From: Stenotrophomonas indicatrix
GTDB taxonomy: Bacteria > Pseudomonadota > Gammaproteobacteria > Xanthomonadales > Xanthomonadaceae
Direction: 5' to 3'
Assembly (NCBI GenBank): GCA_041545745.1
Contig: CP168152.1
Coordinates: 370,001-434,000 of the forward strand
Length of the DNA: 64,000 nucleotides
Shown here one piece after another: positions 1 to 64,000 of this stretch. Each line of letters begins with the position of its first letter. Within the stretch, counting starts at the first letter, position 1. The translations under genes and the position numbers were made by a program. A model generated the notes under the pieces. It worked only from the letters and a program-made list of their open reading frames with translations. It made no database searches and was not told the DNA's origin.

Positions 1-2360
<2,360 letters not shown>

Positions 2361-2528
2361 ATAACCTCAAGTTGCCTTGGCCGACATGACATGTCGATAG
2401 ATCCAGGTGCACGCTACGTCACAAGACCAAACGAGAGGCAGGCGCTCAGGCGCGTCTCTTTGCAATGCCGGCATCACCATGCCCGCTCCCTGCAAAGACA
2501 CGACGTCCAAGCGACACTCCAACCGCCT
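2361..2528 (+). other. 23S-5S internal transcribed spacer
   Basis: This is the spacer of about 168 nt between 23S and the first 5S gene. It has several short inverted repeats (for example around 2430-2510, with TTTGCA and TGCAAA arms) that could be processing stems. No tRNA gene lies in it. Confidence 0.7.
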
Positions 2529-2643
2529 CCCTGGTGAAATTAGCGCTATGGAACCACCCGATCCCATCCCGAACTCGGAAGTGAAACGTAGCTGCGCCGA
2601 TGGTAGTGTGGCCTAAGCCATGCGAGAGTAGGTCATCGCCAGG
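2529..2643 (+). rRNA. rrf: 5S ribosomal RNA, copy 1
   Basis: This is a 5S gene of about 115 nt. It has the conserved core GGAACCACCCGATCCCATCC and GAACTCGGAAGTGAAACG, and terminal arms CCTGGTG / CGCCAGG that can form helix I. The ends are set by that pairing. A strong terminator hairpin follows at once. Confidence 0.95.
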
Positions 2644-2656
2644 GTTTATACCCCGA

Positions 2657-2690
2657 AAACCCCGCTGCTCATGCAGCGGGGTTTTTCTCT
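2657..2690 (+). terminator. Rho-independent terminator after 5S copy 1
   Basis: The arms ACCCCGCTGC / GCAGCGGGGT flank a short loop and are followed by TTTTTCT. It lies directly after the first 5S gene. Confidence 0.85.
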
Positions 2691-2778
2691 ATTAAGTGAA
2701 GGCTCTGCTTTTTTGAGTTCCTTCCGCCCCAAGGGCAAGTACGCGAGCTGGCGCTGCAAGCGCTGCTGCAACCGTCTC

Positions 2779-2893
2779 CCTGGTGAAATTAGCGCTATGG
2801 AACCACCCGATCCCATCCCGAACTCGGAAGTGAAACGTAGCTGCGCCGATGGTAGTGTGGCCTAAGCCATGCGAGAGTAGGTCATCGCCAGGG
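2779..2893 (+). rRNA. rrf: 5S ribosomal RNA, copy 2 (tandem duplicate)
   Basis: By eye the mature region is identical to the first 5S copy about 250 bp upstream. The flanks differ at a few bases (CCGTCTCC rather than CCGCCTCC before it, GGGTTCATACCC rather than GGGTTTATACCC after it). The gene plus terminator therefore looks like a local tandem duplication. It is probably transcribed as the last part of the rrn operon if the first terminator is leaky or antiterminated. Confidence 0.95.
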
Positions 2894-2902
2894 TTCATAC
2901 CC

Positions 2903-2938
2903 AAAAACCCCGCTGCTCATGCAGCGGGGTTTTTCTTT
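2903..2938 (+). terminator. Rho-independent terminator after 5S copy 2
   Basis: This is the same hairpin as after copy 1 (ACCCCGCTGC / GCAGCGGGGT), preceded by AAAA and followed by TTTTTCTTT. It ends the rRNA operon. Confidence 0.88.
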
Positions 2939-2956
2939 GTGCGCGAGAAAGCAAGG

Positions 2957-3033
2957 GTAGTGCCGGCCGCTGGCCGGCAACCTCATGAACATCACGCGGC
3001 TGCACGTGGTTGCCGGCCAGCGGCCGGCACTAC
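2957..3033. repeat. SMAG-type GTAG palindrome dyad (head-to-head pair)
   Basis: Two copies of the GTAGTGCCGGCCGCTGGCCG... element lie in inverted orientation at 2957-2981 and 3009-3033, separated by 27 bp. Each folds as a GCCGGCC-based hairpin with one GTAG (or CTAC) end, typical of the SMAG REP family of S. maltophilia. The pair can also form one long hairpin. Confidence 0.85.
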
Positions 3034-3072
3034 CGGCGCCCAGCATCACGCAGATGGTCTGCACCCGAACAT

Positions 3073-3104
3073 AAAAAAGCGGCGCCCCAAGGGGCGCCGC
3101 TTTG
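3073..3104 (-). terminator. Terminator of the M28 peptidase gene
   Basis: Read on the minus strand, the perfect arms GCGGCGCCCC / GGGGCGCCGC are followed by TTTTTTAT. It lies about 25 bp beyond the stop codon of the minus-strand peptidase gene. Confidence 0.85.
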
Positions 3105-3128
3105 TGTACAGCTCAACGGCAGGGGGAC

Positions 3129-4847
3129 TTACTTCGCCGCAGCGGCCGGTACCTTGGCCTTCATCATCGTGTCGCGGGCAGCCTTGAACGGATTGCCTTC
3201 GTACCAGTTGGGCCAACGATCGCCGCCGGCCAGTTCCTTGCCGACGCCGTACATCAGCTGCAGGTCCTCGACCGTGCCATCCAGCTTCCAGGTGGCCGGG
3301 TCATACTCATCCTTCGGGCCGTGGTAGCGGGTGGAACCGTAGTCGGCGGCCGCCTTGCGGCCCGCCTCGACGCCGCCGTCGCGCAGGTCCTCGCCGCCGT
3401 CGGCATACAGCGCCGGCACACCTGCCTTGGCGAAGTTGAAGTGATCCGAACGGAAGTAGAAGCCGCTCTGCACCGAGGTCTCGCCGTGCAGGGTGCGCTC
3501 CTGGGCTGCGGCCAGCGGCTTGAGGATGTCTTCCAGCTCGGAACTGCCGAAGCCGGTCACCGTCACGTCCTTGGCACGACCGGCCACCGACATCGCGTCG
3601 ATGTTGATGACACCGGCGATCTTGTCCAGCGGGAAGGTCGGGTGGGCGACGTAGTACTTCGAACCCAACAGGCCGGATTCTTCCAGGGTCACCGCCAGGA
3701 ACACCACCGAACGTTCCGGCTTCGGTTCCTGATGGGCCATCGCTTCGGCCACCTCAAGAATGCCGGCCACGCCGGTCGCGTTGTCGACGGCACCGTTGTA
3801 GATGTTGTCGCCCCGTTCGCCCTCGTGCTTGCCGAGGTGGTCCCAGTGCGCCATGTACAGCACGGCCTCATCGGCGCGCTTGCTGCCAGGCAGCACACCC
3901 ACCACGTTGCGCGACTGCTTCTGCGCGACCTTGCTCTTCAGGTCCACCGACGCGGTTGCCTTCAGTGGTACCGGTTTGAAACCGGGCTTGCTGGCGTCCT
4001 TGTAGGCCTGGTCCAGATCCAGCCCGGCGCCGGCGAACAGGGCCTTGGCCGCGTCGGCGCTCAACCAGCCCTGTACCGGCAGGCGCGGCTCTGCATCGTC
4101 CTTGGCCGGCAGGTCGTACTGCGGGCCGGCCCAGGAATTCTTCACCACGTCCCAGCCGTACGAAGCGCCCGCGGTGTCATGGACGATCAGCGCGGCAGCA
4201 GCTCCCTTGCGCGCAGCTTCCTCGAACTTGTAGGTCCAGCGGCCGTAGTAGGTCATGCGCTTGCCGTCGAACAGCTTTTCATCATCGACATGGAAGCCCG
4301 GGTCGTTGACGAACATGACCACCGTCTTGCCCTTCCAGTCCTGGCCGGCGTAATCATTCCACTTCTGCTCCGGTGCATCCACGCCGTAGCCGACGAAGAC
4401 GAGGTCGCTGGCATCGACCTTCACTTCTGTCTGGCCGGTACGGGTGCCCACCACCATGTCGGTGCCGAACTTCAGCTCGCGGGTCTTGCCGCCCTGGGTG
4501 AGGGTGAGCACGGTCGATTCATCGGCCGTGGTCTCGGTCATCGGCACGTCCTGGAACCAGCTGTCGCCGTTGCCGGGTTGCAGGCCGATGCGTTGCATCT
4601 GGTCGCGGATGTAGTTGATGGTCAGTTCTTCACCCTTGCTGCCGGGCGAGCGGCCTTCGAACTCGTCAGAGGCCAGGGTCTTCACCATCTCGGCGAAGTC
4701 GGCCGTGTTGATCGCGGCTGAGAAGGTATGCGTGGCCGGCTTGGCGGCGCTGTCGGCGCCGGGCGCCGGAGCCGGGGTGTCTTCGCCTTTGCAGGCACTG
4801 AGTGCGGCCGCGGCGGCCAGGCACAGGAGGAGTTTGCGGGGCATCAT
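3129..4847 (-). CDS. M28 family zinc metallopeptidase, lipoprotein
   Basis: Predicted exported aminopeptidase-type protein of about 572 aa. The N-terminus (MMPRKLLLCLAAAAALSAC) is a lipoprotein signal with lipobox LSAC, so it is probably anchored in the periplasm. A protease-associated (PA) insert is visible (FVGYGVDAPE...NDYAGQDWKGKTV), followed by the M28 zinc site: AHWDHLG (His about 334, Asp 336), GAVDNATGVAG, the catalytic pair EESGLLGS, and INIDAM. The start is chosen at the ATGATG preceded by AGGA at proper spacing (4847, or 4844 for the second ATG). The reading frame is open further upstream, but that part would disrupt the signal peptide. It is monocistronic with its own terminator. 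The substrate is unknown; peptides are the general expectation for the family. Confidence 0.93.
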   Translation of the reverse strand: MMPRKLLLCLAAAAALSACKGEDTPAPAPGADSAAKPATHTFSAAINTADFAEMVKTLASDEFEGRSPGSKGEELTINYIRDQMQRIGLQPGNGDSWFQDVPMTETTADESTVLTLTQGGKTRELKFGTDMVVGTRTGQTEVKVDASDLVFVGYGVDAPEQKWNDYAGQDWKGKTVVMFVNDPGFHVDDEKLFDGKRMTYYGRWTYKFEEAARKGAAAALIVHDTAGASYGWDVVKNSWAGPQYDLPAKDDAEPRLPVQGWLSADAAKALFAGAGLDLDQAYKDASKPGFKPVPLKATASVDLKSKVAQKQSRNVVGVLPGSKRADEAVLYMAHWDHLGKHEGERGDNIYNGAVDNATGVAGILEVAEAMAHQEPKPERSVVFLAVTLEESGLLGSKYYVAHPTFPLDKIAGVINIDAMSVAGRAKDVTVTGFGSSELEDILKPLAAAQERTLHGETSVQSGFYFRSDHFNFAKAGVPALYADGGEDLRDGGVEAGRKAAADYGSTRYHGPKDEYDPATWKLDGTVEDLQLMYGVGKELAGGDRWPNWYEGNPFKAARDTMMKAKVPAAAAK

Positions 4848-4922
4848 CGGTTCCTGGAAACACAAGGGACGACCGCGCAGCAAGCGCGACCGGTATCGGT
4901 GAGTATCGCCCAAGCCGCAGGC

Positions 4923-5585
4923 TCAGTCGGCCGGGGCGGTATCGGTATCGAAGGGAATTGGATCGGCGCCGGTGACCGGGCCGATGCGTGCACTGCGGTG
5001 GACGTACAGCACCACTTCACGCTCGAACAGCAGGCTGCCGTTGACCACGGCATTCGGGCCGATGATGACCCGCGGCTTGCGACTGGCCGTCAGCGAGACA
5101 CTGAAGTTCGGCTTGCGCACATGCACGCCGCCGCCGACCTGCGAGCCGATGCCGATGGTGATGTCACCGTTGACCGTCTCCACGTCCTTGCGCACACGGC
5201 TGCCGACCAGGCCGATGCCACCATTGACGGTTTCCACGCCGCCTTCGATCTGGCTGCCCTGGTCGGCGAAGATGCTGCCGTTGACTGTGCTGACATTGCC
5301 GTGGGCCGTCACTTCGCGACCCAGGCGGACGCCGCCGTTGACGGTCTCGATGCTGCCGGTGCGGGCACGATCGGCGACCTTGACGCCGCCGTTGACGGTG
5401 TCGATGCTGCCGGTTTCCACGCCTTCTCCGACACGGATGCCGCCATTGACGGTGTCCAGCTTGCCGTAGCGCTGGCCCGGATCGGCGCTGATGCTGCCAT
5501 TGACCTTGCTGACGTCTGCCTGGGCCCAGGCCGGGCCACTGGCCAGCGCAATGCCCAACAGCAGCGGAATGGAGAGAGCTTTCAT
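4923..5585 (-). CDS. Secreted protein with seven VNG repeats (beta-helix-like)
   Basis: Secreted protein of 220 aa starting MKALSIPLLLGIALASGPAWA, a clear signal peptide with GAGG before the ATG. The body holds about seven imperfect repeats of 18-20 residues built around VNG (KVNGSI, TVNGGIRVG, TVNGGVKVA, TVNGGVRLG, TVNGSIFAD, TVNGGIGLV, TVNGDITIG). Such a pattern suggests a repetitive beta-solenoid like that of bactofilin-type or adhesin-like polypeptides. No catalytic motif is seen and I do not recognise a named family with certainty. The C-terminal third (FSVSLTASRKPRVIIGPNAV) is non-repetitive. The gene lies back to back with envC, whose start is about 95 bp away on the other strand, so the two share a promoter region. 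Confidence 0.88.
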   Translation of the reverse strand: MKALSIPLLLGIALASGPAWAQADVSKVNGSISADPGQRYGKLDTVNGGIRVGEGVETGSIDTVNGGVKVADRARTGSIETVNGGVRLGREVTAHGNVSTVNGSIFADQGSQIEGGVETVNGGIGLVGSRVRKDVETVNGDITIGIGSQVGGGVHVRKPNFSVSLTASRKPRVIIGPNAVVNGSLLFEREVVLYVHRSARIGPVTGADPIPFDTDTAPAD

Positions 5586-5679
5586 GGGAACCTCGTTGTT
5601 GTGCGGCTGGCAGGCCGCGTGCGGAGATGTCACCATTCCCCGAACGTCTCCGCATCTGCCTGAAGTCACTGGAAAGCCC

Positions 5680-6987
5680 TTGCGTAACAACGTCTTCCCC
5701 TCACGCCGGCATCACATCGCCACCCTGCGCGGTGGACGTTGCCTGTTGCTGGGCATGGCGCTTGCCCTTGCGTTGCCCATGCCGGGTGTGGCGCAGACCT
5801 CTTCGGCCCGTGAGGCCGAGCGCAAGCTGCAGAAGCTGCGCACCGAACTGAAGGGCGTGGCGCAGGAGCGCCGGCAGATCGAGGGCCAGCGCGGACAGGC
5901 GTCGCAGCAGTTGCGCGAGGCCGATGAAAAAGTCGCGCGCAGTGGTCGTACGTTGGCCCAGACCGAGGCGGCACTGCGTGAGCAGACCCAGGCGCTGGCG
6001 CAGGCCGAACAGCGGCGCAATGCACTGCAATCCAACCTGGCCAAACAGAATCATGAGTTGGCAGGCCTGTTGCGCGCGGCCTACCAGCTCGGCAATCACG
6101 CCCCGCTGAAGCTGCTGCTTTCGCAGGACACGGTGGCCGATGCCAACCGTGCGCTGGCCTATCACCGCTACCTGCAGCGCGAGCGTGCACAGCGCATCAC
6201 CACGTTGACGGCCGACCTGAAGGAACTGGAGACACTGCAGGCGCAGATCGCTCAGCGTCAACAGCAGCTGCAGGGCGTCCATCGCGACCAGAAACAGCAG
6301 ATCGCCACACTCGCGTCGGACCGTCGCGAGCGCGCGCAGACCGTGGCTTCGCTGGAAGAACGCTTCAAGGACAAGCGCGAGAAGGAACAGGCACTGGGCC
6401 AGGATGCCAAGGCGCTGGAAACCCTGCTGGCCAACCTGCGCGCTGCTGCGGCCCGTGCCGAGGCCGAGCGCCGTGCCGCCGCACGCAAGGCCGCCGCCGA
6501 AAAAGCCGCCGCCGAGCGCGCGGCCCGTCAGGCGGCTGCGGCTGGCCGGCCACCGCCGCCACCGACCAAGGTTCCCCCGGCCGTTGCCTCGGCGCCAGCG
6601 CCGAAGGTCGGTGGCCTGGGTTGGCCACTGTCGGGCAATCTGCTGGCCCGCTATGGCGGCAAGCTGCCGGATGGCCGCACCAGCAGCGGCGTGTTGATCG
6701 GCGCACCTGCCGGAAGCACCGTCACCGCCGTGGCCGACGGCACCGTGGTGTTCTCCGATTGGATGACCGGCTACGGCATGATCCTGATCGTCGACCATGG
6801 CAATGGCTACATGAGCCTGTACGCCCACAATGACACCCTGCTGAAGGACGCCGGCGCGCGGGTCAGCCGTGGCGACGCGGTGGCCAAGGTCGGCAACTCC
6901 GGTGGCCAGGGCGTGACGGCGCTGTACTTCGAGCTGCGCCGTGGTGGGCAACCGGTCAATCCGGACAGCTGGCTGCAGCGGCGCTGA
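5680..6987 (+). CDS. envC: EnvC-type murein hydrolase activator (degenerate LytM domain)
   Basis: Likely activator of periplasmic amidases (AmiA/B/C type) at the division septum, about 435 aa. The order is: N-terminal export signal (CLLLGMALALALPMPGVAQ), a long coiled coil rich in Gln, Glu and Arg, an Ala/Arg and Pro-rich linker (AGRPPPPPTKVPPAV), then a C-terminal peptidase-M23-like domain (VTAVADGTVVFSDW, GYMSLYAHND, VGNSGGQ). The zinc-binding histidines of active M23 enzymes are not in place: SSGVLIGAP replaces HxGxD, and LYFELR replaces the final HxH. This fits EnvC, which does not itself cut. The start is taken at TTG 5680, preceded by GGAAAG; an ATG at 5755 is the alternative. Adjacency to ctpA is common in gammaproteobacteria. 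Confidence 0.88.
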   Translation: MRNNVFPSRRHHIATLRGGRCLLLGMALALALPMPGVAQTSSAREAERKLQKLRTELKGVAQERRQIEGQRGQASQQLREADEKVARSGRTLAQTEAALREQTQALAQAEQRRNALQSNLAKQNHELAGLLRAAYQLGNHAPLKLLLSQDTVADANRALAYHRYLQRERAQRITTLTADLKELETLQAQIAQRQQQLQGVHRDQKQQIATLASDRRERAQTVASLEERFKDKREKEQALGQDAKALETLLANLRAAAARAEAERRAAARKAAAEKAAAERAARQAAAAGRPPPPPTKVPPAVASAPAPKVGGLGWPLSGNLLARYGGKLPDGRTSSGVLIGAPAGSTVTAVADGTVVFSDWMTGYGMILIVDHGNGYMSLYAHNDTLLKDAGARVSRGDAVAKVGNSGGQGVTALYFELRRGGQPVNPDSWLQRR

Positions 6988-7094
6988 ATTCCGGCTGGCC
7001 GCACGAGGCCGGATTCAACGGGAATTTAGCCACGCTTCGCGCATAATCGGTGCATGTGCCTTGGGCACGATGCCATCGTCGACAGGAGTGATCC

Positions 7095-8552
7095 ATGCGC
7101 GCAGCCCGTACCGCCACCCTCTTGCTGGCTCTGTTGCCGGCCCTGTCCTGGGCTCAGCAGACCGCCCCCATCCCGTTGAAGGAAACTCCCGGGAAGGCGG
7201 CGAGCAGCGAGGAGGCGGTGACCTCGAAGGTGCCGCTGGATGACATCCGGCGCTTCGTGGCCGTCTACAACGCGGTGCGTGCGGCCTACGTCGATCCGGT
7301 CGATGACAACAAGCTGATGCAGTCGGCTGTGCGCGGCCTGCTGCTCGACCTCGATCCGCACAGCACCTACTTCAACAAGGAAGATGCCGAGGCGTTCGAC
7401 GAACAGGCCAATGGCGCCTACGAAGGCATCGGCGTGGAGCTGCAGCAGCAGCCGGACAACGCCAGCATGAAGGTGATCTCGCCGATCGACGACACTCCGG
7501 CGGCAAAGGCCGGCATCCTCGCCGGCGACCTGATCATCGCCATCGATGGCAAGCCGATCAGCGCGATCGATGCCAGCGAACCGCTGCGTGGCCCGGCCGG
7601 CAGCAAGGTGGTGCTGACCATCGTCCGCGACGGCAAGCCCAAGCCCTTCGACGTCAGCCTGACCCGGCAGACGATCCGCGTGACCAGCGTGCGCAGCCGC
7701 CTGCTGGAGCCGGGTTACGGCTACATCCGTCTGAGCACGTTCCAGGCCGACACCGGCTCTGATTTCCAGAAGCACCTGCAGCAGCTGCAGAAGCAGTCCG
7801 GCGGCAACCTGAAGGGGCTGGTGCTGGATCTTCGCAGCAATCCGGGTGGTCTGCTGACCGCTGCCGTGCAGGTGGCCGATGATCTGCTCGACAAGGGCAA
7901 CATCGTCAGCACCCGCGGCCGCATCAGCATCAGCGATGCACGCTTCGACGCAACCCCGGGCGACCTGCTGAAGGGCGCGCCGGTGGTGGTGCTGGTCGAT
8001 GCCGGTTCGGCCAGTGCATCGGAAGTGCTGGCCGGCGCACTGCGCGACAACAAGCGCGCGCGCGTGATCGGCAGTCGCACCTTCGGCAAGGGCTCGGTGC
8101 AGACCGTGCTGCCGCTGGACAACGGCGATTCGGTGAAGCTGACCACGGCGCGCTACTACACACCCAGCGGTAAATCGATCCAGGCCACCGGTATCGTGCC
8201 GGAAGTGGAACTGAAGGCAGCGCCGCGCCCGGAAGATGAGGCATTGCCGGCCAGCCTGAGTGATTACAGCGAAGCGACCCTGCCGGGCCACCTGCGCGGT
8301 GACGAGGAAGGCACCGAGGGCTACCACGCAGGCGCCGTGTTGCCGGGCGATGGCCCGATCAACGATGCACTGGCCGAACTGAAGAACCCGGGTTCGGTGG
8401 CGGCGCGCTTGAAGGCAGAAGCCGCGAAGGCCGCAGCGGACAAGGCAGCAAAGGCCGCCGCCAAGCCTGCACCGAAGGCGGAGCCCAAGGCTGAAGCAAA
8501 GCCAGAAGCAAAGCCGGAAGCGAAGCCTGTCCCAGCCCCAGCCAAGCCCTGA
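7095..8552 (+). CDS. ctpA: S41 family C-terminal processing peptidase
   Basis: Periplasmic tail-specific serine protease of 485 aa. It starts at ATG with AGGAG 6-7 nt upstream and has the signal peptide MRAARTATLLLALLPALSWAQ. A PDZ domain follows (YEGIGVELQQQPDNASMKV...AGILAGDLIIAIDGK), then the S41 core with the Ser/Lys dyad in GSASASEVLAG and RTFGKGSVQT. The last 60 residues are a low-complexity Ala/Lys/Pro/Glu tail (KPAPKAEPKAEAKPEAKPE). A CATAAT hexamer at 7042-7047 could be its -10 box. It probably processes or degrades envelope proteins, often cell-wall hydrolases. A GTAG palindrome follows the stop. Confidence 0.95.
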   Translation: MRAARTATLLLALLPALSWAQQTAPIPLKETPGKAASSEEAVTSKVPLDDIRRFVAVYNAVRAAYVDPVDDNKLMQSAVRGLLLDLDPHSTYFNKEDAEAFDEQANGAYEGIGVELQQQPDNASMKVISPIDDTPAAKAGILAGDLIIAIDGKPISAIDASEPLRGPAGSKVVLTIVRDGKPKPFDVSLTRQTIRVTSVRSRLLEPGYGYIRLSTFQADTGSDFQKHLQQLQKQSGGNLKGLVLDLRSNPGGLLTAAVQVADDLLDKGNIVSTRGRISISDARFDATPGDLLKGAPVVVLVDAGSASASEVLAGALRDNKRARVIGSRTFGKGSVQTVLPLDNGDSVKLTTARYYTPSGKSIQATGIVPEVELKAAPRPEDEALPASLSDYSEATLPGHLRGDEEGTEGYHAGAVLPGDGPINDALAELKNPGSVAARLKAEAAKAAADKAAKAAAKPAPKAEPKAEAKPEAKPEAKPVPAPAKP

Positions 8553-8554
8553 CC

Positions 8555-8584
8555 GTAGCGCCGGGCCATGCCCGGCGAAGCTAC
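8555..8584. repeat. SMAG-type GTAG palindrome
   Basis: The hairpin GTAGCGCCGGGCC-atg-...GGCGAAGCTAC lies just after the ctpA stop. It belongs to the CGCCGGGC stem subclass and has GTAG/CTAC at both ends. Confidence 0.8.
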
Positions 8585-8623
8585 GTACATCAGGGAGGCG
8601 GCACGGCCACATGTGTCGCCCGA

Positions 8624-8629
8624 TAGAAT
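8624..8629 (+). promoter_or_regulatory. -10-like hexamer for leaderless small gene
   Basis: TAGAAT ends 6 nt before the ATG at 8636. No Shine-Dalgarno sequence is present, so transcription probably starts at the start codon. Confidence 0.4.
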
Positions 8630-8635
8630 CGATCG

Positions 8636-8767
8636 ATGGACGATTCGACCCTCGCCACCGCGATCAGCGATCTGCTTGAACGCGGACCATTTCCGACGGA
8701 TCGGGCTGCCCTCCTGCTGAACTCTCTGGCCGTACGCCATGGGATCGATTCCCGCCGCATCTTCTGA
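8636..8767 (+). CDS. Small unknown protein (43 aa)
   Basis: Short reading frame encoding MDDSTLATAISDLLERGPFP...DSRRIF. It has no signal peptide or membrane segment and looks like a single small helical protein. Support is indirect. A TAGAAT box lies exactly 6 nt before the ATG, as seen for several other genes here. It also ends 18 nt before the next small gene, with which it may form a two-gene unit. No family was recognised. Confidence 0.45.
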   Translation: MDDSTLATAISDLLERGPFPTDRAALLLNSLAVRHGIDSRRIF

Positions 8768-8785
8768 TGGGCGGGTGCGCCCTTG

Positions 8786-9046
8786 ATGGATCGTGAGATT
8801 CAATATGAGGGCAGTGAAGAAGGCCTTTCCCGCCTCAGCGTGCTGTTGGCGGACGTGCGCGGGGAAATCTGTTTGGTGGCGTCAGACGAACGTGCATCGC
8901 CTTGGCCGGTGTGGGCACTGCGGCCTGGCGAGGTGATTCCTTTGCTCAGCGAGCTACCGTTCTTCGAGTACTTCCTGGTGCTGGATGGCGGCGCTACGCT
9001 GCTGTTTGATACCCACCACAACACCCTGGTGGTCAGTCGCGAGTGA
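8786..9046 (+). CDS. Unknown small acidic protein (86 aa)
   Basis: Soluble, acidic protein (MDREIQYEGSEEGLSRL... ending TLVVSRE) with a mixed alpha/beta appearance and no export signal. The start is ATG 8786; an in-frame TTG lies directly before it at 8783, and there is no clear Shine-Dalgarno. It follows the 43-aa gene closely, so the two may be co-transcribed or translationally coupled. I do not recognise a family. Confidence 0.6.
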   Translation: MDREIQYEGSEEGLSRLSVLLADVRGEICLVASDERASPWPVWALRPGEVIPLLSELPFFEYFLVLDGGATLLFDTHHNTLVVSRE

Positions 9047-9090
9047 CGTTTCCGGCATCATCGCGGACGGAGCAGATCCATATCAATGAA

Positions 9091-9157
9091 GCCGTCGAGC
9101 GCGCTCGACGCTACGGACGAGCGGGTGAGCGTGAAGCCGGCCAGCGGCCGGCACTAC
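9091..9157. repeat. Two SMAG-type palindromes
   Basis: 9091-9114 is a CGTCGAGC/GCTCGACG hairpin ending CTAC. 9136-9157 is a GCCGGCC/GGCCGGC hairpin ending CTAC. Both point the same way, and they sit between the end of the small gene and the end of the rhomboid gene. Confidence 0.7.
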
Positions 9158-9164
9158 CCGGGAC

Positions 9165-9857
9165 TCAGAACCCGTGCCGCTTGCGTAGTCGCCGTGCGAT
9201 CGCCGCGCGCACGTACATGCCGTACACCACGCCGAACACGAAGCCGCCGATGTGCGCCCACCAGGCGACCATGCCGAAGGTCGGGCCGATGTAGGCGAAA
9301 ACCACCTGCAGCGCCGCCCACACACCGATCAGCAGATAGGCCGGGGCGCGTACGAACTCCAGGAACAGCCCCAGCGGAATCACCACGCCCAGGCGCGCGC
9401 CCGGGAACAGCGCCAGATAGGCGCCGATCATTGCCGACACCGCGCCACTGGCGCCGATGATGATCTGGTCCGGGCTGCCCATGGTGTAGATCGCGACCAG
9501 GTTCGAGATCGCCCCGCCCACCAGGAACAGCAGCAGCAACCGCCACGGGCCCAGCACCCGCTCGGCCGGCAGGCCGAAGATCAGCAGGAACACCAGGTTG
9601 CCCAGCAGGTGCGACCAGTCGGCGTGCAGGAACAGGGCGGTGAACAGGCGCAGCACGCTGCCGTCCTGCAGCGTCGCCCACCAGTCCAGCGGGTGGGTCA
9701 GGCCCGTGGACAGGGCGCCCCAGTCCAGCCACAGGCTTCCGCGGGCGTCGTCCGGGCGCGAGATCGACCACAGGAATGCCAGCCACAGTGCCGCAAACAG
9801 CACGGGTGTCGCCCAGCGAAGAGTCGCCTTCTTGCGTGATGGGAGGGAGACGAACAT
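9165..9857 (-). CDS. Rhomboid family intramembrane serine protease
   Basis: Inner-membrane protease of 230 aa with about six hydrophobic segments. The catalytic serine lies in IGASGAVSAMIG and the catalytic histidine in WWAHIGGFVFG near the C-terminus. A long periplasmic loop (SRPDDARGSLWLDWGALS) separates the first two segments, with the L1-type region HADWSHLLGNLVFLL (HxxxHxxxN pattern) following. The start is ATG 9857; no Shine-Dalgarno is seen, but a TAGGCT hexamer lies 6 nt upstream, suggesting a leaderless transcript. The substrates are unknown. Confidence 0.93.
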   Translation of the reverse strand: MFVSLPSRKKATLRWATPVLFAALWLAFLWSISRPDDARGSLWLDWGALSTGLTHPLDWWATLQDGSVLRLFTALFLHADWSHLLGNLVFLLIFGLPAERVLGPWRLLLLFLVGGAISNLVAIYTMGSPDQIIIGASGAVSAMIGAYLALFPGARLGVVIPLGLFLEFVRAPAYLLIGVWAALQVVFAYIGPTFGMVAWWAHIGGFVFGVVYGMYVRAAIARRLRKRHGF

Positions 9858-9863
9858 GGCACT

Positions 9864-9869
9864 AGCCTA
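9864..9869 (-). promoter_or_regulatory. -10-like hexamer of the rhomboid gene
   Basis: On the minus strand TAGGCT ends 6 nt before the ATG at 9857. There is no ribosome-binding site. Confidence 0.3.
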
Positions 9870-9939
9870 GCGTGCGGGCGCTTTTGGCGGGGAGGGAGCC
9901 TGTTCAGCTTTTGCGACGAAGAAAGCCCCAGCGCTGTTA

Positions 9940-9967
9940 TTGTTTCATTAACGGCTCTGGGTAATAC
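9940..9967 (+). promoter_or_regulatory. Sigma70-like promoter of the FadL-type porin gene
   Basis: TTGTTT (9940-9945) and TAATAC (9962-9967) are spaced by 16 nt, giving a leader of about 110 nt before the ATG at 10084. Confidence 0.5.
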
Positions 9968-10083
9968 TCGCATACGGCGTCGTATGTCGGGAGGGGAATC
10001 CGGCGCGCTTCGAAGGGCCATCCGGCCTGACGGGCGCAGGCGCACTTAGAGCACCATCACCGCTTACCGGAGAGAGAACTACG

Positions 10084-11511
10084 ATGCAAACCGCTTCCAC
10101 CATTGCACGACTGACCCTGCTGGCCGTCGGCGTTGCCGGTGCGCTGGCCGCCGCCGACGCCAATGCCGCCGCCTTCCAGCTGAAGGAAAACAGCGCCAAG
10201 GGTCTGGGCCGCGCTTTCGCCGGTTCCACCTCGACCGAAGGCGACGCCTCGGTCATCGCCACCAACCCGGCCTCCATGCGCCTGCTCGACGGCACCATGG
10301 TGCAGGGCGATGTCAGTGCCATCAGCTTCGGTGCCAAGTTCCGCGGCGAAGGCCGTTACGGCAACGGCGCACCGATTTCGGGCGGCAACGGCGGCGATGC
10401 CGGCATGATCGCCCCGGTTCCGGCAGCCTACTTCCACGTCCCGTTCGGCGAAAACGACAACATGCATTTCGGCGTATCGCTGACCGTGCCGTTCGGCTTC
10501 AAGACCGAATACGACCGCGACTGGGTTGGCCGCTACAACGGCGTCAAGACCGAACTGCAGGCCGTCGACCTGGGTGCTGCGTTCTCCTATGACGTCAACC
10601 CGTACCTGTCGTTCGGTGCGTCGGTGTTCGCCGAACGCCTGAATGTCGACCTGACCAGCGCCGTCGATACCGGCACCGCCATCAATGCAACCGCCCAGCG
10701 TACCGCTGCCGCGCGCGTGCTGGCGGCCGGTGGCACACAGGCCCAGGCTGCTGCCGCTTCGCAGGCCGCTGCCCGGCAGGCCGCCCAGCTCGGCTTCTCG
10801 CCGGGTACCGCCGATGGCTACCTGCGCATCAAGGGTGACGAAGTGTCCTTCGGCTACACCCTGGGCATGACCGTCACCCCGGTGGAAGGCACCAACATCG
10901 CCTTCAGCTACCGCTCGGAAGTCGAGCACAAGATCAATGACGGCAAGGCTGACTTCACCATCCCGCAGAACGCGGCCGCCTTCCTGGCGGGTGCCGCTCC
11001 GGGCACCTTCATCGACAGCAACGGTCGCGCCACCATCACCCTGCCGGCCAGTGCCACTGTCGGCTTCACCCACCGTGTGAACGACCAGTGGCAGATCATG
11101 GCCGAAGTCACGCGCACGGCGTGGAGCAAGTTCGACCAGGTCGTCGTCGATTACGACTCCAACCAGCCGGACAGCGTGCTGCCGTTCCACTACCGCGACA
11201 CCACTTTCGTGTCGATCGGTACCGATTACCGTTTGAACGAGAAGCTGACCCTGCGCGGTGGCCTCGCCTATGACCAGACCCCGACCACCGATGCCCACCG
11301 CGATGTGCGCGTGCCGGATACCACCCGCAAGTGGCTGTCGCTGGGCCTGACCTACGCCGCATCGGACAAGATGGAATACAGCGTGGGCTATACCCATCTG
11401 TTTACCACGGATCCGGATGTCTCCTCGACCTCGGCTACGGCCAACACCGTGACCGGCAAGTACAAGGTCACCGGCGACGTGTTGGCTGCGTCGATGCAGT
11501 ACAAGTTCTGA
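10084..11511 (+). CDS. OmpP1/FadL family outer membrane transport protein
   Basis: Outer-membrane beta-barrel of 475 aa, probably for uptake of long-chain fatty acids or other hydrophobic compounds. The signal peptide is MQTASTIARLTLLAVGVAGALAAADANA. After cleavage the mature protein begins AFQLKENSAKGLGRAFAG, the typical FadL N-terminal hatch segment, followed by the conserved NPASM. The barrel ends with the C-terminal signature LAASMQYKF (terminal Phe). An Ala/Gln-rich insertion near residues 200-235 (AARVLAAGGTQAQAAAASQA) is longer than usual. The start has GGAGAG upstream. Confidence 0.93.
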   Translation: MQTASTIARLTLLAVGVAGALAAADANAAAFQLKENSAKGLGRAFAGSTSTEGDASVIATNPASMRLLDGTMVQGDVSAISFGAKFRGEGRYGNGAPISGGNGGDAGMIAPVPAAYFHVPFGENDNMHFGVSLTVPFGFKTEYDRDWVGRYNGVKTELQAVDLGAAFSYDVNPYLSFGASVFAERLNVDLTSAVDTGTAINATAQRTAAARVLAAGGTQAQAAAASQAAARQAAQLGFSPGTADGYLRIKGDEVSFGYTLGMTVTPVEGTNIAFSYRSEVEHKINDGKADFTIPQNAAAFLAGAAPGTFIDSNGRATITLPASATVGFTHRVNDQWQIMAEVTRTAWSKFDQVVVDYDSNQPDSVLPFHYRDTTFVSIGTDYRLNEKLTLRGGLAYDQTPTTDAHRDVRVPDTTRKWLSLGLTYAASDKMEYSVGYTHLFTTDPDVSSTSATANTVTGKYKVTGDVLAASMQYKF

Positions 11512-11536
11512 TTCCGGCGATTGCCTGAAGCAGTAC

Positions 11537-11571
11537 GAAGGAGGCCCCGCGTAAGCGGGGCTTCTTTTTTC
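11537..11571 (+). terminator. Terminator of the FadL-type gene
   Basis: Hairpin GAGGCCCCGC-gtaa-GCGGGGCTTC followed by TTTTTT, 25 bp after the stop codon. Confidence 0.88.
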
Positions 11572-11582
11572 CGGGGATCTGC

Positions 11583-11605
11583 ATCCACGCATGGCGTGGA
11601 TCTAC
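11583..11605. repeat. SMAG-type GTAG palindrome (ATCCACGC subclass)
   Basis: ATCCACGC-atg-GCGTGGAT hairpin with a CTAC end, lying 16 bp before a start codon. Confidence 0.8.
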
Positions 11606-11608
11606 TGC

Positions 11609-11614
11609 GACAAT
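11609..11614 (+). promoter_or_regulatory. -10-like hexamer, leaderless gene
   Basis: GACAAT ends 6 nt before the ATG at 11621 and directly follows a GTAG palindrome. No Shine-Dalgarno sequence is present. Confidence 0.4.
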
Positions 11615-11620
11615 GGTCTC

Positions 11621-12067
11621 ATGGCCGATCGCCGATACCTGAAGAAGATGACCCGCTATTGGGCTGCGGAAGAGGTCAAGGCGAACGCAATTCTGGATCG
11701 CGTGCTGGCGTCGGAATGGTTCGACTACTGGCACACGCATCTTGACTGGATGGGGCGCGGCAATCGCCATGTCAGCGATCGCATCGCCGTTGCCGCAGGA
11801 CTGCTGCGGCTGCTCGAGCGGGCTGTGACGAGCGAGCGGGAGGATGTGCAGTGTTGGGTGACGCTGGCGCCGGATACCGGTCAGAGTGCGCTGTTCCTGC
11901 ATTCGCCGAATCCCCAGGGAACACCATGGCCGTATCCGTTCGATGGTGTGATCTGGGACATCGTCCCGCCTGACTGGCTCGCGCCGTTGCTCTCTTCAAC
12001 CGGCCTGCAGCCAGGACGCTGGGGAAGCGGAGAGAGCCAGCGGCTGCTGGTGCGCGTGCGGCCTTGA
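11621..12067 (+). CDS. Conserved-looking unknown protein (148 aa)
   Basis: Soluble protein beginning MADRRYLKKMTRYWAAEEVK. It is rich in Trp (for example WFDYWHTHLDWMG and PFDGVIWDIVPPDWL), has no signal peptide, and has a predicted mix of helices and short strands. I do not recognise a family. The start at 11621 is preferred over an in-frame ATG at 11591, because the latter lies inside the GTAG palindrome and would code for repeat-derived residues. The -10-like GACAAT just upstream supports a leaderless mRNA. It stands alone between the fadL-type gene and pnuC. Confidence 0.75.
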   Translation: MADRRYLKKMTRYWAAEEVKANAILDRVLASEWFDYWHTHLDWMGRGNRHVSDRIAVAAGLLRLLERAVTSEREDVQCWVTLAPDTGQSALFLHSPNPQGTPWPYPFDGVIWDIVPPDWLAPLLSSTGLQPGRWGSGESQRLLVRVRP

Positions 12068-12072
12068 TTTCC

Positions 12073-12123
12073 ATCCACGCATGGCGTGGATCTACTGGCG
12101 CAATCCCGCAGGGCGCGGATCTA
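12073..12123. repeat. SMAG-type palindrome plus degenerate copy
   Basis: A full ATCCACGC-atg-GCGTGGAT-CTAC element lies at 12073-12095. A weaker relative (CCCGC-AG-GGCGcGGATCTAC) follows at about 12105-12123, ending just before the pnuC -10 box. Confidence 0.65.
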
Positions 12124-12126
12124 CGC

Positions 12127-12132
12127 GACAAT
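12127..12132 (+). promoter_or_regulatory. -10-like hexamer of pnuC
   Basis: GACAAT ends 6 nt before the pnuC ATG (12139). The sequence GGATCTAC just before it is the end of a GTAG palindrome, the same arrangement as at 11609. Confidence 0.4.
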
Positions 12133-12138
12133 AGCGCG

Positions 12139-12738
12139 ATGAACCTGTCCGACCCGAACTTCCAGCTGGAGTTGGCCGCCAACATCGCCGTTGCCGGCTC
12201 GATCCTGCTGGCCGGCCGCAACAACGTGCATACGTGGTGGCTGGGTATCGTCGGCTGTGCGCTGTTCGCTGCCGTGTTCGAGCGCTCGCACCTGTACGCG
12301 GACATGGTGCTGCAGTTCTTCTTCATGGTCATCAGCGTGTTCGGCTGGTGGCAATGGCTGCGTGGCGACCATGGCGCGCCGCTGCCGATCAGCCGCTTGC
12401 CTGCACGCGCGTGGGGCTGGCTGCTGCCGTTGGCGGTGCTGGCGACCTTCGGCTACGGCTGGATGCTGACCCGGCTGACAAACGCCTATGCGCCGTATAT
12501 CGATTCGGCGGTGCTGGTGCTGAGTGTGATCGCGCAGATCCTGATGATGCGGCGCAAGCTGGAATCGTGGTGGGTGTGGCTGCTGGTCAACACCATCGCG
12601 GTGCCGCTGTACTACAGCCGTGGCCTGCATCTGACGTCGATCCTGTACGTGGGCTTCTGGATCAACGCACTGGTGGCTTTGCGCCACTGGCGGCACCTGA
12701 TGCGGGATGAGGCCAGGGCGGCCGACGTTGTTGTCTGA
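12139..12738 (+). CDS. pnuC: PnuC-type nicotinamide riboside/mononucleotide transporter
   Basis: Inner-membrane transporter of 199 aa with about seven hydrophobic segments. It has the PnuC hallmarks: an aromatic-rich segment (NNVHTWWLGIVG), FFFMVISVFGWWQWLRG, and the C-terminal WWVWLLVNTIAVPLYYSRGL with YVGFWINAL. It carries vitamin B3 nucleosides for NAD synthesis. The start is ATG 12139; an in-frame ATG at 12064 would read through a repeat. The 3' end overlaps nadR by 32 nt, so translation is probably coupled. Pairing with an NadR kinase strongly supports nicotinamide riboside uptake with trapping by phosphorylation. Confidence 0.93.
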   Translation: MNLSDPNFQLELAANIAVAGSILLAGRNNVHTWWLGIVGCALFAAVFERSHLYADMVLQFFFMVISVFGWWQWLRGDHGAPLPISRLPARAWGWLLPLAVLATFGYGWMLTRLTNAYAPYIDSAVLVLSVIAQILMMRRKLESWWVWLLVNTIAVPLYYSRGLHLTSILYVGFWINALVALRHWRHLMRDEARAADVVV

Positions 12739-13792
12739 GCGCGCTGCGCGGGGCCTGGTGGTCGGCAAGTTCTGCCCGCTGCACCTCGGCCACGAGCGCC
12801 TGATCGAATTTGCCTCTACCCGCTGCACGCAACTGCTGGTGATCGGCTGGTCGCAACCGGGCTTCCCCGGCTACAGCGCAGAGCGCCGCGAGCGCTGGCT
12901 GCGCGAGCGCTTCCCGCAGGCGACGGTGGCGGTGCTGGATGATGCACGGCTGGCGGCGTTGTGCAGGCAACAGAGCGTACTCGTACGTGCGCTGCCGCAG
13001 GACAAGGACGACGAGCAGCTGCAGCGCGCGTTCACCGCATGGCTGTGCATGACGCTGTTCGGCGGACCGGTGCAGGCGGTGTTTACCGGTGAAGACTATG
13101 GTGACGGCTTCGCGCAGGCACTGGCTGCACACTTCGGCACGCCGGTACGCCATGAGCGCCTGGATCGCACCCTCGATATCGAGCAGGCCTGCGGTACCCA
13201 GTTGCGCGCCGATCCGCATGTGCATCGGCACAGCCTGAGTCCGGCGGTGTATGCCGAACATGTGCAACGCGTGGCGTTCATCGGCGGTGAGTCGACTGGC
13301 AAGAGCACCTTGGCGCGGGTGCTGGCCGAACGCCAGGGCACGGCATGGGTGCCGGAGTTCGGGCGCACGTTGTGGGAGCAGCAGGGCGGCGAGCTGCAGG
13401 CGCAGGATCTGCTGCTTATCGCTGCGACCCAGCCGCAGCACGAGGACCAGGCCGCGCAGCACGCGCATCGTTGGCTGTTCTGCGATACCACGCCGTTGGT
13501 GACGCTGGGCTACAGCGGTTGGATGTTCGACACAGCGCCCGAACCGCTGCAGCGGGCCGCCGCGCGTGCGTACGACCTGCTGTTCCTGTGTGCGCCGGAT
13601 ATCCCGTTCGAGCAGGATGGGACGCGGGTAGGGCAGGAATTCCGCATACAGCAGCACGCGTGGCATCTGCAGCAGTTGCAGGCGCATGGGATGGCCTATG
13701 TGCTGCTGGAAGGCGATCTGGAAACGCGGATTGCGCGGGTGCGGAGTGAGCTGGTGAAGCGGGCGGACAACCGGTTCAGCGTGGCGGCGTGA
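12707..13792 (+). CDS. nadR: NadR-like bifunctional NMN adenylyltransferase / ribosylnicotinamide kinase
   Basis: Cytoplasmic enzyme of 361 aa. The N-terminal half is a nucleotidyltransferase with GLVVGKFCPLHLGHERLI (the HxGH motif). The C-terminal half begins with a P-loop (GGESTGKSTLARVLAE) and is the nicotinamide riboside kinase part. There is no helix-turn-helix domain at the N-terminus, unlike enterobacterial NadR, so it should be an enzyme only. It converts imported nicotinamide riboside to NMN and NAD. The start is ATG 12707 inside pnuC. A GTAG palindrome and a bidirectional terminator follow. Confidence 0.92.
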   Translation: MRPGRPTLLSERAARGLVVGKFCPLHLGHERLIEFASTRCTQLLVIGWSQPGFPGYSAERRERWLRERFPQATVAVLDDARLAALCRQQSVLVRALPQDKDDEQLQRAFTAWLCMTLFGGPVQAVFTGEDYGDGFAQALAAHFGTPVRHERLDRTLDIEQACGTQLRADPHVHRHSLSPAVYAEHVQRVAFIGGESTGKSTLARVLAERQGTAWVPEFGRTLWEQQGGELQAQDLLLIAATQPQHEDQAAQHAHRWLFCDTTPLVTLGYSGWMFDTAPEPLQRAAARAYDLLFLCAPDIPFEQDGTRVGQEFRIQQHAWHLQQLQAHGMAYVLLEGDLETRIARVRSELVKRADNRFSVAA

Positions 13793-13794
13793 TC

Positions 13795-13819
13795 GTCGCC
13801 GGGCATGGCCCGGCGCTAC
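13795..13819. repeat. SMAG-type GTAG palindrome (CGCCGGGC subclass)
   Basis: GTCGCCGGGC-atg-GCCCGGCG-CTAC hairpin starting just after the nadR stop codon. Confidence 0.75.
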
Positions 13820-13830
13820 CGGCAATGCAC

Positions 13831-13858
13831 AAAAAAACCCCGCTTTCGCGGGGTTTTT
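13831..13858. terminator. Bidirectional terminator between nadR and putA
   Basis: AAAAAAACCCCGC-ttt-CGCGGGGTTTTT has an A-run on one side and a T-run on the other, so it can serve both convergent genes. Confidence 0.85.
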
Positions 13859-13881
13859 CGTTTACCGCATGACGCCTGGAA

Positions 13882-16800
13882 TCAGTCGCCCAGGGTCAGC
13901 AGCGAGGCGTTGCCGCCGGCGGCGGTGGTGTTCACCGTCACCGTCTTCTCGGTGGCGAAGCGCAGCAGGTAGTGCGGGCCGCCGGCCTTGGGGCCGGTGC
14001 CGGACAGGCCCTGGCCGCCGAACGGCTGCACGCCGACCACCGCACCGATCTGGTTGCGGTTGACGTAGACGTTGCCGACATGGACGCCATTGCTGATGCG
14101 GTCCACGGTCTCGTCGATGCGCGAATGCACGCCCAGGGTCAGGCCGTAGCCGGTGGCGTTGATCTGGTCGATCACCGCATCGAGCTGGTCGCCCTTCCAG
14201 CGGATCACGTGCAGCACCGGCCCGAAGATTTCCTTCTGCAGCTGGCCCAGATCCTTCAGTTCGTACGCACGCGGTGCGAAGAAGGTGCCGTTGGCCGCTT
14301 CGGCGGACAGTTCGGCCGCAGCGATCAGGCGCGCTTCGCGGTCCATGCGCACGGCGTGGTCCTGCAGGATCTTCAGTGCATCGGCGTCGATCACCGGGCC
14401 GACGTCGGTGGACAGCAGGCCGGAGTTGCCGACCTTCAGTTCCTTCATCGCACCGGCCAGCATTGTCATCACCTTGTCGGCGATGTCGTCCTGCACGAAC
14501 AGCACGCGCGCGGCCGAGCAGCGCTGGCCGGCGGAGGTGAAGGCCGAACCGATCGCGTCCTTGACCAGCTGTTCCGGCAGCGCCGAGGAGTCGGCGATGA
14601 AGGCGTTCTGGCCGCCGGTCTCGGCGATCAGCACGCCGATGGCGGCATCGCGTGCAGCCATCGCGCGGTTGATCGCACGGGCGGTGTCGGTGGAGCCGGT
14701 GAAGGCCACACCGGCCACGCGCGGGTCGGCGGTCAGCGCGGCACCGACGGTGGCGCCATCGCCCGGCAGGTACTGCACCACGTCAGCCGGCACGCCGGCA
14801 TCGTGCAGCAGCTTCACTGCGTAGTAGCCGATCAGGTTGGTCTGCTCGGCCGGCTTGGCGATCACGCTGTTGCCGGCGGCCAGTGCGGCAGCCACCTGGC
14901 CCAGGAAGATCGCCAGCGGGAAGTTCCACGGACTGATGCAGACGAACACGCCGCGGCCATGCAGCTGCAGTTCGTTGGATTCACCGGTCGGGCTGGGCAG
15001 CTTCTCGGCGTGGCTGAACTGCTCGCGCGCCTGCTTGGCGTAATAGCGCAGGAAGTCCACCGCTTCGCGTACTTCGGCGATGCCGTCGGGCAGGCTCTTG
15101 CCGGCTTCCTTCACGCACAGCGCCATGAATTCGGGCATGCGCACTTCCAGCTGGTCGGCGGCGTGCTCGAGGATGGCGGCGCGGCTGGCGGCCGGGGTGC
15201 GGTTCCAGGCCGGCTGCGCGGCCACGGCATTGGCCAGCGCCTTCTGCACGGTGGCGGCATCGGCGGCCTGCCACTGGCCGACCACTTCGCGGGTGTCGGC
15301 CGGGTTGGTCACCGGCAGCGAGGCGCCGGTCGGGTTCGCGCCCGGCACCAGCGGCGCGGCCTGCCAGGGCTTCACTGCAGCGTTGAGCTGCTCGGCCAGG
15401 GCGCGCAGTTCGTTGTCGTTGGCGAGGTTGGCGCCCATGGAGTTCTTCCTGTCGTGGTTCTGGCTGCGCAGCAGGTCAACCGGCAGCGGGATCTTGGGAT
15501 GCGCGATTGCAGAGTGAGTGCCCGATTCGAACGAGGACACCATCTCGACCGGATCGCGGACCAGGTCGGCGATCGGCACGCGCTCGTCGGTGATGCGGTT
15601 GACGAAGCTGGAGTTGGCGCCGTTTTCCAGCAGGCGACGCACCAGGTACGGCAGCAGGTCCTCATGCGAGCCGACCGGGGCGTACACGCGGCAGGGCAGG
15701 CCAAGGCGATCGGCCGGCACCACTTCGGCATACAGGTCGTCGCCCATGCCGTGCAGCTTCTGGTGCTCGTACACGCCGCCGTTGGCGATGCTGCGCACTG
15801 CGGCGATGGTGTGCGCGTTGTGCGTGGCGAACATCGGGTAGATCGCGTCGGCATGGGTAAACAGACGCTTGGCACAGGCCAGGTAGGACACGTCGGTGTT
15901 CTGCTTGCGGGTGAACACCGGGTAGCCCGGGTAGCCTTCGATCTGTGCGCGCTTGATCTCGGCGTCCCAGTAGGCGCCCTTGACCAGGCGCACCTGCAGG
16001 CGGCGACCGGCGCGGCGCGCCATGTCGGCCAGGTGGTCGATCGTGTACGGCGTACGCTTCTGGTAGGCCTGCACGACCACGCCGAAGCCATCCCAGCCGG
16101 ACAGCGAGGCGTCGCCGAACACCTGCTCGATGATGTCCAGCGACAGCTCCAGGCGATCGGACTCTTCGGCGTCGACGGTGCAGCCGATGCCGTAGCTCTT
16201 GGCCAGCTGCGCCAGTTCCAGCACGCCGGGCACTAGGTCCTTCAGCACGCGCGCGCGCTTGGCGTGCTCGTAACGCGGGTACAGCGCCGACAGCTTGATC
16301 GAGATGCCCGGCGCGTTGTTGACGTCGCCATCGGCACGGCCGCCACGCGCCTTGTGGTCACCACCGATAGCGTGGATCGCACGACGATAGTCTTCCAGGT
16401 AACGCAGGGCGTCCTTCATGGTCAGCGCGCCTTCGCCGAGCATGTCGAACGAGTAGCGGTAGCTGGCGCTGTCGCCCTTGTGCGAGCGTGCCAGCGCTTC
16501 GCTGATGGTGCGGCCCATGACGAACTGGTGGCCCATGATCTTCATCGCCTGGCGCACGGCCAGGCGTACCACCGGCTCACCGACGCGGCCGACCAGGCGC
16601 TTGAACGCGCTGGGCGCATCGGCGCGGGTGGCGTCATTCATCTGCACCAGCTTGCCGGTCAGCATCAGGCCCCAGGTGGAGGCGTTGACCAGCACCGAGT
16701 CGCTGCCGCCCAAGTGCTTTTCCCAGTCGGCATCGGCCAGCTTGTCGCGGATCAGCTTGTCGGCGGTCTCCTGGTCCGGAATGCGCAGCAGCGCCTCAGC

Positions 16801-17115
16801 CACGCACATCAGCAGCACGCCTTCCTCGCTGCCCAGGTCGTACTGGCGCATGAAGGCTTCGATCGCGCCCTGGTCCTTGGCGCGCACGCGCACGCGGGCG
16901 ACCAGGTCGGCGGCCAGCGCCTGCACCTTGGCCTGCTCGTCGGCCGGCAGGCGTGCCTGCTCCAGCAGTTCGCGCACATGGCTGGCCTCGTCCTTCAGCC
17001 AGGCATCGGTGATGGCCTGGCGGAACGGGTTGGGGGGCGCCGGCAGTTCCGGCGACAGCAGCGCCGAGGGACGCGGAGCGTCGCTAGCGGCAATGGGAGA
17101 GGAAGGTGCGTTCAT
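13882..17115 (-). CDS. putA: Bifunctional proline dehydrogenase / glutamate semialdehyde dehydrogenase
   Basis: Oxidises proline to glutamate in two steps on one chain of 1077 aa. The N-terminal part holds the FAD-dependent proline dehydrogenase barrel (DAEESDRLELSLDIIE, VVQAYQKRTPYTIDHLAD, VRLVKGAYWDAEIKR). The C-terminal part is the NAD-dependent aldehyde dehydrogenase with SPWNFPLAIFLGQVAAAL, AETGGQNAFI and the catalytic Cys866 in SAGQRCSAARV. There is no ribbon-helix-helix DNA-binding segment at the N-terminus, so it should not repress its own gene as E. coli PutA does. The start is ATG 17115. A minus-strand TAAAAT box at 17144-17149 may be its -10. Confidence 0.96.
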   Translation of the reverse strand: MNAPSSPIAASDAPRPSALLSPELPAPPNPFRQAITDAWLKDEASHVRELLEQARLPADEQAKVQALAADLVARVRVRAKDQGAIEAFMRQYDLGSEEGVLLMCVAEALLRIPDQETADKLIRDKLADADWEKHLGGSDSVLVNASTWGLMLTGKLVQMNDATRADAPSAFKRLVGRVGEPVVRLAVRQAMKIMGHQFVMGRTISEALARSHKGDSASYRYSFDMLGEGALTMKDALRYLEDYRRAIHAIGGDHKARGGRADGDVNNAPGISIKLSALYPRYEHAKRARVLKDLVPGVLELAQLAKSYGIGCTVDAEESDRLELSLDIIEQVFGDASLSGWDGFGVVVQAYQKRTPYTIDHLADMARRAGRRLQVRLVKGAYWDAEIKRAQIEGYPGYPVFTRKQNTDVSYLACAKRLFTHADAIYPMFATHNAHTIAAVRSIANGGVYEHQKLHGMGDDLYAEVVPADRLGLPCRVYAPVGSHEDLLPYLVRRLLENGANSSFVNRITDERVPIADLVRDPVEMVSSFESGTHSAIAHPKIPLPVDLLRSQNHDRKNSMGANLANDNELRALAEQLNAAVKPWQAAPLVPGANPTGASLPVTNPADTREVVGQWQAADAATVQKALANAVAAQPAWNRTPAASRAAILEHAADQLEVRMPEFMALCVKEAGKSLPDGIAEVREAVDFLRYYAKQAREQFSHAEKLPSPTGESNELQLHGRGVFVCISPWNFPLAIFLGQVAAALAAGNSVIAKPAEQTNLIGYYAVKLLHDAGVPADVVQYLPGDGATVGAALTADPRVAGVAFTGSTDTARAINRAMAARDAAIGVLIAETGGQNAFIADSSALPEQLVKDAIGSAFTSAGQRCSAARVLFVQDDIADKVMTMLAGAMKELKVGNSGLLSTDVGPVIDADALKILQDHAVRMDREARLIAAAELSAEAANGTFFAPRAYELKDLGQLQKEIFGPVLHVIRWKGDQLDAVIDQINATGYGLTLGVHSRIDETVDRISNGVHVGNVYVNRNQIGAVVGVQPFGGQGLSGTGPKAGGPHYLLRFATEKTVTVNTTAAGGNASLLTLGD

Positions 17116-17388
17116 GCCGGTCCGGCCAGTGGAAAACTTGGCGATTTTAATCATTTTTTCGACTTCAGGAAGGCCCGCGCAGCCACCTTCATGAATGCTG
17201 ATAGCCCCTAGCAGTGGTGGATTCAGCGTGTTCAGCAAAGTTGAGGCAATTTGTGCCGAATTCGTCATTCGTGCCGTTGGGCTCATGCTGTGTTGCAGCA
17301 TCGGAAAAAGTGTGAATGCACCCTTGCTACCGGTGAGAGGGCAGGGCTACCATCAAGACGTTTCCCGCGGCAGGAACGCGGTTGCGAC
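17116..17388. other. Intergenic region, putA / cox cluster divergent promoters
   Basis: This stretch of 273 bp is lower in GC than its neighbours and holds the control signals for putA (minus) and the DUF2244-cox genes (plus). A TAAAAT hexamer (minus, 17144-17149) is visible. No convincing gene was seen. Confidence 0.5.
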
Positions 17389-17865
17389 ATGATCGAGGTG
17401 CTTACAGCTCCGGATGGGTCAGGTACGCAGCTGCGACTGCGTCCCCCACGGGCGCTCGATGCCCGGCAGTTCGTCCTGTTGTTTGCTGTGTTGTCGGGAG
17501 TGATGTGGCTGGTGTCCGCCTTCGGGTGGGTGGCCGGGAACGCATTCGCCCCCCTGTTCGCGCTGCTGTACAGCCTGTTGCTGGCAGCTGCGTTGCGCGC
17601 GTTGTGGCGCAGCGGTGAACGGCAGGAGGAGATCCGGGTAGTGCCGGCGTGCGTGGAGGTCATCCCCGTGCCCGGTGGATCGCCGGTGTTCCGGGCTCAT
17701 CCGCATTGGGTGCGCCTGCTCACCGACGACCAGAGGGTCCGGCTGGCATCCAGCGGCCGGCAGGTGGAGGTGGGGAGTTTTCTCGCGCCGGCCGAACGTC
17801 AAACGCTTGTTGAAACGCTTGAAGATTTGCTCGCCGCCAGCGATGGCGGCAACCGACGACGCTAA
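17389..17865 (+). CDS. DUF2244 domain membrane protein
   Basis: Protein of 158 aa. A short N-terminal segment (MIEVLTAPDGSGTQLRLRPPRAL) is followed by two hydrophobic spans (QFVLLFAVLSGVMWLVSAFGW and FAPLFALLYSLLLAAALRALW) and a cytoplasmic C-terminal domain with HPHWVRLL and RQVEVGSFL. This matches DUF2244 proteins, often found beside cytochrome oxidase genes. The start is ATG 17389; the upstream open frame is ignored. It lies 11 bp before coxB and is probably the first gene of the oxidase operon. Its molecular role is unknown. Confidence 0.85.
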   Translation: MIEVLTAPDGSGTQLRLRPPRALDARQFVLLFAVLSGVMWLVSAFGWVAGNAFAPLFALLYSLLLAAALRALWRSGERQEEIRVVPACVEVIPVPGGSPVFRAHPHWVRLLTDDQRVRLASSGRQVEVGSFLAPAERQTLVETLEDLLAASDGGNRRR

Positions 17866-17876
17866 GGGTCTAGGCA

Positions 17877-18833
17877 ATGAAGCAAAGCAGAGGGTGGGGC
17901 ACGAAGTGCGTTGCAATGGCCGCCGCGATGGGGGCCCTGCTGTCGATGCCGGGGACGGCGCTGGCCCAGGCGGCCGATCCAAAGCCGTGGCAGTTGAACA
18001 TGGGCAAGGGGGTGACCCAGACCTCACGCCTGGCCTGGGAATCGAACAACCTCTCGCTGATCGTCTGTACGGTGATCGGCGTGATCGTGTTCGGCGCCAT
18101 GGCCTACGCGATGTTCAAGTTCCGCAAGTCCAAGGGCGCGGTCGCCGCTACCTTCAGCCACAACACCAAGGCCGAGGTCATCTGGACCGTGATCCCGGTG
18201 ATCATCCTGGTGGTGATGGCGTGGCCGGCCACGGCCAACCTGATCAAGATGTACGACACCCGCGATGCCGAGATGACGGTGAAGGTCACCGGCTACCAGT
18301 GGATGTGGAAGTACGAGTACCTGGGCGAGAACGTGACCTTCACCAGCCGCCTGGACCGTGAGTCCGACCGCATGCGGCAGAGTGGCAAGGTGCCGACCCG
18401 CGAGAGCCATCCGCACTACCTGCTGGATGTCGACAACCGGCTGGTACTGCCGGTGGACACCAAGGTGCGCTTCGTCATCACCTCCGACGATGTGATCCAC
18501 GCCTGGTGGGTGCCGGCGCTGGGCTGGAAGCAGGACGCGATTCCCGGCTTCATCAACGAAGCCTGGACCAGCATCGAGCAGCCCGGTGTCTACCGCGGCC
18601 AGTGCGCGGAGCTGTGCGGCAAGGACCATGGCTTCATGCCGATCGTGGTCGAGGCGGTGTCCAAGGAAGAGTTCAAGCAGTGGCTGGCGCAGCGCAAACC
18701 GGCGCCTGCACCCGCGACGCCTGCCGCGCCCGCCGAACCCACCGCGCCTGCCAGTGAATCGCCGGCGCAGCCGGCAGCACCGGCCGCCGCCGAGGCCGGC
18801 AACGCGCCTGCCGCGGCGGCCAGCGGAGCCTGA
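17877..18833 (+). CDS. coxB: Cytochrome c oxidase subunit II
   Basis: Subunit II of the aa3-type oxidase, 318 aa, carrying the CuA electron-entry site in the periplasm. It has a signal peptide (to about residue 31, ALAQA), two transmembrane helices (LSLIVCTVIGVIVFGAMAYAM and VIWTVIPVIILVVMAW), then the cupredoxin domain with the CuA motif GQCAELCGKDHGFM (Cys243, Cys247, His251). After the CuA domain comes a tail of about 50 residues of almost only Ala, Pro and Glu, with no cytochrome c domain. Cluster order coxB-coxA-ctaG-coxC follows. Confidence 0.97.
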   Translation: MKQSRGWGTKCVAMAAAMGALLSMPGTALAQAADPKPWQLNMGKGVTQTSRLAWESNNLSLIVCTVIGVIVFGAMAYAMFKFRKSKGAVAATFSHNTKAEVIWTVIPVIILVVMAWPATANLIKMYDTRDAEMTVKVTGYQWMWKYEYLGENVTFTSRLDRESDRMRQSGKVPTRESHPHYLLDVDNRLVLPVDTKVRFVITSDDVIHAWWVPALGWKQDAIPGFINEAWTSIEQPGVYRGQCAELCGKDHGFMPIVVEAVSKEEFKQWLAQRKPAPAPATPAAPAEPTAPASESPAQPAAPAAAEAGNAPAAAASGA

Positions 18834-18894
18834 TGTAACTGTCCGCGGCCGTGTCGCGGCCGCGGCGACAACCGATCCTGAGAGGTGTTTTGCA

Positions 18895-20502
<1,608 letters not shown>

Positions 20503-20510
20503 GGTGGTGC

Positions 20511-20738
20511 ATGCATAACGAGAGCCCGATCATTGCCGCCAGAGCCGAGCCACGCTCGGCTGACAGCGTGTCGTCCGGTCAAGCGCAGCCGACCAGCGAT
20601 CGGCTCTACCAGAGCGACAGCCAGATCCACGGCATCGAGCAGCAGCGTCAGCGCGCCAAGCGCACCGCGCTGTGGGTGGGCGCGATCGCCGTGCTGGTCT
20701 ACGTCGGCTTCATCCTCAGCGGCGTGATCGGTCGATGA
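20511..20738 (+). CDS. Small single-span membrane protein of the cox cluster (75 aa)
   Basis: Encodes [20 protein letters not shown]... ending [23 protein letters not shown]. It has a polar N-terminal half and one C-terminal transmembrane helix. Small proteins of this kind sit between coxA and ctaG in many proteobacteria and are thought to help copper delivery or assembly, but this is inferred from position only. GAGG lies before the ATG. The stop codon overlaps the ctaG start (ATGA). The N-terminal coding part contains a palindrome (20541-20561) like the intergenic GTAG repeats. Confidence 0.85.
20541..20561. repeat. GTAG-repeat-like palindrome inside a coding sequence
   Basis: AGAGCCGAGC-cac-GCTCGGCT has the same stem as the intergenic element at 40952-40979 but lacks its GTAG ends. 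It lies in frame within the 75-aa gene and encodes about seven residues (RAEPRSA). Confidence 0.6.
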
Positions 20739-21325
20739 GCGAAACGCCGGCCACCACTCCGTCACGCAGCGCCGGCCTGCCGCGCCTGATCGGCGTTGCG
20801 GTGGTGGTGTTCCTGCTGACGTTTTCGCTGGTGCCGCTGTATCGCATCGCCTGCGAGAAGGTATTCGGCGTGCGCCTGGAGCGTGGCCCGGGCAGCGAAG
20901 CCAGTACCGGTGCCGCCAGTGGCAAGCGCACCGTGCGGGTGGAGTTCGATGGCGGGGTCAATTCGCGGCTGCCGTGGTCGTTCCATCCCGAGCAGCTGAC
21001 CATGGATGTGGTGCCTGGCGAGCTCAACGAGGCGCTGTACTTCGCCCGCAACGACAGCCAGCAGGCGGTGGTCGGCAGCGCGGTGCCTTCAGTGGCACCG
21101 GCGCGCGCGTCCGGATTCTTCAGCAAGACCGAGTGCTTCTGCTTCACCGCGCAGACCCTGCAGGCCGGCGAGACGCGCGACATGCCGGTGCGCTTCATCG
21201 TCGATCCGGACCTGCCGCCGGAAATCCGGACGATCACCTTGTCCTACACCTTCTACCGCAACGATGCGTTGTCCGATCGGCTGGCTCCGGCCGCCACCTC
21301 GGAAGGCGCCCACGCTGCTCCCTGA
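20735..21325 (+). CDS. ctaG: Cytochrome c oxidase assembly protein CtaG/Cox11
   Basis: Copper chaperone that delivers CuB to subunit I, 196 aa. It has one N-terminal transmembrane helix ([19 protein letters not shown]) followed by a periplasmic beta-domain with the copper-binding CFCF in [11 protein letters not shown] and the conserved [19 protein letters not shown]. Its start codon overlaps the preceding stop, so translation is coupled. Confidence 0.96.
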
Positions 21326-21339
21326 CCCGGATACCGACC

Positions 21340-22215
21340 ATGGCCCAGACACCTACCGACGCCAACGTGTACTTCGTCCCGGCCCAGAGCAAATGGCCGT
21401 TCGTCGGTTCCATCGCGATGATGGTGACCATGGTCGGCGTGGCCAGCTGGCTCAACGACGCCAGCTGGGGCCGCTGGACCTTCCACATCGGCGTGGCGAT
21501 GCTGGTGCTGACCCTGTTCTGGTGGTTCAGCGACGTGGTGCGCGAGTCGCAGGCCGGCAACTACAACCGGCAGGTGGACGGTTCGTTCCGGATGGGGATG
21601 GTCTGGTTCATCTTCTCCGAAGTGATGTTCTTCGGTGCCTTCTTCGGTGCGCTGTTCTACACGCGCCACCTCGGCCTGTCGTGGTTGAGCGGCGAAGGGC
21701 GCGGGGTGATGACCAACGAGCTGCTGTGGCAGGGCTACTCGGCCGGCTGGCCGACCAATGGCCCGGCAGCGATCGGTGGCGCGTTCCAGACGATCCCGGC
21801 CTGGGGCCTGCCGCTGATCAATACGCTGATCCTGTTGACCTCGGGCGTGACCCTGACCATCGCCCATCATGCGCTGAAGGCGGGCAACCGCCGCCAGCTG
21901 CTGATCTGGCTGGGCCTGACCGTACTGCTCGGCCTCGGCTTTCTCACCCTGCAGGCCGAGGAGTACATCCACGCCTACAAGGAACTGAACCTGACGCTCG
22001 GCTCGGGCATCTACGGTTCCACCTTCTTCATGCTGACCGGCTTCCACGGCGCACACGTGCTGCTGGGAACAATCATGCTGATCGTGATGTGGCTGCGGTC
22101 GGCGAAGGGACACTTCACCCGCGACAACCATTTCGCTTTCGAAGCGGCCGCGTGGTACTGGCACTTCGTCGACGTGGTGTGGCTGATGCTGTTCCTGTTC
22201 GTCTACGTGCTTTGA
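21340..22215 (+). CDS. coxC: Cytochrome c oxidase subunit III
   Basis: Integral subunit of 291 aa with seven hydrophobic spans. The family signatures include WFIFSEVMFFGAFFGALFY (with the conserved SE) and the C-terminal AAAWYWHFVDVVWLMLFLFVYVL. The start is ATG 21340, 15 bp after ctaG. Confidence 0.97.
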   Translation: MAQTPTDANVYFVPAQSKWPFVGSIAMMVTMVGVASWLNDASWGRWTFHIGVAMLVLTLFWWFSDVVRESQAGNYNRQVDGSFRMGMVWFIFSEVMFFGAFFGALFYTRHLGLSWLSGEGRGVMTNELLWQGYSAGWPTNGPAAIGGAFQTIPAWGLPLINTLILLTSGVTLTIAHHALKAGNRRQLLIWLGLTVLLGLGFLTLQAEEYIHAYKELNLTLGSGIYGSTFFMLTGFHGAHVLLGTIMLIVMWLRSAKGHFTRDNHFAFEAAAWYWHFVDVVWLMLFLFVYVL

Positions 22216-22268
22216 CCGCGCAGGCGTCGGCAGCCTCAGCCGCCGGCGCTGCCTGGTCTGATGTGGCG

Positions 22269-22487
22269 TCAGTTGCCGATGCCGTGCGGTTTGATCCAGC
22301 CCATGTAGATGCACACCATCACCAGTACGATCAACGCCACCGACACTCCGATGCGGCGGGTCAGTGCATTGACCGTGCGCTTGGTCTGGCCGCGGTCCAC
22401 CAGCAGGTAATACAGGCCGGCGCCCAGATTCCAGACGATGACGATCAGAAACGCGATTACCAGCAGGGTCTTCAGCGAATCACTCAT
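22269..22487 (-). CDS. Twin transmembrane protein (DUF2909-like)
   Basis: Small protein of 72 aa with two membrane helices (TLLVIAFLIVIVWNLGAGLYY and IGVSVALIVLVMVCIYMGW) joined by a basic loop (RGQTKRTVNALTRR). Such twin-TM proteins accompany the oxidase cluster in pseudomonads and xanthomonads. It is read against the cox genes, convergent with coxC and divergent from the SURF1 gene. Its role is unknown. Confidence 0.88.
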   Translation of the reverse strand: MSDSLKTLLVIAFLIVIVWNLGAGLYYLLVDRGQTKRTVNALTRRIGVSVALIVLVMVCIYMGWIKPHGIGN

Positions 22488-22544
22488 GCGCGGCTCGAGG
22501 GCAGGGTGGATGTGCCTATCTGACCGCGTTTGCGCTGACTTGTC

Positions 22545-23261
22545 ATGATGCGCCAGCACACGCGCCTGATCGGGTGGCTGATGACGTTGCTGGCAATGGC
22601 CGGATTCACTGTGCTTGGCCTGTGGCAGCTGCAGCGGATGCACGCCAAACAGGCGTTGCTGGATGCACAGGGCCCGGCCGTGGCGCAGGCGATGCCGCTG
22701 GCGCAGGCGCTGGCCGCACAGGGGGCGCTGCATGGCGTGGTCGATCACGGTCGCTTCCTGCCCGGTGTGGTGCTGCTGGACAACCAGACCCGCCACGGCC
22801 GCGCTGGAGTGAAGATCTATCGTCCATTCCGCAGCGATGCGGGCAGCGTGTTGCTGGTGGACCTGGGCTGGCGCGCACTGCCACCGGACCGCACGTTGCC
22901 GGTGGTGCCAGTACCGCCGTCGCCGGTGGACGTGCGTGGCCTGTTGGCGCCGCCCCCCTCGGCCGGGCTGGCGCTGGGGCCGGCGTTCACCTCCACCGAT
23001 GTTGCAGGGCGCTGGCTGGCCAGTCGCCTTCCCGCCGATGGCCTGGCCGCCGCGCTGGGCCTGCCGTCGTTGCCCGAGCGCGTGCTGCGGCTGGATCCGG
23101 CGTTGCCGTTCGGCGATGAGCGCGATCTCGACCTGCTGCCGAACACGCTGCCGCCGCAGCGCCACCTGGGTTACGCCGTGCAGTGGTTCGGGCTGGCGCT
23201 GACCGTGCTGATGGTGGCGCTGGTATTGGAATGGCGCAGGAAGCGGCCCGTTGCCCGGTAG
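22545..23261 (+). CDS. SURF1 family cytochrome oxidase assembly protein
   Basis: 238 aa with two terminal transmembrane helices around a periplasmic domain, the SURF1 layout. The N-terminal helix ends in GLWQLQRMHAKQAL and the C-terminal helix is preceded by HLGYAVQWFGLALT, both family hallmarks. Middle motifs are LLDNQTRHGRAGV and LVDLGWR. It assists heme a insertion into subunit I. ATGATG at 22545 gives two possible starts. Its TAG stop lies in the GTAG of a palindrome. Confidence 0.93.
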   Translation: MMRQHTRLIGWLMTLLAMAGFTVLGLWQLQRMHAKQALLDAQGPAVAQAMPLAQALAAQGALHGVVDHGRFLPGVVLLDNQTRHGRAGVKIYRPFRSDAGSVLLVDLGWRALPPDRTLPVVPVPPSPVDVRGLLAPPPSAGLALGPAFTSTDVAGRWLASRLPADGLAAALGLPSLPERVLRLDPALPFGDERDLDLLPNTLPPQRHLGYAVQWFGLALTVLMVALVLEWRRKRPVAR

Positions 23262-23281
23262 TACCGGCCGCTGGCCGGCAT
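23258..23281. repeat. SMAG-type GTAG palindrome overlapping a stop codon
   Basis: GTAGTACCGGCC-gct-GGCCGGCAT. Its GTAG supplies the TAG stop of the SURF1 gene. Confidence 0.78.
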
Positions 23282-23311
23282 CCCTTTCCCAACCATGAGA
23301 AAATGCCCCGC

Positions 23312-23881
23312 ATGAACACTGCTACCTCCCCGCAGGCGCGCGGCAATGGCCGCCGGACCCTGGTGCTGCTGTTCGCCGTTTTCTTCGGGGCGATGGCGCT
23401 GGCCGCCATCCTGCGTTTCTCCGGCTGGCAGCCGACCGCGCATCGCAACAGTGGTCAATTGCTGAAGCCGCCGGTGGATCTGCGCCAGCAACCGCCGACG
23501 CTGGCCAATGGCGCGTCCTACCCTTGGAACCCCGACGCACGCACATGGCGCCTGCTGGTGGCACCGGCTGGTGCCTGCGACGCGCAGTGCGTCACTTTGT
23601 CGCAGGGACTGGGCAAGGTGTGGCAGCTGTTCGGCCATAACGCCGATAATGTCGAAATCCTGTGGCTGGGAACACCACCGGCGTCGATCGCCTCGCTGCC
23701 CGCGCTGCGGCCGCTGGCCCCGTCGCCAGCCCTGCGCGCGGCGCTGCCCGACGTCGATGATCCGGCGGGTCTGCCGGTCTACGTGATCGATCCGAACGGC
23801 TTCGTGATCATGCGTCATGCCCCCGGGAGCGATCTCGGAGGCCTGCGCAAGGACATGGCCACGTTGCTGAAACTGAAGTGA
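23312..23881 (+). CDS. Membrane-anchored protein of the cox cluster (PA0111-like)
   Basis: 189 aa. It has a single N-terminal transmembrane helix (TLVLLFAVFFGAMALAAIL) and a periplasmic domain with thioredoxin-like hints (RLLVAPAGACDAQCVTLSQGL, VYVIDPNGFVIMRHAPGSDLGGLRKD). The CxxxC-like spacing and the GLPVYVIDPNGFVIMRH segment recall SCO/SenC-type copper proteins, but the match is weak. In Pseudomonas an unnamed protein holds the same place between SURF1 and ctaA. No separate SCO1 gene follows cyoE here, so this protein could do part of that task (inference). The start is ATG 23312 with GAGA upstream; ATG 23303 is an alternative. Confidence 0.82.
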   Translation: MNTATSPQARGNGRRTLVLLFAVFFGAMALAAILRFSGWQPTAHRNSGQLLKPPVDLRQQPPTLANGASYPWNPDARTWRLLVAPAGACDAQCVTLSQGLGKVWQLFGHNADNVEILWLGTPPASIASLPALRPLAPSPALRAALPDVDDPAGLPVYVIDPNGFVIMRHAPGSDLGGLRKDMATLLKLK

Positions 23882-23891
23882 GTCCCGTTTG

Positions 23892-25055
23892 ATGAGCCTT
23901 TCCGCGCGTCCGGCGCTGCACCGCAATTTCCACCGCCTGGCGTGGTTCGCCATGATCATGACCGCGAGCACGATCATGTTCGGCGCCTTCGTGCGCCTGT
24001 CCGATGCCGGCCTGAGCTGCCCGGACTGGCCGACCTGCTATGGGCAGGCCACCTGGCCGCAGCACGTGGAAGAGACCATCGGGCATCCGGCGGCGGAAAT
24101 CCGTCCGCTGGAAACGCACAAGGCCTGGCGTGAGCAGGTGCACCGCTTCCTGGCGGGTGCGCTCGGCATCGAGATCCTGACCCTGGCGCTGTTGGCCACG
24201 CGCAAGCGTCGTTTCGGAAGCACGGCGGTGGTCACCGCCTGCGTGCTGGTGGCCGCGGGCATACCGCTGTACATGATGGGTTGGCATGGAACCGCCAGCG
24301 CGCTGGCGCTGATCGGCGAGGCCATCCTGCTGATCGCGGCGCTGCGCTGGAGCAACATCGACCTGGCGCGCGCTGCGCTGCTGACGCTGGCGGTGGTGAT
24401 CTTCCAGGCCCTGCTGGGCATGTGGACGGTGACCCTGCTGCTCAAGCCGATCGTGGTGATGGGCCATCTGCTGGGCGGCATGCTGATGTTCGGCCTGCTG
24501 GTGTGGATGGCCTGGCGTGCCACGCATATGCCGATCACCTTGGCCGAGGCGCCGAAGCTGAAGTGGCTGCTGCGCATCGGTGTGGCGGTGCTGGTCACCC
24601 AGATCGCGCTCGGCGGCTGGGTCAGTGCCAACTATGCGGCACTGGCCTGCGGCGGTGGCAGCGCCTCGCTGGACAACTTCCCGCGCTGCGCCAACCAGTG
24701 GTGGCCGCAGCACAACTTCGCCGAGGGCTTCACCCTGTGGCGCGGCATTGGTGTGGACTACGAAGGCGGCGTGCTCGACGGTGCCTCGCGCATCGCCATC
24801 CAGATGGCCCATCGCCTGTTCGCGATTGTCGTTGCCGTCTACATGCTGTGGCTGGGCCTGCGCCTGTTCCGGCTGCCGAGCATGCGTGGCTGGGCCTCGG
24901 CCCTGGTCGCGCTGCTGGTGCTGCAGGTCACCCTCGGCATCCTCAATGTGAAGCTTGCACTGCCGCTGGAAGTGGCAGTGGCGCACAACGGCGTTGCCGT
25001 TGCCCTGTTGTTTGTATTGGTCAGCCTGCTGGCCCGCCTGCGTGCCCCGGACTGA
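23892..25055 (+). CDS. ctaA: Heme A synthase (COX15/CtaA)
   Basis: Oxidises the C8 methyl of heme O to give heme A. It has 387 aa and about eight membrane spans. The conserved segments are [18 protein letters not shown] near the N-terminus, His residues in ETHKAW and EQVHRFLAG, and [16 protein letters not shown] with a paired cysteine downstream ([11 protein letters not shown]). The start is ATG 23892; TTG at 23889 precedes it. It is followed 4 bp later by cyoE. Confidence 0.96.
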
Positions 25056-25059
25056 TTCC

Positions 25060-25953
25060 ATGTTTTCCAACTATCGCCAGTATTGGGACCTGACCAAACC
25101 CAAGGTCGTCGCTCTCATCGTCTTCACCGCCCTGGTCGGCATGGTCCTGGCCATCCCGGGCGTGCCCAGCTGGGAGCAGGTGCGTGCCGGCGTGCTCGGC
25201 TTCCTCGGCATCTGGCTTGCGGCGTCGGCAGCTGCGGCCATCAACCAGCTGCTGGATGCGCACATCGACGCGCAGATGGCGCGCACCTCGTGGCGACCGT
25301 TGGTGGTGGGCAAGGTCAAGCCATGGCAGGTGCTGGTGTTCGCCAGCGTGCTGATCGTGCTGTCGATGGCGATCCTGGTGGTATGGGTGAACTGGATCAC
25401 CGCGGTGCTGACCTTCGCTTCGCTGATCGGTTATGCGGTGATCTACACCGTCTACCTGAAACGAGCGACCTCGCAGAACATCGTCATCGGTGGTCTGGCC
25501 GGTGCGATGCCGCCGATGCTGGGGTGGGCGGCGGTGACCGGCATGCAGGGTTCGTCGGACTGGGCGTACTCGTCGCTGCTGGTGCTGATCATCTTCATCT
25601 GGACGCCGCCGCACTTCTGGGCACTGGCGATCTTCCGTCGCGAGGACTACGCCAAGGCGGAAATCCCGATGCTGCCGGTCACCCATGGCGTGGTGCACAC
25701 GCGCAAGCAGATCATGGCGTACTCGGTGGTGCTGGCACTGGTCTGCCTGCTGCCTTACCTGGTCGGCATGAGCGGCGCGTTCTACCTGGGCGGGGCGATC
25801 GTGCTCAACGCCGTGTTCCTCTGGTACGCCTGGCGCATGCTCAACCCGCCCGATGAACTGTTCTCGATGAAGATGTTCAGCTACTCCATCGTCTACCTGA
25901 TGGCGCTGTTCGCCTTCCTGCTGGTGGATCACTGGATCCTGCCCTGGTTGTGA
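25060..25953 (+). CDS. cyoE: Protoheme IX farnesyltransferase (heme O synthase)
   Basis: UbiA-family prenyltransferase of 297 aa with about nine spans that makes heme O for CtaA. The Asp-rich site is [15 protein letters not shown], and the second site is YTVYLKR...[16 protein letters not shown]. The conserved [11 protein letters not shown] is present. It closes the oxidase operon. The usual next gene in pseudomonads (sco1) is absent here. Confidence 0.96.
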
Positions 25954-25964
25954 TGGGCTGAGGC

Positions 25965-25987
25965 ATCCACGCATGGCGTGGATCTAC
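25965..25987. repeat. SMAG-type GTAG palindrome (ATCCACGC subclass)
   Basis: ATCCACGC-atg-GCGTGGAT-CTAC hairpin after cyoE. Confidence 0.8.
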
Positions 25988-26049
25988 TTGAACTGCCGTT
26001 GCCGCGTCGCCATTGCTGTTCCTGACCCCAAGGAAAGGAAGGAGCACGG

Positions 26050-26856
26050 ATGCATTCGATCTTCCGCTGGACCGCCGCGCTGCTGCTGGCGCTGGGCATG
26101 GCGACGAGCGCGCGCGCCGACGACGCTGTCATGCAGATCCGCCAGCATGCCGGAGACCACCGCGTTCTGGTGCTGGGCGAATTCCATGGTACCCGCGAGA
26201 TACCGCTGCTGGTGCGCCGACTGGTGGACGACTACAGCCGTAACGGCCCGGTCGTGCTGGCGTTGGAGCTGCCGCGCGGTGAGAACACCACACTGCGTGA
26301 CTATCTGGATTCCGATGGCGGGGCGATGGCACGCCAACACGTGCACGGCCGTGCGTTCTGGACCGTGCGCGATGATCAGCACGATGGCCGCCGCAGTCGC
26401 GACATGCTGTCGCTGATCGAAGGCCTGCGCGCGCTGAAGGCGCAGGGTCGCGCCATCGAGGTGGTCGGCTATGACGTCAACAACAGTGATGGCGGTAGCC
26501 AAGCGCGCGACGATCGCATGGCGGCGGAGCTGCGGCGCCTGTACCGGCGCCTGCCGGATGACGCACGCATGGTCGTCCTGACTGGCAATGTCCACGCCAT
26601 GCTGCAGCGGCCGGCCGATGCGCCGCCGGAAATGCAGACGCAACCGATGGCGTCGGCGCTGCGTGACCTGGACATTTACAGCGTGCGGCTGGAAGCCCTG
26701 CGCGGCCATTTCTGGGGGTGCATGGACCGTTGCAAGGCGTTGGCTCTGCTCGAGCGACCTGCGCGTGCACCGGAGGTCGATACCGATGCCGGGCGGCAGT
26801 ACGACCTGTGGGTGTGGATGCCGCAGCTGAGCGTCGGCACGTTGGTGGATCGGTGA
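26050..26856 (+). CDS. Secreted ChaN/TraB-like (TIKI-fold-like) protein
   Basis: 268 aa with signal peptide MHSIFRWTAALLLALGMATSARA and a strong ribosome site (AAGGAAGGAG). Motifs VLGEFHGTREIP and VVLTGNVHAML, plus the acidic segment LALELPRGEN, recall the TIKI-type fold shared by ChaN, TraB/GumN and erythromycin-esterase-like proteins, where these residues form a metal or active site. The exact family and substrate are not clear. It sits alone between GTAG palindromes. Confidence 0.75.
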   Translation: MHSIFRWTAALLLALGMATSARADDAVMQIRQHAGDHRVLVLGEFHGTREIPLLVRRLVDDYSRNGPVVLALELPRGENTTLRDYLDSDGGAMARQHVHGRAFWTVRDDQHDGRRSRDMLSLIEGLRALKAQGRAIEVVGYDVNNSDGGSQARDDRMAAELRRLYRRLPDDARMVVLTGNVHAMLQRPADAPPEMQTQPMASALRDLDIYSVRLEALRGHFWGCMDRCKALALLERPARAPEVDTDAGRQYDLWVWMPQLSVGTLVDR

Positions 26857-26858
26857 AT

Positions 26859-26923
26859 ACACGCATGGCGTGGATCTACTTTTGTAGGCTCAGCGCCACA
26901 GTAGATCCACGCCATGCGTGGAT
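26859..26923. repeat. SMAG-type palindrome dyad
   Basis: Inverted pair of ATCCACGC-subclass elements at 26859-26879 and 26901-26923, about 21 bp apart, between convergent genes. Confidence 0.82.
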
Positions 26924-26937
26924 GGTTGTTCCGCAGG

Positions 26938-27909
26938 TCAGGGCGCGCGCTTGGCGTAGCGCTGGGCGATCACGCCGCAGACGATCAGCTGGATCTGGTG
27001 GTAGATCATCACCGGCAGCACGATCGCGCCGAGACTGCCGCCAGCGAACAGCACCTTGGCGATCGGAACGCCGGTGGCCAGGCTCTTCTTCGAGCCGCAG
27101 AACACGATGGCGATCTCGTCTTCGCGGTTGAAGCGCAGGCGGCGCGCGATGAAGGTGATCAGCGGCATGGCGATGCCCAGCAGTACCGCTGCCACCACCG
27201 CTACCGCGAACAGCGAGAGCAGGGGGGTCTTGCTCCACAGTCCTTCAGTGACCGCTTCGCCGAACGCGGAGTACACCACCAGCAGGATGGTGGCCTGGTC
27301 GGTGTAGCGCAGCAGCGCGCGCTGCTTCTCCACCCAGCCGGCGATCCATGGGCGCAGCAGGTGGCCGGCCACGAACGGCACCAGCAGCTGCAGCATGATG
27401 CCGCCGATGGCATGCAGCGGGTCGTGCACGCCGCCGGAGGTACCGGCCAGCGCGGTCAGCAACAGGGGCGTCAGGAACACACCGAGGATGCTCGACAGCG
27501 AGGCACTGCACACGGCCGCCGGCACGTTGCCGCGCGCCATCGAGGTGAACGCGATGGACGACTGCACGGTGGACGGCAGGGTGCACAGGAACAGCACGCC
27601 CAGGTACAGCTCGGGCGTCAGCAGCCAGCCCGACAACGGCTTGAACAACAGCCCCAGCAGCGGGAACAGGATGAAGGTGCAGGCGAGGATCGTCAGGTGC
27701 AGGCGCCAGTGCAGCATGCCGCCGATGATCGATTCGCGCGGCAGGCGTGCGCCGTGCAGGAAGAACAGCGCGGCGATGGCGACGGTGGTGACATCGTCGA
27801 GCACCAGGGCGGCGGCGCCTTTCATCGGCAGCAGCGACGCCAGGCCGACGGTGCACAGCAGGGCGAGGGTGAAGTTGTCCGGTCGCAGGCGCGACCACCA
27901 GCGGGTCAT
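26938..27909 (-). CDS. Bile acid:sodium symporter family transporter (YfeH-like)
   Basis: 323 aa with nine to ten hydrophobic spans, starting MTRWWSRLRPDNFTLALLC. The motifs LPSTVQSSIAFTSMARGN and FCGSKKSLATGVPIAKVLF are those of the SBF-like (YfeH) branch of the bile-acid/arsenite transporter superfamily. The substrate is unknown. GAGGAG lies upstream of the ATG. The gene is followed downstream by the GTAG dyad. Confidence 0.92.
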   Translation of the reverse strand: MTRWWSRLRPDNFTLALLCTVGLASLLPMKGAAALVLDDVTTVAIAALFFLHGARLPRESIIGGMLHWRLHLTILACTFILFPLLGLLFKPLSGWLLTPELYLGVLFLCTLPSTVQSSIAFTSMARGNVPAAVCSASLSSILGVFLTPLLLTALAGTSGGVHDPLHAIGGIMLQLLVPFVAGHLLRPWIAGWVEKQRALLRYTDQATILLVVYSAFGEAVTEGLWSKTPLLSLFAVAVVAAVLLGIAMPLITFIARRLRFNREDEIAIVFCGSKKSLATGVPIAKVLFAGGSLGAIVLPVMIYHQIQLIVCGVIAQRYAKRAP

Positions 27910-27949
27910 GGTGGATAGGCTCCTCGGTGCGGGGGGATTACCCCGGGAA

Positions 27950-28450
27950 TCAGGGGGTGGGAGAAGGAATCGCCAGACGCTCGCGGGTGGCCGCTTCCAG
28001 CGACTTCAGGCCGGCGCGCTGGCCCAGTTGCAGTGCCTGTTCCGGGCTGGCGTGTTCGTAGTGTGCGTTGACCAGACCGAGCACGGCACCGGCGCGGTTG
28101 CCGGAGGCGCAGTGCAGCAGCACCGGCCCCTGGCTCTGCCGCAGGGCCTGGTGCACGGCGCGCACGTTGGCAGCATCCAGGCCCTCGGCGCCGGCCACCG
28201 GAATGCGTACATAGCGCAGGCCCAGCGCTTCGGCCTCGCGTGTTTCATCGAAGCCGCGGTCTTCATCGGGCTGGCGCAGGTCGATCACCGTGCGCACGCC
28301 CTGTGCAGCCAGTTCGCGCAGTTGCGCGGCCGTGGGCTGGCCGCCGGCATACAGGCCAGGGCGGACTTCAGCAAGGGCGGGGTCTGCAGCCCAGGCCGGC
28401 AGAACCGGGCAGAGCGACAACAACAGCAGGCAGGTCAGGCGCAGCAGCAT
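27950..28450 (-). CDS. DUF442/BLH-type protein tyrosine phosphatase-like protein, exported
   Basis: 166 aa with signal peptide MLLRLTCLLLLSLCPVLPAWA. The phosphatase loop is VLLHCASGNRAGAVLG (HCxxGxR) with an upstream acid-bearing segment VIDLRQPDEDRGF. This is the beta-lactamase-hydrolase-like phosphatase family (DUF442). Being exported, it would act on a periplasmic substrate, which is unusual for this fold. GGAGAG precedes the ATG. It lies 26 bp after dnaG on the same strand and may be the last gene of that operon. Confidence 0.88.
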   Translation of the reverse strand: MLLRLTCLLLLSLCPVLPAWAADPALAEVRPGLYAGGQPTAAQLRELAAQGVRTVIDLRQPDEDRGFDETREAEALGLRYVRIPVAGAEGLDAANVRAVHQALRQSQGPVLLHCASGNRAGAVLGLVNAHYEHASPEQALQLGQRAGLKSLEAATRERLAIPSPTP

Positions 28451-28476
28451 GGTCTCTCCGGGGCTGTGTTCTGCCG

Positions 28477-30216
28477 CTACAGGCGCAGATTGGCGCGTGC
28501 CTTCAGCAGCTCGCGCATCTCGTACTTGTCAGTATCGTCCAGACCCTGTTGTCGCTGCTTGGCGTTAAGGTCGTCGATCCGCTGGAACAGCAGCTGCTTC
28601 TCCAGCTGCCCGACAGCGTCATGCAGTTCCACCGTCCACATCGCTTCATCGCCTGCCAGCGTCTGCGCGGCCAAGGTGTGCAGCGAGGCCTGTTCCTCGC
28701 GACCGTCGAAATGCTCCAGCAGGGCGCCGGTACTGATGTCCGGGCGTTGTTCGACCAGCCCCAGCAGTTCCAGCAGCAACTCCACGCCCGGCAGGCGCAG
28801 GCCCTGGAAGTGATGCTTTCCACCCAGGGTCAGGGCCAGTGACGGCTGCTGCAGCAGCACGGCGATCGCGCCGCGCACCAGGCTGCGCTTGGCCGCCGGC
28901 TGGATCATGCGCGTTGCGGCGCGTTGCGGCATCGATGGTCGCCCCGCCTGCGCGTTGCCGCCCAGGCCAGTCAGCTGTCCCAGCTGCTGTTTCATCAGGT
29001 CGCCGAACGCGCCGTCGGGAATCTGCGCGAGCATCGGCTTGGCGCGCTCGGCCAGCCGTGCCTTGCCGTCCAGCGTGCCCAGGTTGATCTCGCGGGTCAG
29101 CTCGTCGAAGAAGAACTGCGACAGCGGCGTGGCCTGCTTCAGGCGCTCGTCGAAAGCCTCGGCGCCTTCCTTGCGCACGATGCTGTCCGGGTCTTCGCCA
29201 TCGGGCAGGAACAGGAAGAAGGCCTGGCGGCCGTCCTTCATGCGTGGCAGCACCGATTCCAGCGCCTTCCAGCCGGCGCGGCGGCCGGCGGCGTCGCCAT
29301 CGAAGCAGAAGAACACGTCCGGCGCGTTGCGGAACAGCAGCTCGGCATGGTCCGGCGTGGTCGCCGTGCCCAGCGTCGCCACCGCTTGGGTGACGCCGAA
29401 CTGGAACAACGAGACCACGTCCATGTAGCCCTCGACCACGATCAAGCGCTCGATCTTCTGGTTGGCCTGGCGCACCTGCCACAGGCCGTACAGCTCGCGG
29501 CCCTTGTGGAACAGCGCGGTCTCGGGCGAGTTGAGGTATTTGGGGCCGTCGTCCTTCTCGAACACGCGCCCGCCGAAGGCGATCACCCGGCCACGGCGGT
29601 CGAAGATCGGGAACATCACCCGATCGCGGAACTTGTCGTAGACGTGGCCGCGGTCGTTCTTGGAGAACAGGCCGGCGCGGTCGAGCAGCTTCATCCGCCG
29701 CTCGTCCTTGCCCAGCGCATCGCGCAGGCCACTGTAGCCATCAGGCGCATAGCCGATCTGGAAGCGCGCGCGGTTCTCTTCGTCCACGCCGCGGCCGTCG
29801 AGATAGCTGCGGGCCTTCTCGCTGCCTTCCAGGTTTTTCTGGAAGAACTTGGTTGCCGCGTCCAGCGCCGAGTACAGCTCGCGGCTGTCATCCTGCTGCT
29901 GCGCACTGCGCGGGTTCTCGCTGCGCGGCACTTCCATGCCGGCGCGCTTGGCCAGTTCATCCACCGCGTCGAGGAACTCGAGGCGGTCGTAGTTCATCAG
30001 GAAGCTGATCGCGGTGCCGTGCGCGCCGCAGCCAAAGCAGTGATAGAACTGCTTGGTCGGCGAGACGGTGAACGAGGCAGAGCGTTCGTCATGGAACGGG
30101 CAGCGTGCGGCGTACTCCTTGCCCTGGCGCTTCAGCGGCACGCGGCTGCCCACCACCTCGACGATGTCGGAGCGGGCCAGCAGGTCGTCGATGAATGCGT
30201 CGGGGATACGGGCCAT
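28477..30216 (-). CDS. dnaG: DNA primase
   Basis: Makes RNA primers at the replication fork, 579 aa. It has an N-terminal zinc finger (CPFHDERSASFTVSP...YHCFGCG), a TOPRIM domain with VVEGYMDVVSLFQFG and FCFDGDAAGRRAGW, and a C-terminal DnaB-helicase-binding region. The start is ATG 30216; a TTG two codons upstream is less likely. It is downstream of rpsU, yqeY and yihY, a variant of the macromolecular synthesis operon. rpoD, usually next, is not in this window. Confidence 0.97.
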   Translation of the reverse strand: MARIPDAFIDDLLARSDIVEVVGSRVPLKRQGKEYAARCPFHDERSASFTVSPTKQFYHCFGCGAHGTAISFLMNYDRLEFLDAVDELAKRAGMEVPRSENPRSAQQQDDSRELYSALDAATKFFQKNLEGSEKARSYLDGRGVDEENRARFQIGYAPDGYSGLRDALGKDERRMKLLDRAGLFSKNDRGHVYDKFRDRVMFPIFDRRGRVIAFGGRVFEKDDGPKYLNSPETALFHKGRELYGLWQVRQANQKIERLIVVEGYMDVVSLFQFGVTQAVATLGTATTPDHAELLFRNAPDVFFCFDGDAAGRRAGWKALESVLPRMKDGRQAFFLFLPDGEDPDSIVRKEGAEAFDERLKQATPLSQFFFDELTREINLGTLDGKARLAERAKPMLAQIPDGAFGDLMKQQLGQLTGLGGNAQAGRPSMPQRAATRMIQPAAKRSLVRGAIAVLLQQPSLALTLGGKHHFQGLRLPGVELLLELLGLVEQRPDISTGALLEHFDGREEQASLHTLAAQTLAGDEAMWTVELHDAVGQLEKQLLFQRIDDLNAKQRQQGLDDTDKYEMRELLKARANLRL

Positions 30217-30275
30217 GGGCAACAGGACAGGGCGCGGCCGCCAGGGCGCGCTGCGGGGGCGGCAGGTCCCCTAGT

Positions 30276-31220
30276 TTACTCGCTGGCGGCGGCCGGGCCG
30301 GTTTCCTGTGGGGCCACATCGGCGCTGGCCAGGCGTGCACGTGCGTACTGGCGTTCGTCGATCACCGCGGTCATCAAGGCACCGACGAAGAACACGGCAG
30401 TGGCGTAGTAGATCCAGACCAGCGAAATCACCAGTGCACCCATCGAGCCGTAGGCGCTGCCGGGGGCAACGGTGCTGATGTAGACGCCGATGCCATAACG
30501 GCCGAGGGTAAACAGCAACGAGGTGATGGCGCCGCCGATGAATGCCTGGCGCCAGGCCACGCGCCGATCGGGCAGGTAGTGGTACAGGAAGGCGAAGGCC
30601 AGCGTGTACAGCAGCAGCGATGTCAGATAACCGATTGCGGGCAGCACCGAGGGCAGCTGCGCGAACACCACCTGCAGTGCGGTGGTGGCGGTCATCGACA
30701 GGATCAGCAGGAAGCCCAGTGCCAGCACCACGCCGAAAGAGAACACGCGCTTGCGCAACCAGGCCTTGATTCCGTCCAGGCGTTGCCCGCTGGTATGGAA
30801 GATCCGGTTCAGCGCGTTCTGCAGCTGCGCGAACACGGCGGTGGCGCCGACGAACAACAGCAACGTGCTCCAGACCCCGGCCAGCGAACCAACGCTGGGC
30901 TGGCTGTTGGCGTTGTGCAGCACGGTGTCGGCGACGCTGGCCACGCTGCTGCCGGCCACCGAGCCGATCTGCCCGATCAGTGCCTGCTGCGCTGGTGGAT
31001 ACAACGAGGCGGTCAGCCACAGCAGCAGTACCAGCAGCGGCGCCATCGACAGCAATGCATAGAAAGAGACCGAAGCGGCCTGGGTCAGCACGTCGATCTC
31101 GACGAAGCGCTTGGCCACCGCCATCGGGAAGCTGTCCTGCAGACGATCGGCGTAGTGACGAAGCCGTGCGGGGATGCCGTGGGGACGCGTGTCGGTGGGG
31201 GCGTTGGATTGCTCGACCAT
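30276..31220 (-). CDS. yihY: YihY/BrkB family inner membrane protein
   Basis: 314 aa with six hydrophobic spans. The motif QAASVSFYALLSMAPLLVLLLW is the family signature near the N-terminus, and GALVISLVWIYYATAVFFVGA is the C-terminal one. It was formerly annotated as ribonuclease BN, but it is not a nuclease; its function is unknown. It lies between yqeY and dnaG. Confidence 0.92.
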   Translation of the reverse strand: MVEQSNAPTDTRPHGIPARLRHYADRLQDSFPMAVAKRFVEIDVLTQAASVSFYALLSMAPLLVLLLWLTASLYPPAQQALIGQIGSVAGSSVASVADTVLHNANSQPSVGSLAGVWSTLLLFVGATAVFAQLQNALNRIFHTSGQRLDGIKAWLRKRVFSFGVVLALGFLLILSMTATTALQVVFAQLPSVLPAIGYLTSLLLYTLAFAFLYHYLPDRRVAWRQAFIGGAITSLLFTLGRYGIGVYISTVAPGSAYGSMGALVISLVWIYYATAVFFVGALMTAVIDERQYARARLASADVAPQETGPAAASE

Positions 31221-31277
31221 GGGAATGTTGTAGCAGCCGGAGGTCGAAGGAGTAGTGAAACGCCGGTGTGCTGCGAT

Positions 31278-31319
31278 GGGGGCAGAGCCCTTCCGCGATG
31301 CGGAAGGGATCAGACCCCA
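31278..31319. repeat. GGGGTCAGAGCCC-type inverted repeat (variant)
   Basis: Arms built from GGGGGCAGAGCCCTTCC and GGAAGGGATCAGACCCC fold as an imperfect hairpin in the yqeY-yihY gap. Related copies are at 58607, 60428 and 60484. Confidence 0.65.
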
Positions 31320-31328
31320 GGTGCCGGC

Positions 31329-31772
31329 TTACGCCAGCTGCTGCTTGACCAGCTTGGACACCAGGCCCATGTCGGCCTGGCCGGCGAGCTTGGGCTTCAG
31401 CGCGCCCATCAGCTTGCCCATGTCGGCCGCGCTGCTGGCGCCGGTTTCGACAATGGCCGCCTGGATCGCCGCGACGATCTCGGCTTCGCCCATCTTGGCC
31501 GGCAGGTAGGCTTCGATCACCACGATTTCGGCGCGCTCGATTGCCGCCAGGTCTTCGCGGCTGGCCGCTTCAAACTGGCTGACCGAATCCTTGCGCTGCT
31601 TGACCATCTTGTCGAGCACGGCGATCACGGCGGTGTCGTCGAGCTCGATGCGCTCGTCGACTTCCTTCTGCTTGATGGCCGCGTTGATCAGGCGGATGAC
31701 GCCCAGCTTGTGCTTCTCGCCGCCCTTCATGGCGGCCTTCATGTCTTCGGTGAGCTGCTGCTTCATGCTCAT
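31329..31772 (-). CDS. yqeY: GatB/YqeY domain protein
   Basis: Soluble, helical protein of 147 aa (MSMKQQLTEDMKAAMKGGEK... ending MGLVSKLVKQQLA) with the family segments VIRLINAAIKQKEVDER and KQRKDSVSQFEAA. It is related to the C-terminal tRNA-binding domain of GatB. The gene usually sits beside rpsU and dnaG, as here. GAGG precedes ATG 31772; a second ATG is two codons later. Confidence 0.94.
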   Translation of the reverse strand: MSMKQQLTEDMKAAMKGGEKHKLGVIRLINAAIKQKEVDERIELDDTAVIAVLDKMVKQRKDSVSQFEAASREDLAAIERAEIVVIEAYLPAKMGEAEIVAAIQAAIVETGASSAADMGKLMGALKPKLAGQADMGLVSKLVKQQLA

Positions 31773-31821
31773 GACGAACCTCGTGGTGGTAGTGGGGCTG
31801 GGCGGATGCCCGGGCCCGGAA

Positions 31822-31857
31822 ACGCAAAAAGCCGGCGACGCTCGCGCGTGCCGGCTT
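31822..31857 (-). terminator. Terminator/attenuator after rpsU
   Basis: On the minus strand AGCCGGC-n13-GCCGGCT is followed by TTTTGCG. It lies between rpsU and yqeY, so it probably reduces read-through and lets rpsU be made in excess over yqeY and dnaG. Confidence 0.75.
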
Positions 31858-31905
31858 CGACTCCATCGCGGCAGGGAATGCCCACCGCAATGAAGATGCG
31901 TCCGA

Positions 31906-32121
31906 TCAGTACAGGCGCTGACGCTTGGTGACGTCGCGCGACGAGCGGCGCAGCTGACGCTTCACAGCAGCGGCGGCTTTGCGCTTGCGCTCCTGGGTCG
32001 GCTTTTCGTAGAACTCGCGCTTGCGGGTTTCGGCCAGCACACCGGCCTTTTCGCAAGTGCGCTTGAAGCGGCGAAGAGCAAACTCAAAGGGTTCGTTCTC
32101 GCGGACTTTGACGCTGGGCAT
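31906..32121 (-). CDS. rpsU: 30S ribosomal protein S21
   Basis: 71 aa, [20 protein letters not shown]... ending [13 protein letters not shown], a full match to S21. GGAG precedes the ATG. It heads the rpsU-yqeY-yihY-dnaG series and is divergent from tsaD, an arrangement widely conserved in gammaproteobacteria. Confidence 0.98.
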
Positions 32122-32169
32122 GGAATCTCCGGGACACAGTAGAACCGGGTCACGCCCGGCGAGCCGCAC

Positions 32170-32197
32170 ATTATAGTGGCGAATAAACAAACTGCAA
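32170..32197 (-). promoter_or_regulatory. rpsU promoter
   Basis: On the minus strand TTGCAG (32192-32197) and the consensus TATAAT (32170-32175) are spaced by 16 nt, in the divergent rpsU/tsaD region. Confidence 0.75.
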
Positions 32198-32275
32198 GCC
32201 GCAAATCCTGAATAGGGGCAGGTTATTGGATTGCAGTGAGACCTGCCAGTTCCCCCGAGGGGTTGGCAGGGGCGT

Positions 32276-32281
32276 CATAAT
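32276..32281 (+). promoter_or_regulatory. -10-like hexamer of tsaD
   Basis: CATAAT ends 7 nt before the tsaD ATG (32289) with no Shine-Dalgarno. This suggests a leaderless or nearly leaderless mRNA. Confidence 0.45.
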
Positions 32282-32288
32282 AGCAGGC

Positions 32289-33314
32289 ATGCGAGTCCTT
32301 GGCATCGAATCTTCCTGTGATGAGACCGGCGTGGCGGTGTATGACACCGACCTGTCCGGCAGCGCGGCCCTGCGCGCCCATGCGGTCTACAGCCAGATCG
32401 CCCTGCACGCCGAGTACGGCGGTGTGGTGCCTGAGCTGGCCAGCCGTGACCACGTGCGCAAGCTGCTGCCGCTGGTGCGGCAGACGCTGGCCGAGGCCGG
32501 GCTCGGCGTGAATGACATTGATGGAGTGGCCTATACCGCCGGTCCCGGCCTGGTTGGGGCACTGCTGGTGGGCGCCGGCGTGGCCCGGTCGCTGGCCTGG
32601 GCGCTGGAGGTTCCCGCCGTGGGCGTGCACCACATGGAAGGCCATCTGCTGGCGCCGCTGATGGAAGACGACCCGCCGCAGGCCCCGTTCGTGGCCCTGC
32701 TGGTGTCCGGCGGCCATACCCAGCTGGTGGCCGTCGATGCCATCGGCCAGTACCGCCTGCTGGGCGAAACCCTGGACGACGCGGCCGGTGAAGCCTTCGA
32801 CAAGACCGCCAAGATGATGGGCCTGCCGTACCCGGGCGGGCCGCAGTTGGCCGCGCTGGCTGAGCAGGGCACGCCGGGCGTCTACCGCTTCACGCGGCCG
32901 ATGACCGATCGCCCGGGCCTGGATTTCAGCTTCTCCGGCCTGAAGACCCAGGTCCTGATGGCTTGGCGCGACAGTGACCAGAGCGAGCAGACCCGCGCCG
33001 ACATCGCCCGTGGCTTTGAAGACGCCGTGGTCGAGACCCTGTCCATCAAGTGCGAGCGCGCGCTGGAAGCGGCTGGCACCAATGTGATCGTGGTGGCCGG
33101 CGGCGTCGGCGCCAACAAGCGCCTGCGCGCACGCCTGCAGCAGATGGCCGAGCGCCTCGGCGGGCGGGCCTGTTTCCCACGGCCGGCGCTGTGCACCGAC
33201 AACGGCGCGATGATCGCTTTCGCCGGCGCGCTGCGCCTGCTGGCCGGTCAGCACAGCCCGCCGAAGGTGGACGTCACCCCGCGCTGGGACATGGCGACGC
33301 TGCCGGCCGTCTGA
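32289..33314 (+). CDS. tsaD: tRNA N6-threonylcarbamoyladenosine transferase subunit TsaD
   Basis: Essential tRNA modification enzyme (t6A37), 341 aa. It begins [19 protein letters not shown]. The metal-binding histidines are in [14 protein letters not shown], and further family motifs are [20 protein letters not shown] and [11 protein letters not shown]. The ATG at 32289 is fixed by the conserved start [13 protein letters not shown]. Confidence 0.98.
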
Positions 33315-33330
33315 GCCGGGCCTGTTCCTG

Positions 33331-33354
33331 TGATGCCGGCCGCTGGCCGGCAAC
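33331..33354. repeat. SMAG-type palindrome (GCCGGCC subclass)
   Basis: TGATGCCGGCC-gct-GGCCGGCAAC lies just after tsaD and touches the end of the HEPN/Abi-like gene. Its GTAG end is degenerate (TGAT). Confidence 0.65.
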
Positions 33355-33355
33355 G

Positions 33356-34012
33356 TCATGAGCGTTTGCCAACCAGTGGCGAGGCCGCCAGCACCGTCGT
33401 CGCCCGTTCATGGCGCTGCAGCCAGCCCAGGGTGTGCGGGCAACGCGCGTGGATCAGCCGTCCGATCGCGGCCAGGTCGGCACCGATGTCGCGTTCAAGG
33501 ATCGGTTCGTGGTGGGCGATGCGGTTGCGCAGGTGGCGGATGCGGTCGAGGTCGGCATGGATGGTGGTGCGGACGATGCCGACAGTGTTCTGTGGAGCAT
33601 TGGGCAGAGCGATCTTCAGGCTTCGCGTCCACAGGGGCCCCTCAAAGCGTCGTGTAAAGAGGTGCTGCCAGAATGCGAATCGAAGGTTGGCGATGATCTC
33701 TGGCGTGTTCATCTGCTGATTCGATCGCCTGTGCAGGTCCTGCAGCGCCGACAGCGCGCCATCGGCGGGCATGCGCTGCAGCAATGCTGGATGCCATGGC
33801 CAGCGAGGACCATAGGCATGCGCCAGTGCTGCGGCGACTGCGTTGCGGATGACGATTTCACAGATGTGAAGCGGCGATAGCAAAGCGCCACACATCTGCA
33901 TGTTCCAGACATACAGCGAGGTCGCATCCAGGGAATGACGGTCTGCGATGCGTTTGTAGGTTGCCCAGCGTGGTCGGGATAGTGCTGCTTGCAGAATCCT
34001 CTGCTCTTTCAT
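33356..34012 (-). CDS. HEPN-domain Abi_2-like protein (abortive-infection type)
   Basis: 218 aa, all helical in appearance. It begins MKEQRILQAALSRPRWATYK and contains the HEPN ribonuclease signature RNxxxH in HLRNRIAHHEPILER, typical of Abi_2/AbiD/F-like proteins. An upstream segment CEIVIRNAVAAALAHAYG may be a second conserved helix. Such proteins are candidate RNA-cutting toxins that abort phage infection. It stands alone, with no visible antitoxin or partner. Codon use looks less GC-biased than in tsaD or folB, suggesting transfer. The start is uncertain: ATG 34012 is preferred because the frame upstream (open to 34240) shows no protein-like conservation; ATG 34024 is another option. Confidence 0.72.
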   Translation of the reverse strand: MKEQRILQAALSRPRWATYKRIADRHSLDATSLYVWNMQMCGALLSPLHICEIVIRNAVAAALAHAYGPRWPWHPALLQRMPADGALSALQDLHRRSNQQMNTPEIIANLRFAFWQHLFTRRFEGPLWTRSLKIALPNAPQNTVGIVRTTIHADLDRIRHLRNRIAHHEPILERDIGADLAAIGRLIHARCPHTLGWLQRHERATTVLAASPLVGKRS

Positions 34013-34238
34013 TGGCGGCGGCATCACGTTGTGGATCACCAGCGTGCGCCGGAAGCCGAACAGGTGATATCGGGCAATGCCATCCGCTTGCCTGGCAGAA
34101 ATCCCAACGGCATTCGGACTTTCCCGGAATGTCGTGAATGCCTCTGGACGACTGGGGGAATGACCTTCATCCTTCGCAGCGTGTGCTTCGGGACTCGCGG
34201 CTGGATTCCAGCTCCCCCCGAGGACGTTGAGAGGTACC

Positions 34239-34272
34239 AAAGGGCCCCGCTAGCAGGGCCCTTTGTCTTTTC
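34239..34272 (+). terminator. Orphan plus-strand terminator
   Basis: AAAGGGCCCCGC-ta-GCAGGGCCCTTTG followed by TCTTTT. The nearest upstream plus-strand gene is tsaD, over 900 bp away with the minus-strand Abi-like gene between. It may therefore be the original tsaD terminator, or it may end an unseen small RNA. Confidence 0.65.
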
Positions 34273-34331
34273 CAGCCCTTGTGAATGCCCGGCGACCCGT
34301 CGCCCGTTCCGGGCAGGCTCACCGCCGTCCC

Positions 34332-34364
34332 GTTACCATGACCGCCTGTTTTCCGGCTGGTAAC
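34332..34364 (+). promoter_or_regulatory. Inverted repeat in the folB leader
   Basis: GTTACCA (34332-34338) and TGGTAAC (34358-34364) frame a 19-nt loop, ending 4 nt before the folB ATG. TACCAT inside the left arm could be a -10 box. It could be an operator, or a leader hairpin hiding the start codon. Confidence 0.35.
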
Positions 34365-34368
34365 CGCA

Positions 34369-34722
34369 ATGGACAAGGTTTTCATCGAGGGGCTGATGAT
34401 CGACGCCCTGATCGGCATCTACGATTGGGAGCGGCGGATCCGCCAGGACCTGGTGTTCGATCTGGAGATGGGCTTCGACAACCGTCGTCCGGCGGCCAGC
34501 GATGACATTGCCCATACCCTGAACTACAAGGCGGTCAGCAAGCGCCTGGAGCAGTTCGTGCGCGAATCGGAGTTCGGCCTGGTGGAGACGCTGGCCGAGC
34601 GCTGCGCGCAGATCGTGCTGGACGAGTTCGACGTGAAGTGGCTGCGCCTGAAGCTGAGCAAGCCCGGTGCGGTGCGCGGCGCGCGCGCGGTCGGCGTGAT
34701 CATCGAACGCTCGCGGGACTGA
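34369..34722 (+). CDS. folB: Dihydroneopterin aldolase
   Basis: Folate pathway enzyme of 117 aa converting dihydroneopterin to 6-hydroxymethyl-dihydropterin and glycolaldehyde. Motifs: GLMIDALIGIYDWERR (with the catalytic-site ALIGIYDWER), DIAHTLNYKAV, and FGLVETLAERCAQ with the conserved Glu. The C-terminal RLKLSKPGAVRGARAVGV has the conserved Lys. No Shine-Dalgarno is seen. Confidence 0.96.
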   Translation: MDKVFIEGLMIDALIGIYDWERRIRQDLVFDLEMGFDNRRPAASDDIAHTLNYKAVSKRLEQFVRESEFGLVETLAERCAQIVLDEFDVKWLRLKLSKPGAVRGARAVGVIIERSRD

Positions 34723-34726
34723 CCCA

Positions 34727-34751
34727 GTAGTGCCGGCCGCTGGCCGGCAAC
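34727..34751. repeat. SMAG-type GTAG palindrome (GCCGGCC subclass)
   Basis: GTAGTGCCGGCC-gct-GGCCGGCAAC just after folB. Confidence 0.82.
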
Positions 34752-34780
34752 CTCAACTGCAATGAAGAAGGAGACAACCG

Positions 34781-36052
34781 ATGGTGGACGCAGTGGTGGC
34801 GGTACAGTGGCTGGAACAGCTGCAGAACACACTGGAACCCTATCCTGGCGCCTACCTGGCGTTGATGATCTCGGCTCTGCTGATCGCAGCCGGGCTGGCC
34901 AACTGGGTGACCAAGCGCATCCTGGTGCGCGGCCTGCGACGCCTGCTGCAGCGCCTGCCGGGCGCCGAGTCCGGGCGTGGCAGCCACCTGATGCGGGTCA
35001 TCGCGCGCCTGTCCAACGTGGTGCCCAGCCAGGTGATCGCCTCGGGCATCGCCCTAATCCCTGATCTGCCGCCAGGCCTGGTCAACGTCATCATCAAGCT
35101 GTGCATCGTGTGGGCGGTACTGACTGTGTCGATGGCGTTCTCGCATGCGCTGGATGCGGCCAACAGCCTGTACGAGCGCAAGCCCGATGCACGCAACAAG
35201 CCGATCAAGGGCTACCTGCAGGTGGTCAAGATCGTGGTGTTCGTGGCCGCGGGCCTGTCCATCGTCGCCACCCTGCTGGGAGTCGCGCTGGGACCACTGG
35301 TCACCGGCCTCGGCGCGGCAACCGCGGTGCTGATGCTGATCTTCCAGGACACCATCCTGTCACTGGTGGCCAGCGTGCAGATCAGTGGCGATGGCCGCGT
35401 GCGCATCGGCGACTGGATCGAGATGCCGAGCCAGAACGCCGACGGCGATGTCATCGATATCGCCCTGCATACCGTCACCGTGCAGAACTTCGACAAGACC
35501 ATCACCACCATCCCGACCAAGAAGCTGGTGACCGAGTCGTTCAAGAACTGGCGGGGCATGCAGGAAGCGGGGGGCCGCCGGATCAAGCGCGCGCTGTACC
35601 TGGACCAGCACAGCGTGCGCTTCATGGAAGAGGACGACTTGGCCTTCCTTGGCCAGTTCGCTCTGCTGGGCGACTACCTGCGCGGGAAGCAGCAGGAGCT
35701 GGGCCAGTGGAACGGACGCCTGCGCGAGCAGGGCGTGGCCGAGGTCAACAGCCGCCGGGTGACCAACCTGGGCACGTTCCGGGCGTACGTGGAGCGCTAC
35801 CTGGCCAGCCACCCGGGCATCCACACCGACATGACCCTGCTGGTGCGCCAGCTGCAGCCGACCACCGAAGGCCTGCCGCTGGAGCTGTACTGCTTCACCC
35901 GCAGCACAGCCTGGGGCGAGTACGAGGCGGTGCAGTCGGACATCTTCGACCACCTGCTGGCGATCCTGCCGGCCTTTGGCCTGCGGGTGTTCCAAGCGTC
36001 CAGCGACGCCATGTTGATGGCCGGGCAGCGCCGGTTGGCCGGCTCGGAGTAA
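34781..36052 (+). CDS. MscS family mechanosensitive channel (YbdG-like)
   Basis: Inner-membrane channel of 423 aa that would open under hypo-osmotic stress. It has an N-terminal set of about five membrane helices. The pore-lining helix and MscS core are seen in GLGAATAVLMLIFQDTILSL and VRIGDWIEMPSQ. A cytoplasmic domain follows with an insertion (AGGRRIKRALYLDQHSVRFM) characteristic of the YbdG branch. AAGGAG precedes the ATG. Confidence 0.93.
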   Translation: MVDAVVAVQWLEQLQNTLEPYPGAYLALMISALLIAAGLANWVTKRILVRGLRRLLQRLPGAESGRGSHLMRVIARLSNVVPSQVIASGIALIPDLPPGLVNVIIKLCIVWAVLTVSMAFSHALDAANSLYERKPDARNKPIKGYLQVVKIVVFVAAGLSIVATLLGVALGPLVTGLGAATAVLMLIFQDTILSLVASVQISGDGRVRIGDWIEMPSQNADGDVIDIALHTVTVQNFDKTITTIPTKKLVTESFKNWRGMQEAGGRRIKRALYLDQHSVRFMEEDDLAFLGQFALLGDYLRGKQQELGQWNGRLREQGVAEVNSRRVTNLGTFRAYVERYLASHPGIHTDMTLLVRQLQPTTEGLPLELYCFTRSTAWGEYEAVQSDIFDHLLAILPAFGLRVFQASSDAMLMAGQRRLAGSE

Positions 36053-36139
36053 GCTGCGATGCCCCCGGCCGGACTGTACGGATCCGGCTGGTGGCTGAAA
36101 CTGAATGACGAAACCTCTCGCCAAATCGTCCGGGATCGC

Positions 36140-36167
36140 TAGAATGCCGGGCTTGTAAACGTTTTCA
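36140..36167 (+). promoter_or_regulatory. -10 box and LacI-type operator before the GH3 gene
   Basis: TAGAAT (36140-36145) is followed by TGTAAACGTTTTCA (36154-36167), a near-palindrome with central CG typical of LacI/GalR-family operators. It is placed right after the likely transcription start, where a bound repressor would block elongation. No LacI-type gene lies in this window. Confidence 0.55.
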
Positions 36168-36180
36168 TCAAGGACTGCCG

Positions 36181-38355
36181 GTGGCCTCCGATCGCATCGA
36201 ATCCCTCATTGCCCAGATGACCGTCGAGGAAAAAGTCGGCCAGCTGGGTGTCTTCGCGGACATGGTCCGCCCGTTCGCCCCGGACGTGAACCCGGAAGCC
36301 AACGTGCGCAATGCCGACCAGGTGCTGCAGCAGGTGCGCGAGGGCAAGGTCGGCTCGCTGTTCAACGGTGTCGGCGCCGAGCTCGGCCGCCGCATCCAGC
36401 AGGTCGCCACCGAGGAGAGCCGCCTCGGCATCCCGGTGATCCTTGCTGCCGACGTCATCCACGGCATGCGCACCGTGTTCCCGATTCCGCTGGGCGAAGC
36501 AGCCAGCTTCGAGCCGGACCTGGCCGAGCGCACCGCGCGCGCCACCGCGGTTGAAGCCACCGCTGCCGGCCTGCACTGGACCTATGCGCCTGCCGTGGAC
36601 ATCGCCCGCGACCAGCGCTGGGGCCGTGGCGCCGAAGGTGCCGGTGAGGACGTGGTGCTGGGCTGTGCGTTCGCCGCCGCCCGCGTGCGTGGCTTCCAGG
36701 GCAGCGACCTGCGCGCGGCCGATTCGCTGCTGGCCACGCCCAAGCACTTCGCCGCCTACGGCGCGGTGATGGCCGGCATGGAATACAACATGGTGGACAT
36801 CTCGCCGCAGACCCTGCGCGACGTGCACCTGCCGCCGTTCAAGGCCGCCTTCGACGCTGGCGCGATCACCGTGATGTCCTCGTTCAACGACATCAACGGC
36901 GTGCCGGCCAGCGCCAACGCCGAGCTGCTGACCGACATCCTGCGCGGTGAATGGAACTTCCCGGGCGTGGTGATTTCCGATTACACCGCCGACATGGAGC
37001 TGGTCGCGCACGGCTATGCCGCCGACGACCGCGACGCCACCGCCAAGGCATTCACCGCCGGGCTGGACCTGAGCATGCAGAGCGGTTTCTACGCTGAGCA
37101 CCTGCCGGGCCTGGTGGAGAGTGGCGACGTGCCGATGAGCGTGCTGGATGAAGGCGTGCGCCGCATCCTGTGGGTGAAGGAAGCCATCGGCCTGTTCGAC
37201 GACCCGTACCGTTCGCTGGACCCGGCGCGCGAAGCCGACACCTCGCATATCGCCGCGCATGACGCATTGTCGCGCGACGCCGCACGCCGTTCGATCGTGC
37301 TGTTGAACAACCGCGACAACGTGCTGCCGCTGCAGAAGTGCGGGCAGAAGATCGCGCTGATCGGCCCGTTCGTGCAGGACCGCGACAACATTGAAGGCTG
37401 CTGGACGCTGTTCGGCGACAAGCAGCGTTATGTGGACCTGGAAACCGGCGTGCGCGCGGCCATCGGCGACGAGTCGCTGCTGGAAGTGGTGCCGGGTTGC
37501 GAACTGGAAGCCGCCATTGCTGGCGGCACCGAAGCGGCCGTGGCGGCTGCGCTGCGTGCCGACGTGGTGGTGCTGGCGCTGGGCGAGCCGCAGCGTTACA
37601 GCGGTGAGGCGCAGTCGCGCGTGGAGATCACCCTGCCGCCGGCACAGCAGGCGCTGGCCGAAGCGGTGGCGATGACCGGCAAGCCGCTGGTGGTGCTGCT
37701 GCGCAATGGTCGCGCGCTGGCACTGCAGGGCGCAGTGCGCAATGCGCATGCCGTGGCCATCACCTGGTACCTGGGCACGCAGACCGGCCATGCCGTGGCT
37801 GATGTGCTGTTCGGCGACTACAGCCCGTCCGGCCGCCTGCCGGTCAGCTTCCCGCAGGTGTCCGGCCAGCAGCCGTATTTCTACAACCACCCGCGTACCG
37901 GTCGGCCGGAACTGCCGACGATGTCGGAATTCAAGGCCCGCTGGCGCGAGATTCCGAACGAGCCGTTGTACCCGTTCGGCCATGGCATCGGCTACACCAC
38001 CTTCGCCTACGGCGTGCCGCAGCTGAGCAGTGCGCGCGTCGGCTGGGACGACACCCTGACCCTGACCACCACGCTGACCAACACCGGCAACGTGGCTGGC
38101 GAGGAAGTGGTGCAGCTGTACATCCACGACCGCGTGGCCAGTCGCGTGCGACCGGTGCGCGAGCTGAAGGACTTCCGCAAGGTGGCCCTGCAGCCGGGCG
38201 AATCGGCCGAGGTGGTGTTCACCCTGACCCGCGAGCAGCTGGCATTCACCGGCCGCGACGGCGTGCTGCGTGCCGAGCCGGGCCTGTTCGACGTGTGGGT
38301 GTGTGCCTCGTCGATGGCCGGTGAGGCGGTGCAGTTCGAGCTGCTGAACGCCTGA
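36181..38355 (+). CDS. bglX: Glycoside hydrolase family 3 beta-glucosidase
   Basis: 724 aa, GTG start with AGGA upstream (MASDRIESLIAQMTVEEKVGQ). The order is: GH3 N-terminal barrel with ADVIHGMRTVFPIPLGEAAS, KHFAAYGAV, and the nucleophile Asp in VVISDYTADMEL; the C-terminal GH3 sandwich; and a fibronectin type III-like end (LTNTGNVAGEEVVQLYIHD). E. coli BglX is periplasmic, but this protein has no visible signal peptide, so it may act in the cytoplasm on imported oligosaccharides. The operator upstream suggests sugar-dependent control. Confidence 0.94.
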   Translation: MASDRIESLIAQMTVEEKVGQLGVFADMVRPFAPDVNPEANVRNADQVLQQVREGKVGSLFNGVGAELGRRIQQVATEESRLGIPVILAADVIHGMRTVFPIPLGEAASFEPDLAERTARATAVEATAAGLHWTYAPAVDIARDQRWGRGAEGAGEDVVLGCAFAAARVRGFQGSDLRAADSLLATPKHFAAYGAVMAGMEYNMVDISPQTLRDVHLPPFKAAFDAGAITVMSSFNDINGVPASANAELLTDILRGEWNFPGVVISDYTADMELVAHGYAADDRDATAKAFTAGLDLSMQSGFYAEHLPGLVESGDVPMSVLDEGVRRILWVKEAIGLFDDPYRSLDPAREADTSHIAAHDALSRDAARRSIVLLNNRDNVLPLQKCGQKIALIGPFVQDRDNIEGCWTLFGDKQRYVDLETGVRAAIGDESLLEVVPGCELEAAIAGGTEAAVAAALRADVVVLALGEPQRYSGEAQSRVEITLPPAQQALAEAVAMTGKPLVVLLRNGRALALQGAVRNAHAVAITWYLGTQTGHAVADVLFGDYSPSGRLPVSFPQVSGQQPYFYNHPRTGRPELPTMSEFKARWREIPNEPLYPFGHGIGYTTFAYGVPQLSSARVGWDDTLTLTTTLTNTGNVAGEEVVQLYIHDRVASRVRPVRELKDFRKVALQPGESAEVVFTLTREQLAFTGRDGVLRAEPGLFDVWVCASSMAGEAVQFELLNA

Positions 38356-38361
38356 TCGCAG

Positions 38362-38428
38362 AAAAAGGGGACGGAGGGGATTAAGTCGTTTATGACACAA
38401 ACGACTTAATCCCCTCCGTCCCCTTTTT
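38362..38428. terminator. Perfect 30-bp inverted repeat, bidirectional terminator-like
   Basis: The arms at 38362-38391 and 38399-38428 are perfect complements around a 7-nt loop (ATGACAC). They begin with AAAAAGGGGACGGAGGGG and end with the T-run CCCCTTTTTTT. The length is unusual for a plain terminator and suggests a mobile or dispersed repeat that doubles as one. Confidence 0.8.
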
Positions 38429-38487
38429 TTGTTGTCCTCACTGGCCCGGGGCTACCATCGGCGTTCCTGTTTCGATGGAGACCGCGC

Positions 38488-39081
38488 ATGCGCACGATGG
38501 CTTACCTTGTTCCTGTCCTGTTGCTGGCAGCGTGCTCGCAGCCGGCATCGCCGCCCGAGCCCGCTGCCGATGCGCCACCGCCGATGACCGGTGCGACGCC
38601 GGCCGAGGCGGCCGCCAGCACCACGCCCGATGCCGTTGCCGCGCCACAGGCTGCGGCGGAGCACGCCAAGGATGCGGCTGCGACGCCGGCTGATGCTGCC
38701 AACCCCGCAGCACCTGTGGCAGCAGACGACGCCCGCGCGCGCATCGAGACGCTGCTCGGCGATGCGGCGCAGTATGAAAAGGTATTCAACGCCTTCAAGA
38801 CCGCTGTGGTCGCCGGCGATCGTCCAGCCGTGGTTGAAGAAGTGCGCTTCCCACTGAACATCAGTGGCGGCAAGAAGATCACCGGGCCCGGTGAATTCCA
38901 GCGCAACTACGAAAAGATCATCACCCCGGCGGTGGTCAAGGCGGTGTCCGCGCAGGACTTCGGCACGGTGTTCGTCAACCAGCAGGGCGTGATGATCGGC
39001 GATGGCCAGGTCTGGTTGAACGGCCAGTGCCTGGACAAGGCCTGCACGCGCACCGAAGTGAAGGTCATCACCATCCAATGA
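38488..39081 (+). CDS. Putative lipoprotein with Ala/Pro-rich linker
   Basis: 197 aa. The signal [19 protein letters not shown] has a lipobox (LAAC). A low-complexity stretch of about 75 residues of Ala, Pro, Thr and Glu follows. The C-terminal domain of about 110 residues ([30 protein letters not shown]...KVITIQ) resembles small periplasmic domains with one disulfide (CLDKAC). Function unknown. GGAG precedes the ATG. Confidence 0.85.
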
Positions 39082-39087
39082 AAGCAG

Positions 39088-39109
39088 ACGGCCCCGCATG
39101 CGGGGCCGT
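39088..39109. terminator. Hairpin after the lipoprotein gene
   Basis: Perfect palindrome ACGGCCCCGCATGCGGGGCCGT without a good T-run. It may be a weak terminator for the lipoprotein gene or for the convergent dehydrogenase gene. Confidence 0.5.
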
Positions 39110-39118
39110 TGCAGTTCG

Positions 39119-39143
39119 GTAGTGCCGGCCGCTGGCCGGCAAC
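39119..39143. repeat. SMAG-type GTAG palindrome (GCCGGCC subclass)
   Basis: GTAGTGCCGGCC-gct-GGCCGGCAAC, between convergent genes. Confidence 0.82.
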
Positions 39144-39151
39144 CCGGCCAA

Positions 39152-40318
39152 TCAGGCCTTCGGCGTGAGCTTCAGCAGCCGTGCCTTGCTGCCGTCTTCC
39201 AGCAGCCACAGCGCGCCGTCCGGGCCCTGTTCCACTTCGCGGATACGCTCGCCCATGTTGAAGCGTTCGGCCTCGCGCGCGCTGTCGCCGTCGAAGGCAA
39301 CCCGCACCAGCGAGGTGGACGACAGGCCGCCGATGAAGGCGCTGCCCTTCCATTGCGGGAACAGGTTGCCGCTGTAGAACATCAGGCCGGCCGGGGAAAT
39401 CACCGGGTTCCAGGTCACCTTCGGAGCAGCGAATTCCGGTCGGGTGTCGTGGTCGGGAATCGGACGGCCATCGTAGTGGTCGCCGTTGGACACGATCGGG
39501 TAGCCGTAGTTGGCACCGCGCACGATCAGGTTCAGCTCGTCGCCGCCGGCCGGTCCCATTTCCTGCGCCCACAGCTTGCCGTTGGCATCGAAGGCGATGC
39601 CCAGCACATTGCGGTGCCCCAGCGACCATACCTGTGCGGCCACACCGCCCTGCGAGGCGAAAGGATTGTCGGCCGGCAGGCTGCCGTCGTCGTTGAGACG
39701 GATGATCTTGCCCAGGTTGCCGCTCATGTCCTGCGCCGGGTCGAACTTCTGCCGTTCGCTGGAACTGATCCACAGCTTGCCGTCCGGGCCGAAGGCCAGG
39801 CGGTGGCCGTAGTGGCCTTCGCCACTGACCTTCGGCGTCTGCCGCCAGATCACCTTCAGGTCTTTCAGCTGGCCGCCGCCGTTGGCGTCGAGGGCAAGGG
39901 TGGCACGGGCCACGGCCGCGCCGCGCGTATCCAGCGTGCCTTCCTCGGCGTAGCTGACGTAGACCAGGTGGTTGCGGGCGAAATCCGGATGCAGGATCAC
40001 GTCACCGAAACCGCCCTGGCCGCCGTAAGCGACCTTGGGGACACCGGTGATCTCATGCTTCTGGCCACTGGCCAGGTCGAGGTGCTGCAGCTTGCCGCGC
40101 TTTTCGGTCACCAGCAGGCTGCCGTCGGGCAGGAAGGTCATCGCCCACGGCTGGTTGAAACGGCTGACCTCGATGGCGGTGAAAGGGCGTTGGTCGTTGG
40201 CGGTCGCGGCGGTTGCCGGGGCCTTCTGACCTGTCGCATCAGGACCGGCCGCATTGCAGGCGGTGGTGGCGAGGATCGGCAGCAGGCCGAGTGCGAGCAG
40301 CAGGGGTGTGCGGGTCAT
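39152..40318 (-). CDS. PQQ-dependent sugar dehydrogenase (YliI/Asd-like), exported
   Basis: 388 aa. The signal region [21 protein letters not shown] ends in a possible lipobox (TTAC), followed by a low-complexity linker. The six-bladed beta-propeller of soluble aldose sugar dehydrogenases is shown by [50 protein letters not shown] and [12 protein letters not shown]. It would oxidise aldoses in the periplasm with PQQ and Ca2+. GGAG precedes ATG 40318. Confidence 0.92.
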
Positions 40319-40489
40319 GGGTATCTCCAGCGGAAGGGGATGCGGATGGCCAGGCTCTCCCTTGTATACCACCGGCGGGGTGACGGTCGTGGCCCGAAGG
40401 TCCTGCTACCCCCTGTGCGGCATGGCGCGGATCGTCTAGGGTGTTCTCGCCCGGGCAAAGCATGCCCGCCTGTCTGCCAAGGAACTGCA

Positions 40490-40942
40490 ATGAACGCACC
40501 CCTCATCCATCGACCCTCGCCCGCCTTCATCGCCGCCTCGTGGGTGGCCCTGCTGCTGGGCGCGGTGGCCTACCTTGTAGGCCTGTTCAATGCCGAAATG
40601 CCGCTGAACGAAAAGGGCTATTACCTGACCCTGCTGCTGTTCGGCCTGTTCGCGGCGGTATCGCTGCAGAAGAGTGTGCGCGACCGCGTCGAGAGCATTC
40701 CGGTGAGCGGCCTGTACTACGCACTGTGCTGGTTCGCGCTGCTGTCGGCGCTGTTGCTGCTGCTGGTCGGTCTGTGGAACGCCACCCTGGTGCTGAGCGA
40801 AAAGGGCTTCTATGGCATGGCGTTCGCGCTGTCGTTGTTTGGCGCGGTGGCGGTGCAGAAGAATACCCGCGACCTGATTGCCGCGAATGCGGCCGAGCCC
40901 AAGCGCGCTTCGTCGATTCCGCCGCTGCCGGAACAGGATTGA
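40490..40942 (+). CDS. YiaA/YiaB family inner membrane protein
   Basis: 150 aa with four hydrophobic helices in two related halves: [14 protein letters not shown]...[22 protein letters not shown] and [14 protein letters not shown]...[22 protein letters not shown]. The repeated xEKGxY segment is the YiaAB signature. Function unknown. AAGGA lies upstream. Confidence 0.92.
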
Positions 40943-40951
40943 CGGACAGAG

Positions 40952-40979
40952 GTAGAGCCGAGCATGTGCTCGGCTCTAC
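40952..40979. repeat. SMAG-type GTAG palindrome (AGCCGAGC subclass)
   Basis: GTAGAGCCGAGC-atgt-GCTCGGCTCTAC has GTAG/CTAC at both ends and forms a 12-bp stem. Its stem matches the palindrome inside the coding region at 20541. Confidence 0.82.
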
Positions 40980-40988
40980 AGGACGCTG

Positions 40989-41321
40989 TTATGCGCTGCG
41001 ATCCCGGCGCGGGTCCAGGTTGACCGCTTCTTCCCAGCCGCGACGCACGGCCTTGCGCGCCTGCGCCCATTCCAGGCGGCTCTTGCCGCGTTCTTTCGCC
41101 CACCGCGTTTCCAGCTCGCCTTCCACCTCCTCGTACGCGCGGATCATGTCCTGCGCGCGCGCGGTGTGGCCGATCTGGTAGGCCGGCTCGTAATCGTCGA
41201 AGAACAGCTGGTTGTCGTAGTACGGTTCGCTGGTATAGCGGTCGCGCCAATAGTCCGAAACGGCCTGGCGGGGTGTGCCGTCTTCCGGCACGCGGCCGGG
41301 GATCTGGTAATCAGGGCTCAT
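40989..41321 (-). CDS. Unknown soluble acidic protein (110 aa)
   Basis: MSPDYQIPGRVPEDGTPRQA... with many aromatic and charged residues. The segment DYWRDRYTSEPYY...YEPAYQIGHTARAQ resembles stress-related small proteins that carry YxPAY...G repeats. It has no signal peptide or membrane span. A GGAG lies upstream of the ATG. It is not clearly linked to its neighbours. Confidence 0.82.
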   Translation of the reverse strand: MSPDYQIPGRVPEDGTPRQAVSDYWRDRYTSEPYYDNQLFFDDYEPAYQIGHTARAQDMIRAYEEVEGELETRWAKERGKSRLEWAQARKAVRRGWEEAVNLDPRRDRSA

Positions 41322-41402
41322 GGGCAGGAGGCTCCGTAGTGACGAAGCCTGATCGTGCCCATTTGCCGGTTAACGCATCGGGCCGGCAGCGTGATCGGCA
41401 GG

Positions 41403-42704
41403 TCAATCGGCGCCGGCGTCCCTGCGCGGCAGCTTGTAGATGACCGCGCCAACAGCGAAGGCGACCAGCGCCGCAGCGATGTTCTGCCAGCTGGCACTGG
41501 CGAACAGGGCCACGCACAGCAGCAGGGCCAGCACCGGAATCAACGGGCCACCGGGCAGCTTCAGCGCACCGGGGCGGTCCGCATAGCGCTTGGCCAGCAC
41601 CAGCACCGCTGCTGCAGTACCGATGTAGGCGAACAGGCGCGTGGTCATCGACAACAGCGCCAGCTGCACGAACGACCCGGACAGCGCCAGGCCAAGGGCG
41701 ATCAGGCCCTGGCAGAAGATCGCTGCAGCCGGGGTGCGGAAGCGCGGGTGCACCTGCGCCAGCACCTTCGGGCCGTAGCCATCGCGTGCCAGGGCGAACA
41801 GGAAGCGCGGGCCCATCATCATCGTGTTGCTGTTGGTGCCGAGGATGGAGATGGTCGCGCCCACGGTGAGGATCAGCGCCAGCGCCTCGCCGCCGAAGCT
41901 GGAGGCGGCGTCAGCCAGCGGTGTGGCCGAGCTGGCCAGGCCGGGCAACGTGCCCTGCGCCACGATCTGCACCGCCGCGTAGATCACGGTGACGGTGACG
42001 ATCATGGTGATCAGTGCGAAGGGAATGTCGCGGCGTGGGTTGCGGTATTCACCGGCTGCGGCCGGGATGTTCTCGAAGCCGGCATAGGCATACAACAGCA
42101 ACAGCGCTGCCTCGCCCATGCGCTGCAGGTCGTGCGGGTCCGGGCGCTGGCCGGAGAAGGCGAGCTGCGGGTCGATATAGAACGCGCCGATGGCCACGAA
42201 CAACAGCAGCGGCAGCATCTTGCCGATCACCAGCACGATGCCGGTACGGGCGGCCGAACGGACGCCGATGATGTTCACCCCGGTCAGGAAAGCGAGCGAG
42301 ACCACGATGATCGCGATGCGGCCCATGCCGGCACCTGCCCATGGCCAGAACCGCGCCACGGCATCGGCCAGCGCATTGCTGAGCGCTGCGGCAGAGCTGA
42401 TGCGGGTCAGCCAGATCATCCAGCCGATCTCGAAACCGGCAAAGCGGCCGAAGGCTTCGCGCGCGTACAGGTAGCTGCCACCGGGTTCATCGAAATAGCT
42501 GGCCGCCTGCGCGTAGCACAGCACCAGCAGGGCGACGACGATGCCGGCGGCGACTACGCCCCACAGGCTGAAGGGCCCGAGCAGGGCGACCGTGGCCGCC
42601 GGCAGCAGGTAGATGCCGCTGCCGACCACATCGTTGATCGACAGTCCGACGATCTGCCAGCGGCTGACCGCGCGTTGCAGTTGTGGTTCGTCGGCGGTGC
42701 TCAA
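41403..42704 (-). CDS. APC family amino acid permease
   Basis: 433 aa with about twelve membrane spans. The N-terminal VGLSINDVVGSGIYLLPA is the APC substrate-binding signature, followed by EPGGSYLYAREAFG. The substrate is probably an amino acid. Its start overlaps the stop of the YkuD-type gene by 4 nt (ATGA), and it is the last gene of the minus arm of the peptidoglycan-peptide locus. Import of Ala or Glu, or of the corresponding D-forms, would fit (inference). Confidence 0.9.
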   Translation of the reverse strand: MSTADEPQLQRAVSRWQIVGLSINDVVGSGIYLLPAATVALLGPFSLWGVVAAGIVVALLVLCYAQAASYFDEPGGSYLYAREAFGRFAGFEIGWMIWLTRISSAAALSNALADAVARFWPWAGAGMGRIAIIVVSLAFLTGVNIIGVRSAARTGIVLVIGKMLPLLLFVAIGAFYIDPQLAFSGQRPDPHDLQRMGEAALLLLYAYAGFENIPAAAGEYRNPRRDIPFALITMIVTVTVIYAAVQIVAQGTLPGLASSATPLADAASSFGGEALALILTVGATISILGTNSNTMMMGPRFLFALARDGYGPKVLAQVHPRFRTPAAAIFCQGLIALGLALSGSFVQLALLSMTTRLFAYIGTAAAVLVLAKRYADRPGALKLPGGPLIPVLALLLCVALFASASWQNIAAALVAFAVGAVIYKLPRRDAGAD

Positions 42705-43465
42705 CGTGCGGCTCCTTCAAGCGCGGGCAGTTTCCACTGCGCCTGCAGGCGTTGGTATTCGGCGCGTGGCAACAGCACGAAACGCGGCGTGTCCTGCGGG
42801 CGCAGCCAGTCCAGCAATGCCTGCATGCGCGCCTGTGGCATCGCGGTACAGCCAGCGGTGGCCTCGCCGGGCTGGCGCCACAGATGGGCAAAGATGCAGC
42901 TGCCCTTGCCGGGCTGGTTATCCGGGTTGTGCGCGATCACGAAGCCTTCCTGGTAACGCACGTCGCCCTTGTTGTGCAGGTCCAGCCGCATCGGTTCGGT
43001 GGAGCCGGTGATGGCGGCACTGCCAACCTTCTTTGCATCGACGATGCGGTTGTAGAACGGCGATGCCGGTACGTCCATGCAGTAGCTGGTGCTGCTCATC
43101 GGCTGGTAGGTCATCGCCGTTCCGGGCCGGGTGACGGCATAACCGAACGCGCTGCCCAGCGCGAACACACCGGCCGGACTGCGGCCGTCGCCTTCCTGTT
43201 TCTGCGGGCCATCGGCCTGGGCAGTATGCAGGCCCAGGCCCCAGGCACTACCGGTGCGGCCCAGCGCCACCGGGAAGGCCTGGCCGTGCTTGCGCCATTG
43301 CTTGCCGTCGCGCACGAAGGCCTGCAGCTGCCCCTGCGTGCTGTCCCAGTTTTCGCTGGTGACGACGATCAGTTGGCGAGCCTCATCCAACGGGGCGGCA
43401 TGGACAGTGACGGCCGCCACGAGCAGCAGCGCGGCGGATGCAAGGCGGGCCAGCAGCAGGTTCAT
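42701..43465 (-). CDS. L,D-transpeptidase-like (YkuD-type) exported protein
   Basis: 254 aa with signal peptide to about residue 23 (MNLLLARLASAALLLVAAVTVHA). The catalytic Cys lies in EATAGCTAMPQARM, with the upstream histidine in GFVIAHNPDNQPGKGSCIFAH, the pattern of the COG3786 branch of L,D-transpeptidases. It could cut or form L,D bonds in peptidoglycan stems. It lies 12 bp after the RpiR-type regulator gene and is coupled to the permease gene. Confidence 0.87.
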   Translation of the reverse strand: MNLLLARLASAALLLVAAVTVHAAPLDEARQLIVVTSENWDSTQGQLQAFVRDGKQWRKHGQAFPVALGRTGSAWGLGLHTAQADGPQKQEGDGRSPAGVFALGSAFGYAVTRPGTAMTYQPMSSTSYCMDVPASPFYNRIVDAKKVGSAAITGSTEPMRLDLHNKGDVRYQEGFVIAHNPDNQPGKGSCIFAHLWRQPGEATAGCTAMPQARMQALLDWLRPQDTPRFVLLPRAEYQRLQAQWKLPALEGAAR

Positions 43466-43477
43466 CGGGCGCTCCGG

Positions 43478-44326
43478 TCAGGAATCCAGCAGATGATCGA
43501 TCCGTTCCAGGTTCACCGCCAGCTGCTGCTGGCGATCCGGATTGGCGTGGCAGAGGAGCACGAACAGGAAATCGAGCAGGGCGTGCATGGCGCTACGGTA
43601 CAGCAGCTGCGCCACCTGCGGCGCGCGATCGTGCGCGCATACCACCAGCGCCGCATCGGCGTGCGCGCGCAGGGGATTGGCGGTGTGACGGGTGATCGAC
43701 ACCACCTTGCCGCCCATGTCCTGGAACTGGCGCGACAGCTGCGAAAGCTGCGGCAACTTGCCGAACTCGGAGAACATCAGCAGCACGTCGCCCGGGCGTG
43801 CGGCGGACAGGTTGGCCAGCATCAGGATCGGATCGGTATGCGGCACCACCAGCAGGCCGAGCAGCGACAGCCGCATGGCGAATTCGCGTGCGTACAGACC
43901 GTCGTCACCCAGGCCGTGGACAAACAGCTTGGGCGCGCCGTCGAGCAGCTGCACGATGCGCTCGATCTCCTCGCGCGGGTTGGCCTGGCGGGTCTCTTCC
44001 TCGGCCTGCGCCTTGCTGCGGCGCAGGGCGTCACCCAGGCGCAGGTAGTCATCGTTGATGTCCGGTGCGGCCGGCGCCTGCTGCGGGTCGGCACCGGCGC
44101 GGGCGACGTCCTCGCCGATGGAGTACTTCAGGTCCGGGTAGCCCTTGAAGCCGAGCTTCTGGCTGAACTTGACCACGCTGGACTGGCTGATGCCCAGGGC
44201 ACTGGCCAGCTGCTGCGAGGAGTAATCGCGCAGCAGGTGGGCGTTGTCGAGGATGAAGTCGGCGATGCGGCGTTCGATGGCCGACATCTGCCCGCGCTCG
44301 GTGCGGATTTTCAGCAGGGGCGGCAT
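43478..44326 (-). CDS. MurR/RpiR family transcriptional regulator with SIS domain
   Basis: 282 aa. It has an N-terminal helix-turn-helix of the RpiR type (ERRIADFILDNAHLLRDYSSQQLASALGISQSSVVKFSQKLGF) and a C-terminal sugar-isomerase (SIS) fold (FVHGLGDDGLYAREFAMRLS, LMFSEFGKLPQLSQLS). Such proteins sense phosphorylated sugars such as MurNAc-6-P. Here a muropeptide-derived signal is likely, because all neighbours act on peptidoglycan peptides. The likely target is the inverted repeat at 47180-47193. ATG 44326 is chosen; the longer open frame reads through a repeat element. Confidence 0.9.
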   Translation of the reverse strand: MPPLLKIRTERGQMSAIERRIADFILDNAHLLRDYSSQQLASALGISQSSVVKFSQKLGFKGYPDLKYSIGEDVARAGADPQQAPAAPDINDDYLRLGDALRRSKAQAEEETRQANPREEIERIVQLLDGAPKLFVHGLGDDGLYAREFAMRLSLLGLLVVPHTDPILMLANLSAARPGDVLLMFSEFGKLPQLSQLSRQFQDMGGKVVSITRHTANPLRAHADAALVVCAHDRAPQVAQLLYRSAMHALLDFLFVLLCHANPDRQQQLAVNLERIDHLLDS

Positions 44327-44391
44327 GCGGGGCGTCCGGGCATGTGTAGGCGCGTTGCGTTTGGTCGCGTAGAGCTTGTCATGGAGTGGGG

Positions 44392-44489
44392 CGGGCGGGT
44401 GGGATTTGCGGCGGACGCAGCAAGTACGTCCGTGTAGGCTTGGCCGCCGCATCCATGCGGCGGACACCCCAGCAAACCCCACCCGCCCG
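44392..44489. repeat. Nested inverted repeat, type A (98 bp)
   Basis: The outer arms are CGGGCGGGTGGGATTTGC (44392-44409) and its near-complement (44472-44489), with one mismatch. They enclose a GGACGC...TACGTCC segment, then TGTAGGCTTGG, then the palindrome CCGCCGCATCCATGCGGCGG. The order and core match the copy at 54155-54256. Confidence 0.75.
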
Positions 44490-44559
44490 ACCCCGGACAG
44501 ATCGCGCGCGCGCCAGCCGCGAAGGGGGTGCGGGGTAGGGCAAAAGCAAGGGCAAGGGC

Positions 44560-44582
44560 ATCCACGCATGGCGTGGATCTAC
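44560..44582. repeat. SMAG-type GTAG palindrome (ATCCACGC subclass)
   Basis: ATCCACGC-atg-GCGTGGAT-CTAC, next to the end of the epimerase gene. Confidence 0.8.
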
Positions 44583-44609
44583 TGATGGCGGCGATCGTTG
44601 TTTCAACGA

Positions 44610-45704
44610 TCAACCGAGCATCTCCAACCCCCGCACTTCGGTGATACCCAGCCCCGGCACGTCGCTGATGCTGATCTCCGACTCGTTGAAGCGCACCCCG
44701 CCGCTGACCGGATCGAACTGCCCCAACGATGGGCCATCCAGGTCGACCTTGGTGATCACATCGCTCTTGGCTACCGCCAGATGTACTGCCGCGGCCACGC
44801 TGATGCTCGACTCGATCATGCAGCCGATCATGCACGGCACGCCGTAGATGCCGGCGATGTCGGCAATGCGGATCGCGTTGGACAGGCCGCCGGTCTTCAT
44901 CAGCTTGATGTTGATGATGTCGGCGGCGCGCTGCTGGATCAGGTCCATCACCTGGCTGGGGCTGAACACGCTCTCGTCGGCCATCACCGGAGTGTTGACC
45001 CGGTCGGTGACATACTTCAGGCCGCTGATGTCGGCGGCCTTGACTGGTTGTTCCAGCAGCTCCAGCACCACGCCTGCTTCTTCCAGCGTGCGCATCGCAT
45101 GCACGGCCTGCTTGGCGGTCCAGCCCTGGTTGGCGTCCAGGCGCAGCAGTGCACGGCCCTCCACGGCGGCATGGATCGCCTTGACCCGCTCGATGTCCAC
45201 GCCGATGTCCTTGCCGACCTTGATCTTCAGCGACTCGAAGCCGCGTTCGATCGCCGACAGCGAATCGGCCACCATCTTGTCGATGTAGTCCACGCTGATG
45301 GTGATGTCGGTGGTGATCACCGGGTCGCCGCCACCCAGCATCTGGTACAGCGGCGCGCCATGCAGCTGCGCCCACAGATCGTAGAGCGCGATTTCCACCG
45401 CCGCCTTGGCGCTGGTGTTGCGCTCCATCGCGGTCTGCACCAGCGTGCACAGGCGGTTGAGGTTGACCACCTCCTGACCGATCAGGCGCGGGGCGATGAA
45501 GTGGCGGATCGCTTCGATGATAGAGCCGTGGGTGTCACCGGTGATCACCGCAGTGGCCGGTGCCTCGCCGTAGCCGGTGTGGCCGGTGTCGGTGCGGATC
45601 AGCACCACCACGTCTTCCACGGTCTCCACGGTACGCAACGCGGTCTTGAACGGTGTTTTCAGCGGCACGCGCAGCATGCCGAGTTCGATGGCGGTGATCT
45701 TCAT
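44610..45704 (-). CDS. L-Ala-D/L-Glu-type dipeptide epimerase (enolase superfamily)
   Basis: Cytoplasmic enzyme of 364 aa that epimerises dipeptides such as L-Ala-D-Glu from murein. The enolase-superfamily residues are in order: the KxK acid/base lysines in LKIKVGKD, metal ligands RLDANQGW, LELLEQPV and MADESVF, and the second lysine in NIKLMKTGG. The ATG follows the stop of the NlpC/P60 gene with no gap, indicating an operon with translational coupling. Assignment to L-Ala-D/L-Glu substrates is from family likeness and context (YkfB of B. subtilis, YcjG of E. coli). Confidence 0.9.
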   Translation of the reverse strand: MKITAIELGMLRVPLKTPFKTALRTVETVEDVVVLIRTDTGHTGYGEAPATAVITGDTHGSIIEAIRHFIAPRLIGQEVVNLNRLCTLVQTAMERNTSAKAAVEIALYDLWAQLHGAPLYQMLGGGDPVITTDITISVDYIDKMVADSLSAIERGFESLKIKVGKDIGVDIERVKAIHAAVEGRALLRLDANQGWTAKQAVHAMRTLEEAGVVLELLEQPVKAADISGLKYVTDRVNTPVMADESVFSPSQVMDLIQQRAADIINIKLMKTGGLSNAIRIADIAGIYGVPCMIGCMIESSISVAAAVHLAVAKSDVITKVDLDGPSLGQFDPVSGGVRFNESEISISDVPGLGITEVRGLEMLG

Positions 45705-47150
45705 TCAGGGATTCTTGGCACGCAGGCGTTGGATGTTGGTGATGCGGTCGATGTAGCGGACGCTGTCGCTGGCCATCATCGGCTCCAGCGGCGTGACCGA
45801 TACGCCATTGAGATGGGCCTGCACACGCTTGCCGTCGGCGCCGAACCAGCTGCCGCCCGCGGTATCGTGGATCACCCAGGTGCGACCGTCGACGTGGCCG
45901 ATGGCCATCATCACGTGGCCGGGGATGTAGACCAGATCGCCCACCTGCAGATCGGTGACGGCACGGTCGCGCACGGCCTTGCCGTCCTTGCTGGTGAACG
46001 GCAGGCGGTCCAGCGCCGGGCTGATCGCCTGTGCGCTGGTATTGCGCGGCAACAGTACGCCGAAGCTGCGATAGATCTCCGATACGAATCCACTGCAATC
46101 GCGGGTGTCGTAGTCGTGGCCCCAACCGTAGCGCTCGCCGAGGAACTTGAACGATTGCTGCAACAGCAGGCGCGGGGTCAGTGGCAGGTAGTCGGCGGCG
46201 GTGTCCTGCGAGCGCGGCAGCAGCGCCGGCATCAGCTTCAGGCGGCCATCGGCCTCGCGCACCGGCAGCTGCACCACCCACGAGGCGTGCGCCTGTTGCC
46301 CGTTCACCGGTTCGGCGGAGGGCCAGTCGGCCAACACCGGCAGGCGCACGCCCATGTCCAGCTGCAGGCGCGATACGCGCGGTTCTTCGGGTGTGTAGGC
46401 GGTGTGCGCTGTGGCAGCGGTGACGATGCGGTACGGGCCCTTCGCGCCGTAGCCGAGCACCGTGGCCTTGTCACCGCTGGCCACCGCATCGGCTTCGATC
46501 CATGCGCTGTAGCGCTCGCTGTGCACGAACAGCCAGCGGCCGTCGGTGCTGCGGTGGACGACGGCAACCTTGTCACCCGGGAACAGTGCCGACTCCTGGA
46601 AGCGGTCGATGTCGGTGTCGCCGACCGTGCTGAAAACACGCTGGCGGGTGGGGAAGGTGCGCAGCGCAGCGCGCTTCACCACCAGCCCGTACGACGGTGC
46701 GACCTGCGCAGGAACCGCGTCGAGGCCGAGGTTGGCTTCGATTGCAGCCCGCAGGCCGGGGGCGATGGCTTGGCCCTTCTGGTCATACAGCGCCCGCTTG
46801 GGCCAGCTCGAAAGCGCGACGATGCTGTCGCGCACCTGCGTGGCGCTGAGCTGTGCGGGCAGCGTGGCGATGTCCTGGATGTGGCTGTCCTGGGCGCGCA
46901 TCCGCGCGTTCTGCGCATTGATCTGCGCGCGGTCCAGGATCGGTGCGTCGGCGTTGTCCAGCCGTGCGCCCCAGTAGTCCGGGGTGAGGTAGGCCTCATG
47001 CAGGCCGATCACGTAGGGCAGCGGGGCGCCGGGGTCGGGTGCTGGCGTGGCCGCCTGGGTGAATGCGGATGCGCCCAGCAGGCCCAGGGCCAGTGCCAAG
47101 GTCAACCGGTGCGGCCAGTGCCGACGCGGTTCGCGGGAAGCCAGGATCAT
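45705..47150 (-). CDS. NlpC/P60 (C40) endopeptidase with SH3-like domain, exported
   Basis: 481 aa. The N-terminal signal (LTLALALGLLGASAFTQA) is followed by an SH3b-type region (residues about 150-260: AALRTFPTRQRV, GDKVAVVHRSTDGRWLFVHS). The C-terminal NlpC/P60 domain carries DCSGFVSEIYR (catalytic Cys), PGHVMMAIGHV (His) and a third residue after it (WVIHDTAGG). This resembles gamma-D-glutamyl-L-diamino acid endopeptidases (YkfC type), which release L-Ala-D-Glu from stem peptides. The next gene, an epimerase, processes that product. ATG 47150 is chosen over GTG 47159 because GAGGAGG lies 10-11 nt upstream of the ATG. Confidence 0.9.
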   Translation of the reverse strand: MILASREPRRHWPHRLTLALALGLLGASAFTQAATPAPDPGAPLPYVIGLHEAYLTPDYWGARLDNADAPILDRAQINAQNARMRAQDSHIQDIATLPAQLSATQVRDSIVALSSWPKRALYDQKGQAIAPGLRAAIEANLGLDAVPAQVAPSYGLVVKRAALRTFPTRQRVFSTVGDTDIDRFQESALFPGDKVAVVHRSTDGRWLFVHSERYSAWIEADAVASGDKATVLGYGAKGPYRIVTAATAHTAYTPEEPRVSRLQLDMGVRLPVLADWPSAEPVNGQQAHASWVVQLPVREADGRLKLMPALLPRSQDTAADYLPLTPRLLLQQSFKFLGERYGWGHDYDTRDCSGFVSEIYRSFGVLLPRNTSAQAISPALDRLPFTSKDGKAVRDRAVTDLQVGDLVYIPGHVMMAIGHVDGRTWVIHDTAGGSWFGADGKRVQAHLNGVSVTPLEPMMASDSVRYIDRITNIQRLRAKNP

Positions 47151-47179
47151 GCGCTGCACACCCTCCTCGAATGCCTGTT

Positions 47180-47193
47180 GGAATATTTATTCC
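47180..47193. promoter_or_regulatory. Inverted-repeat operator (GGAATA-TT-TATTCC)
   Basis: Perfect 6-bp inverted repeat GGAATATTTATTCC, overlapping the -10 box of the minus-arm promoter (47184-47189). It is the best candidate site for the RpiR-type regulator encoded at 43478-44326. Confidence 0.6.
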
Positions 47194-47211
47194 TTTTGGC
47201 TTCGAAAGCAA
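47184..47211 (-). promoter_or_regulatory. Promoter of the peptidase-epimerase arm
   Basis: On the minus strand TTGCTT (47206-47211) and TAAATA (47184-47189) are spaced by 16 nt. Transcription would start near 47177, with GAGGAGG at 47162-47168 and ATG at 47150. Confidence 0.6.
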
Positions 47212-47212
47212 G

Positions 47213-47223
47213 AATAAATTATT
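47213..47223. promoter_or_regulatory. Second inverted repeat in the divergent region
   Basis: AATAA-A-TTATT, perfect 5-bp arms, about 30 bp (three helical turns) from the first repeat, placed on the side of the plus-strand genes. It could be a second regulator site or part of the plus-arm promoter. Confidence 0.45.
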
Positions 47224-47282
47224 GACCGGTCCCCCGGCCCGTGTTACACAGCCGTTACCACCCGCGCTTGGGAAGTGTCGCT

Positions 47283-48755
47283 GTGGATCCTGCCGTTCGC
47301 AAACCGTCTCTGCCTGCCGCTGCCGGCCTTGGTGCCGCGCTGCTGCTGTGGGCGTGCTCGGCAGGGGCTGCAGATCAGCGCAGTGCCATCGATCGTGAGC
47401 AGGAAACGCGGCTGATCGATCTGGTCGACAGCGGTCATTTCAGGGATGTCGATGCGACGTTCGCCGCAGACGGCGTGCCTCCGCCCGCCGACTTCCAGTA
47501 CGAGCGCATGCGCCGCATCCAACTGGATTTCAGCCTCGACGAAGCCGCAGCCAAGGCCGCCGTTCGCCGCTGGATTCCCGACCTGACCGACGAGGAATTC
47601 GCACGCTGGGACCAGCAGGGCCTGATCGAGCACTACGATATCGACGGCACACGCTGGTACTTCAAGCGCGCGCCCTCCAACCTGTTCCTGCTCAGCGACG
47701 AGGCGCGTGCGCGGCGCCGAGCCGATGCACCGATGCCACCGCCCGGCCCGAATGAAGTGCTCAATGCACATCACACGCGTGTGGTTGCTGCCGCCGAACA
47801 GAGCGGCAAGGCATCCGTGTTGCCGCAGCGCATCGAATTCACCCAGTCGCTGACGGTGAAAGCGGATGCCGTGCCGGCCGGCGAAACCGTACGTGCATGG
47901 ATTCCGTACCCGCGCGAGATTGCCGGCCAGCAGGAGCGCGTGCAGTGGATTGCCAGTTCGCCGGGCAAGGCGCGCATCGCCCCGGCCAGCACCCAGCAGC
48001 GCACCGCCTACCTGGAAGCCAAGGCGGTGGCTGGGCAGCCGACGCACTTTGAAATCCGCTATGCAGTGACGATCTTCGCGCGCCACATCGCCATCGATCC
48101 GACGAAGGTGCAGGCTACGCCGAATGATCCCGCACTGAAGCCCTATCTGGCCGAGCAGCTTCCGCACGTGCGCTTCACCCCGGCGTTGAAGCTGTTCTCC
48201 GATCAGGTGCTGCAGGGCGAGATACGCCCATATGAAGTGGTACGCAAGCTGTTCGCCGCCGTCGACCGCATTCCGTGGGCTGGTGCACGCGAGTACTCGA
48301 CCCTCAGCAACATCAGTGACTACGCGCTGCGCGCCGGTCACGCTGATTGCGGGCAGCAGACCCTGCTGCTGATCGCCCTGCTGCGCATGAACGGCATTCC
48401 CGCGCGCTGGCAGTCGGGCATGGTGTTCTCCGACGATGGCAGCGGCTACAACAACCTGCACGACTGGGGCCAGGTCTACCTGGCGCCGTATGGCTGGCTG
48501 CCGATGGATGTTACCACCGGCGCGCTGGCCAGCGACACGCCCGCGCTGCGTGACTTCTACCTGGGTGGCCTCGATGGCTACCGCATCGCCTTCAACGACG
48601 ATTTCGGCTTGGCGTTCGTGCCGGCCAAACAGCACTACCGCTCGGAAACGGTCGACTCGCAGCGTGGCGAGGCCGAGTGGTCAGGCGGCAACCTGTACTT
48701 CGACCAATGGAGCTATGACTTCCAGTGGCGGGTACTGCCAGCCGGGCAACGCTAG
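47283..48755 (+). CDS. Transglutaminase-like (papain-fold) exported protein
   Basis: About 490 aa with an N-terminal signal (PAAAGLGAALLLWACSAGAA; the WACSAG may be a lipobox or a plain cleavage site). A helical region follows (VDSGHFRDVDATF...), then a beta-rich part (RIEFTQSLTVKADAVPAG). The transglutaminase core has its triad in AGHADCGQQTLLLIALLR (Cys), YNNLHDWGQVYL (His) and GWLPMDVTTG (Asp). Members act as proteases or peptide-modifying enzymes. GTG 47283 with GGAAG 8 nt upstream is preferred to the longer GTG 47241. It heads the plus arm of the locus. Confidence 0.85.
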   Translation: MDPAVRKPSLPAAAGLGAALLLWACSAGAADQRSAIDREQETRLIDLVDSGHFRDVDATFAADGVPPPADFQYERMRRIQLDFSLDEAAAKAAVRRWIPDLTDEEFARWDQQGLIEHYDIDGTRWYFKRAPSNLFLLSDEARARRRADAPMPPPGPNEVLNAHHTRVVAAAEQSGKASVLPQRIEFTQSLTVKADAVPAGETVRAWIPYPREIAGQQERVQWIASSPGKARIAPASTQQRTAYLEAKAVAGQPTHFEIRYAVTIFARHIAIDPTKVQATPNDPALKPYLAEQLPHVRFTPALKLFSDQVLQGEIRPYEVVRKLFAAVDRIPWAGAREYSTLSNISDYALRAGHADCGQQTLLLIALLRMNGIPARWQSGMVFSDDGSGYNNLHDWGQVYLAPYGWLPMDVTTGALASDTPALRDFYLGGLDGYRIAFNDDFGLAFVPAKQHYRSETVDSQRGEAEWSGGNLYFDQWSYDFQWRVLPAGQR

Positions 48756-48805
48756 CGCGACACACCACCCCACCACCATTCAATTCTTGCAGGAGAGAGC
48801 AGGGG

Positions 48806-51805
48806 ATGAAGGCTTACATCATCAAGCGGGCGGCCTTGTGCGTCGCCCTCGGTACGTGTCTGGCAACGCTGGCACCCAGCGCATTCGCACAGGACGGCGC
48901 GGTCGTCGGTCGCCTGACCAGCGATGCGGGGCAGGTGCCTGCCGGCGCCACGGTCACGGTCCGCAATCCCGCCACCGGTTTCGTGCGATCGGTACAGGCC
49001 GACAGCAAGGGCAGCTATCGCATCCCGTTGCTGCCGGTCGGCACCTATGACATGGAGGTAAGCCTGCCAGGCGGTGCTGCCAGCCGCGTCGGCCAGGTCA
49101 CGGTCAGCCTGGGCAGCGCAACCACGGTGAACGTGCCGCTGGGAGCGGTCAGCACGCTGGGCACCGTGGAAGTGCGCGCGCCGCAGGTGGTGTCGATGGT
49201 GGACGTGAAGTCCACCGAGTCGGCCACCAACATCACCCGCGAAGAACTGTCGCGACTGCCGGTGGACCGTGACATCACCGCAGTGGCGCTGCTGGCGCCG
49301 GGTGCGGTGAAAGGCAAGGGCTCGCTGGGCGGACAGGGCATTTCCTTCGGTGGCTCGTCGGTGGCCGAAAACACCGTCTACATCAATGGCCTGAACGTCA
49401 CCGATTTCTATAATCGGGTTGGCTTCTCGTCGGTGCCGTTCGCGTTCTACCAGGAATTCCAGGTCAAGACCGGCGGCTACTCGGTGGAGTTCGGGCGCAG
49501 CACCGGTGGTGTCATCAATGCGGTCACCCGCTCGGGCAGCAACGACTTCAAGGCCGGTGCGGAACTGGTGTTCGAGCCGCGTGCTTGGCAGTCGCAGGCG
49601 CGCGATCGCTATGACGGCAAAGGCAGCCGCTACATCTCCGCCCGTCGCGACGACTATTCGCGCAGTGCACTGAATGTGTTCGCTTCCGGTGCGCTGGTGC
49701 AGGACAAGCTGTTCTTCTTCGGCATGTACGAGGCACGCGACTATCGTCCGACCTCGACCAATGACGCCGGCACGTTCCTCAGCCAGGGCAAGGCCGATGA
49801 GCCCTTCTGGGGCGGCAAGCTGGATTGGCAGATCACCGACAACCAGATGCTGTCGCTGTTCGGCTTCTCCGACAAGAACAAGACCCTCACAGACGTCTAC
49901 CGCTACGACTACGACGGCGGCGACATCGATGGCGAACGCAGCAACCAGATCGTCAACACGGTGGGCGGAAAGAACTGGTCTGGTACCTACAGCTGGCAGG
50001 TCAACAACGATCTGACCATGAAGCTGATGTACGGTGAGAACAAGCGCAACCGCGTGCAGAGCTCTCTGATGGACGAGAACTGCAACCGCGTGTTCGACAA
50101 CCGTACCGCGGCCCAGGGCGTGCCACCGAACCTTCAGGGTGACCGCAGCTGCACCAGCAGTTCGCAGCTGGAAGCGGCGCTGGATACGCGCAAGGCTGCA
50201 CGCGCCGACTTCGAATGGTCGCTCGGCAACCACCTGCTGCGCTTCGGCCTGGACCGCGAAGAGAACACCTCCGACTACGAGCGTGCCTATCCCGGTCCCG
50301 GTGGGCTGCGTTATGACATCTATTACCGGAATCCGGGCAGCCCGCTCAATGGCGGTACCGTACCTGCCAGTGGCCTGGTGGCACGCACCCGCCGCTATGA
50401 AGTGGCTGGCTCGTTCGAAACCATCAACTCGGCGTACTACCTGGAAGACAATTGGCAGGTCACCCCGAACTTCCTGCTCAACATCGGCGCACGCGTGGAG
50501 AGCTTCGACAACAAGGGCGGCGACGGCGACAGCTACATCAAGATCGACAACATGATCGCCCCGCGCCTGGGCTTCTCATGGGACGTGCGCGGTGACGGCA
50601 CCACCAAGGTGTTCGGCAACCTGGGCCGCTACTACCTGCCGGTGGCCAATGTCATCAACATCAAACAGGCTGGCGGCTTCCTCGATGAGCGCACCTGGTA
50701 CGAATTCCTGGGCTACACCGGGGCCGCCAACAACATCCCGAACCTGGGTGGGCAGATCGGCCCGGTCGACAATTCGCAGGGCGATGGCAGCGTGCCGGAC
50801 CTGCGCGCCGAGGTGAACCGGGACATGGACCCGGTCTACCAGGATGAGGCGATCCTCGGCTTCCAGCACATGCTGAGTGAATCGTGGTCGGTCGCCGCCA
50901 GCGTTACGTACCGGCGCCTGAGCAATGCCATCGATGACATGAACATCACCGCCACCGGCCAGTGCGGTGCGATTGACGGCGTGTGGATCATGGGCAATCC
51001 GGGGCGCACCAACACGGTGTGGGGCGATACCAATTGCGATGGCAGCAACGATGGCTGGATCGACATCGACACCTCAAAGGAAGGCTGGGCGCTGTATGAC
51101 GACGACGGCAATTACGTGGGCCAACGCGGCTGGGTGAAGCCCAAGCGCGACTACAAGGCGCTGGAACTGCAGGTCGACCGTGCGTGGGATGGCAAGTGGG
51201 GCTTCAATGCCTCGTATACGCTGGCTTACGGCCGCGGCAATGCGGAAGGTCCGGTCAACTCCGATACCGACTTTGCCGACGCCGGCCGCACCGAGAACTT
51301 CGACAATCCTTGGGTCAACTACCGCGGTTATGGCTACCTGGCCAATGATCGCCGCCATCAGTTCAAGTTCCGCGGCAGCTACGCGCTGACCGAGAACCTC
51401 AGCGTGGCGGCCACCCTGGGCGTGCAGTCGGGCAGCCCGATCACCCGCTTCGGCGCCGGCAATCCGTTCGACGATACCGATTTCCACAGCTACTACGTGT
51501 GCGTGTCCAACTGCCAGTCGACGGTGCCCTCTGAACGTGTGTTCGTGCATTCGCCGCGCGGTGGCGATGGCCGTACGCCGTGGACCTACGACCTGGACGT
51601 GAGCGTTTCCTACAAGGTGCCGATTCCCACCGACCTGCGCCTGAAGCTGGCGGTATACAACGTGCTCAACCAGCAGCGCGTGGTCACCGTGGACCAGGAC
51701 TACGAACCGCAGGACAGCATCGGCACGCCGAACACGATGTATGGCTACGGCACCGGTTTCCAGTCGCCGCGCTATGCGCAGCTGACGGTGACCTGGAACT
51801 ATTGA
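48806..51805 (+). CDS. TonB-dependent receptor, Oar-like
   Basis: Outer-membrane transporter of 999 aa. The order is: signal peptide to about residue 30 (ALGTCLATLAPSAFA); a carboxypeptidase regulatory-like domain (GAVVGRLTSDAGQVPAGATVT...YRIPLLPVGTYDMEV); a plug domain (STESATNITREELSRLPVDRDI, VYINGLNVTDFYNRVG, VEFGRSTGGVINAVTRSG); and a long barrel ending in a C-terminal aromatic residue (RYAQLTVTWNY). AGGAG precedes the ATG. In this locus it is the natural entry gate for peptides or muropeptides (inference). The substrate is not shown by sequence alone. Confidence 0.93.
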   Translation: MKAYIIKRAALCVALGTCLATLAPSAFAQDGAVVGRLTSDAGQVPAGATVTVRNPATGFVRSVQADSKGSYRIPLLPVGTYDMEVSLPGGAASRVGQVTVSLGSATTVNVPLGAVSTLGTVEVRAPQVVSMVDVKSTESATNITREELSRLPVDRDITAVALLAPGAVKGKGSLGGQGISFGGSSVAENTVYINGLNVTDFYNRVGFSSVPFAFYQEFQVKTGGYSVEFGRSTGGVINAVTRSGSNDFKAGAELVFEPRAWQSQARDRYDGKGSRYISARRDDYSRSALNVFASGALVQDKLFFFGMYEARDYRPTSTNDAGTFLSQGKADEPFWGGKLDWQITDNQMLSLFGFSDKNKTLTDVYRYDYDGGDIDGERSNQIVNTVGGKNWSGTYSWQVNNDLTMKLMYGENKRNRVQSSLMDENCNRVFDNRTAAQGVPPNLQGDRSCTSSSQLEAALDTRKAARADFEWSLGNHLLRFGLDREENTSDYERAYPGPGGLRYDIYYRNPGSPLNGGTVPASGLVARTRRYEVAGSFETINSAYYLEDNWQVTPNFLLNIGARVESFDNKGGDGDSYIKIDNMIAPRLGFSWDVRGDGTTKVFGNLGRYYLPVANVINIKQAGGFLDERTWYEFLGYTGAANNIPNLGGQIGPVDNSQGDGSVPDLRAEVNRDMDPVYQDEAILGFQHMLSESWSVAASVTYRRLSNAIDDMNITATGQCGAIDGVWIMGNPGRTNTVWGDTNCDGSNDGWIDIDTSKEGWALYDDDGNYVGQRGWVKPKRDYKALELQVDRAWDGKWGFNASYTLAYGRGNAEGPVNSDTDFADAGRTENFDNPWVNYRGYGYLANDRRHQFKFRGSYALTENLSVAATLGVQSGSPITRFGAGNPFDDTDFHSYYVCVSNCQSTVPSERVFVHSPRGGDGRTPWTYDLDVSVSYKVPIPTDLRLKLAVYNVLNQQRVVTVDQDYEPQDSIGTPNTMYGYGTGFQSPRYAQLTVTWNY

Positions 51806-51874
51806 GGACGCATCTGCGCGCCGCCCTGCGGGGCGGCGTGGTTTGATGACTGCCGACGCCTGACGGAGACTGCC

Positions 51875-53425
51875 TTGCATCGTCTGTTGCTACTGACCGC
51901 AGCACTGGTCGGTCCCGCTGCGCATGCGGTGGACACCGCACGCCTGGACGCCGATGCCGCCTTTGTGGTCCAGCACGAGCACCTGCCGGGGATGGCGATG
52001 GCGGTGGTCGAGGATGGCCAGGTGGTCTATCGCCATACCGAAGGTGCACGCGGTGACGGCGGCCGCATCGACGAGGACACGCTGTTCAAGATCGCCTCCA
52101 ACAGCAAGGCGATGACCGCCGCGCTGCTGGCCACGCTGGTGGAGCAGGGAAAGCTGCGCTGGGATGATCCGGTGCAGCGCCATCTGCCGGCGTTCCGCAT
52201 GCATGACCCATGGGTGGGCGAACACCTGCAGGTACGCGATCTGCTGATCCACAACAGCGGCCTCGGCCTGGGTGCCGGCGACCTGATGCTATGGCCCGAA
52301 CCCAATGCCTTCACCCGCGCCGATGTCATCGCCGGGCTGGCACACCTGAAGCCGGTCACCAGCTTCCGCAGCGGCTACGCCTACGACAACCTGATGTACG
52401 TGGTGGCCGGTGAGGTGGCTGCGGCCGCCGGTGGCAAGCCCTATGACCAGCTGATGCGCGAGCAGGTGTTTGAACCGCTGGGGATGACCCGTTGCCAGGT
52501 AGGCGCGTGGTCGGTGAAGCAGGTCGGCAATGTCGCCCAACCGCATGCGTGGCGCGATGGCCGCAACGTGGTGGTCGGTGGTGATGGAACGCAAAGCCCC
52601 GATCTGACGTCGATGGCGGCCGGTGGCATCCGCTGTTCGCTGCGCGACATGACGCGCTGGATGCAGGTGCTGCTGGACCCGTCGCTGGCACCGGCGTGGT
52701 TGGGCGCCGAGCAACGCCGCATGCTGTGGACGCTGCACATGCCGATGCCGTGGGGCGAACGCCAACGCGACTGGGAGAACGCCCGTTTCTACGGCTATGG
52801 GCTGGGGTGGCGGGTGTCGGACATGGACGGGCAGTGGAAGGTTGCACATACCGGTACGTTGTCGGGCATGTATTCCTCGCTGGCGCTGCTGCCGGATCGC
52901 AAGGCCGGTGTGGTGATGCTGATCAACGGCGAGGGCGAAGAGGCCCGTACCGCGTTGATGCAGTCGACGCTGAAACAGTTCACCGCGCCGGAAGACGCAC
53001 ACCCTGCCGCGTACTACCTGGCGGAGCTGGCGGCCGATCGAGCCATGCGTGCTGCCACGGGGAGTCGTGCGCCCTCCACCAGGGCTGCGCAACCGGCGGC
53101 TGCCACCGATCTGGCGCAATGGCAGGGACGCTACCGCGATCCCTGGCTGGGCCCTGCCTCGCTGTGTCCCACCGCGAACGGCCTGCGCTTCAGCGTGGAC
53201 AAGTCGCCCGCGTTGCACGCAACAGTGAAGCAGCTGGAAGGGCGCTGGCTGTTGCAGTGGGATACGCTGGAACCCTCGGCGCAGGCGTGGCTGAATCCCG
53301 GTGCAGACACGCCGACGCTGGAGCTGCGCGCCATCGATCCGGAGATCGACTTCAGCTATGACTTCCAGGACCTGCATTTCACTCGTACTGGCGATTGCCC
53401 TGGCACCGGCGGCCCACGCCGCTGA
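51875..53425 (+). CDS. Beta-lactamase-fold serine hydrolase (class C / D-aminopeptidase-like), exported
   Basis: 516 aa, TTG start with CGGAG upstream, and signal peptide MHRLLLLTAALVGPAAHA. The catalytic motifs are SxxK in IASNSKAMTAALL, YxN in GYAYDNLMYVVAG, and HTG in KVAHTGTLSGMYS. The C-terminal 130 residues form a separate domain (LAQWQGRYRDPWLGPASL) seen in related esterases and D-amino-acid peptidases. It may hydrolyse D-Ala- or D-amino-acid-containing peptides. Its 3' end overlaps the dipeptidase gene by 68 nt. Confidence 0.88.
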   Translation: MHRLLLLTAALVGPAAHAVDTARLDADAAFVVQHEHLPGMAMAVVEDGQVVYRHTEGARGDGGRIDEDTLFKIASNSKAMTAALLATLVEQGKLRWDDPVQRHLPAFRMHDPWVGEHLQVRDLLIHNSGLGLGAGDLMLWPEPNAFTRADVIAGLAHLKPVTSFRSGYAYDNLMYVVAGEVAAAAGGKPYDQLMREQVFEPLGMTRCQVGAWSVKQVGNVAQPHAWRDGRNVVVGGDGTQSPDLTSMAAGGIRCSLRDMTRWMQVLLDPSLAPAWLGAEQRRMLWTLHMPMPWGERQRDWENARFYGYGLGWRVSDMDGQWKVAHTGTLSGMYSSLALLPDRKAGVVMLINGEGEEARTALMQSTLKQFTAPEDAHPAAYYLAELAADRAMRAATGSRAPSTRAAQPAAATDLAQWQGRYRDPWLGPASLCPTANGLRFSVDKSPALHATVKQLEGRWLLQWDTLEPSAQAWLNPGADTPTLELRAIDPEIDFSYDFQDLHFTRTGDCPGTGGPRR

Positions 53426-54071
53426 GCCGCCACGCATTTCGCCCGCCACCGACGCCGCTGCGGCGGGATTGGTGGAGATCCGCACGTTGTCGCCGCGCAT
53501 CGAGATGGACATCCGCTATGCCGGTGGCAACAACTTCACCGCTGCGCCCGTGCCCGGCTATGAGGCGCCTGCATGCTACCTGCTGGCGCCGGTGGCAAAG
53601 GCCTTGGCCGATGTGGAGGCCGACCTGCGCGCGCAGGGTTTTGCGCTGCGCCTCTACGATTGCTATCGCCCGGTGCGCGCGGTGCAGGCGTTCATGGCTT
53701 GGGTGAACGATCCGCAGGAACAGTCGCGCAAGCCACTGCAGTATCCGGATCTGGACAAGCCGCAGCTGCTGAGCGACGGCTACATCGCCGAGCGTTCCGG
53801 CCACAGCCGCGGTGCCACCGTGGATCTCGGCCTGCTGGATTGTCGCAGCGGACGCTGTACGCCGACGGACATGGGCACCGACTTCGATTTCTTCGGCCCA
53901 CGCGCGCATACGCAGGCGCCGGGTTTGAGTGATGCACAGAACGCCAACCGCCAGCAGCTGGTGCAGGCGATGGCACGACGTGGTTTCACCAACTATGCGC
54001 AGGAGTGGTGGCACTACACGATGCAACCCGAGCCGGATGCCGGTACCGCCTACGACGTGCCAGTGCGGTAG
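53358..54071 (+). CDS. D-alanyl-D-alanine dipeptidase (VanX/DdpX-type), exported
   Basis: 237 aa with signal peptide MTSRTCISLVLAIALAPAAHA. The zinc site is shown by RSGHSRGATVDLGLLD (SxHxxGxAxD) and EWWHYTMQ (catalytic Glu and third ligand), plus LYDCYRPVRAVQAF with the conserved Arg. It cleaves D-Ala-D-Ala or similar dipeptides. Export places it in the periplasm, so it would degrade dipeptides coming through the TonB receptor rather than change vancomycin target precursors, which are made in the cytoplasm. The start overlaps the previous gene by 68 nt. Confidence 0.93.
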   Translation: MTSRTCISLVLAIALAPAAHAAEPPRISPATDAAAAGLVEIRTLSPRIEMDIRYAGGNNFTAAPVPGYEAPACYLLAPVAKALADVEADLRAQGFALRLYDCYRPVRAVQAFMAWVNDPQEQSRKPLQYPDLDKPQLLSDGYIAERSGHSRGATVDLGLLDCRSGRCTPTDMGTDFDFFGPRAHTQAPGLSDAQNANRQQLVQAMARRGFTNYAQEWWHYTMQPEPDAGTAYDVPVR

Positions 54072-54154
54072 GGGGTGTCGGCAGGGCTGCGCCCTGCACC
54101 CGCCGAGGCCACTGCGCGAGCAACAGCAACAGCAGAAGCTGGCATTCCGTGGGA

Positions 54155-54256
54155 TGGCGGGGTGGGTCCGGTTGCGGGGGACGCCGTAAATACGTCCCTG
54201 TAGGCTTGGCCGCGGCATCCATGCCGCGGACACCCCCGCAACCGGACCCACCCCGC
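54155..54256. repeat. Nested inverted repeat, type B (102 bp)
   Basis: Perfect 25-bp outer arms (54155-54179 and 54232-54256, beginning GGCGGGGTGGGTCC). They enclose GGACGCCGTAAATACGTCC, then TGTAGGCTTGG, then the 20-bp palindrome CCGCGGCATCCATGCCGCGG. The same layout with different but still paired bases occurs at 44392-44489. Confidence 0.8.
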
Positions 54257-54345
54257 CTTCGACAGATTTTCGCGATCTGTCGGGATGGCATGGCCTGCTG
54301 TTGGTGGGTGTCGGCCTTGTGGTGGGTGTCGACCTTGGTCGACAC

Positions 54346-54434
54346 GTAGATCCACGCCATGCGTGGATGATCTTCGTTCAATTGTCGAAATATTCGATTT
54401 CGATGGAGATCCATCCACGCATGGCGTGGATCTA
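54346..54434. repeat. SMAG-type palindrome dyad (ATCCACGC subclass)
   Basis: Inverted pair, GTAG-end copy at 54346-54368 and opposite copy at 54413-54434, separated by 44 bp of lower-GC sequence. Confidence 0.78.
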
Positions 54435-54637
54435 TTGAAGCCGCCGGTACTCGTCTGGGGCAGAGCCCCCTGAGTCAGGGGGCGGCCGCGAAGCGGCGGG
54501 AGTCTGGGAGCTGGCAAGTGGGGCCCGCGGTTCGCGCAGCGAAGCGTGGGAGCGACAGCGCGCATGCGATGGCGCGTTCCAGGGCGCAGCCCTGCCGATA
54601 CCCTTACACTGGCCGCCTTCTCCTGCGTCCCCACCCG

Positions 54638-55009
54638 ATGAACCTTCCCCTGCATTTCGGCCTGCTCGGTACGCTCGAAGCGGGCCTCATCGCCTTGCTG
54701 GTCGGCCTGCTGGTGTATTTCCTGTGGCACCACCTGTGCCGGCTGCTGCACTGGACCGTGGGCCATGCGATCGGCTGGTCGTGCGTCATCGCGGTGATCA
54801 TCTCCGCCGGCATCGATGCCTGGAAGCTGTTCTACATGGGCATCGTGCGGCTGGAGTCGCCGCTGTATGCGCGCCTGTTCCTGTCCACCATCCACGATCC
54901 GAACGAACTGGGCAGTCGCGTGGTGCTGGAGATTGCCGGTGCGCTCTCCGGTGTTGCATTGGGATGGGTGTTGTTCAGTTCGCGGTCATCGGAAAAAACC
55001 GTCGACTGA
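54638..55009 (+). CDS. Small inner membrane protein (123 aa)
   Basis: MNLPLHFGLLGTLEAGLIALLVGLL... with three hydrophobic segments (AGLIALLVGLLVYFLWHHL, VGHAIGWSCVIAVIISAGI, VVLEIAGALSGVALGWVLF). I do not recognise a family. ATG 54638 is chosen; the frame is open upstream through repeats. No Shine-Dalgarno is clear. Confidence 0.78.
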   Translation: MNLPLHFGLLGTLEAGLIALLVGLLVYFLWHHLCRLLHWTVGHAIGWSCVIAVIISAGIDAWKLFYMGIVRLESPLYARLFLSTIHDPNELGSRVVLEIAGALSGVALGWVLFSSRSSEKTVD

Positions 55010-55236
55010 CGCAGGTTTTTCGTTTGCTGCCGGTTAAATCAGGTAGCGCTGAATGCTCGTCTTACTCCCTGCTCACTTCGCACTAACCACCGCGCTAAAG
55101 CATGCGTCTGCGTGAGTGGTTAACCGTGCGTGTTCGCGTCGATCGCGGCGCAAAATCGATTCAGAAATGCGGTGGCAGGGTAGGTGCCGTGCGGAAACAA
55201 CGACCGCGCACTACCACCCTTCAGGAGACACCCCAG

Positions 55237-55656
55237 ATGACTATTCGCAACCGCAAGCCCCTGATCGCCCTGATCGTCGCCGCCGGCAGCGTGTTGGCCA
55301 TCCCGGCGATGGCACAGACGGCCAAGCAGCAGGCCGCGCATGCACAGAACGAAGCGGCGCAGGCCCAGCAGGCGGCGACACAGGCAGGCCAGGCGGCCGA
55401 CCAGGCGACCGGTGCGGCCGCAGCGGCGTCGGCGCAGGCCAACGGCGGTGGCCAGACCTGGGCCAGCATCGATACCGATGGCAACGGCACCATCAGCAAG
55501 AGCGAGTCGCAGGTGAATGCGGGCCTTGCACAGGTGTTCGACCAGGCTGACAGCAACAAGGACGGCGAACTGAGCGCCGATGAGTACAAGGCCTACGTGG
55601 CTGCCCAGCAGGCCGGTGCCGGCGCGGGTGGCACGGCCGCAGGCCAGGGCCGCTGA
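55237..55656 (+). CDS. Exported EF-hand protein with Ala/Gln-rich segment
   Basis: 139 aa. Signal peptide MTIRNRKPLIALIVAAGSVLAIPAMA, a helical stretch of mostly Ala and Gln (AKQQAAHAQNEAAQAQQAAT), then two EF-hand loops (DTDGNGTISKSE and DSNKDGELSADE), and a Gly/Ala tail. Likely calcium-binding in the periplasm. AGGAG lies upstream, and a strong terminator follows. Confidence 0.9.
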   Translation: MTIRNRKPLIALIVAAGSVLAIPAMAQTAKQQAAHAQNEAAQAQQAATQAGQAADQATGAAAAASAQANGGGQTWASIDTDGNGTISKSESQVNAGLAQVFDQADSNKDGELSADEYKAYVAAQQAGAGAGGTAAGQGR

Positions 55657-55690
55657 TCCACGGTTGATTCGGGACAACCGGTGCATGGGC

Positions 55691-55723
55691 AACCCGGGTG
55701 GCTTCGGCCACCCGGGTTTTTTT
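55691..55723 (+). terminator. Terminator after the EF-hand gene
   Basis: AACCCGGGTGGC-ttcg-GCCACCCGGGTT followed by a run of seven T, about 35 bp after the stop. Confidence 0.9.
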
Positions 55724-55740
55724 CGTCATCTCCGCGCCTG

Positions 55741-55746
55741 TATCCT
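55741..55746 (+). promoter_or_regulatory. -10-like hexamer of the HAD gene
   Basis: TATCCT ends 6 nt before the ATG at 55753. No Shine-Dalgarno is present. Confidence 0.4.
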
Positions 55747-55752
55747 AGGGCG

Positions 55753-56505
55753 ATGAACACCTCCACGCCTGCGCCCTCGCGCGCCATCGGCCTGGTCGGT
55801 TTTGACGGTGACGATACGCTGTGGAAGAGCGAGGACTACTACCGCAAGGCCGAGCAGGATTACCTGGACCTGCTGTCGCGCTACATCGACGTCCATGACA
55901 CCCAGACCGCCCGCCACCTGCTGGAAGTGCAGCAGCGCCACCTCGGCGTGTTCGGCTACGGGGTGAAGAGCATGACGCTGTCGATGATCGAAGCGGCCAT
56001 CGAGATCACCTCGCAGCGTATCGAGGCCAAGGACATCCAGCGCATCCTTGATATTGGCCACGACACCCTGCGCCATCCGGTTGAACTGATCGACGGCGTA
56101 CGCGAGTCGGTGGCGGCCATCGCCGCGCAGTACCCGGTGGTGCTGATCACCAAGGGCGACCTGTTCCACCAGGAAGCCAAGATCAAGGTGGCGGCGCTGT
56201 CCGACCTGTTTCCGCGCATCGAGATCGTGTCCGAGAAGGACCCGGAAACGTATGCCCGCGTGCTGGCCGAGTTCGACCTGCCGATGCAGCAGTTCGTGAT
56301 GGTCGGCAATTCGCTGCGCTCGGACATCGAACCGGTGATCACCCTCGGCGGCTGGGGTATCCACACCCCATACGCGGTGACCTGGGCGCATGAGACCCAG
56401 CACGGCGTGGCCGACGACGAACCGCGCATGGTCAACGCCGATACCGCCTGGGACTGGCCGGCCGCGCTGGCGACGATCGAAGCCAAGGCCGCTGCCGCGA
56501 CCTGA
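55753..56505 (+). CDS. HAD family hydrolase
   Basis: Cytoplasmic phosphatase-type enzyme of 250 aa. Motif I is GFDGDDTLWKSED (nucleophile DxDxT), motif II VVLITKGD, motif III lysine in VSEKDPETYARVL, and motif IV VMVGNSLRSDIEPV. A helical cap lies between motifs I and II. The substrate is unknown. The start fits the conserved N-terminus and the -10 box just upstream. Confidence 0.93.
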   Translation: MNTSTPAPSRAIGLVGFDGDDTLWKSEDYYRKAEQDYLDLLSRYIDVHDTQTARHLLEVQQRHLGVFGYGVKSMTLSMIEAAIEITSQRIEAKDIQRILDIGHDTLRHPVELIDGVRESVAAIAAQYPVVLITKGDLFHQEAKIKVAALSDLFPRIEIVSEKDPETYARVLAEFDLPMQQFVMVGNSLRSDIEPVITLGGWGIHTPYAVTWAHETQHGVADDEPRMVNADTAWDWPAALATIEAKAAAAT

Positions 56506-56524
56506 CAGGGCGCGGCGGCTGCGG

Positions 56525-56530
56525 CAGAAT
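56525..56530 (+). promoter_or_regulatory. -10-like hexamer before the 162-aa gene
   Basis: CAGAAT ends 6 nt before the ATG at 56537; no Shine-Dalgarno. Confidence 0.35.
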
Positions 56531-56536
56531 CGGGTC

Positions 56537-57025
56537 ATGAAACTGCCACTGCGCGCGCTGCTGTTGTCCCTGCTGCTGGCGCCGGCCATCGTGCTGGCCC
56601 AGCAGACCGCCGAACGTTCGGCGACCTACGAGGTGGATACCGGCGATGCCTGGGTCGACACCCAGCTGGCCGATATCAACCACTACGCCGAGCGCTACCC
56701 CGATGCCTTCCTCGACGAGGTATCGCGCTACGCCGGTGTACCGCGCGGCTACATCGCCGCGCTGGCTACCACCCACCAGTGGCAGGCCGGCGACATCTAC
56801 TTCGCCTGCTTCTGGGCCAAGGCCAGTGGCCAGACCTGCCGCGACAGCGTGCGCGCCTTCAGCCAGGACCCCGAGGGCGGCTGGGAGGCGGTGGTGAAGC
56901 GGATGCCGGCCAAGCCGCAGAACCTGCACTACCGCGCCGTGCGCCACGCCATCGTGGCCAGTTACGAGCACTGGGACAGGCCGATCACCCTGGATGCCAC
57001 GCTGAAGCGCCAGTTGAAACGGTAG
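56537..57025 (+). CDS. Unknown exported protein (162 aa)
   Basis: Signal peptide MKLPLRALLLSLLLAPAIVLAQ, then a soluble domain with many aromatic residues and two cysteines (YFACFWAKASGQTCRDSVRAF) that may form a disulfide. The repeated mention of Tyr/Trp (EVDTGDAWVDTQLADINHYAERYPD) suggests a small helical domain. No family was recognised. Its TAG stop lies within the GTAG of a palindrome. Confidence 0.83.
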   Translation: MKLPLRALLLSLLLAPAIVLAQQTAERSATYEVDTGDAWVDTQLADINHYAERYPDAFLDEVSRYAGVPRGYIAALATTHQWQAGDIYFACFWAKASGQTCRDSVRAFSQDPEGGWEAVVKRMPAKPQNLHYRAVRHAIVASYEHWDRPITLDATLKRQLKR

Positions 57026-57093
57026 CGCCGGCCGCTGGCCGGCAACTGCACATCGCCGATGCACAGAGGTTGCCGGCCAGCGGCCGGCACTAC
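57022..57093. repeat. SMAG-type palindrome dyad (GCCGGCC subclass)
   Basis: Inverted pair at 57022-57046 and 57069-57093, 22 bp apart. The first GTAG gives the stop codon of the preceding gene. Confidence 0.83.
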
Positions 57094-57160
57094 CGATTCC
57101 AGGTCATGCTGCTCTGCGTATCGCCGCGGCCGCGCACTCCGGCGACAATACGGCTTCTCG

Positions 57161-57183
57161 CCGTTCCCCGTTCCCCGTTCCCG
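57161..57183 (+). repeat. 7-bp tandem repeat, three units
   Basis: CCGTTCC repeated three times followed by CG, in the leader of the HglS-type gene, 15 bp before its ATG. A GACAAT box at 57143-57148 could be the -10, placing the repeat in the 5' untranslated region. Confidence 0.75.
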
Positions 57184-57197
57184 TAATCGAGTGACTG

Positions 57198-58559
57198 ATG
57201 AGCGCCTCTTTCGTTTCGCCTGATGTGATCCGCCGCCTGTTCGCCCAGGCCATGTCCCGCATGTACCGCACCGAAGTGCCGCTGTACGGCACGCTGGTGG
57301 AGCTGGTGGAGCGGATCAACACGCAGGTCCTGGCGCAGGACCCGGCGCTGGCCGCGCAGTTGCTGCGCAATGACGAGCGTGCCCGCCTGGATGAAGAACG
57401 CCATGGCGCGATCCGCGTCGGCACCCCGCAGGAACTGGCGACCCTGCGCCGCCTGTTCGCGGTGATGGGCATGTACCCGGTGGGCTACTACGATCTGTCG
57501 GTGGCCGGCGTGCCGGTGCATTCCACCGCGTTCCGCCCGCTGACCGGCGCTGCGCTGGCGTTGAACCCGTTCCGCGTGTTCACCTCGCTGCTGCGCCTGG
57601 AGCTGATCGAAGACGAGGTGCTGCGTGCGCAGTCGGCCGAGATCCTCGCTCGTCGCCGCATCTTCACCGACGACGCGCTGGCGCTGATCGACCAGGCCGA
57701 GCGCGAGGGTGGCCTGACCCAAGCCGATGCCGAGCGCTTCGTCGAACAGTCACTGGAAACCTTCCGCTGGCATGGCGACGCCACCGTCGATCTGCCGACC
57801 TACCACGCCCTGCACAAGGCGCACCGGCTGGTGGCCGACGTGGTCAGCTTCCGTGGCCCGCACATCAACCACCTGACCCCGCGCACGCTGGACATCGACG
57901 CTGCACAGGCGGCGATGATCGAGCACGGCATGGCCGCCAAGGCGGTGATCGAGGGCCCACCGCGTCGCGCCTGCCCGATCCTGCTGCGGCAGACCAGCTT
58001 CAAGGCATTGGAAGAGGCCGTGCACTTCCCGGACAACGAGGGTGGCGACGCCGGCACCCATACCGCGCGCTTCGGCGAGATCGAGCAGCGCGGCCTGGCA
58101 CTGACCGCCAAGGGCCGCGCGCTGTACGACCAGCTGCTGACGCAGGCGCGCGATGCCGGCGGCGCCGGCAGCACCGGTGGTGACTACGGCCAGCGCCTGC
58201 AGGCGGTGTTCGCCAGCTTCCCGGATGACCACGACACCCTGCGCCAGGAAGGCCTGGGCTACTACCGCTACCAGCTGACCGACGCGGGCCGCGCCGCGCC
58301 GGAGCGCGTGGCCGACCTGCCAGCCGAAGTGCTGGTTGCAGCGGGCCTGGCCACGGCCGATCCGATCGTCTACGAGGACTTCCTGCCGGTCAGCGCCGCG
58401 GGCATCTTCCAGTCGAACCTGGGCGGTGGCGAGCAGCGCGCGTACGCCGCACATGCCAATCGCGAAGCCTTCGAGCAGGCGATGGGCGCGGCGGTGAATG
58501 ATGAGTTCGAGATCTACGAGCGCCTCCAGGCCGAATCGCTGGCGGCGCTGCGCAGCTGA
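57198..58559 (+). CDS. HglS-type 2-oxoadipate dioxygenase/decarboxylase (DUF1338)
   Basis: 453 aa. This is the DUF1338/YdcJ family, whose characterised members convert 2-oxoadipate to D-2-hydroxyglutarate in lysine breakdown with a non-heme iron. The probable metal ligands are in VPVHSTAFRPLT, FRGPHINHLTPRTLDID and ARFGEIEQRG (two His and a Glu). The C-terminal third has DFLPVSAAGIFQSNLGG. The start is ATG 57198. It is monocistronic, with a hairpin region after it. Confidence 0.9.
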   Translation: MSASFVSPDVIRRLFAQAMSRMYRTEVPLYGTLVELVERINTQVLAQDPALAAQLLRNDERARLDEERHGAIRVGTPQELATLRRLFAVMGMYPVGYYDLSVAGVPVHSTAFRPLTGAALALNPFRVFTSLLRLELIEDEVLRAQSAEILARRRIFTDDALALIDQAEREGGLTQADAERFVEQSLETFRWHGDATVDLPTYHALHKAHRLVADVVSFRGPHINHLTPRTLDIDAAQAAMIEHGMAAKAVIEGPPRRACPILLRQTSFKALEEAVHFPDNEGGDAGTHTARFGEIEQRGLALTAKGRALYDQLLTQARDAGGAGSTGGDYGQRLQAVFASFPDDHDTLRQEGLGYYRYQLTDAGRAAPERVADLPAEVLVAAGLATADPIVYEDFLPVSAAGIFQSNLGGGEQRAYAAHANREAFEQAMGAAVNDEFEIYERLQAESLAALRS

Positions 58560-58570
58560 TACGCCACATC

Positions 58571-58646
58571 CGCCGGGCCATGCCCGGCGAACCGATGTCC
58601 GTACCTGGGGTCAGAGCCCTTTTCGGCCGAAAAGGGCTCTGACCCC
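58571..58646. repeat. Degenerate SMAG palindrome and a GGGGTCAGAGCCC inverted repeat
   Basis: 58571-58589 is a CGCCGGGC-c-atg-CCCGGCG stem without GTAG. 58607-58646 is a near-perfect hairpin with arms GGGGTCAGAGCCCTTTTCGG and CCGAAAAGGGCTCTGACCCC. They lie between convergent genes and may act as terminator-like structures. Confidence 0.7.
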
Positions 58647-58654
58647 GAACGCAA

Positions 58655-60169
58655 TCAGCCCTTCATCGTGCCGGTATCCAGCCACCGCTGGTGCCACGAC
58701 AGCGCCTCCGGCAGCAGGTGTGGAGTGTGCTTGCCGTAACTCTCGCGGCTGGCGCGGTCGAAGTAGTCCTGCAGCTGCGCGCGGAAATCCGGGTGCGCGC
58801 AGTTGTCGATCAGCACCTGCGCGCGCTTGCGCGGGGTCAGGCCACGCAGATCGGCCAGGCCCTGTTCGGTCACGATCACCGACACGTCGTGCTCGGTGTG
58901 GTCGACGTGGCTGGCCATCGGCACGATCGCCGAAATGGTGCCGTTCTTCGCTGTCGACGGGCTGAGGAACGCGGACAGGAAACCATTGCGCGCGAAGTCG
59001 CCCGAACCGCCGATGCCGTTCATGATCCGCGTGCCCATCACGTGCGTCGAATTGACGTTGCCGTAGAGGTCCACTTCGATCATGCCGTTCATGCCGATGC
59101 AGCCGAGGCGGCGCACCAGCTCGGGATGGTTGGAGATTTCCTGCGTGCGCATGATGATGCGCTCGCGGTAGAAATCGATGTTTTCCTTGAACGTCTCGTT
59201 GGCCTGCGGGCTCAGCGCGAAACCGGTGCATGAGGCATAGCTCAGCACGCCGTCGCGCAGCAGGTCGAGCATGCCGTCCTGGATCACCTCGGTGAACGCC
59301 GCCAGATCGCGGAAACCACTTTTGGCCAGGCCGGCCAGCACCGCGTTGGGGATGTTGCCCACGCCCGACTGCAGCGGCAGCAGGTTGGCCGGCAGGCGGC
59401 CACGCTTCACTTCGTGCTGCAGGAACTCGATCAGGTGCGCGGCGATCTGTTCGCTGGTCGCATCGATCGGGCTGAACGGGCTGTTGCGGTCCGGGCCATT
59501 GGTGCGCACCACGGCCACGATCTTGTCCGGGTCGCAGCGTAGCGCGTTCTCGCCGATGCGGTCGTTGGCATTGACCAGCGGAATCGGCTTGCGGTGCGGC
59601 GGCAGCGCGGTGCCGTAGTAGATGTCATGCATGCCGTCGACGCCGGCCGGCTGCCACTCGTTGACCTCGATGATCACCTTCTTGGCCAGGTCCAGCCAGG
59701 TCTTGTTGTTGCCCACCGAGGTGGACGGCACCAGCGAGCCATCCTCGCGGATGGCCGAGACCTCGACCACGGCGGTATCGATCTCGCCGTAGAAGCCGAA
59801 CCAGACGTGCTGGGCGACGTGGCTGAGGTGGATGTCGATGTAATCCAGCTTGCCCTCGTTGATGCGGTTGCGCGCATCCGGGTCGCTCTGGAACGGCATG
59901 CGCATGGCGATGCCATCGGCCTTGGCCAGCGCGCCATCGAGTTCCGGCGCAGTGGAGGCACCGGTCATCAGGCTGATCTGGAAGGGCAGGCCCTGGGCAT
60001 GCACCGATTCGATGCGGCGGGCCAGTTCAACGGGAACGGCCTTGGGGTAACCGGAGCCGGTAAAGCCGCTCATGGCCACGGTTTCACCGGGCTGGATCAG
60101 CGCGGCTGCGGCCTCGGCGGAGACCACGCGGTCACGAAGACGCGCGTTGGCGATGCGATCAACAGTCAT
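58655..60169 (-). CDS. Acetyl-CoA hydrolase/transferase family protein (succinyl-CoA:acetate CoA-transferase type)
   Basis: 504 aa, cytoplasmic CoA-transferase, probably moving CoA between succinyl-CoA and acetate. The N-terminal motif is VAMSGFTGSGYPKAVPVEL; the catalytic Glu lies in AAFTEVIQDGMLDL; the C-terminal GVGNIPNAVLAGL and VSVIVTEQGLADLRGLTPRKRA are family-conserved. Similar proteins replace succinyl-CoA synthetase in acetic acid bacteria (AarC). The start is ATG 60169, and the stop is close to the hairpins. Confidence 0.93.
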   Translation of the reverse strand: MTVDRIANARLRDRVVSAEAAAALIQPGETVAMSGFTGSGYPKAVPVELARRIESVHAQGLPFQISLMTGASTAPELDGALAKADGIAMRMPFQSDPDARNRINEGKLDYIDIHLSHVAQHVWFGFYGEIDTAVVEVSAIREDGSLVPSTSVGNNKTWLDLAKKVIIEVNEWQPAGVDGMHDIYYGTALPPHRKPIPLVNANDRIGENALRCDPDKIVAVVRTNGPDRNSPFSPIDATSEQIAAHLIEFLQHEVKRGRLPANLLPLQSGVGNIPNAVLAGLAKSGFRDLAAFTEVIQDGMLDLLRDGVLSYASCTGFALSPQANETFKENIDFYRERIIMRTQEISNHPELVRRLGCIGMNGMIEVDLYGNVNSTHVMGTRIMNGIGGSGDFARNGFLSAFLSPSTAKNGTISAIVPMASHVDHTEHDVSVIVTEQGLADLRGLTPRKRAQVLIDNCAHPDFRAQLQDYFDRASRESYGKHTPHLLPEALSWHQRWLDTGTMKG

Positions 60170-60199
60170 GACGACAGCGTTTCTGGGGGGAATCCCGAT

Positions 60200-60395
60200 T
60201 ATCGGCCATCCCCTGCCGTACGGGGGGTTCTACCTTCGTGGAATGGTGTTTCCGGCAACGCCTCTCCCATACCCACCGGTTTTGTTTTGCAGTGCAGCGT
60301 GCAAAGTACTTTCGTACACCGCACGATGGCCCTGCATCCCGACGTGGGGGAGGGAGCAGAGCCCGCTGGCAGTTCGCTGCAAGCGGGCTTTTTTA
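60200..60395 (+). ncRNA. Candidate small RNA (5' end unknown)
   Basis: There is no plus-strand gene upstream, yet a complete rho-independent terminator stands at 60361-60395. A transcript starting in the CoA-transferase upstream region would be up to about 200 nt and contains a GTAC-tttc-GTAC hairpin at 60305-60316. It could also be an attenuated leader of glnE. The start and structure are guesses. Confidence 0.35.
60361..60395 (+). terminator. Orphan rho-independent terminator
   Basis: GCCCGCTGGCAG-ttcg-CTGCAAGCGGGC followed by TTTTTTATT. Confidence 0.8.
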
Positions 60396-60427
60396 TTGCC
60401 TGCCGCCCAAGATGAATGCGCGGTGCC

Positions 60428-60523
60428 GGGGTCGGATCCTTTCGCCAAGGGCAAAAGGCTCTGACCCCACAGGCCACGGCAACGGGTCAGAGCCCTTCGC
60501 CGTTGGCAAAGGGATCCGACCCC
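60428..60523. repeat. Two GGGGTCAGAGCCC-type repeats in inverted order
   Basis: 60428-60468 and 60484-60523 are imperfect hairpins with one GGGTCAGAGCC and one GGGTCGGATCC arm each. The two copies face each other and lie just before glnE. Confidence 0.7.
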
Positions 60524-60525
60524 GC

Positions 60526-60531
60526 GAGAAT
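60526..60531 (+). promoter_or_regulatory. -10-like hexamer of glnE
   Basis: GAGAAT ends 6 nt before the ATG at 60538; Shine-Dalgarno absent. Confidence 0.35.
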
Positions 60532-60537
60532 CAGGGC

Positions 60538-63333
60538 ATGACCTTCGCCCCCGCCGAATTGCCCGCCCCTCTGCAGCCCCTCGTCGACCGCGCACTGGCG
60601 CGCCTGGCCCAGGCCGTGCCCGAGCCCATTCCGGTCGAGCTGCAGCCGCTGCTGGTGCAGCTGGCGGTCAGCAGCGACTTCGCCATGGACACCCTGGTGC
60701 GCCAGCCCGGCCTGTTGGCGCAGTTGTCCGCGCCGGGCTGTCCGCCGCTGCCGGCGCCTGTGCTCGATCCGCTGCAGCCCAGCGACTGGCCGGCACAACT
60801 GCGGCGCTGGCGCACGGCAATGTCGACCCGCTTGATCTGGCGCGACCTGGCCGGGCTGGACGACGTGCCACAGACCCTCGCCGGTGCCACCGCGCTGGCC
60901 GAGGATTGCCTGCGGCTGGCGCTGGACGCCCTGCAGCAGGAGTTCGCCCTGCGCCATGGAGTGATCCTCGATGACCACGGCCAACCGCAGCAGCTGGTGG
61001 TGTTCGGGCTGGGCAAGCTGGGTGGTGGCGAGCTCAACTTCAGTTCCGATGTCGATCTGGTCTACGCCTACGTGCAGGGCGGTGAATCCGACGGCCCGCG
61101 CGCGCTGGCGGCCGAGGAGTATTTCGCCCGGCTCGGCCAGCGCCTGGCCAAGCTGCTGGATGAAACCACCGTCGACGGCTTCAGCCATCGCGTCGACCTG
61201 CGCCTGCGTCCGTTCGGCAGCGCCGGCCGTGTGGCGCTGTCATTGGCGGCAATGGATCAGTACTTCCAGCGCGAAGGCCGCGACTGGGAGCGCTATGCGT
61301 GGTTGAAGGCGCGCGCGGTGGCTGGCGATATCGCCGCTGGCGAGGCCTGGCTGCAGACCCTGCGACCGTTCGTGTACCGCCGCTACCTGGACTTCACCGC
61401 GCTTGATGGCCTGCGCGAAATGAAAGCGGCGATCACCGCCGAAGTCGCGCGCCGCGAGATGCACGACGACATCAAGCGTGGCGCCGGTGGCATCCGCGAA
61501 ATCGAATTCCTGTGCCAGGCGCTGCAGCTCATTCGTGGTGGCCGCGAGCCGGCGCTGCGTGAGCGGCGGTTGCTGGTCGCGCTGGATGCGCTGGTCGCTG
61601 CCGGGCAGATCGCCAGCGATGATGGCGCCGCACTGCGCGAGGCCTATCTGTTCCTGCGCCGGCTGGAAAACCGCCTGCAGATGCTGCGCGATGCACAGAC
61701 CCATGTGCTGCCCAGCGATGTGCTGGATCGCGAACGCATTGCCGTCGGCCTCGGCTATGCCGATTGGGATGCGCTGCGCGCTGCATTGGCCGTGCAGCAG
61801 CAGCGCGTCAGTACCGAGTTCGCCGCATTGCTGGCCCCACGCAAGGGCCAGGCAGCACCGGATGCGCTGGCCAACTACTGGCGCAGCCTGCCCGAGGGCA
61901 GCAATGCACCGCTGCTGGCCGAGGCCGGTTTCCTCGACGCCAATGGTGCCGACCAGTCACTGCGTGATTTCGCCCAGGGCACAGGGGTGAAGTCGCTGTC
62001 CGATGCCGCGCGCGCGCGCCTGGATCGCGTACTGCCGGCACTGCTGCACGCCGCCACCCGTTCACCGCAGCCCGACGCCGCACTCAAGCGCGTGCTCGGC
62101 CTGCTGCAGGCAGTACTGCGCCGTACCAGCTACCTGGCGCTGCTGGACGAACAACCCAGCGCGCTCGCGCGCCTGGTCGACGTGCTTGCACGCAGCGCGC
62201 TGCTGGCCGAACGCCTGGCCGCGTATCCGCTGCTGCTGGACGAGCTGCTGGACGTGCGCGTGTCCGGGCCGATGCCCGATGCGGCCGGCATGCTGGCCGA
62301 ATGCCAGCAGGTGCTGACGGTTGAAGATCCCGAATCGGCGCTGCGCTGGCTCAACGAAACGCGCCTCGCCCTCAGTTTCCGTATGGCGATGGCCACGCTG
62401 GACGGGCGCCAGGGCGCGGTCGACAGCACTCGGCAACTGGCCGAACTGGCGCAGGCGGTGGTGGTCACCGTGCTGGCGATGGCCGAGGCTGATATGCAGG
62501 CCGCACACGGCGTGATTGCCGGCGGTCGCTTTGCAATCATCGGGTACGGCAGCCTGGGCGGCCTGGAGCTGGGCTTCGGCTCGGATCTGGACCTGGTGTT
62601 CCTGCACGATCACCCGCCGGGCGTGGAAGCCAGCGATGGCGCGCGCCCGCTGGAGCCGGGCCGCTGGTATGCGCGCCTGGCCCAGAAGGTGATGGCGCTG
62701 CTGGCTGCGGTCACCGCCGCCGGCCGCCTGTACGACATCGACGTGCGGCTGCGTCCGGATGGTGGCAAGGGCTCGCTGGTGTCTTCGCTGACCAGTTACA
62801 CCGAGTACCAGCGCGATCGTGCATGGACCTGGGAACACCAGGCGCTGGTGCGCGCGCGCGGCGTGGCCGGCGATTCCAGCCTGCTGCAGGATTTCGAACA
62901 GGTACGTGCGCAGACGCTGGGCCGCGAACGTGATCGCGCAACGCTGTATGCCGATGTACTGAAGATGCGCGGGCGCATGCGCACCGAACTGGACCGCAGC
63001 GATGCCGCCCGGCTCGACCTGAAGCAGGGCGCAGGCGGCGTGGTCGACCTGGAATTCCTGCTGCAGACCGGTGTGCTGGCATGCAGTGCGCAGATACCTG
63101 CATTGCTGCAGCCGCGTGCCACGCCGGCGTTGATCGACGCGTTGGCAGCGGCGGGGTTCCTGCCGGAAGCTACCGCACAGGCGCTGCATGGCGCGCATGC
63201 GACGCTGCTGGAAGTAGGGCTGGCCTGCACACTGGATCGAAGGCCGCGGTTGGCGCCAACGACGCCGGCCATCGAAGATGCGTGTGCGGCGGTCAGCGCC
63301 GCGTGCATCGCCGCGGACCTGCCGTTCGCCTGA
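60538..63333 (+). CDS. glnE: Bifunctional glutamine synthetase adenylyltransferase / adenylyl-removing enzyme
   Basis: 931 aa, controls glutamine synthetase in response to nitrogen. Two related nucleotidyltransferase domains are visible: [14 protein letters not shown] in the N-terminal half (adenylyl removal) and [14 protein letters not shown] in the C-terminal half (adenylylation), each with the GxD-x-D metal site. Linking motifs include [17 protein letters not shown] and [19 protein letters not shown]. The start is ATG 60538; the longer open frame through repeats is rejected because the family begins about here. Confidence 0.96.
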
Positions 63334-63347
63334 ATGCAGGTGGTGTG

Positions 63348-63500
63348 GATGCCAACCAAGGTTGGCAACTACCGGGCGAAGGTTTGCTGTTGGCATTCAC
63401 CGTGCGATGGCTTGCTGTTGGTAGGTGCCAACCTTGGTTGGCACGCTGTTGCCGGCGCCATGAACGCTGACGGATCGTGCCAACCAAGGTTGGCACCTAC
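63348..63500. repeat. Three SMAG-type palindromes (CCAACCTTGG subclass)
   Basis: Copies at 63348-63372, 63421-63444 and 63477-63500, in alternating orientation, with the stem GCCAACC/GGTTGGC and one GTAG/CTAC end. They fill the gap between convergent glnE and the transporter gene and could form alternative cruciforms. Confidence 0.8.
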
Positions 63501-63514
63501 CAGGACAACGGCGG

Positions 63515-64000
63515 TCAGCCCGCTGTACGCAGCGGCGCCATCTTCCACAGCAGCGCGCGGAACGGGGCCAGCAGGCACACACCGATCGCCAGCTTCACCG
63601 CCAGGTCGCCCGCCGCCCAGCTCAGCCACGGCAGGGTGGAGCCGGCGAAGGCGATCGACCAGAAGATGGTGGTATCCACCGTGGCGCTGCAGGTGGTGGC
63701 CACCATCGGCGCGCGCCACCAACTGCCACGGCGCAGGCGGTCGAACACGGTGATGTCCAGCAGCTGGGCAACGATGAAGGCCGAGCACGAGGCGATCGCA
63801 ATGCGCGGCGTGGCCACCCACACCGACAGCAGCACCGCCACCGCAAAACCGATCCACGCCACGCGGCGGGCCGGGCCCGGGCCGAAGCGGCGGTTGATCA
63901 GGTTGCTGACCAGAAACGCCACCGGGTAGCTGAAAGCACCCCAGGTCAGCCAGTCATTGATGGGGTACTGCACCAGCACGTTGGACAGCAGCACCACCGC
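63515..64000 (-). CDS. YhhQ/COG1738-type queuosine precursor transporter (5' end outside window)
   Basis: The C-terminal part of about 160 residues has five hydrophobic segments. Motifs WGAFSYPVAFLVSNLINRRFG, GFAVAVLLSVWV, FIVAQLLDITVFDRLRR and FSIAFAG-like FWSIAFAGSTLPW match the YhhQ family, which imports 7-deazaguanine precursors for queuosine. The normal start would lie beyond 64000, since the family has more residues before SNVLVQYPINDWLTW. The stop at 63515 is clear. Confidence 0.85.
   Translation of the reverse strand, partial: AVVLLSNVLVQYPINDWLTWGAFSYPVAFLVSNLINRRFGPGPARRVAWIGFAVAVLLSVWVATPRIAIASCSAFIVAQLLDITVFDRLRRGSWWRAPMVATTCSATVDTTIFWSIAFAGSTLPWLSWAAGDLAVKLAIGVCLLAPFRALLWKMAPLRTAG

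Follow-up and report, generated by a model that had tools for sequence, protein, structure and literature searches.

A divergent, RpiR-associated locus proposed for murein stem-peptide catabolism in Stenotrophomonas indicatrix and its relatives

The window analysed here, a stretch of 64,000 nucleotides from Stenotrophomonas indicatrix contig CP168152.1, contains a divergent locus at positions 41403..54071. The initial annotation had described nine genes in two divergent arms, and all nine open reading frames were located there. A Pfam search assigned at least one family above its cut-off to each of the nine proteins. The leftward arm (minus strand) encodes an APC-family amino-acid permease (41403..42704; AA_permease_2, 162 bits), a YkuD-domain protein that is probably an L,D-carboxypeptidase (42701..43465), an RpiR/MurR-type regulator (43478..44326; HTH_6 and SIS), a YkfB-like dipeptide epimerase of the L-Ala-D/L-Glu type within the enolase superfamily (44610..45704), and a protein with SH3_6 and NLPC_P60 domains, predicted to be a gamma-D-Glu-diamino acid endopeptidase (45705..47159). 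The rightward arm (plus strand) encodes a transglutaminase-like protein with a conserved Cys-His-Asp (47241..48755; Transglut_core), a TonB-dependent receptor carrying allele A (48806..51805; CarboxypepD_reg, Plug and barrel), which we take to be of the Oar type, a serine hydrolase with a beta-lactamase/DD-peptidase fold (51875..53425; Beta-lactamase, 215 bits), and a VanX-type D,D-dipeptidase of family M15 (53358..54071; Peptidase_M15). Likely starts were chosen by us for the receptor (ATG at 48806), the VanX-type protein (ATG at 53358, overlapping the 3' end of the hydrolase gene) and the regulator (44326, read off the open reading frame). Judged by eye, the YkuD-domain, NlpC/P60, transglutaminase-like, hydrolase and VanX-type proteins are probably exported, and no signal peptide was seen on the epimerase.

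The two arms share a divergent promoter. It contains the sequence GAATAWWTATTC, of which the 4.66 Mb genome has no other exact copy; this palindrome, GAATATTTATTC (47181..47192, no strand assigned), is a candidate RpiR operator. With at most one mismatch, 40 of the 77 divergent intergenic regions contained the palindrome, whereas the remaining locus DNA (1.54 Mb) gave a single occurrence; at this threshold it was not found in 37 of the 77 loci, including most DUF819 loci. The RpiR gene itself was present in 47/60 and 72/80 loci of the two sets. A second element, AAGAATAAATTATTGACC (47210..47227, likewise unstranded), was a conserved run in an alignment of 29 intergenic rows, and ends with a -35-like TTGACC oriented to the rightward arm.

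Conserved residues were used to characterize the enzymes. The best PDB match of the epimerase was the L-Ala-D/L-Glu epimerase 1jpm (3.6e-105), with catalytic segments common to both; the D-x-D dipeptide pattern and the KxK pattern, whose residues we assume to have their usual catalytic roles, were each found in 132 of 136 loci. These features predict an L-Ala-D/L-Glu type epimerase, at scores below the NCBIfam equivalog cut-offs (NF041118, 250.5 versus 500 bits; NF011708, 118.1 versus 343). In the NlpC/P60 protein, the catalytic RDCSG was kept in 134 of 135 loci. Its SH3b tyrosine, Tyr217 in a chain numbering derived by hand, aligns with Tyr118 of Bacillus cereus YkfC (PMC2954226) and was invariant in the 11 aligned sequences. 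At the position of the acidic Asp256 of YkfC (PMC2954226), however, all 11 aligned sequences have Asn (Asn373 in the window), as does 3m1u. The surrounding PRNT was found in 133 of 135 loci, with Asp at this position in L164 and L175. Because Asn replaces Asp256, we grouped the protein with 3m1u and not as a YkfC-like member.

The VanX-type protein had 1r44 (VanX) as its sole PDB match (1.6e-41). Its SGHSRGATVDL, EWWH and DCYRP segments align with that structure, so that the zinc ligands, the catalytic Glu and Arg71 are matched, residue roles and numbers being those we presume for VanX. EWWH was kept in 92 of 92 loci, and the score was below the NCBIfam VanX equivalog cut-off (179.6 versus 320 bits). 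In the serine hydrolase, YxN and HxG were conserved in 105 of 105 loci and the SxxK pattern in 101 of 105; it too scored below an equivalog cut-off, that of AmpH (106.1 versus 266 bits). The fold of the transglutaminase-like protein weakly resembles that of pseudomurein endoisopeptidases. A PDB sequence search with the single protein gave no useful match, and a profile matched only 3isr (E 0.0034).

The YkuD protein had been annotated as L,D-transpeptidase-like. The domain assignment stands (32 bits, against a gathering score of 23.4). The canonical active-site motif of L,D-transpeptidases is (S/T)HGC, whereas 16 of 16 aligned sequences have TAGC, within a TAGC(T/V)A(M/L) motif found in 111 of 113 loci. 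A canonical transpeptidase role was therefore set aside, and the protein is more likely an L,D-carboxypeptidase. PDB sequence searches with it gave no useful match; a fold search, starting from a low-confidence model (pLDDT 64), placed Campylobacter Pgp2 (6xj7), of the Pgp2/Csd6 group of L,D-carboxypeptidases, at the top, but as a weak match with an E value of 0.02.

The distribution of the genes was studied in 198 genomes of the family. NlpC/P60 had the widest occurrence (136 genomes), followed by the epimerase (124) and the transglutaminase-like gene (92), in a perfectly nested pattern (transglutaminase-like within epimerase within NlpC/P60). The epimerase count, initially 126, excludes two genomes with weak matches only (E 6e-23 and 5e-26), and split or partial matches (e.g. 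G081, G192, G135) were scored as present. Epimerase and NlpC/P60 genes lay at most 6 kb apart in 121 of 124 genomes, and transglutaminase-like and NlpC/P60 genes in 90 of 92, the remaining two having them on separate contigs. Among 40 loci devoid of any tracked flanking gene, each found via one of the eight core genes, 30 retained all eight core genes and 36 had a consistent gene order. The receptor gene adjoins the transglutaminase-like gene on its 3' side in 44/45 and 76/80 loci, in agreement with the earlier view that it belongs to the module. Hence, the genes are linked in Xanthomonadaceae rather than scattered; nested occurrence, adjacency and retention of the core without flanking genes led us to set aside chance clustering, and the grouping is real. 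It is also variable, as no more than 22 of the 60 loci retrieved with the epimerase had the full set of eight, and 32 of the 124 epimerase genomes had no transglutaminase-like gene. The locus recurs in related genera.

The permease position is occupied by an APC protein here and by a GltP-like Na:dicarboxylate symporter (SDF), from an unrelated family, in many relatives. Both occurred together in none of 60 loci, and in one of 63 in a second set. Relatives also carry additional genes. Twelve of 60 loci encode a diaminopimelate decarboxylase, LysA. In all 11 genomes tested, this LysA is an additional, stand-alone copy, the other copy lying in a long frame of 876-1214 codons; six of six tested genomes without a locus-borne LysA have one copy only. 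AmpD-like Amidase_2 proteins were found in 11/60 and 15/80 loci. The extra decarboxylase and amidases point towards murein stem peptides. Two families were searched for in the S. indicatrix genome and not found: Peptidase_S66C (PF17676, LD-carboxypeptidase; YkfA is, we assume, an S66 protein), detected by the same search in 6 of 14 control genomes, and SBP_bac_5 (PF00496, OppA/MppA-type), detected in 11 of 14.

We propose that this is an RpiR-controlled locus dedicated to murein stem-peptide catabolism in Xanthomonadaceae and their kin, forming a scavenging route, with a probability of about 0.65. The Oar-type receptor would bring sugar-free, possibly still cross-linked, murein peptides across the outer membrane. 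Periplasmic steps would follow: the transglutaminase-like protein would cleave some amide bond, D-Ala would be trimmed by the YkuD protein and by the hydrolase of beta-lactamase fold, the VanX-type enzyme would hydrolyse D-Ala-D-Ala, and the NlpC/P60 enzyme would cleave gamma-D-Glu-diaminopimelate. L-Ala-D-Glu and free amino acids may then cross the inner membrane through the APC permease, through GltP-like or DUF819 proteins in relatives, or through PTR2 carriers encoded elsewhere in the genome. A cytoplasmic epimerase would yield L-Ala-L-Glu for subsequent peptidases, and in relatives the locus-borne LysA may convert diaminopimelate to lysine. RpiR would repress both arms at the shared promoter. 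The initial annotation described what looked like a complete scavenging system for peptidoglycan peptides that would let the cell eat muropeptides. From sequence comparison, co-conservation and the extra genes in relatives give good support to a shared role in the catabolism of murein peptides. Completeness did not hold up: neither a muramidase or amidase nor a terminal dipeptidase or known dipeptide importer is encoded in the window's locus. Because an amidase, such an importer and a final dipeptidase are lacking, both 'complete' and 'muropeptide' are too strong.

Several known systems resemble this locus in part. As in B. subtilis ykfABCD and B. cereus ykfBC, a YkfB-type epimerase adjoins an NlpC/P60 peptidase; in contrast to these, the genome here lacks Peptidase_S66C and SBP_bac_5, and the locus adds outer-membrane receptor, VanX-type, transglutaminase-like and YkuD proteins. 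In the passages cited, B. cereus YkfC is predicted to be exported and argued to work extracellularly, with dipeptide import proposed (PMC2954226). The same passages describe the E. coli murein tripeptide pathway (MpaA, YcjG, PepD), which has the L-Ala-D-Glu epimerase step in common, whereas here NlpC/P60 replaces MpaA and a receptor adjoins the enzymes. Tannerella forsythia likewise represents Gram-negative use of external peptidoglycan fragments, but through AmpG-type inner-membrane permeases, and the opening of the abstract mentions no TonB receptor with stem-peptide enzymes (PMC5388701). The Caulobacter GlcNAc clusters, in the passages cited, also place a TonB receptor among genes for the breakdown of a wall component, but concern a sugar and GntR-type regulators instead of peptides and an RpiR-type regulator (PMC13046382). 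In titles and abstract openings, with subscription papers and preprints outside the scope, we found no earlier account of the locus. If our proposal is true, a large group of common soil, plant and clinic bacteria has a regulated means of feeding on wall peptides from dead neighbours or of reclaiming its own. This route would run through an identified outer-membrane receptor, and receptor-mediated use of peptidoglycan peptides would therefore be testable by single-gene removal.

Feeding on the muropeptides of other bacteria, as suggested initially, agrees with the place of the receptor in the shared-promoter module (47/60 loci; 62/63 long loci), but in some relatives the enzymes are present and the fetched stretch shows no receptor. 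At our thresholds, and with 12-20 kb per locus, 10 of 60 loci showed no receptor, and there the enzymes may serve only to recycle the own wall; among these, however, an earlier scan had shown a receptor ORF of the second type in L061 and L084, and L090 has a distant receptor (29%). We therefore hold uptake of foreign murein peptides as likely but unproven. Alternatively, the enzymes might work in the periplasm on peptides that the cell's own turnover yields and recycle them, while the receptor chiefly recovers leaked peptides or imports other cargo. Loci L077, L080, L088 and L089 keep YkuD, epimerase and NlpC/P60 with no receptor within the stretch fetched. The genome encodes Mpl, which offers stem peptides an alternative fate, and none of the nine genes matched an amidase or muramidase family in Pfam. 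Yet the frequency of the receptor in the module speaks against such recycling as the main role, as does the extra LysA, which would suggest a surplus of diaminopimelate, less needed for the own wall; we consider it unlikely. Degradation of other D-residue or gamma-glutamyl peptides, such as secreted natural products or poly-gamma-glutamate, appears far less probable still. Some members of the epimerase and peptidase families act on other substrates, the epimerase, VanX-type and AmpH-like proteins score below their equivalog cut-offs, and Asn occupies the YkfC Asp256 position; nevertheless, the VanX-type, YkuD, NlpC/P60, YkfB-like, diaminopimelate decarboxylase and AmpD-like families jointly fit murein best.

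At its fixed position, the receptor gene exists in at least three allelic forms. Receptors of L031 and L033 share 49%, compared with 92% for the flanking proteins. Close relatives have repeatedly exchanged this gene, as scored for this receptor alone. The exchange, a new observation, provides a natural set of alleles with which to study the forces behind the exchange of importers in the outer membrane. The alleles may differ by the cargo carried rather than by phage or bacteriocin selection against common types. Alleles A and B have an identity of only about 49%, with stronger conservation at the end of the plug than over most of the barrel, which suits differences in cargo; this reading can hold alongside the other rivals. 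However, loci of the S. maltophilia complex (L099-L109, L111, L112) have the same genes beside each allele as far as the contig reaches, and the cargo explanation is possible but somewhat short of even odds. It is doubtful that the locus combines the first TonB importer for murein stem peptides, a transglutaminase-like cross-link opener as a new bacterial enzyme, and alleles balanced by phages or bacteriocins entering via the receptor. Two receptor copies per genome were rejected as the source of the alleles, as each of 12 genomes had one match of at least 48% and a next match of at most 39%.

We read the locus (41403-54071) as a conserved module for the catabolism of murein peptides that includes an outer-membrane receptor. 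The nine open reading frames of the initial annotation lie at the positions it gave, and their family assignments were confirmed. The minus arm is transcribed in the order NlpC/P60, epimerase, RpiR, YkuD and APC permease, and the plus arm in the order transglutaminase-like gene, Oar-type TonB-dependent receptor (48806-51805), serine hydrolase and VanX-type gene. N-termini were inspected by eye for signal peptides. We estimate a probability of about 0.85 that the locus serves the catabolism of murein peptides. Scavenging fed by the receptor is somewhat favoured, and a dedicated receptor is best explained by the scavenging of wall peptides from other bacteria.

Co-conservation, which the initial annotation had proposed as a check, was borne out for the epimerase, NlpC/P60 and transglutaminase-like genes in 198 genomes of the family, where they are nested in occurrence and mostly neighbouring. 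Hypergeometric values for this co-occurrence disregard kinship among the genomes, and we give none as probabilities. NlpC/P60 was found in 136 genomes, the epimerase in 124 and the transglutaminase-like gene in 92, each smaller set lying entirely within the larger one. The epimerase and NlpC genes were at most 6 kb apart in 121 of 124 genomes, and the transglutaminase-like and NlpC genes in 90 of 92, the remaining two having them on different contigs. In genomes G081 and G192 the epimerase match falls in two adjacent pieces, which may reflect a broken gene or a misassembly.

Gene content was counted in 60 stretches picked from epimerase matches, some of which end at contig ends or at the 20-kb limit. 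These contained NlpC (58), YkuD (47), RpiR (47), the receptor (47), the transglutaminase-like gene (45), the serine hydrolase (44) and the VanX-type gene (29), as well as a GltP-like symporter (26), APC (22), LysA (12), Amidase_2 (11, two queries), DUF819 (10) and a second-type receptor (8). The complete set of eight core genes, i.e. all except the permease, was present in 22 of the 60. Some loci are without a receptor, which shows that the enzymes can be retained in its absence. The permease slot is filled either by APC (41403-42704 in the window) or by the GltP-like symporter (12981-14261 in the homologous locus L041), which belong to unrelated families and almost never occur together. One genome, G057, gives two stretches (L078 and L079), epimerase clusters about 22 kb apart on one contig with different companions.

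A one-genome-per-species scan yielded the best 80 of at least 564 stretches encoding transglutaminase-like relatives; selected through this gene, the 80 loci are uninformative on absence of the module elsewhere. Going by record titles, they came from Stenotrophomonas, Pseudoxanthomonas, a Xanthomonas sp., Luteimonas, Lysobacter, Dyella, Luteibacter, Rhodanobacter, Frateuria and Dokdonella, and further from Steroidobacter, Povalibacter, some bins and two records that are mislabelled or renamed. All eight core genes were found in 53 of the 63 loci longer than 20.9 kb. Every tracked flanking gene of the window was absent in 40 of these 63, of which 30 retained all eight core genes. Two Luteimonas loci (L129, L165) lack YkuD, and the Steroidobacter locus L156 lacks both YkuD and the VanX-type gene. 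In two Dyella loci (L133, L141) LysA comes after the transglutaminase-like gene, and nothing between the two matches a receptor. L110, from a record with the title Bacillus subtilis subsp. subtilis SK7B5, is a Stenotrophomonas locus complete with its flanks; the assembly is almost certainly contaminated or mislabelled. Across the class, the transglutaminase-like gene occurred in 4 of 369 drawn genomes, each belonging to the same family as the window and one being the window's own genome; another family of the same order was represented among the genomes shown by only one.

Catalytic motifs were counted in complete frames from 140 loci, in two sets that overlap in some genomes and are thus not all independent. 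Conserved were RDCSG in NlpC (134/135), EWWH in the VanX-type protein (92/92), DCG and HDW in the transglutaminase-like protein (125/125), YxN and HxG in the hydrolase (105/105, with the SxxK pattern in 101/105) and D-x-D in the epimerase (132/136). Stricter text patterns matched fewer loci (NlpC GHV 117/135, VanX SGHS 79/92, epimerase FKTALR 131/136). In PMC2954226, the YkfC subfamily is defined by two residues that bind the free N-terminus, one a tyrosine and the other an aspartate. The NlpC protein of the locus retains the tyrosine, and an asparagine replaces the aspartate, as in 3m1u. Asparagine is found in 133 of 135 loci; two from Rhodanobacter (L164, L175) have the YkfC-like aspartate.

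Several observations bear on the substrate. The closest solved structure to the epimerase was 1jpm, B. subtilis YkfB, and VanX was the only structure match of the M15 protein. Some relatives carry AmpD-like amidases in the cluster, and some carry a LysA above the NCBIfam cut-off. This LysA was a second copy in all 11 genomes tested of the 12 such in the 60-stretch set, and the other copy sits in a frame of 876-1214 codons, in keeping with the known aspartokinase fusion; six of six tested genomes without a cluster LysA had a single copy. In counts not corrected for relatedness, LysA is associated with the GltP-like symporter and also with DUF819. We regard the extra LysA as the best single pointer to murein, since diaminopimelate is sufficiently characteristic of murein (and of lysine synthesis). 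By family assignment none of the nine genes encodes a glycosidase or amidase, which makes sugar-free stem peptides the likelier cargo. The genome encodes Mpl and has four PTR2 matches at three places. Peptidase_S66C was not found in the genome (the same search was positive in 6 of 14 control genomes), which makes the YkuD protein the best candidate to remove D-Ala from the fourth position. Likewise, no SBP_bac_5 protein was found (11 of 14 controls positive), and the best candidate importer is a carrier of the PTR2 family or the permease of the locus itself.

The receptor occurs as distinct alleles, A (that of the window) and B. Among loci of its own genus, the window receptor was 97 and 93% identical to two and 47-50% to six, while the transglutaminase-like and hydrolase proteins were 60 to 88% identical without a comparable split. 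Between loci L031 and L033, both flanking proteins were 92% identical and the receptors 49%. At the receptor gene, DNA identity between the window and L031 drops from 92% to 57-66%; past the gene it is first 75%, then 86%. The signal peptide is common to the alleles, and divergence begins just after it. L100, L102 and L112 have a third type, which shares about 64% identity with the window receptor. In L047, from another genus, the receptor was 81% identical and the transglutaminase-like protein 61%. With receptor types fixed by identity beforehand, a 34-row tree built from concatenated epimerase, NlpC and transglutaminase-like protein sequences did not recover the 13 receptor-A rows as a clade (p-AU 1.7e-62, by a quick method with a long-branch warning), and required at least six switches of type across the rows with A or B. 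Sister rows differed in type in L121/L124, L100/L101, L108/L112 and L103/L109. The extracted L124 frame was short and may be interrupted; its type B match covered 99% of the length at 86% identity. Each of 12 genomes searched had one receptor match of at least 48%, with a runner-up of at most 39%.

The divergent promoter contains the palindrome GAATATTTATTC (47181-47192), a candidate RpiR operator; the place of RpiR in the operon makes it the putative binder. In the whole 4.66 Mb genome, GAATAWWTATTC matches exactly at 47181-47192 only, and with one mismatch at two other places. Of 77 divergent intergenic regions, 40 contain the palindrome with at most one mismatch, compared with a single occurrence in 1.54 Mb of DNA from elsewhere in the loci; the 77 regions are related by descent and the 40 are not independent events. 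The genome-wide uniqueness of GAATAWWTATTC stands despite this kinship. A second conserved element (47210-47227) ends in a -35-like hexamer. Downstream of the locus, a small EF-hand protein (55231-55656) is encoded, which is also present in 30 of the 80 named-relative loci. At the start of the window, positions 1-2000 have a GC content of 0.54 and a GC skew of 0.16; GC content is 0.61 over the following 2 kb and 0.63-0.69 across the remaining window.
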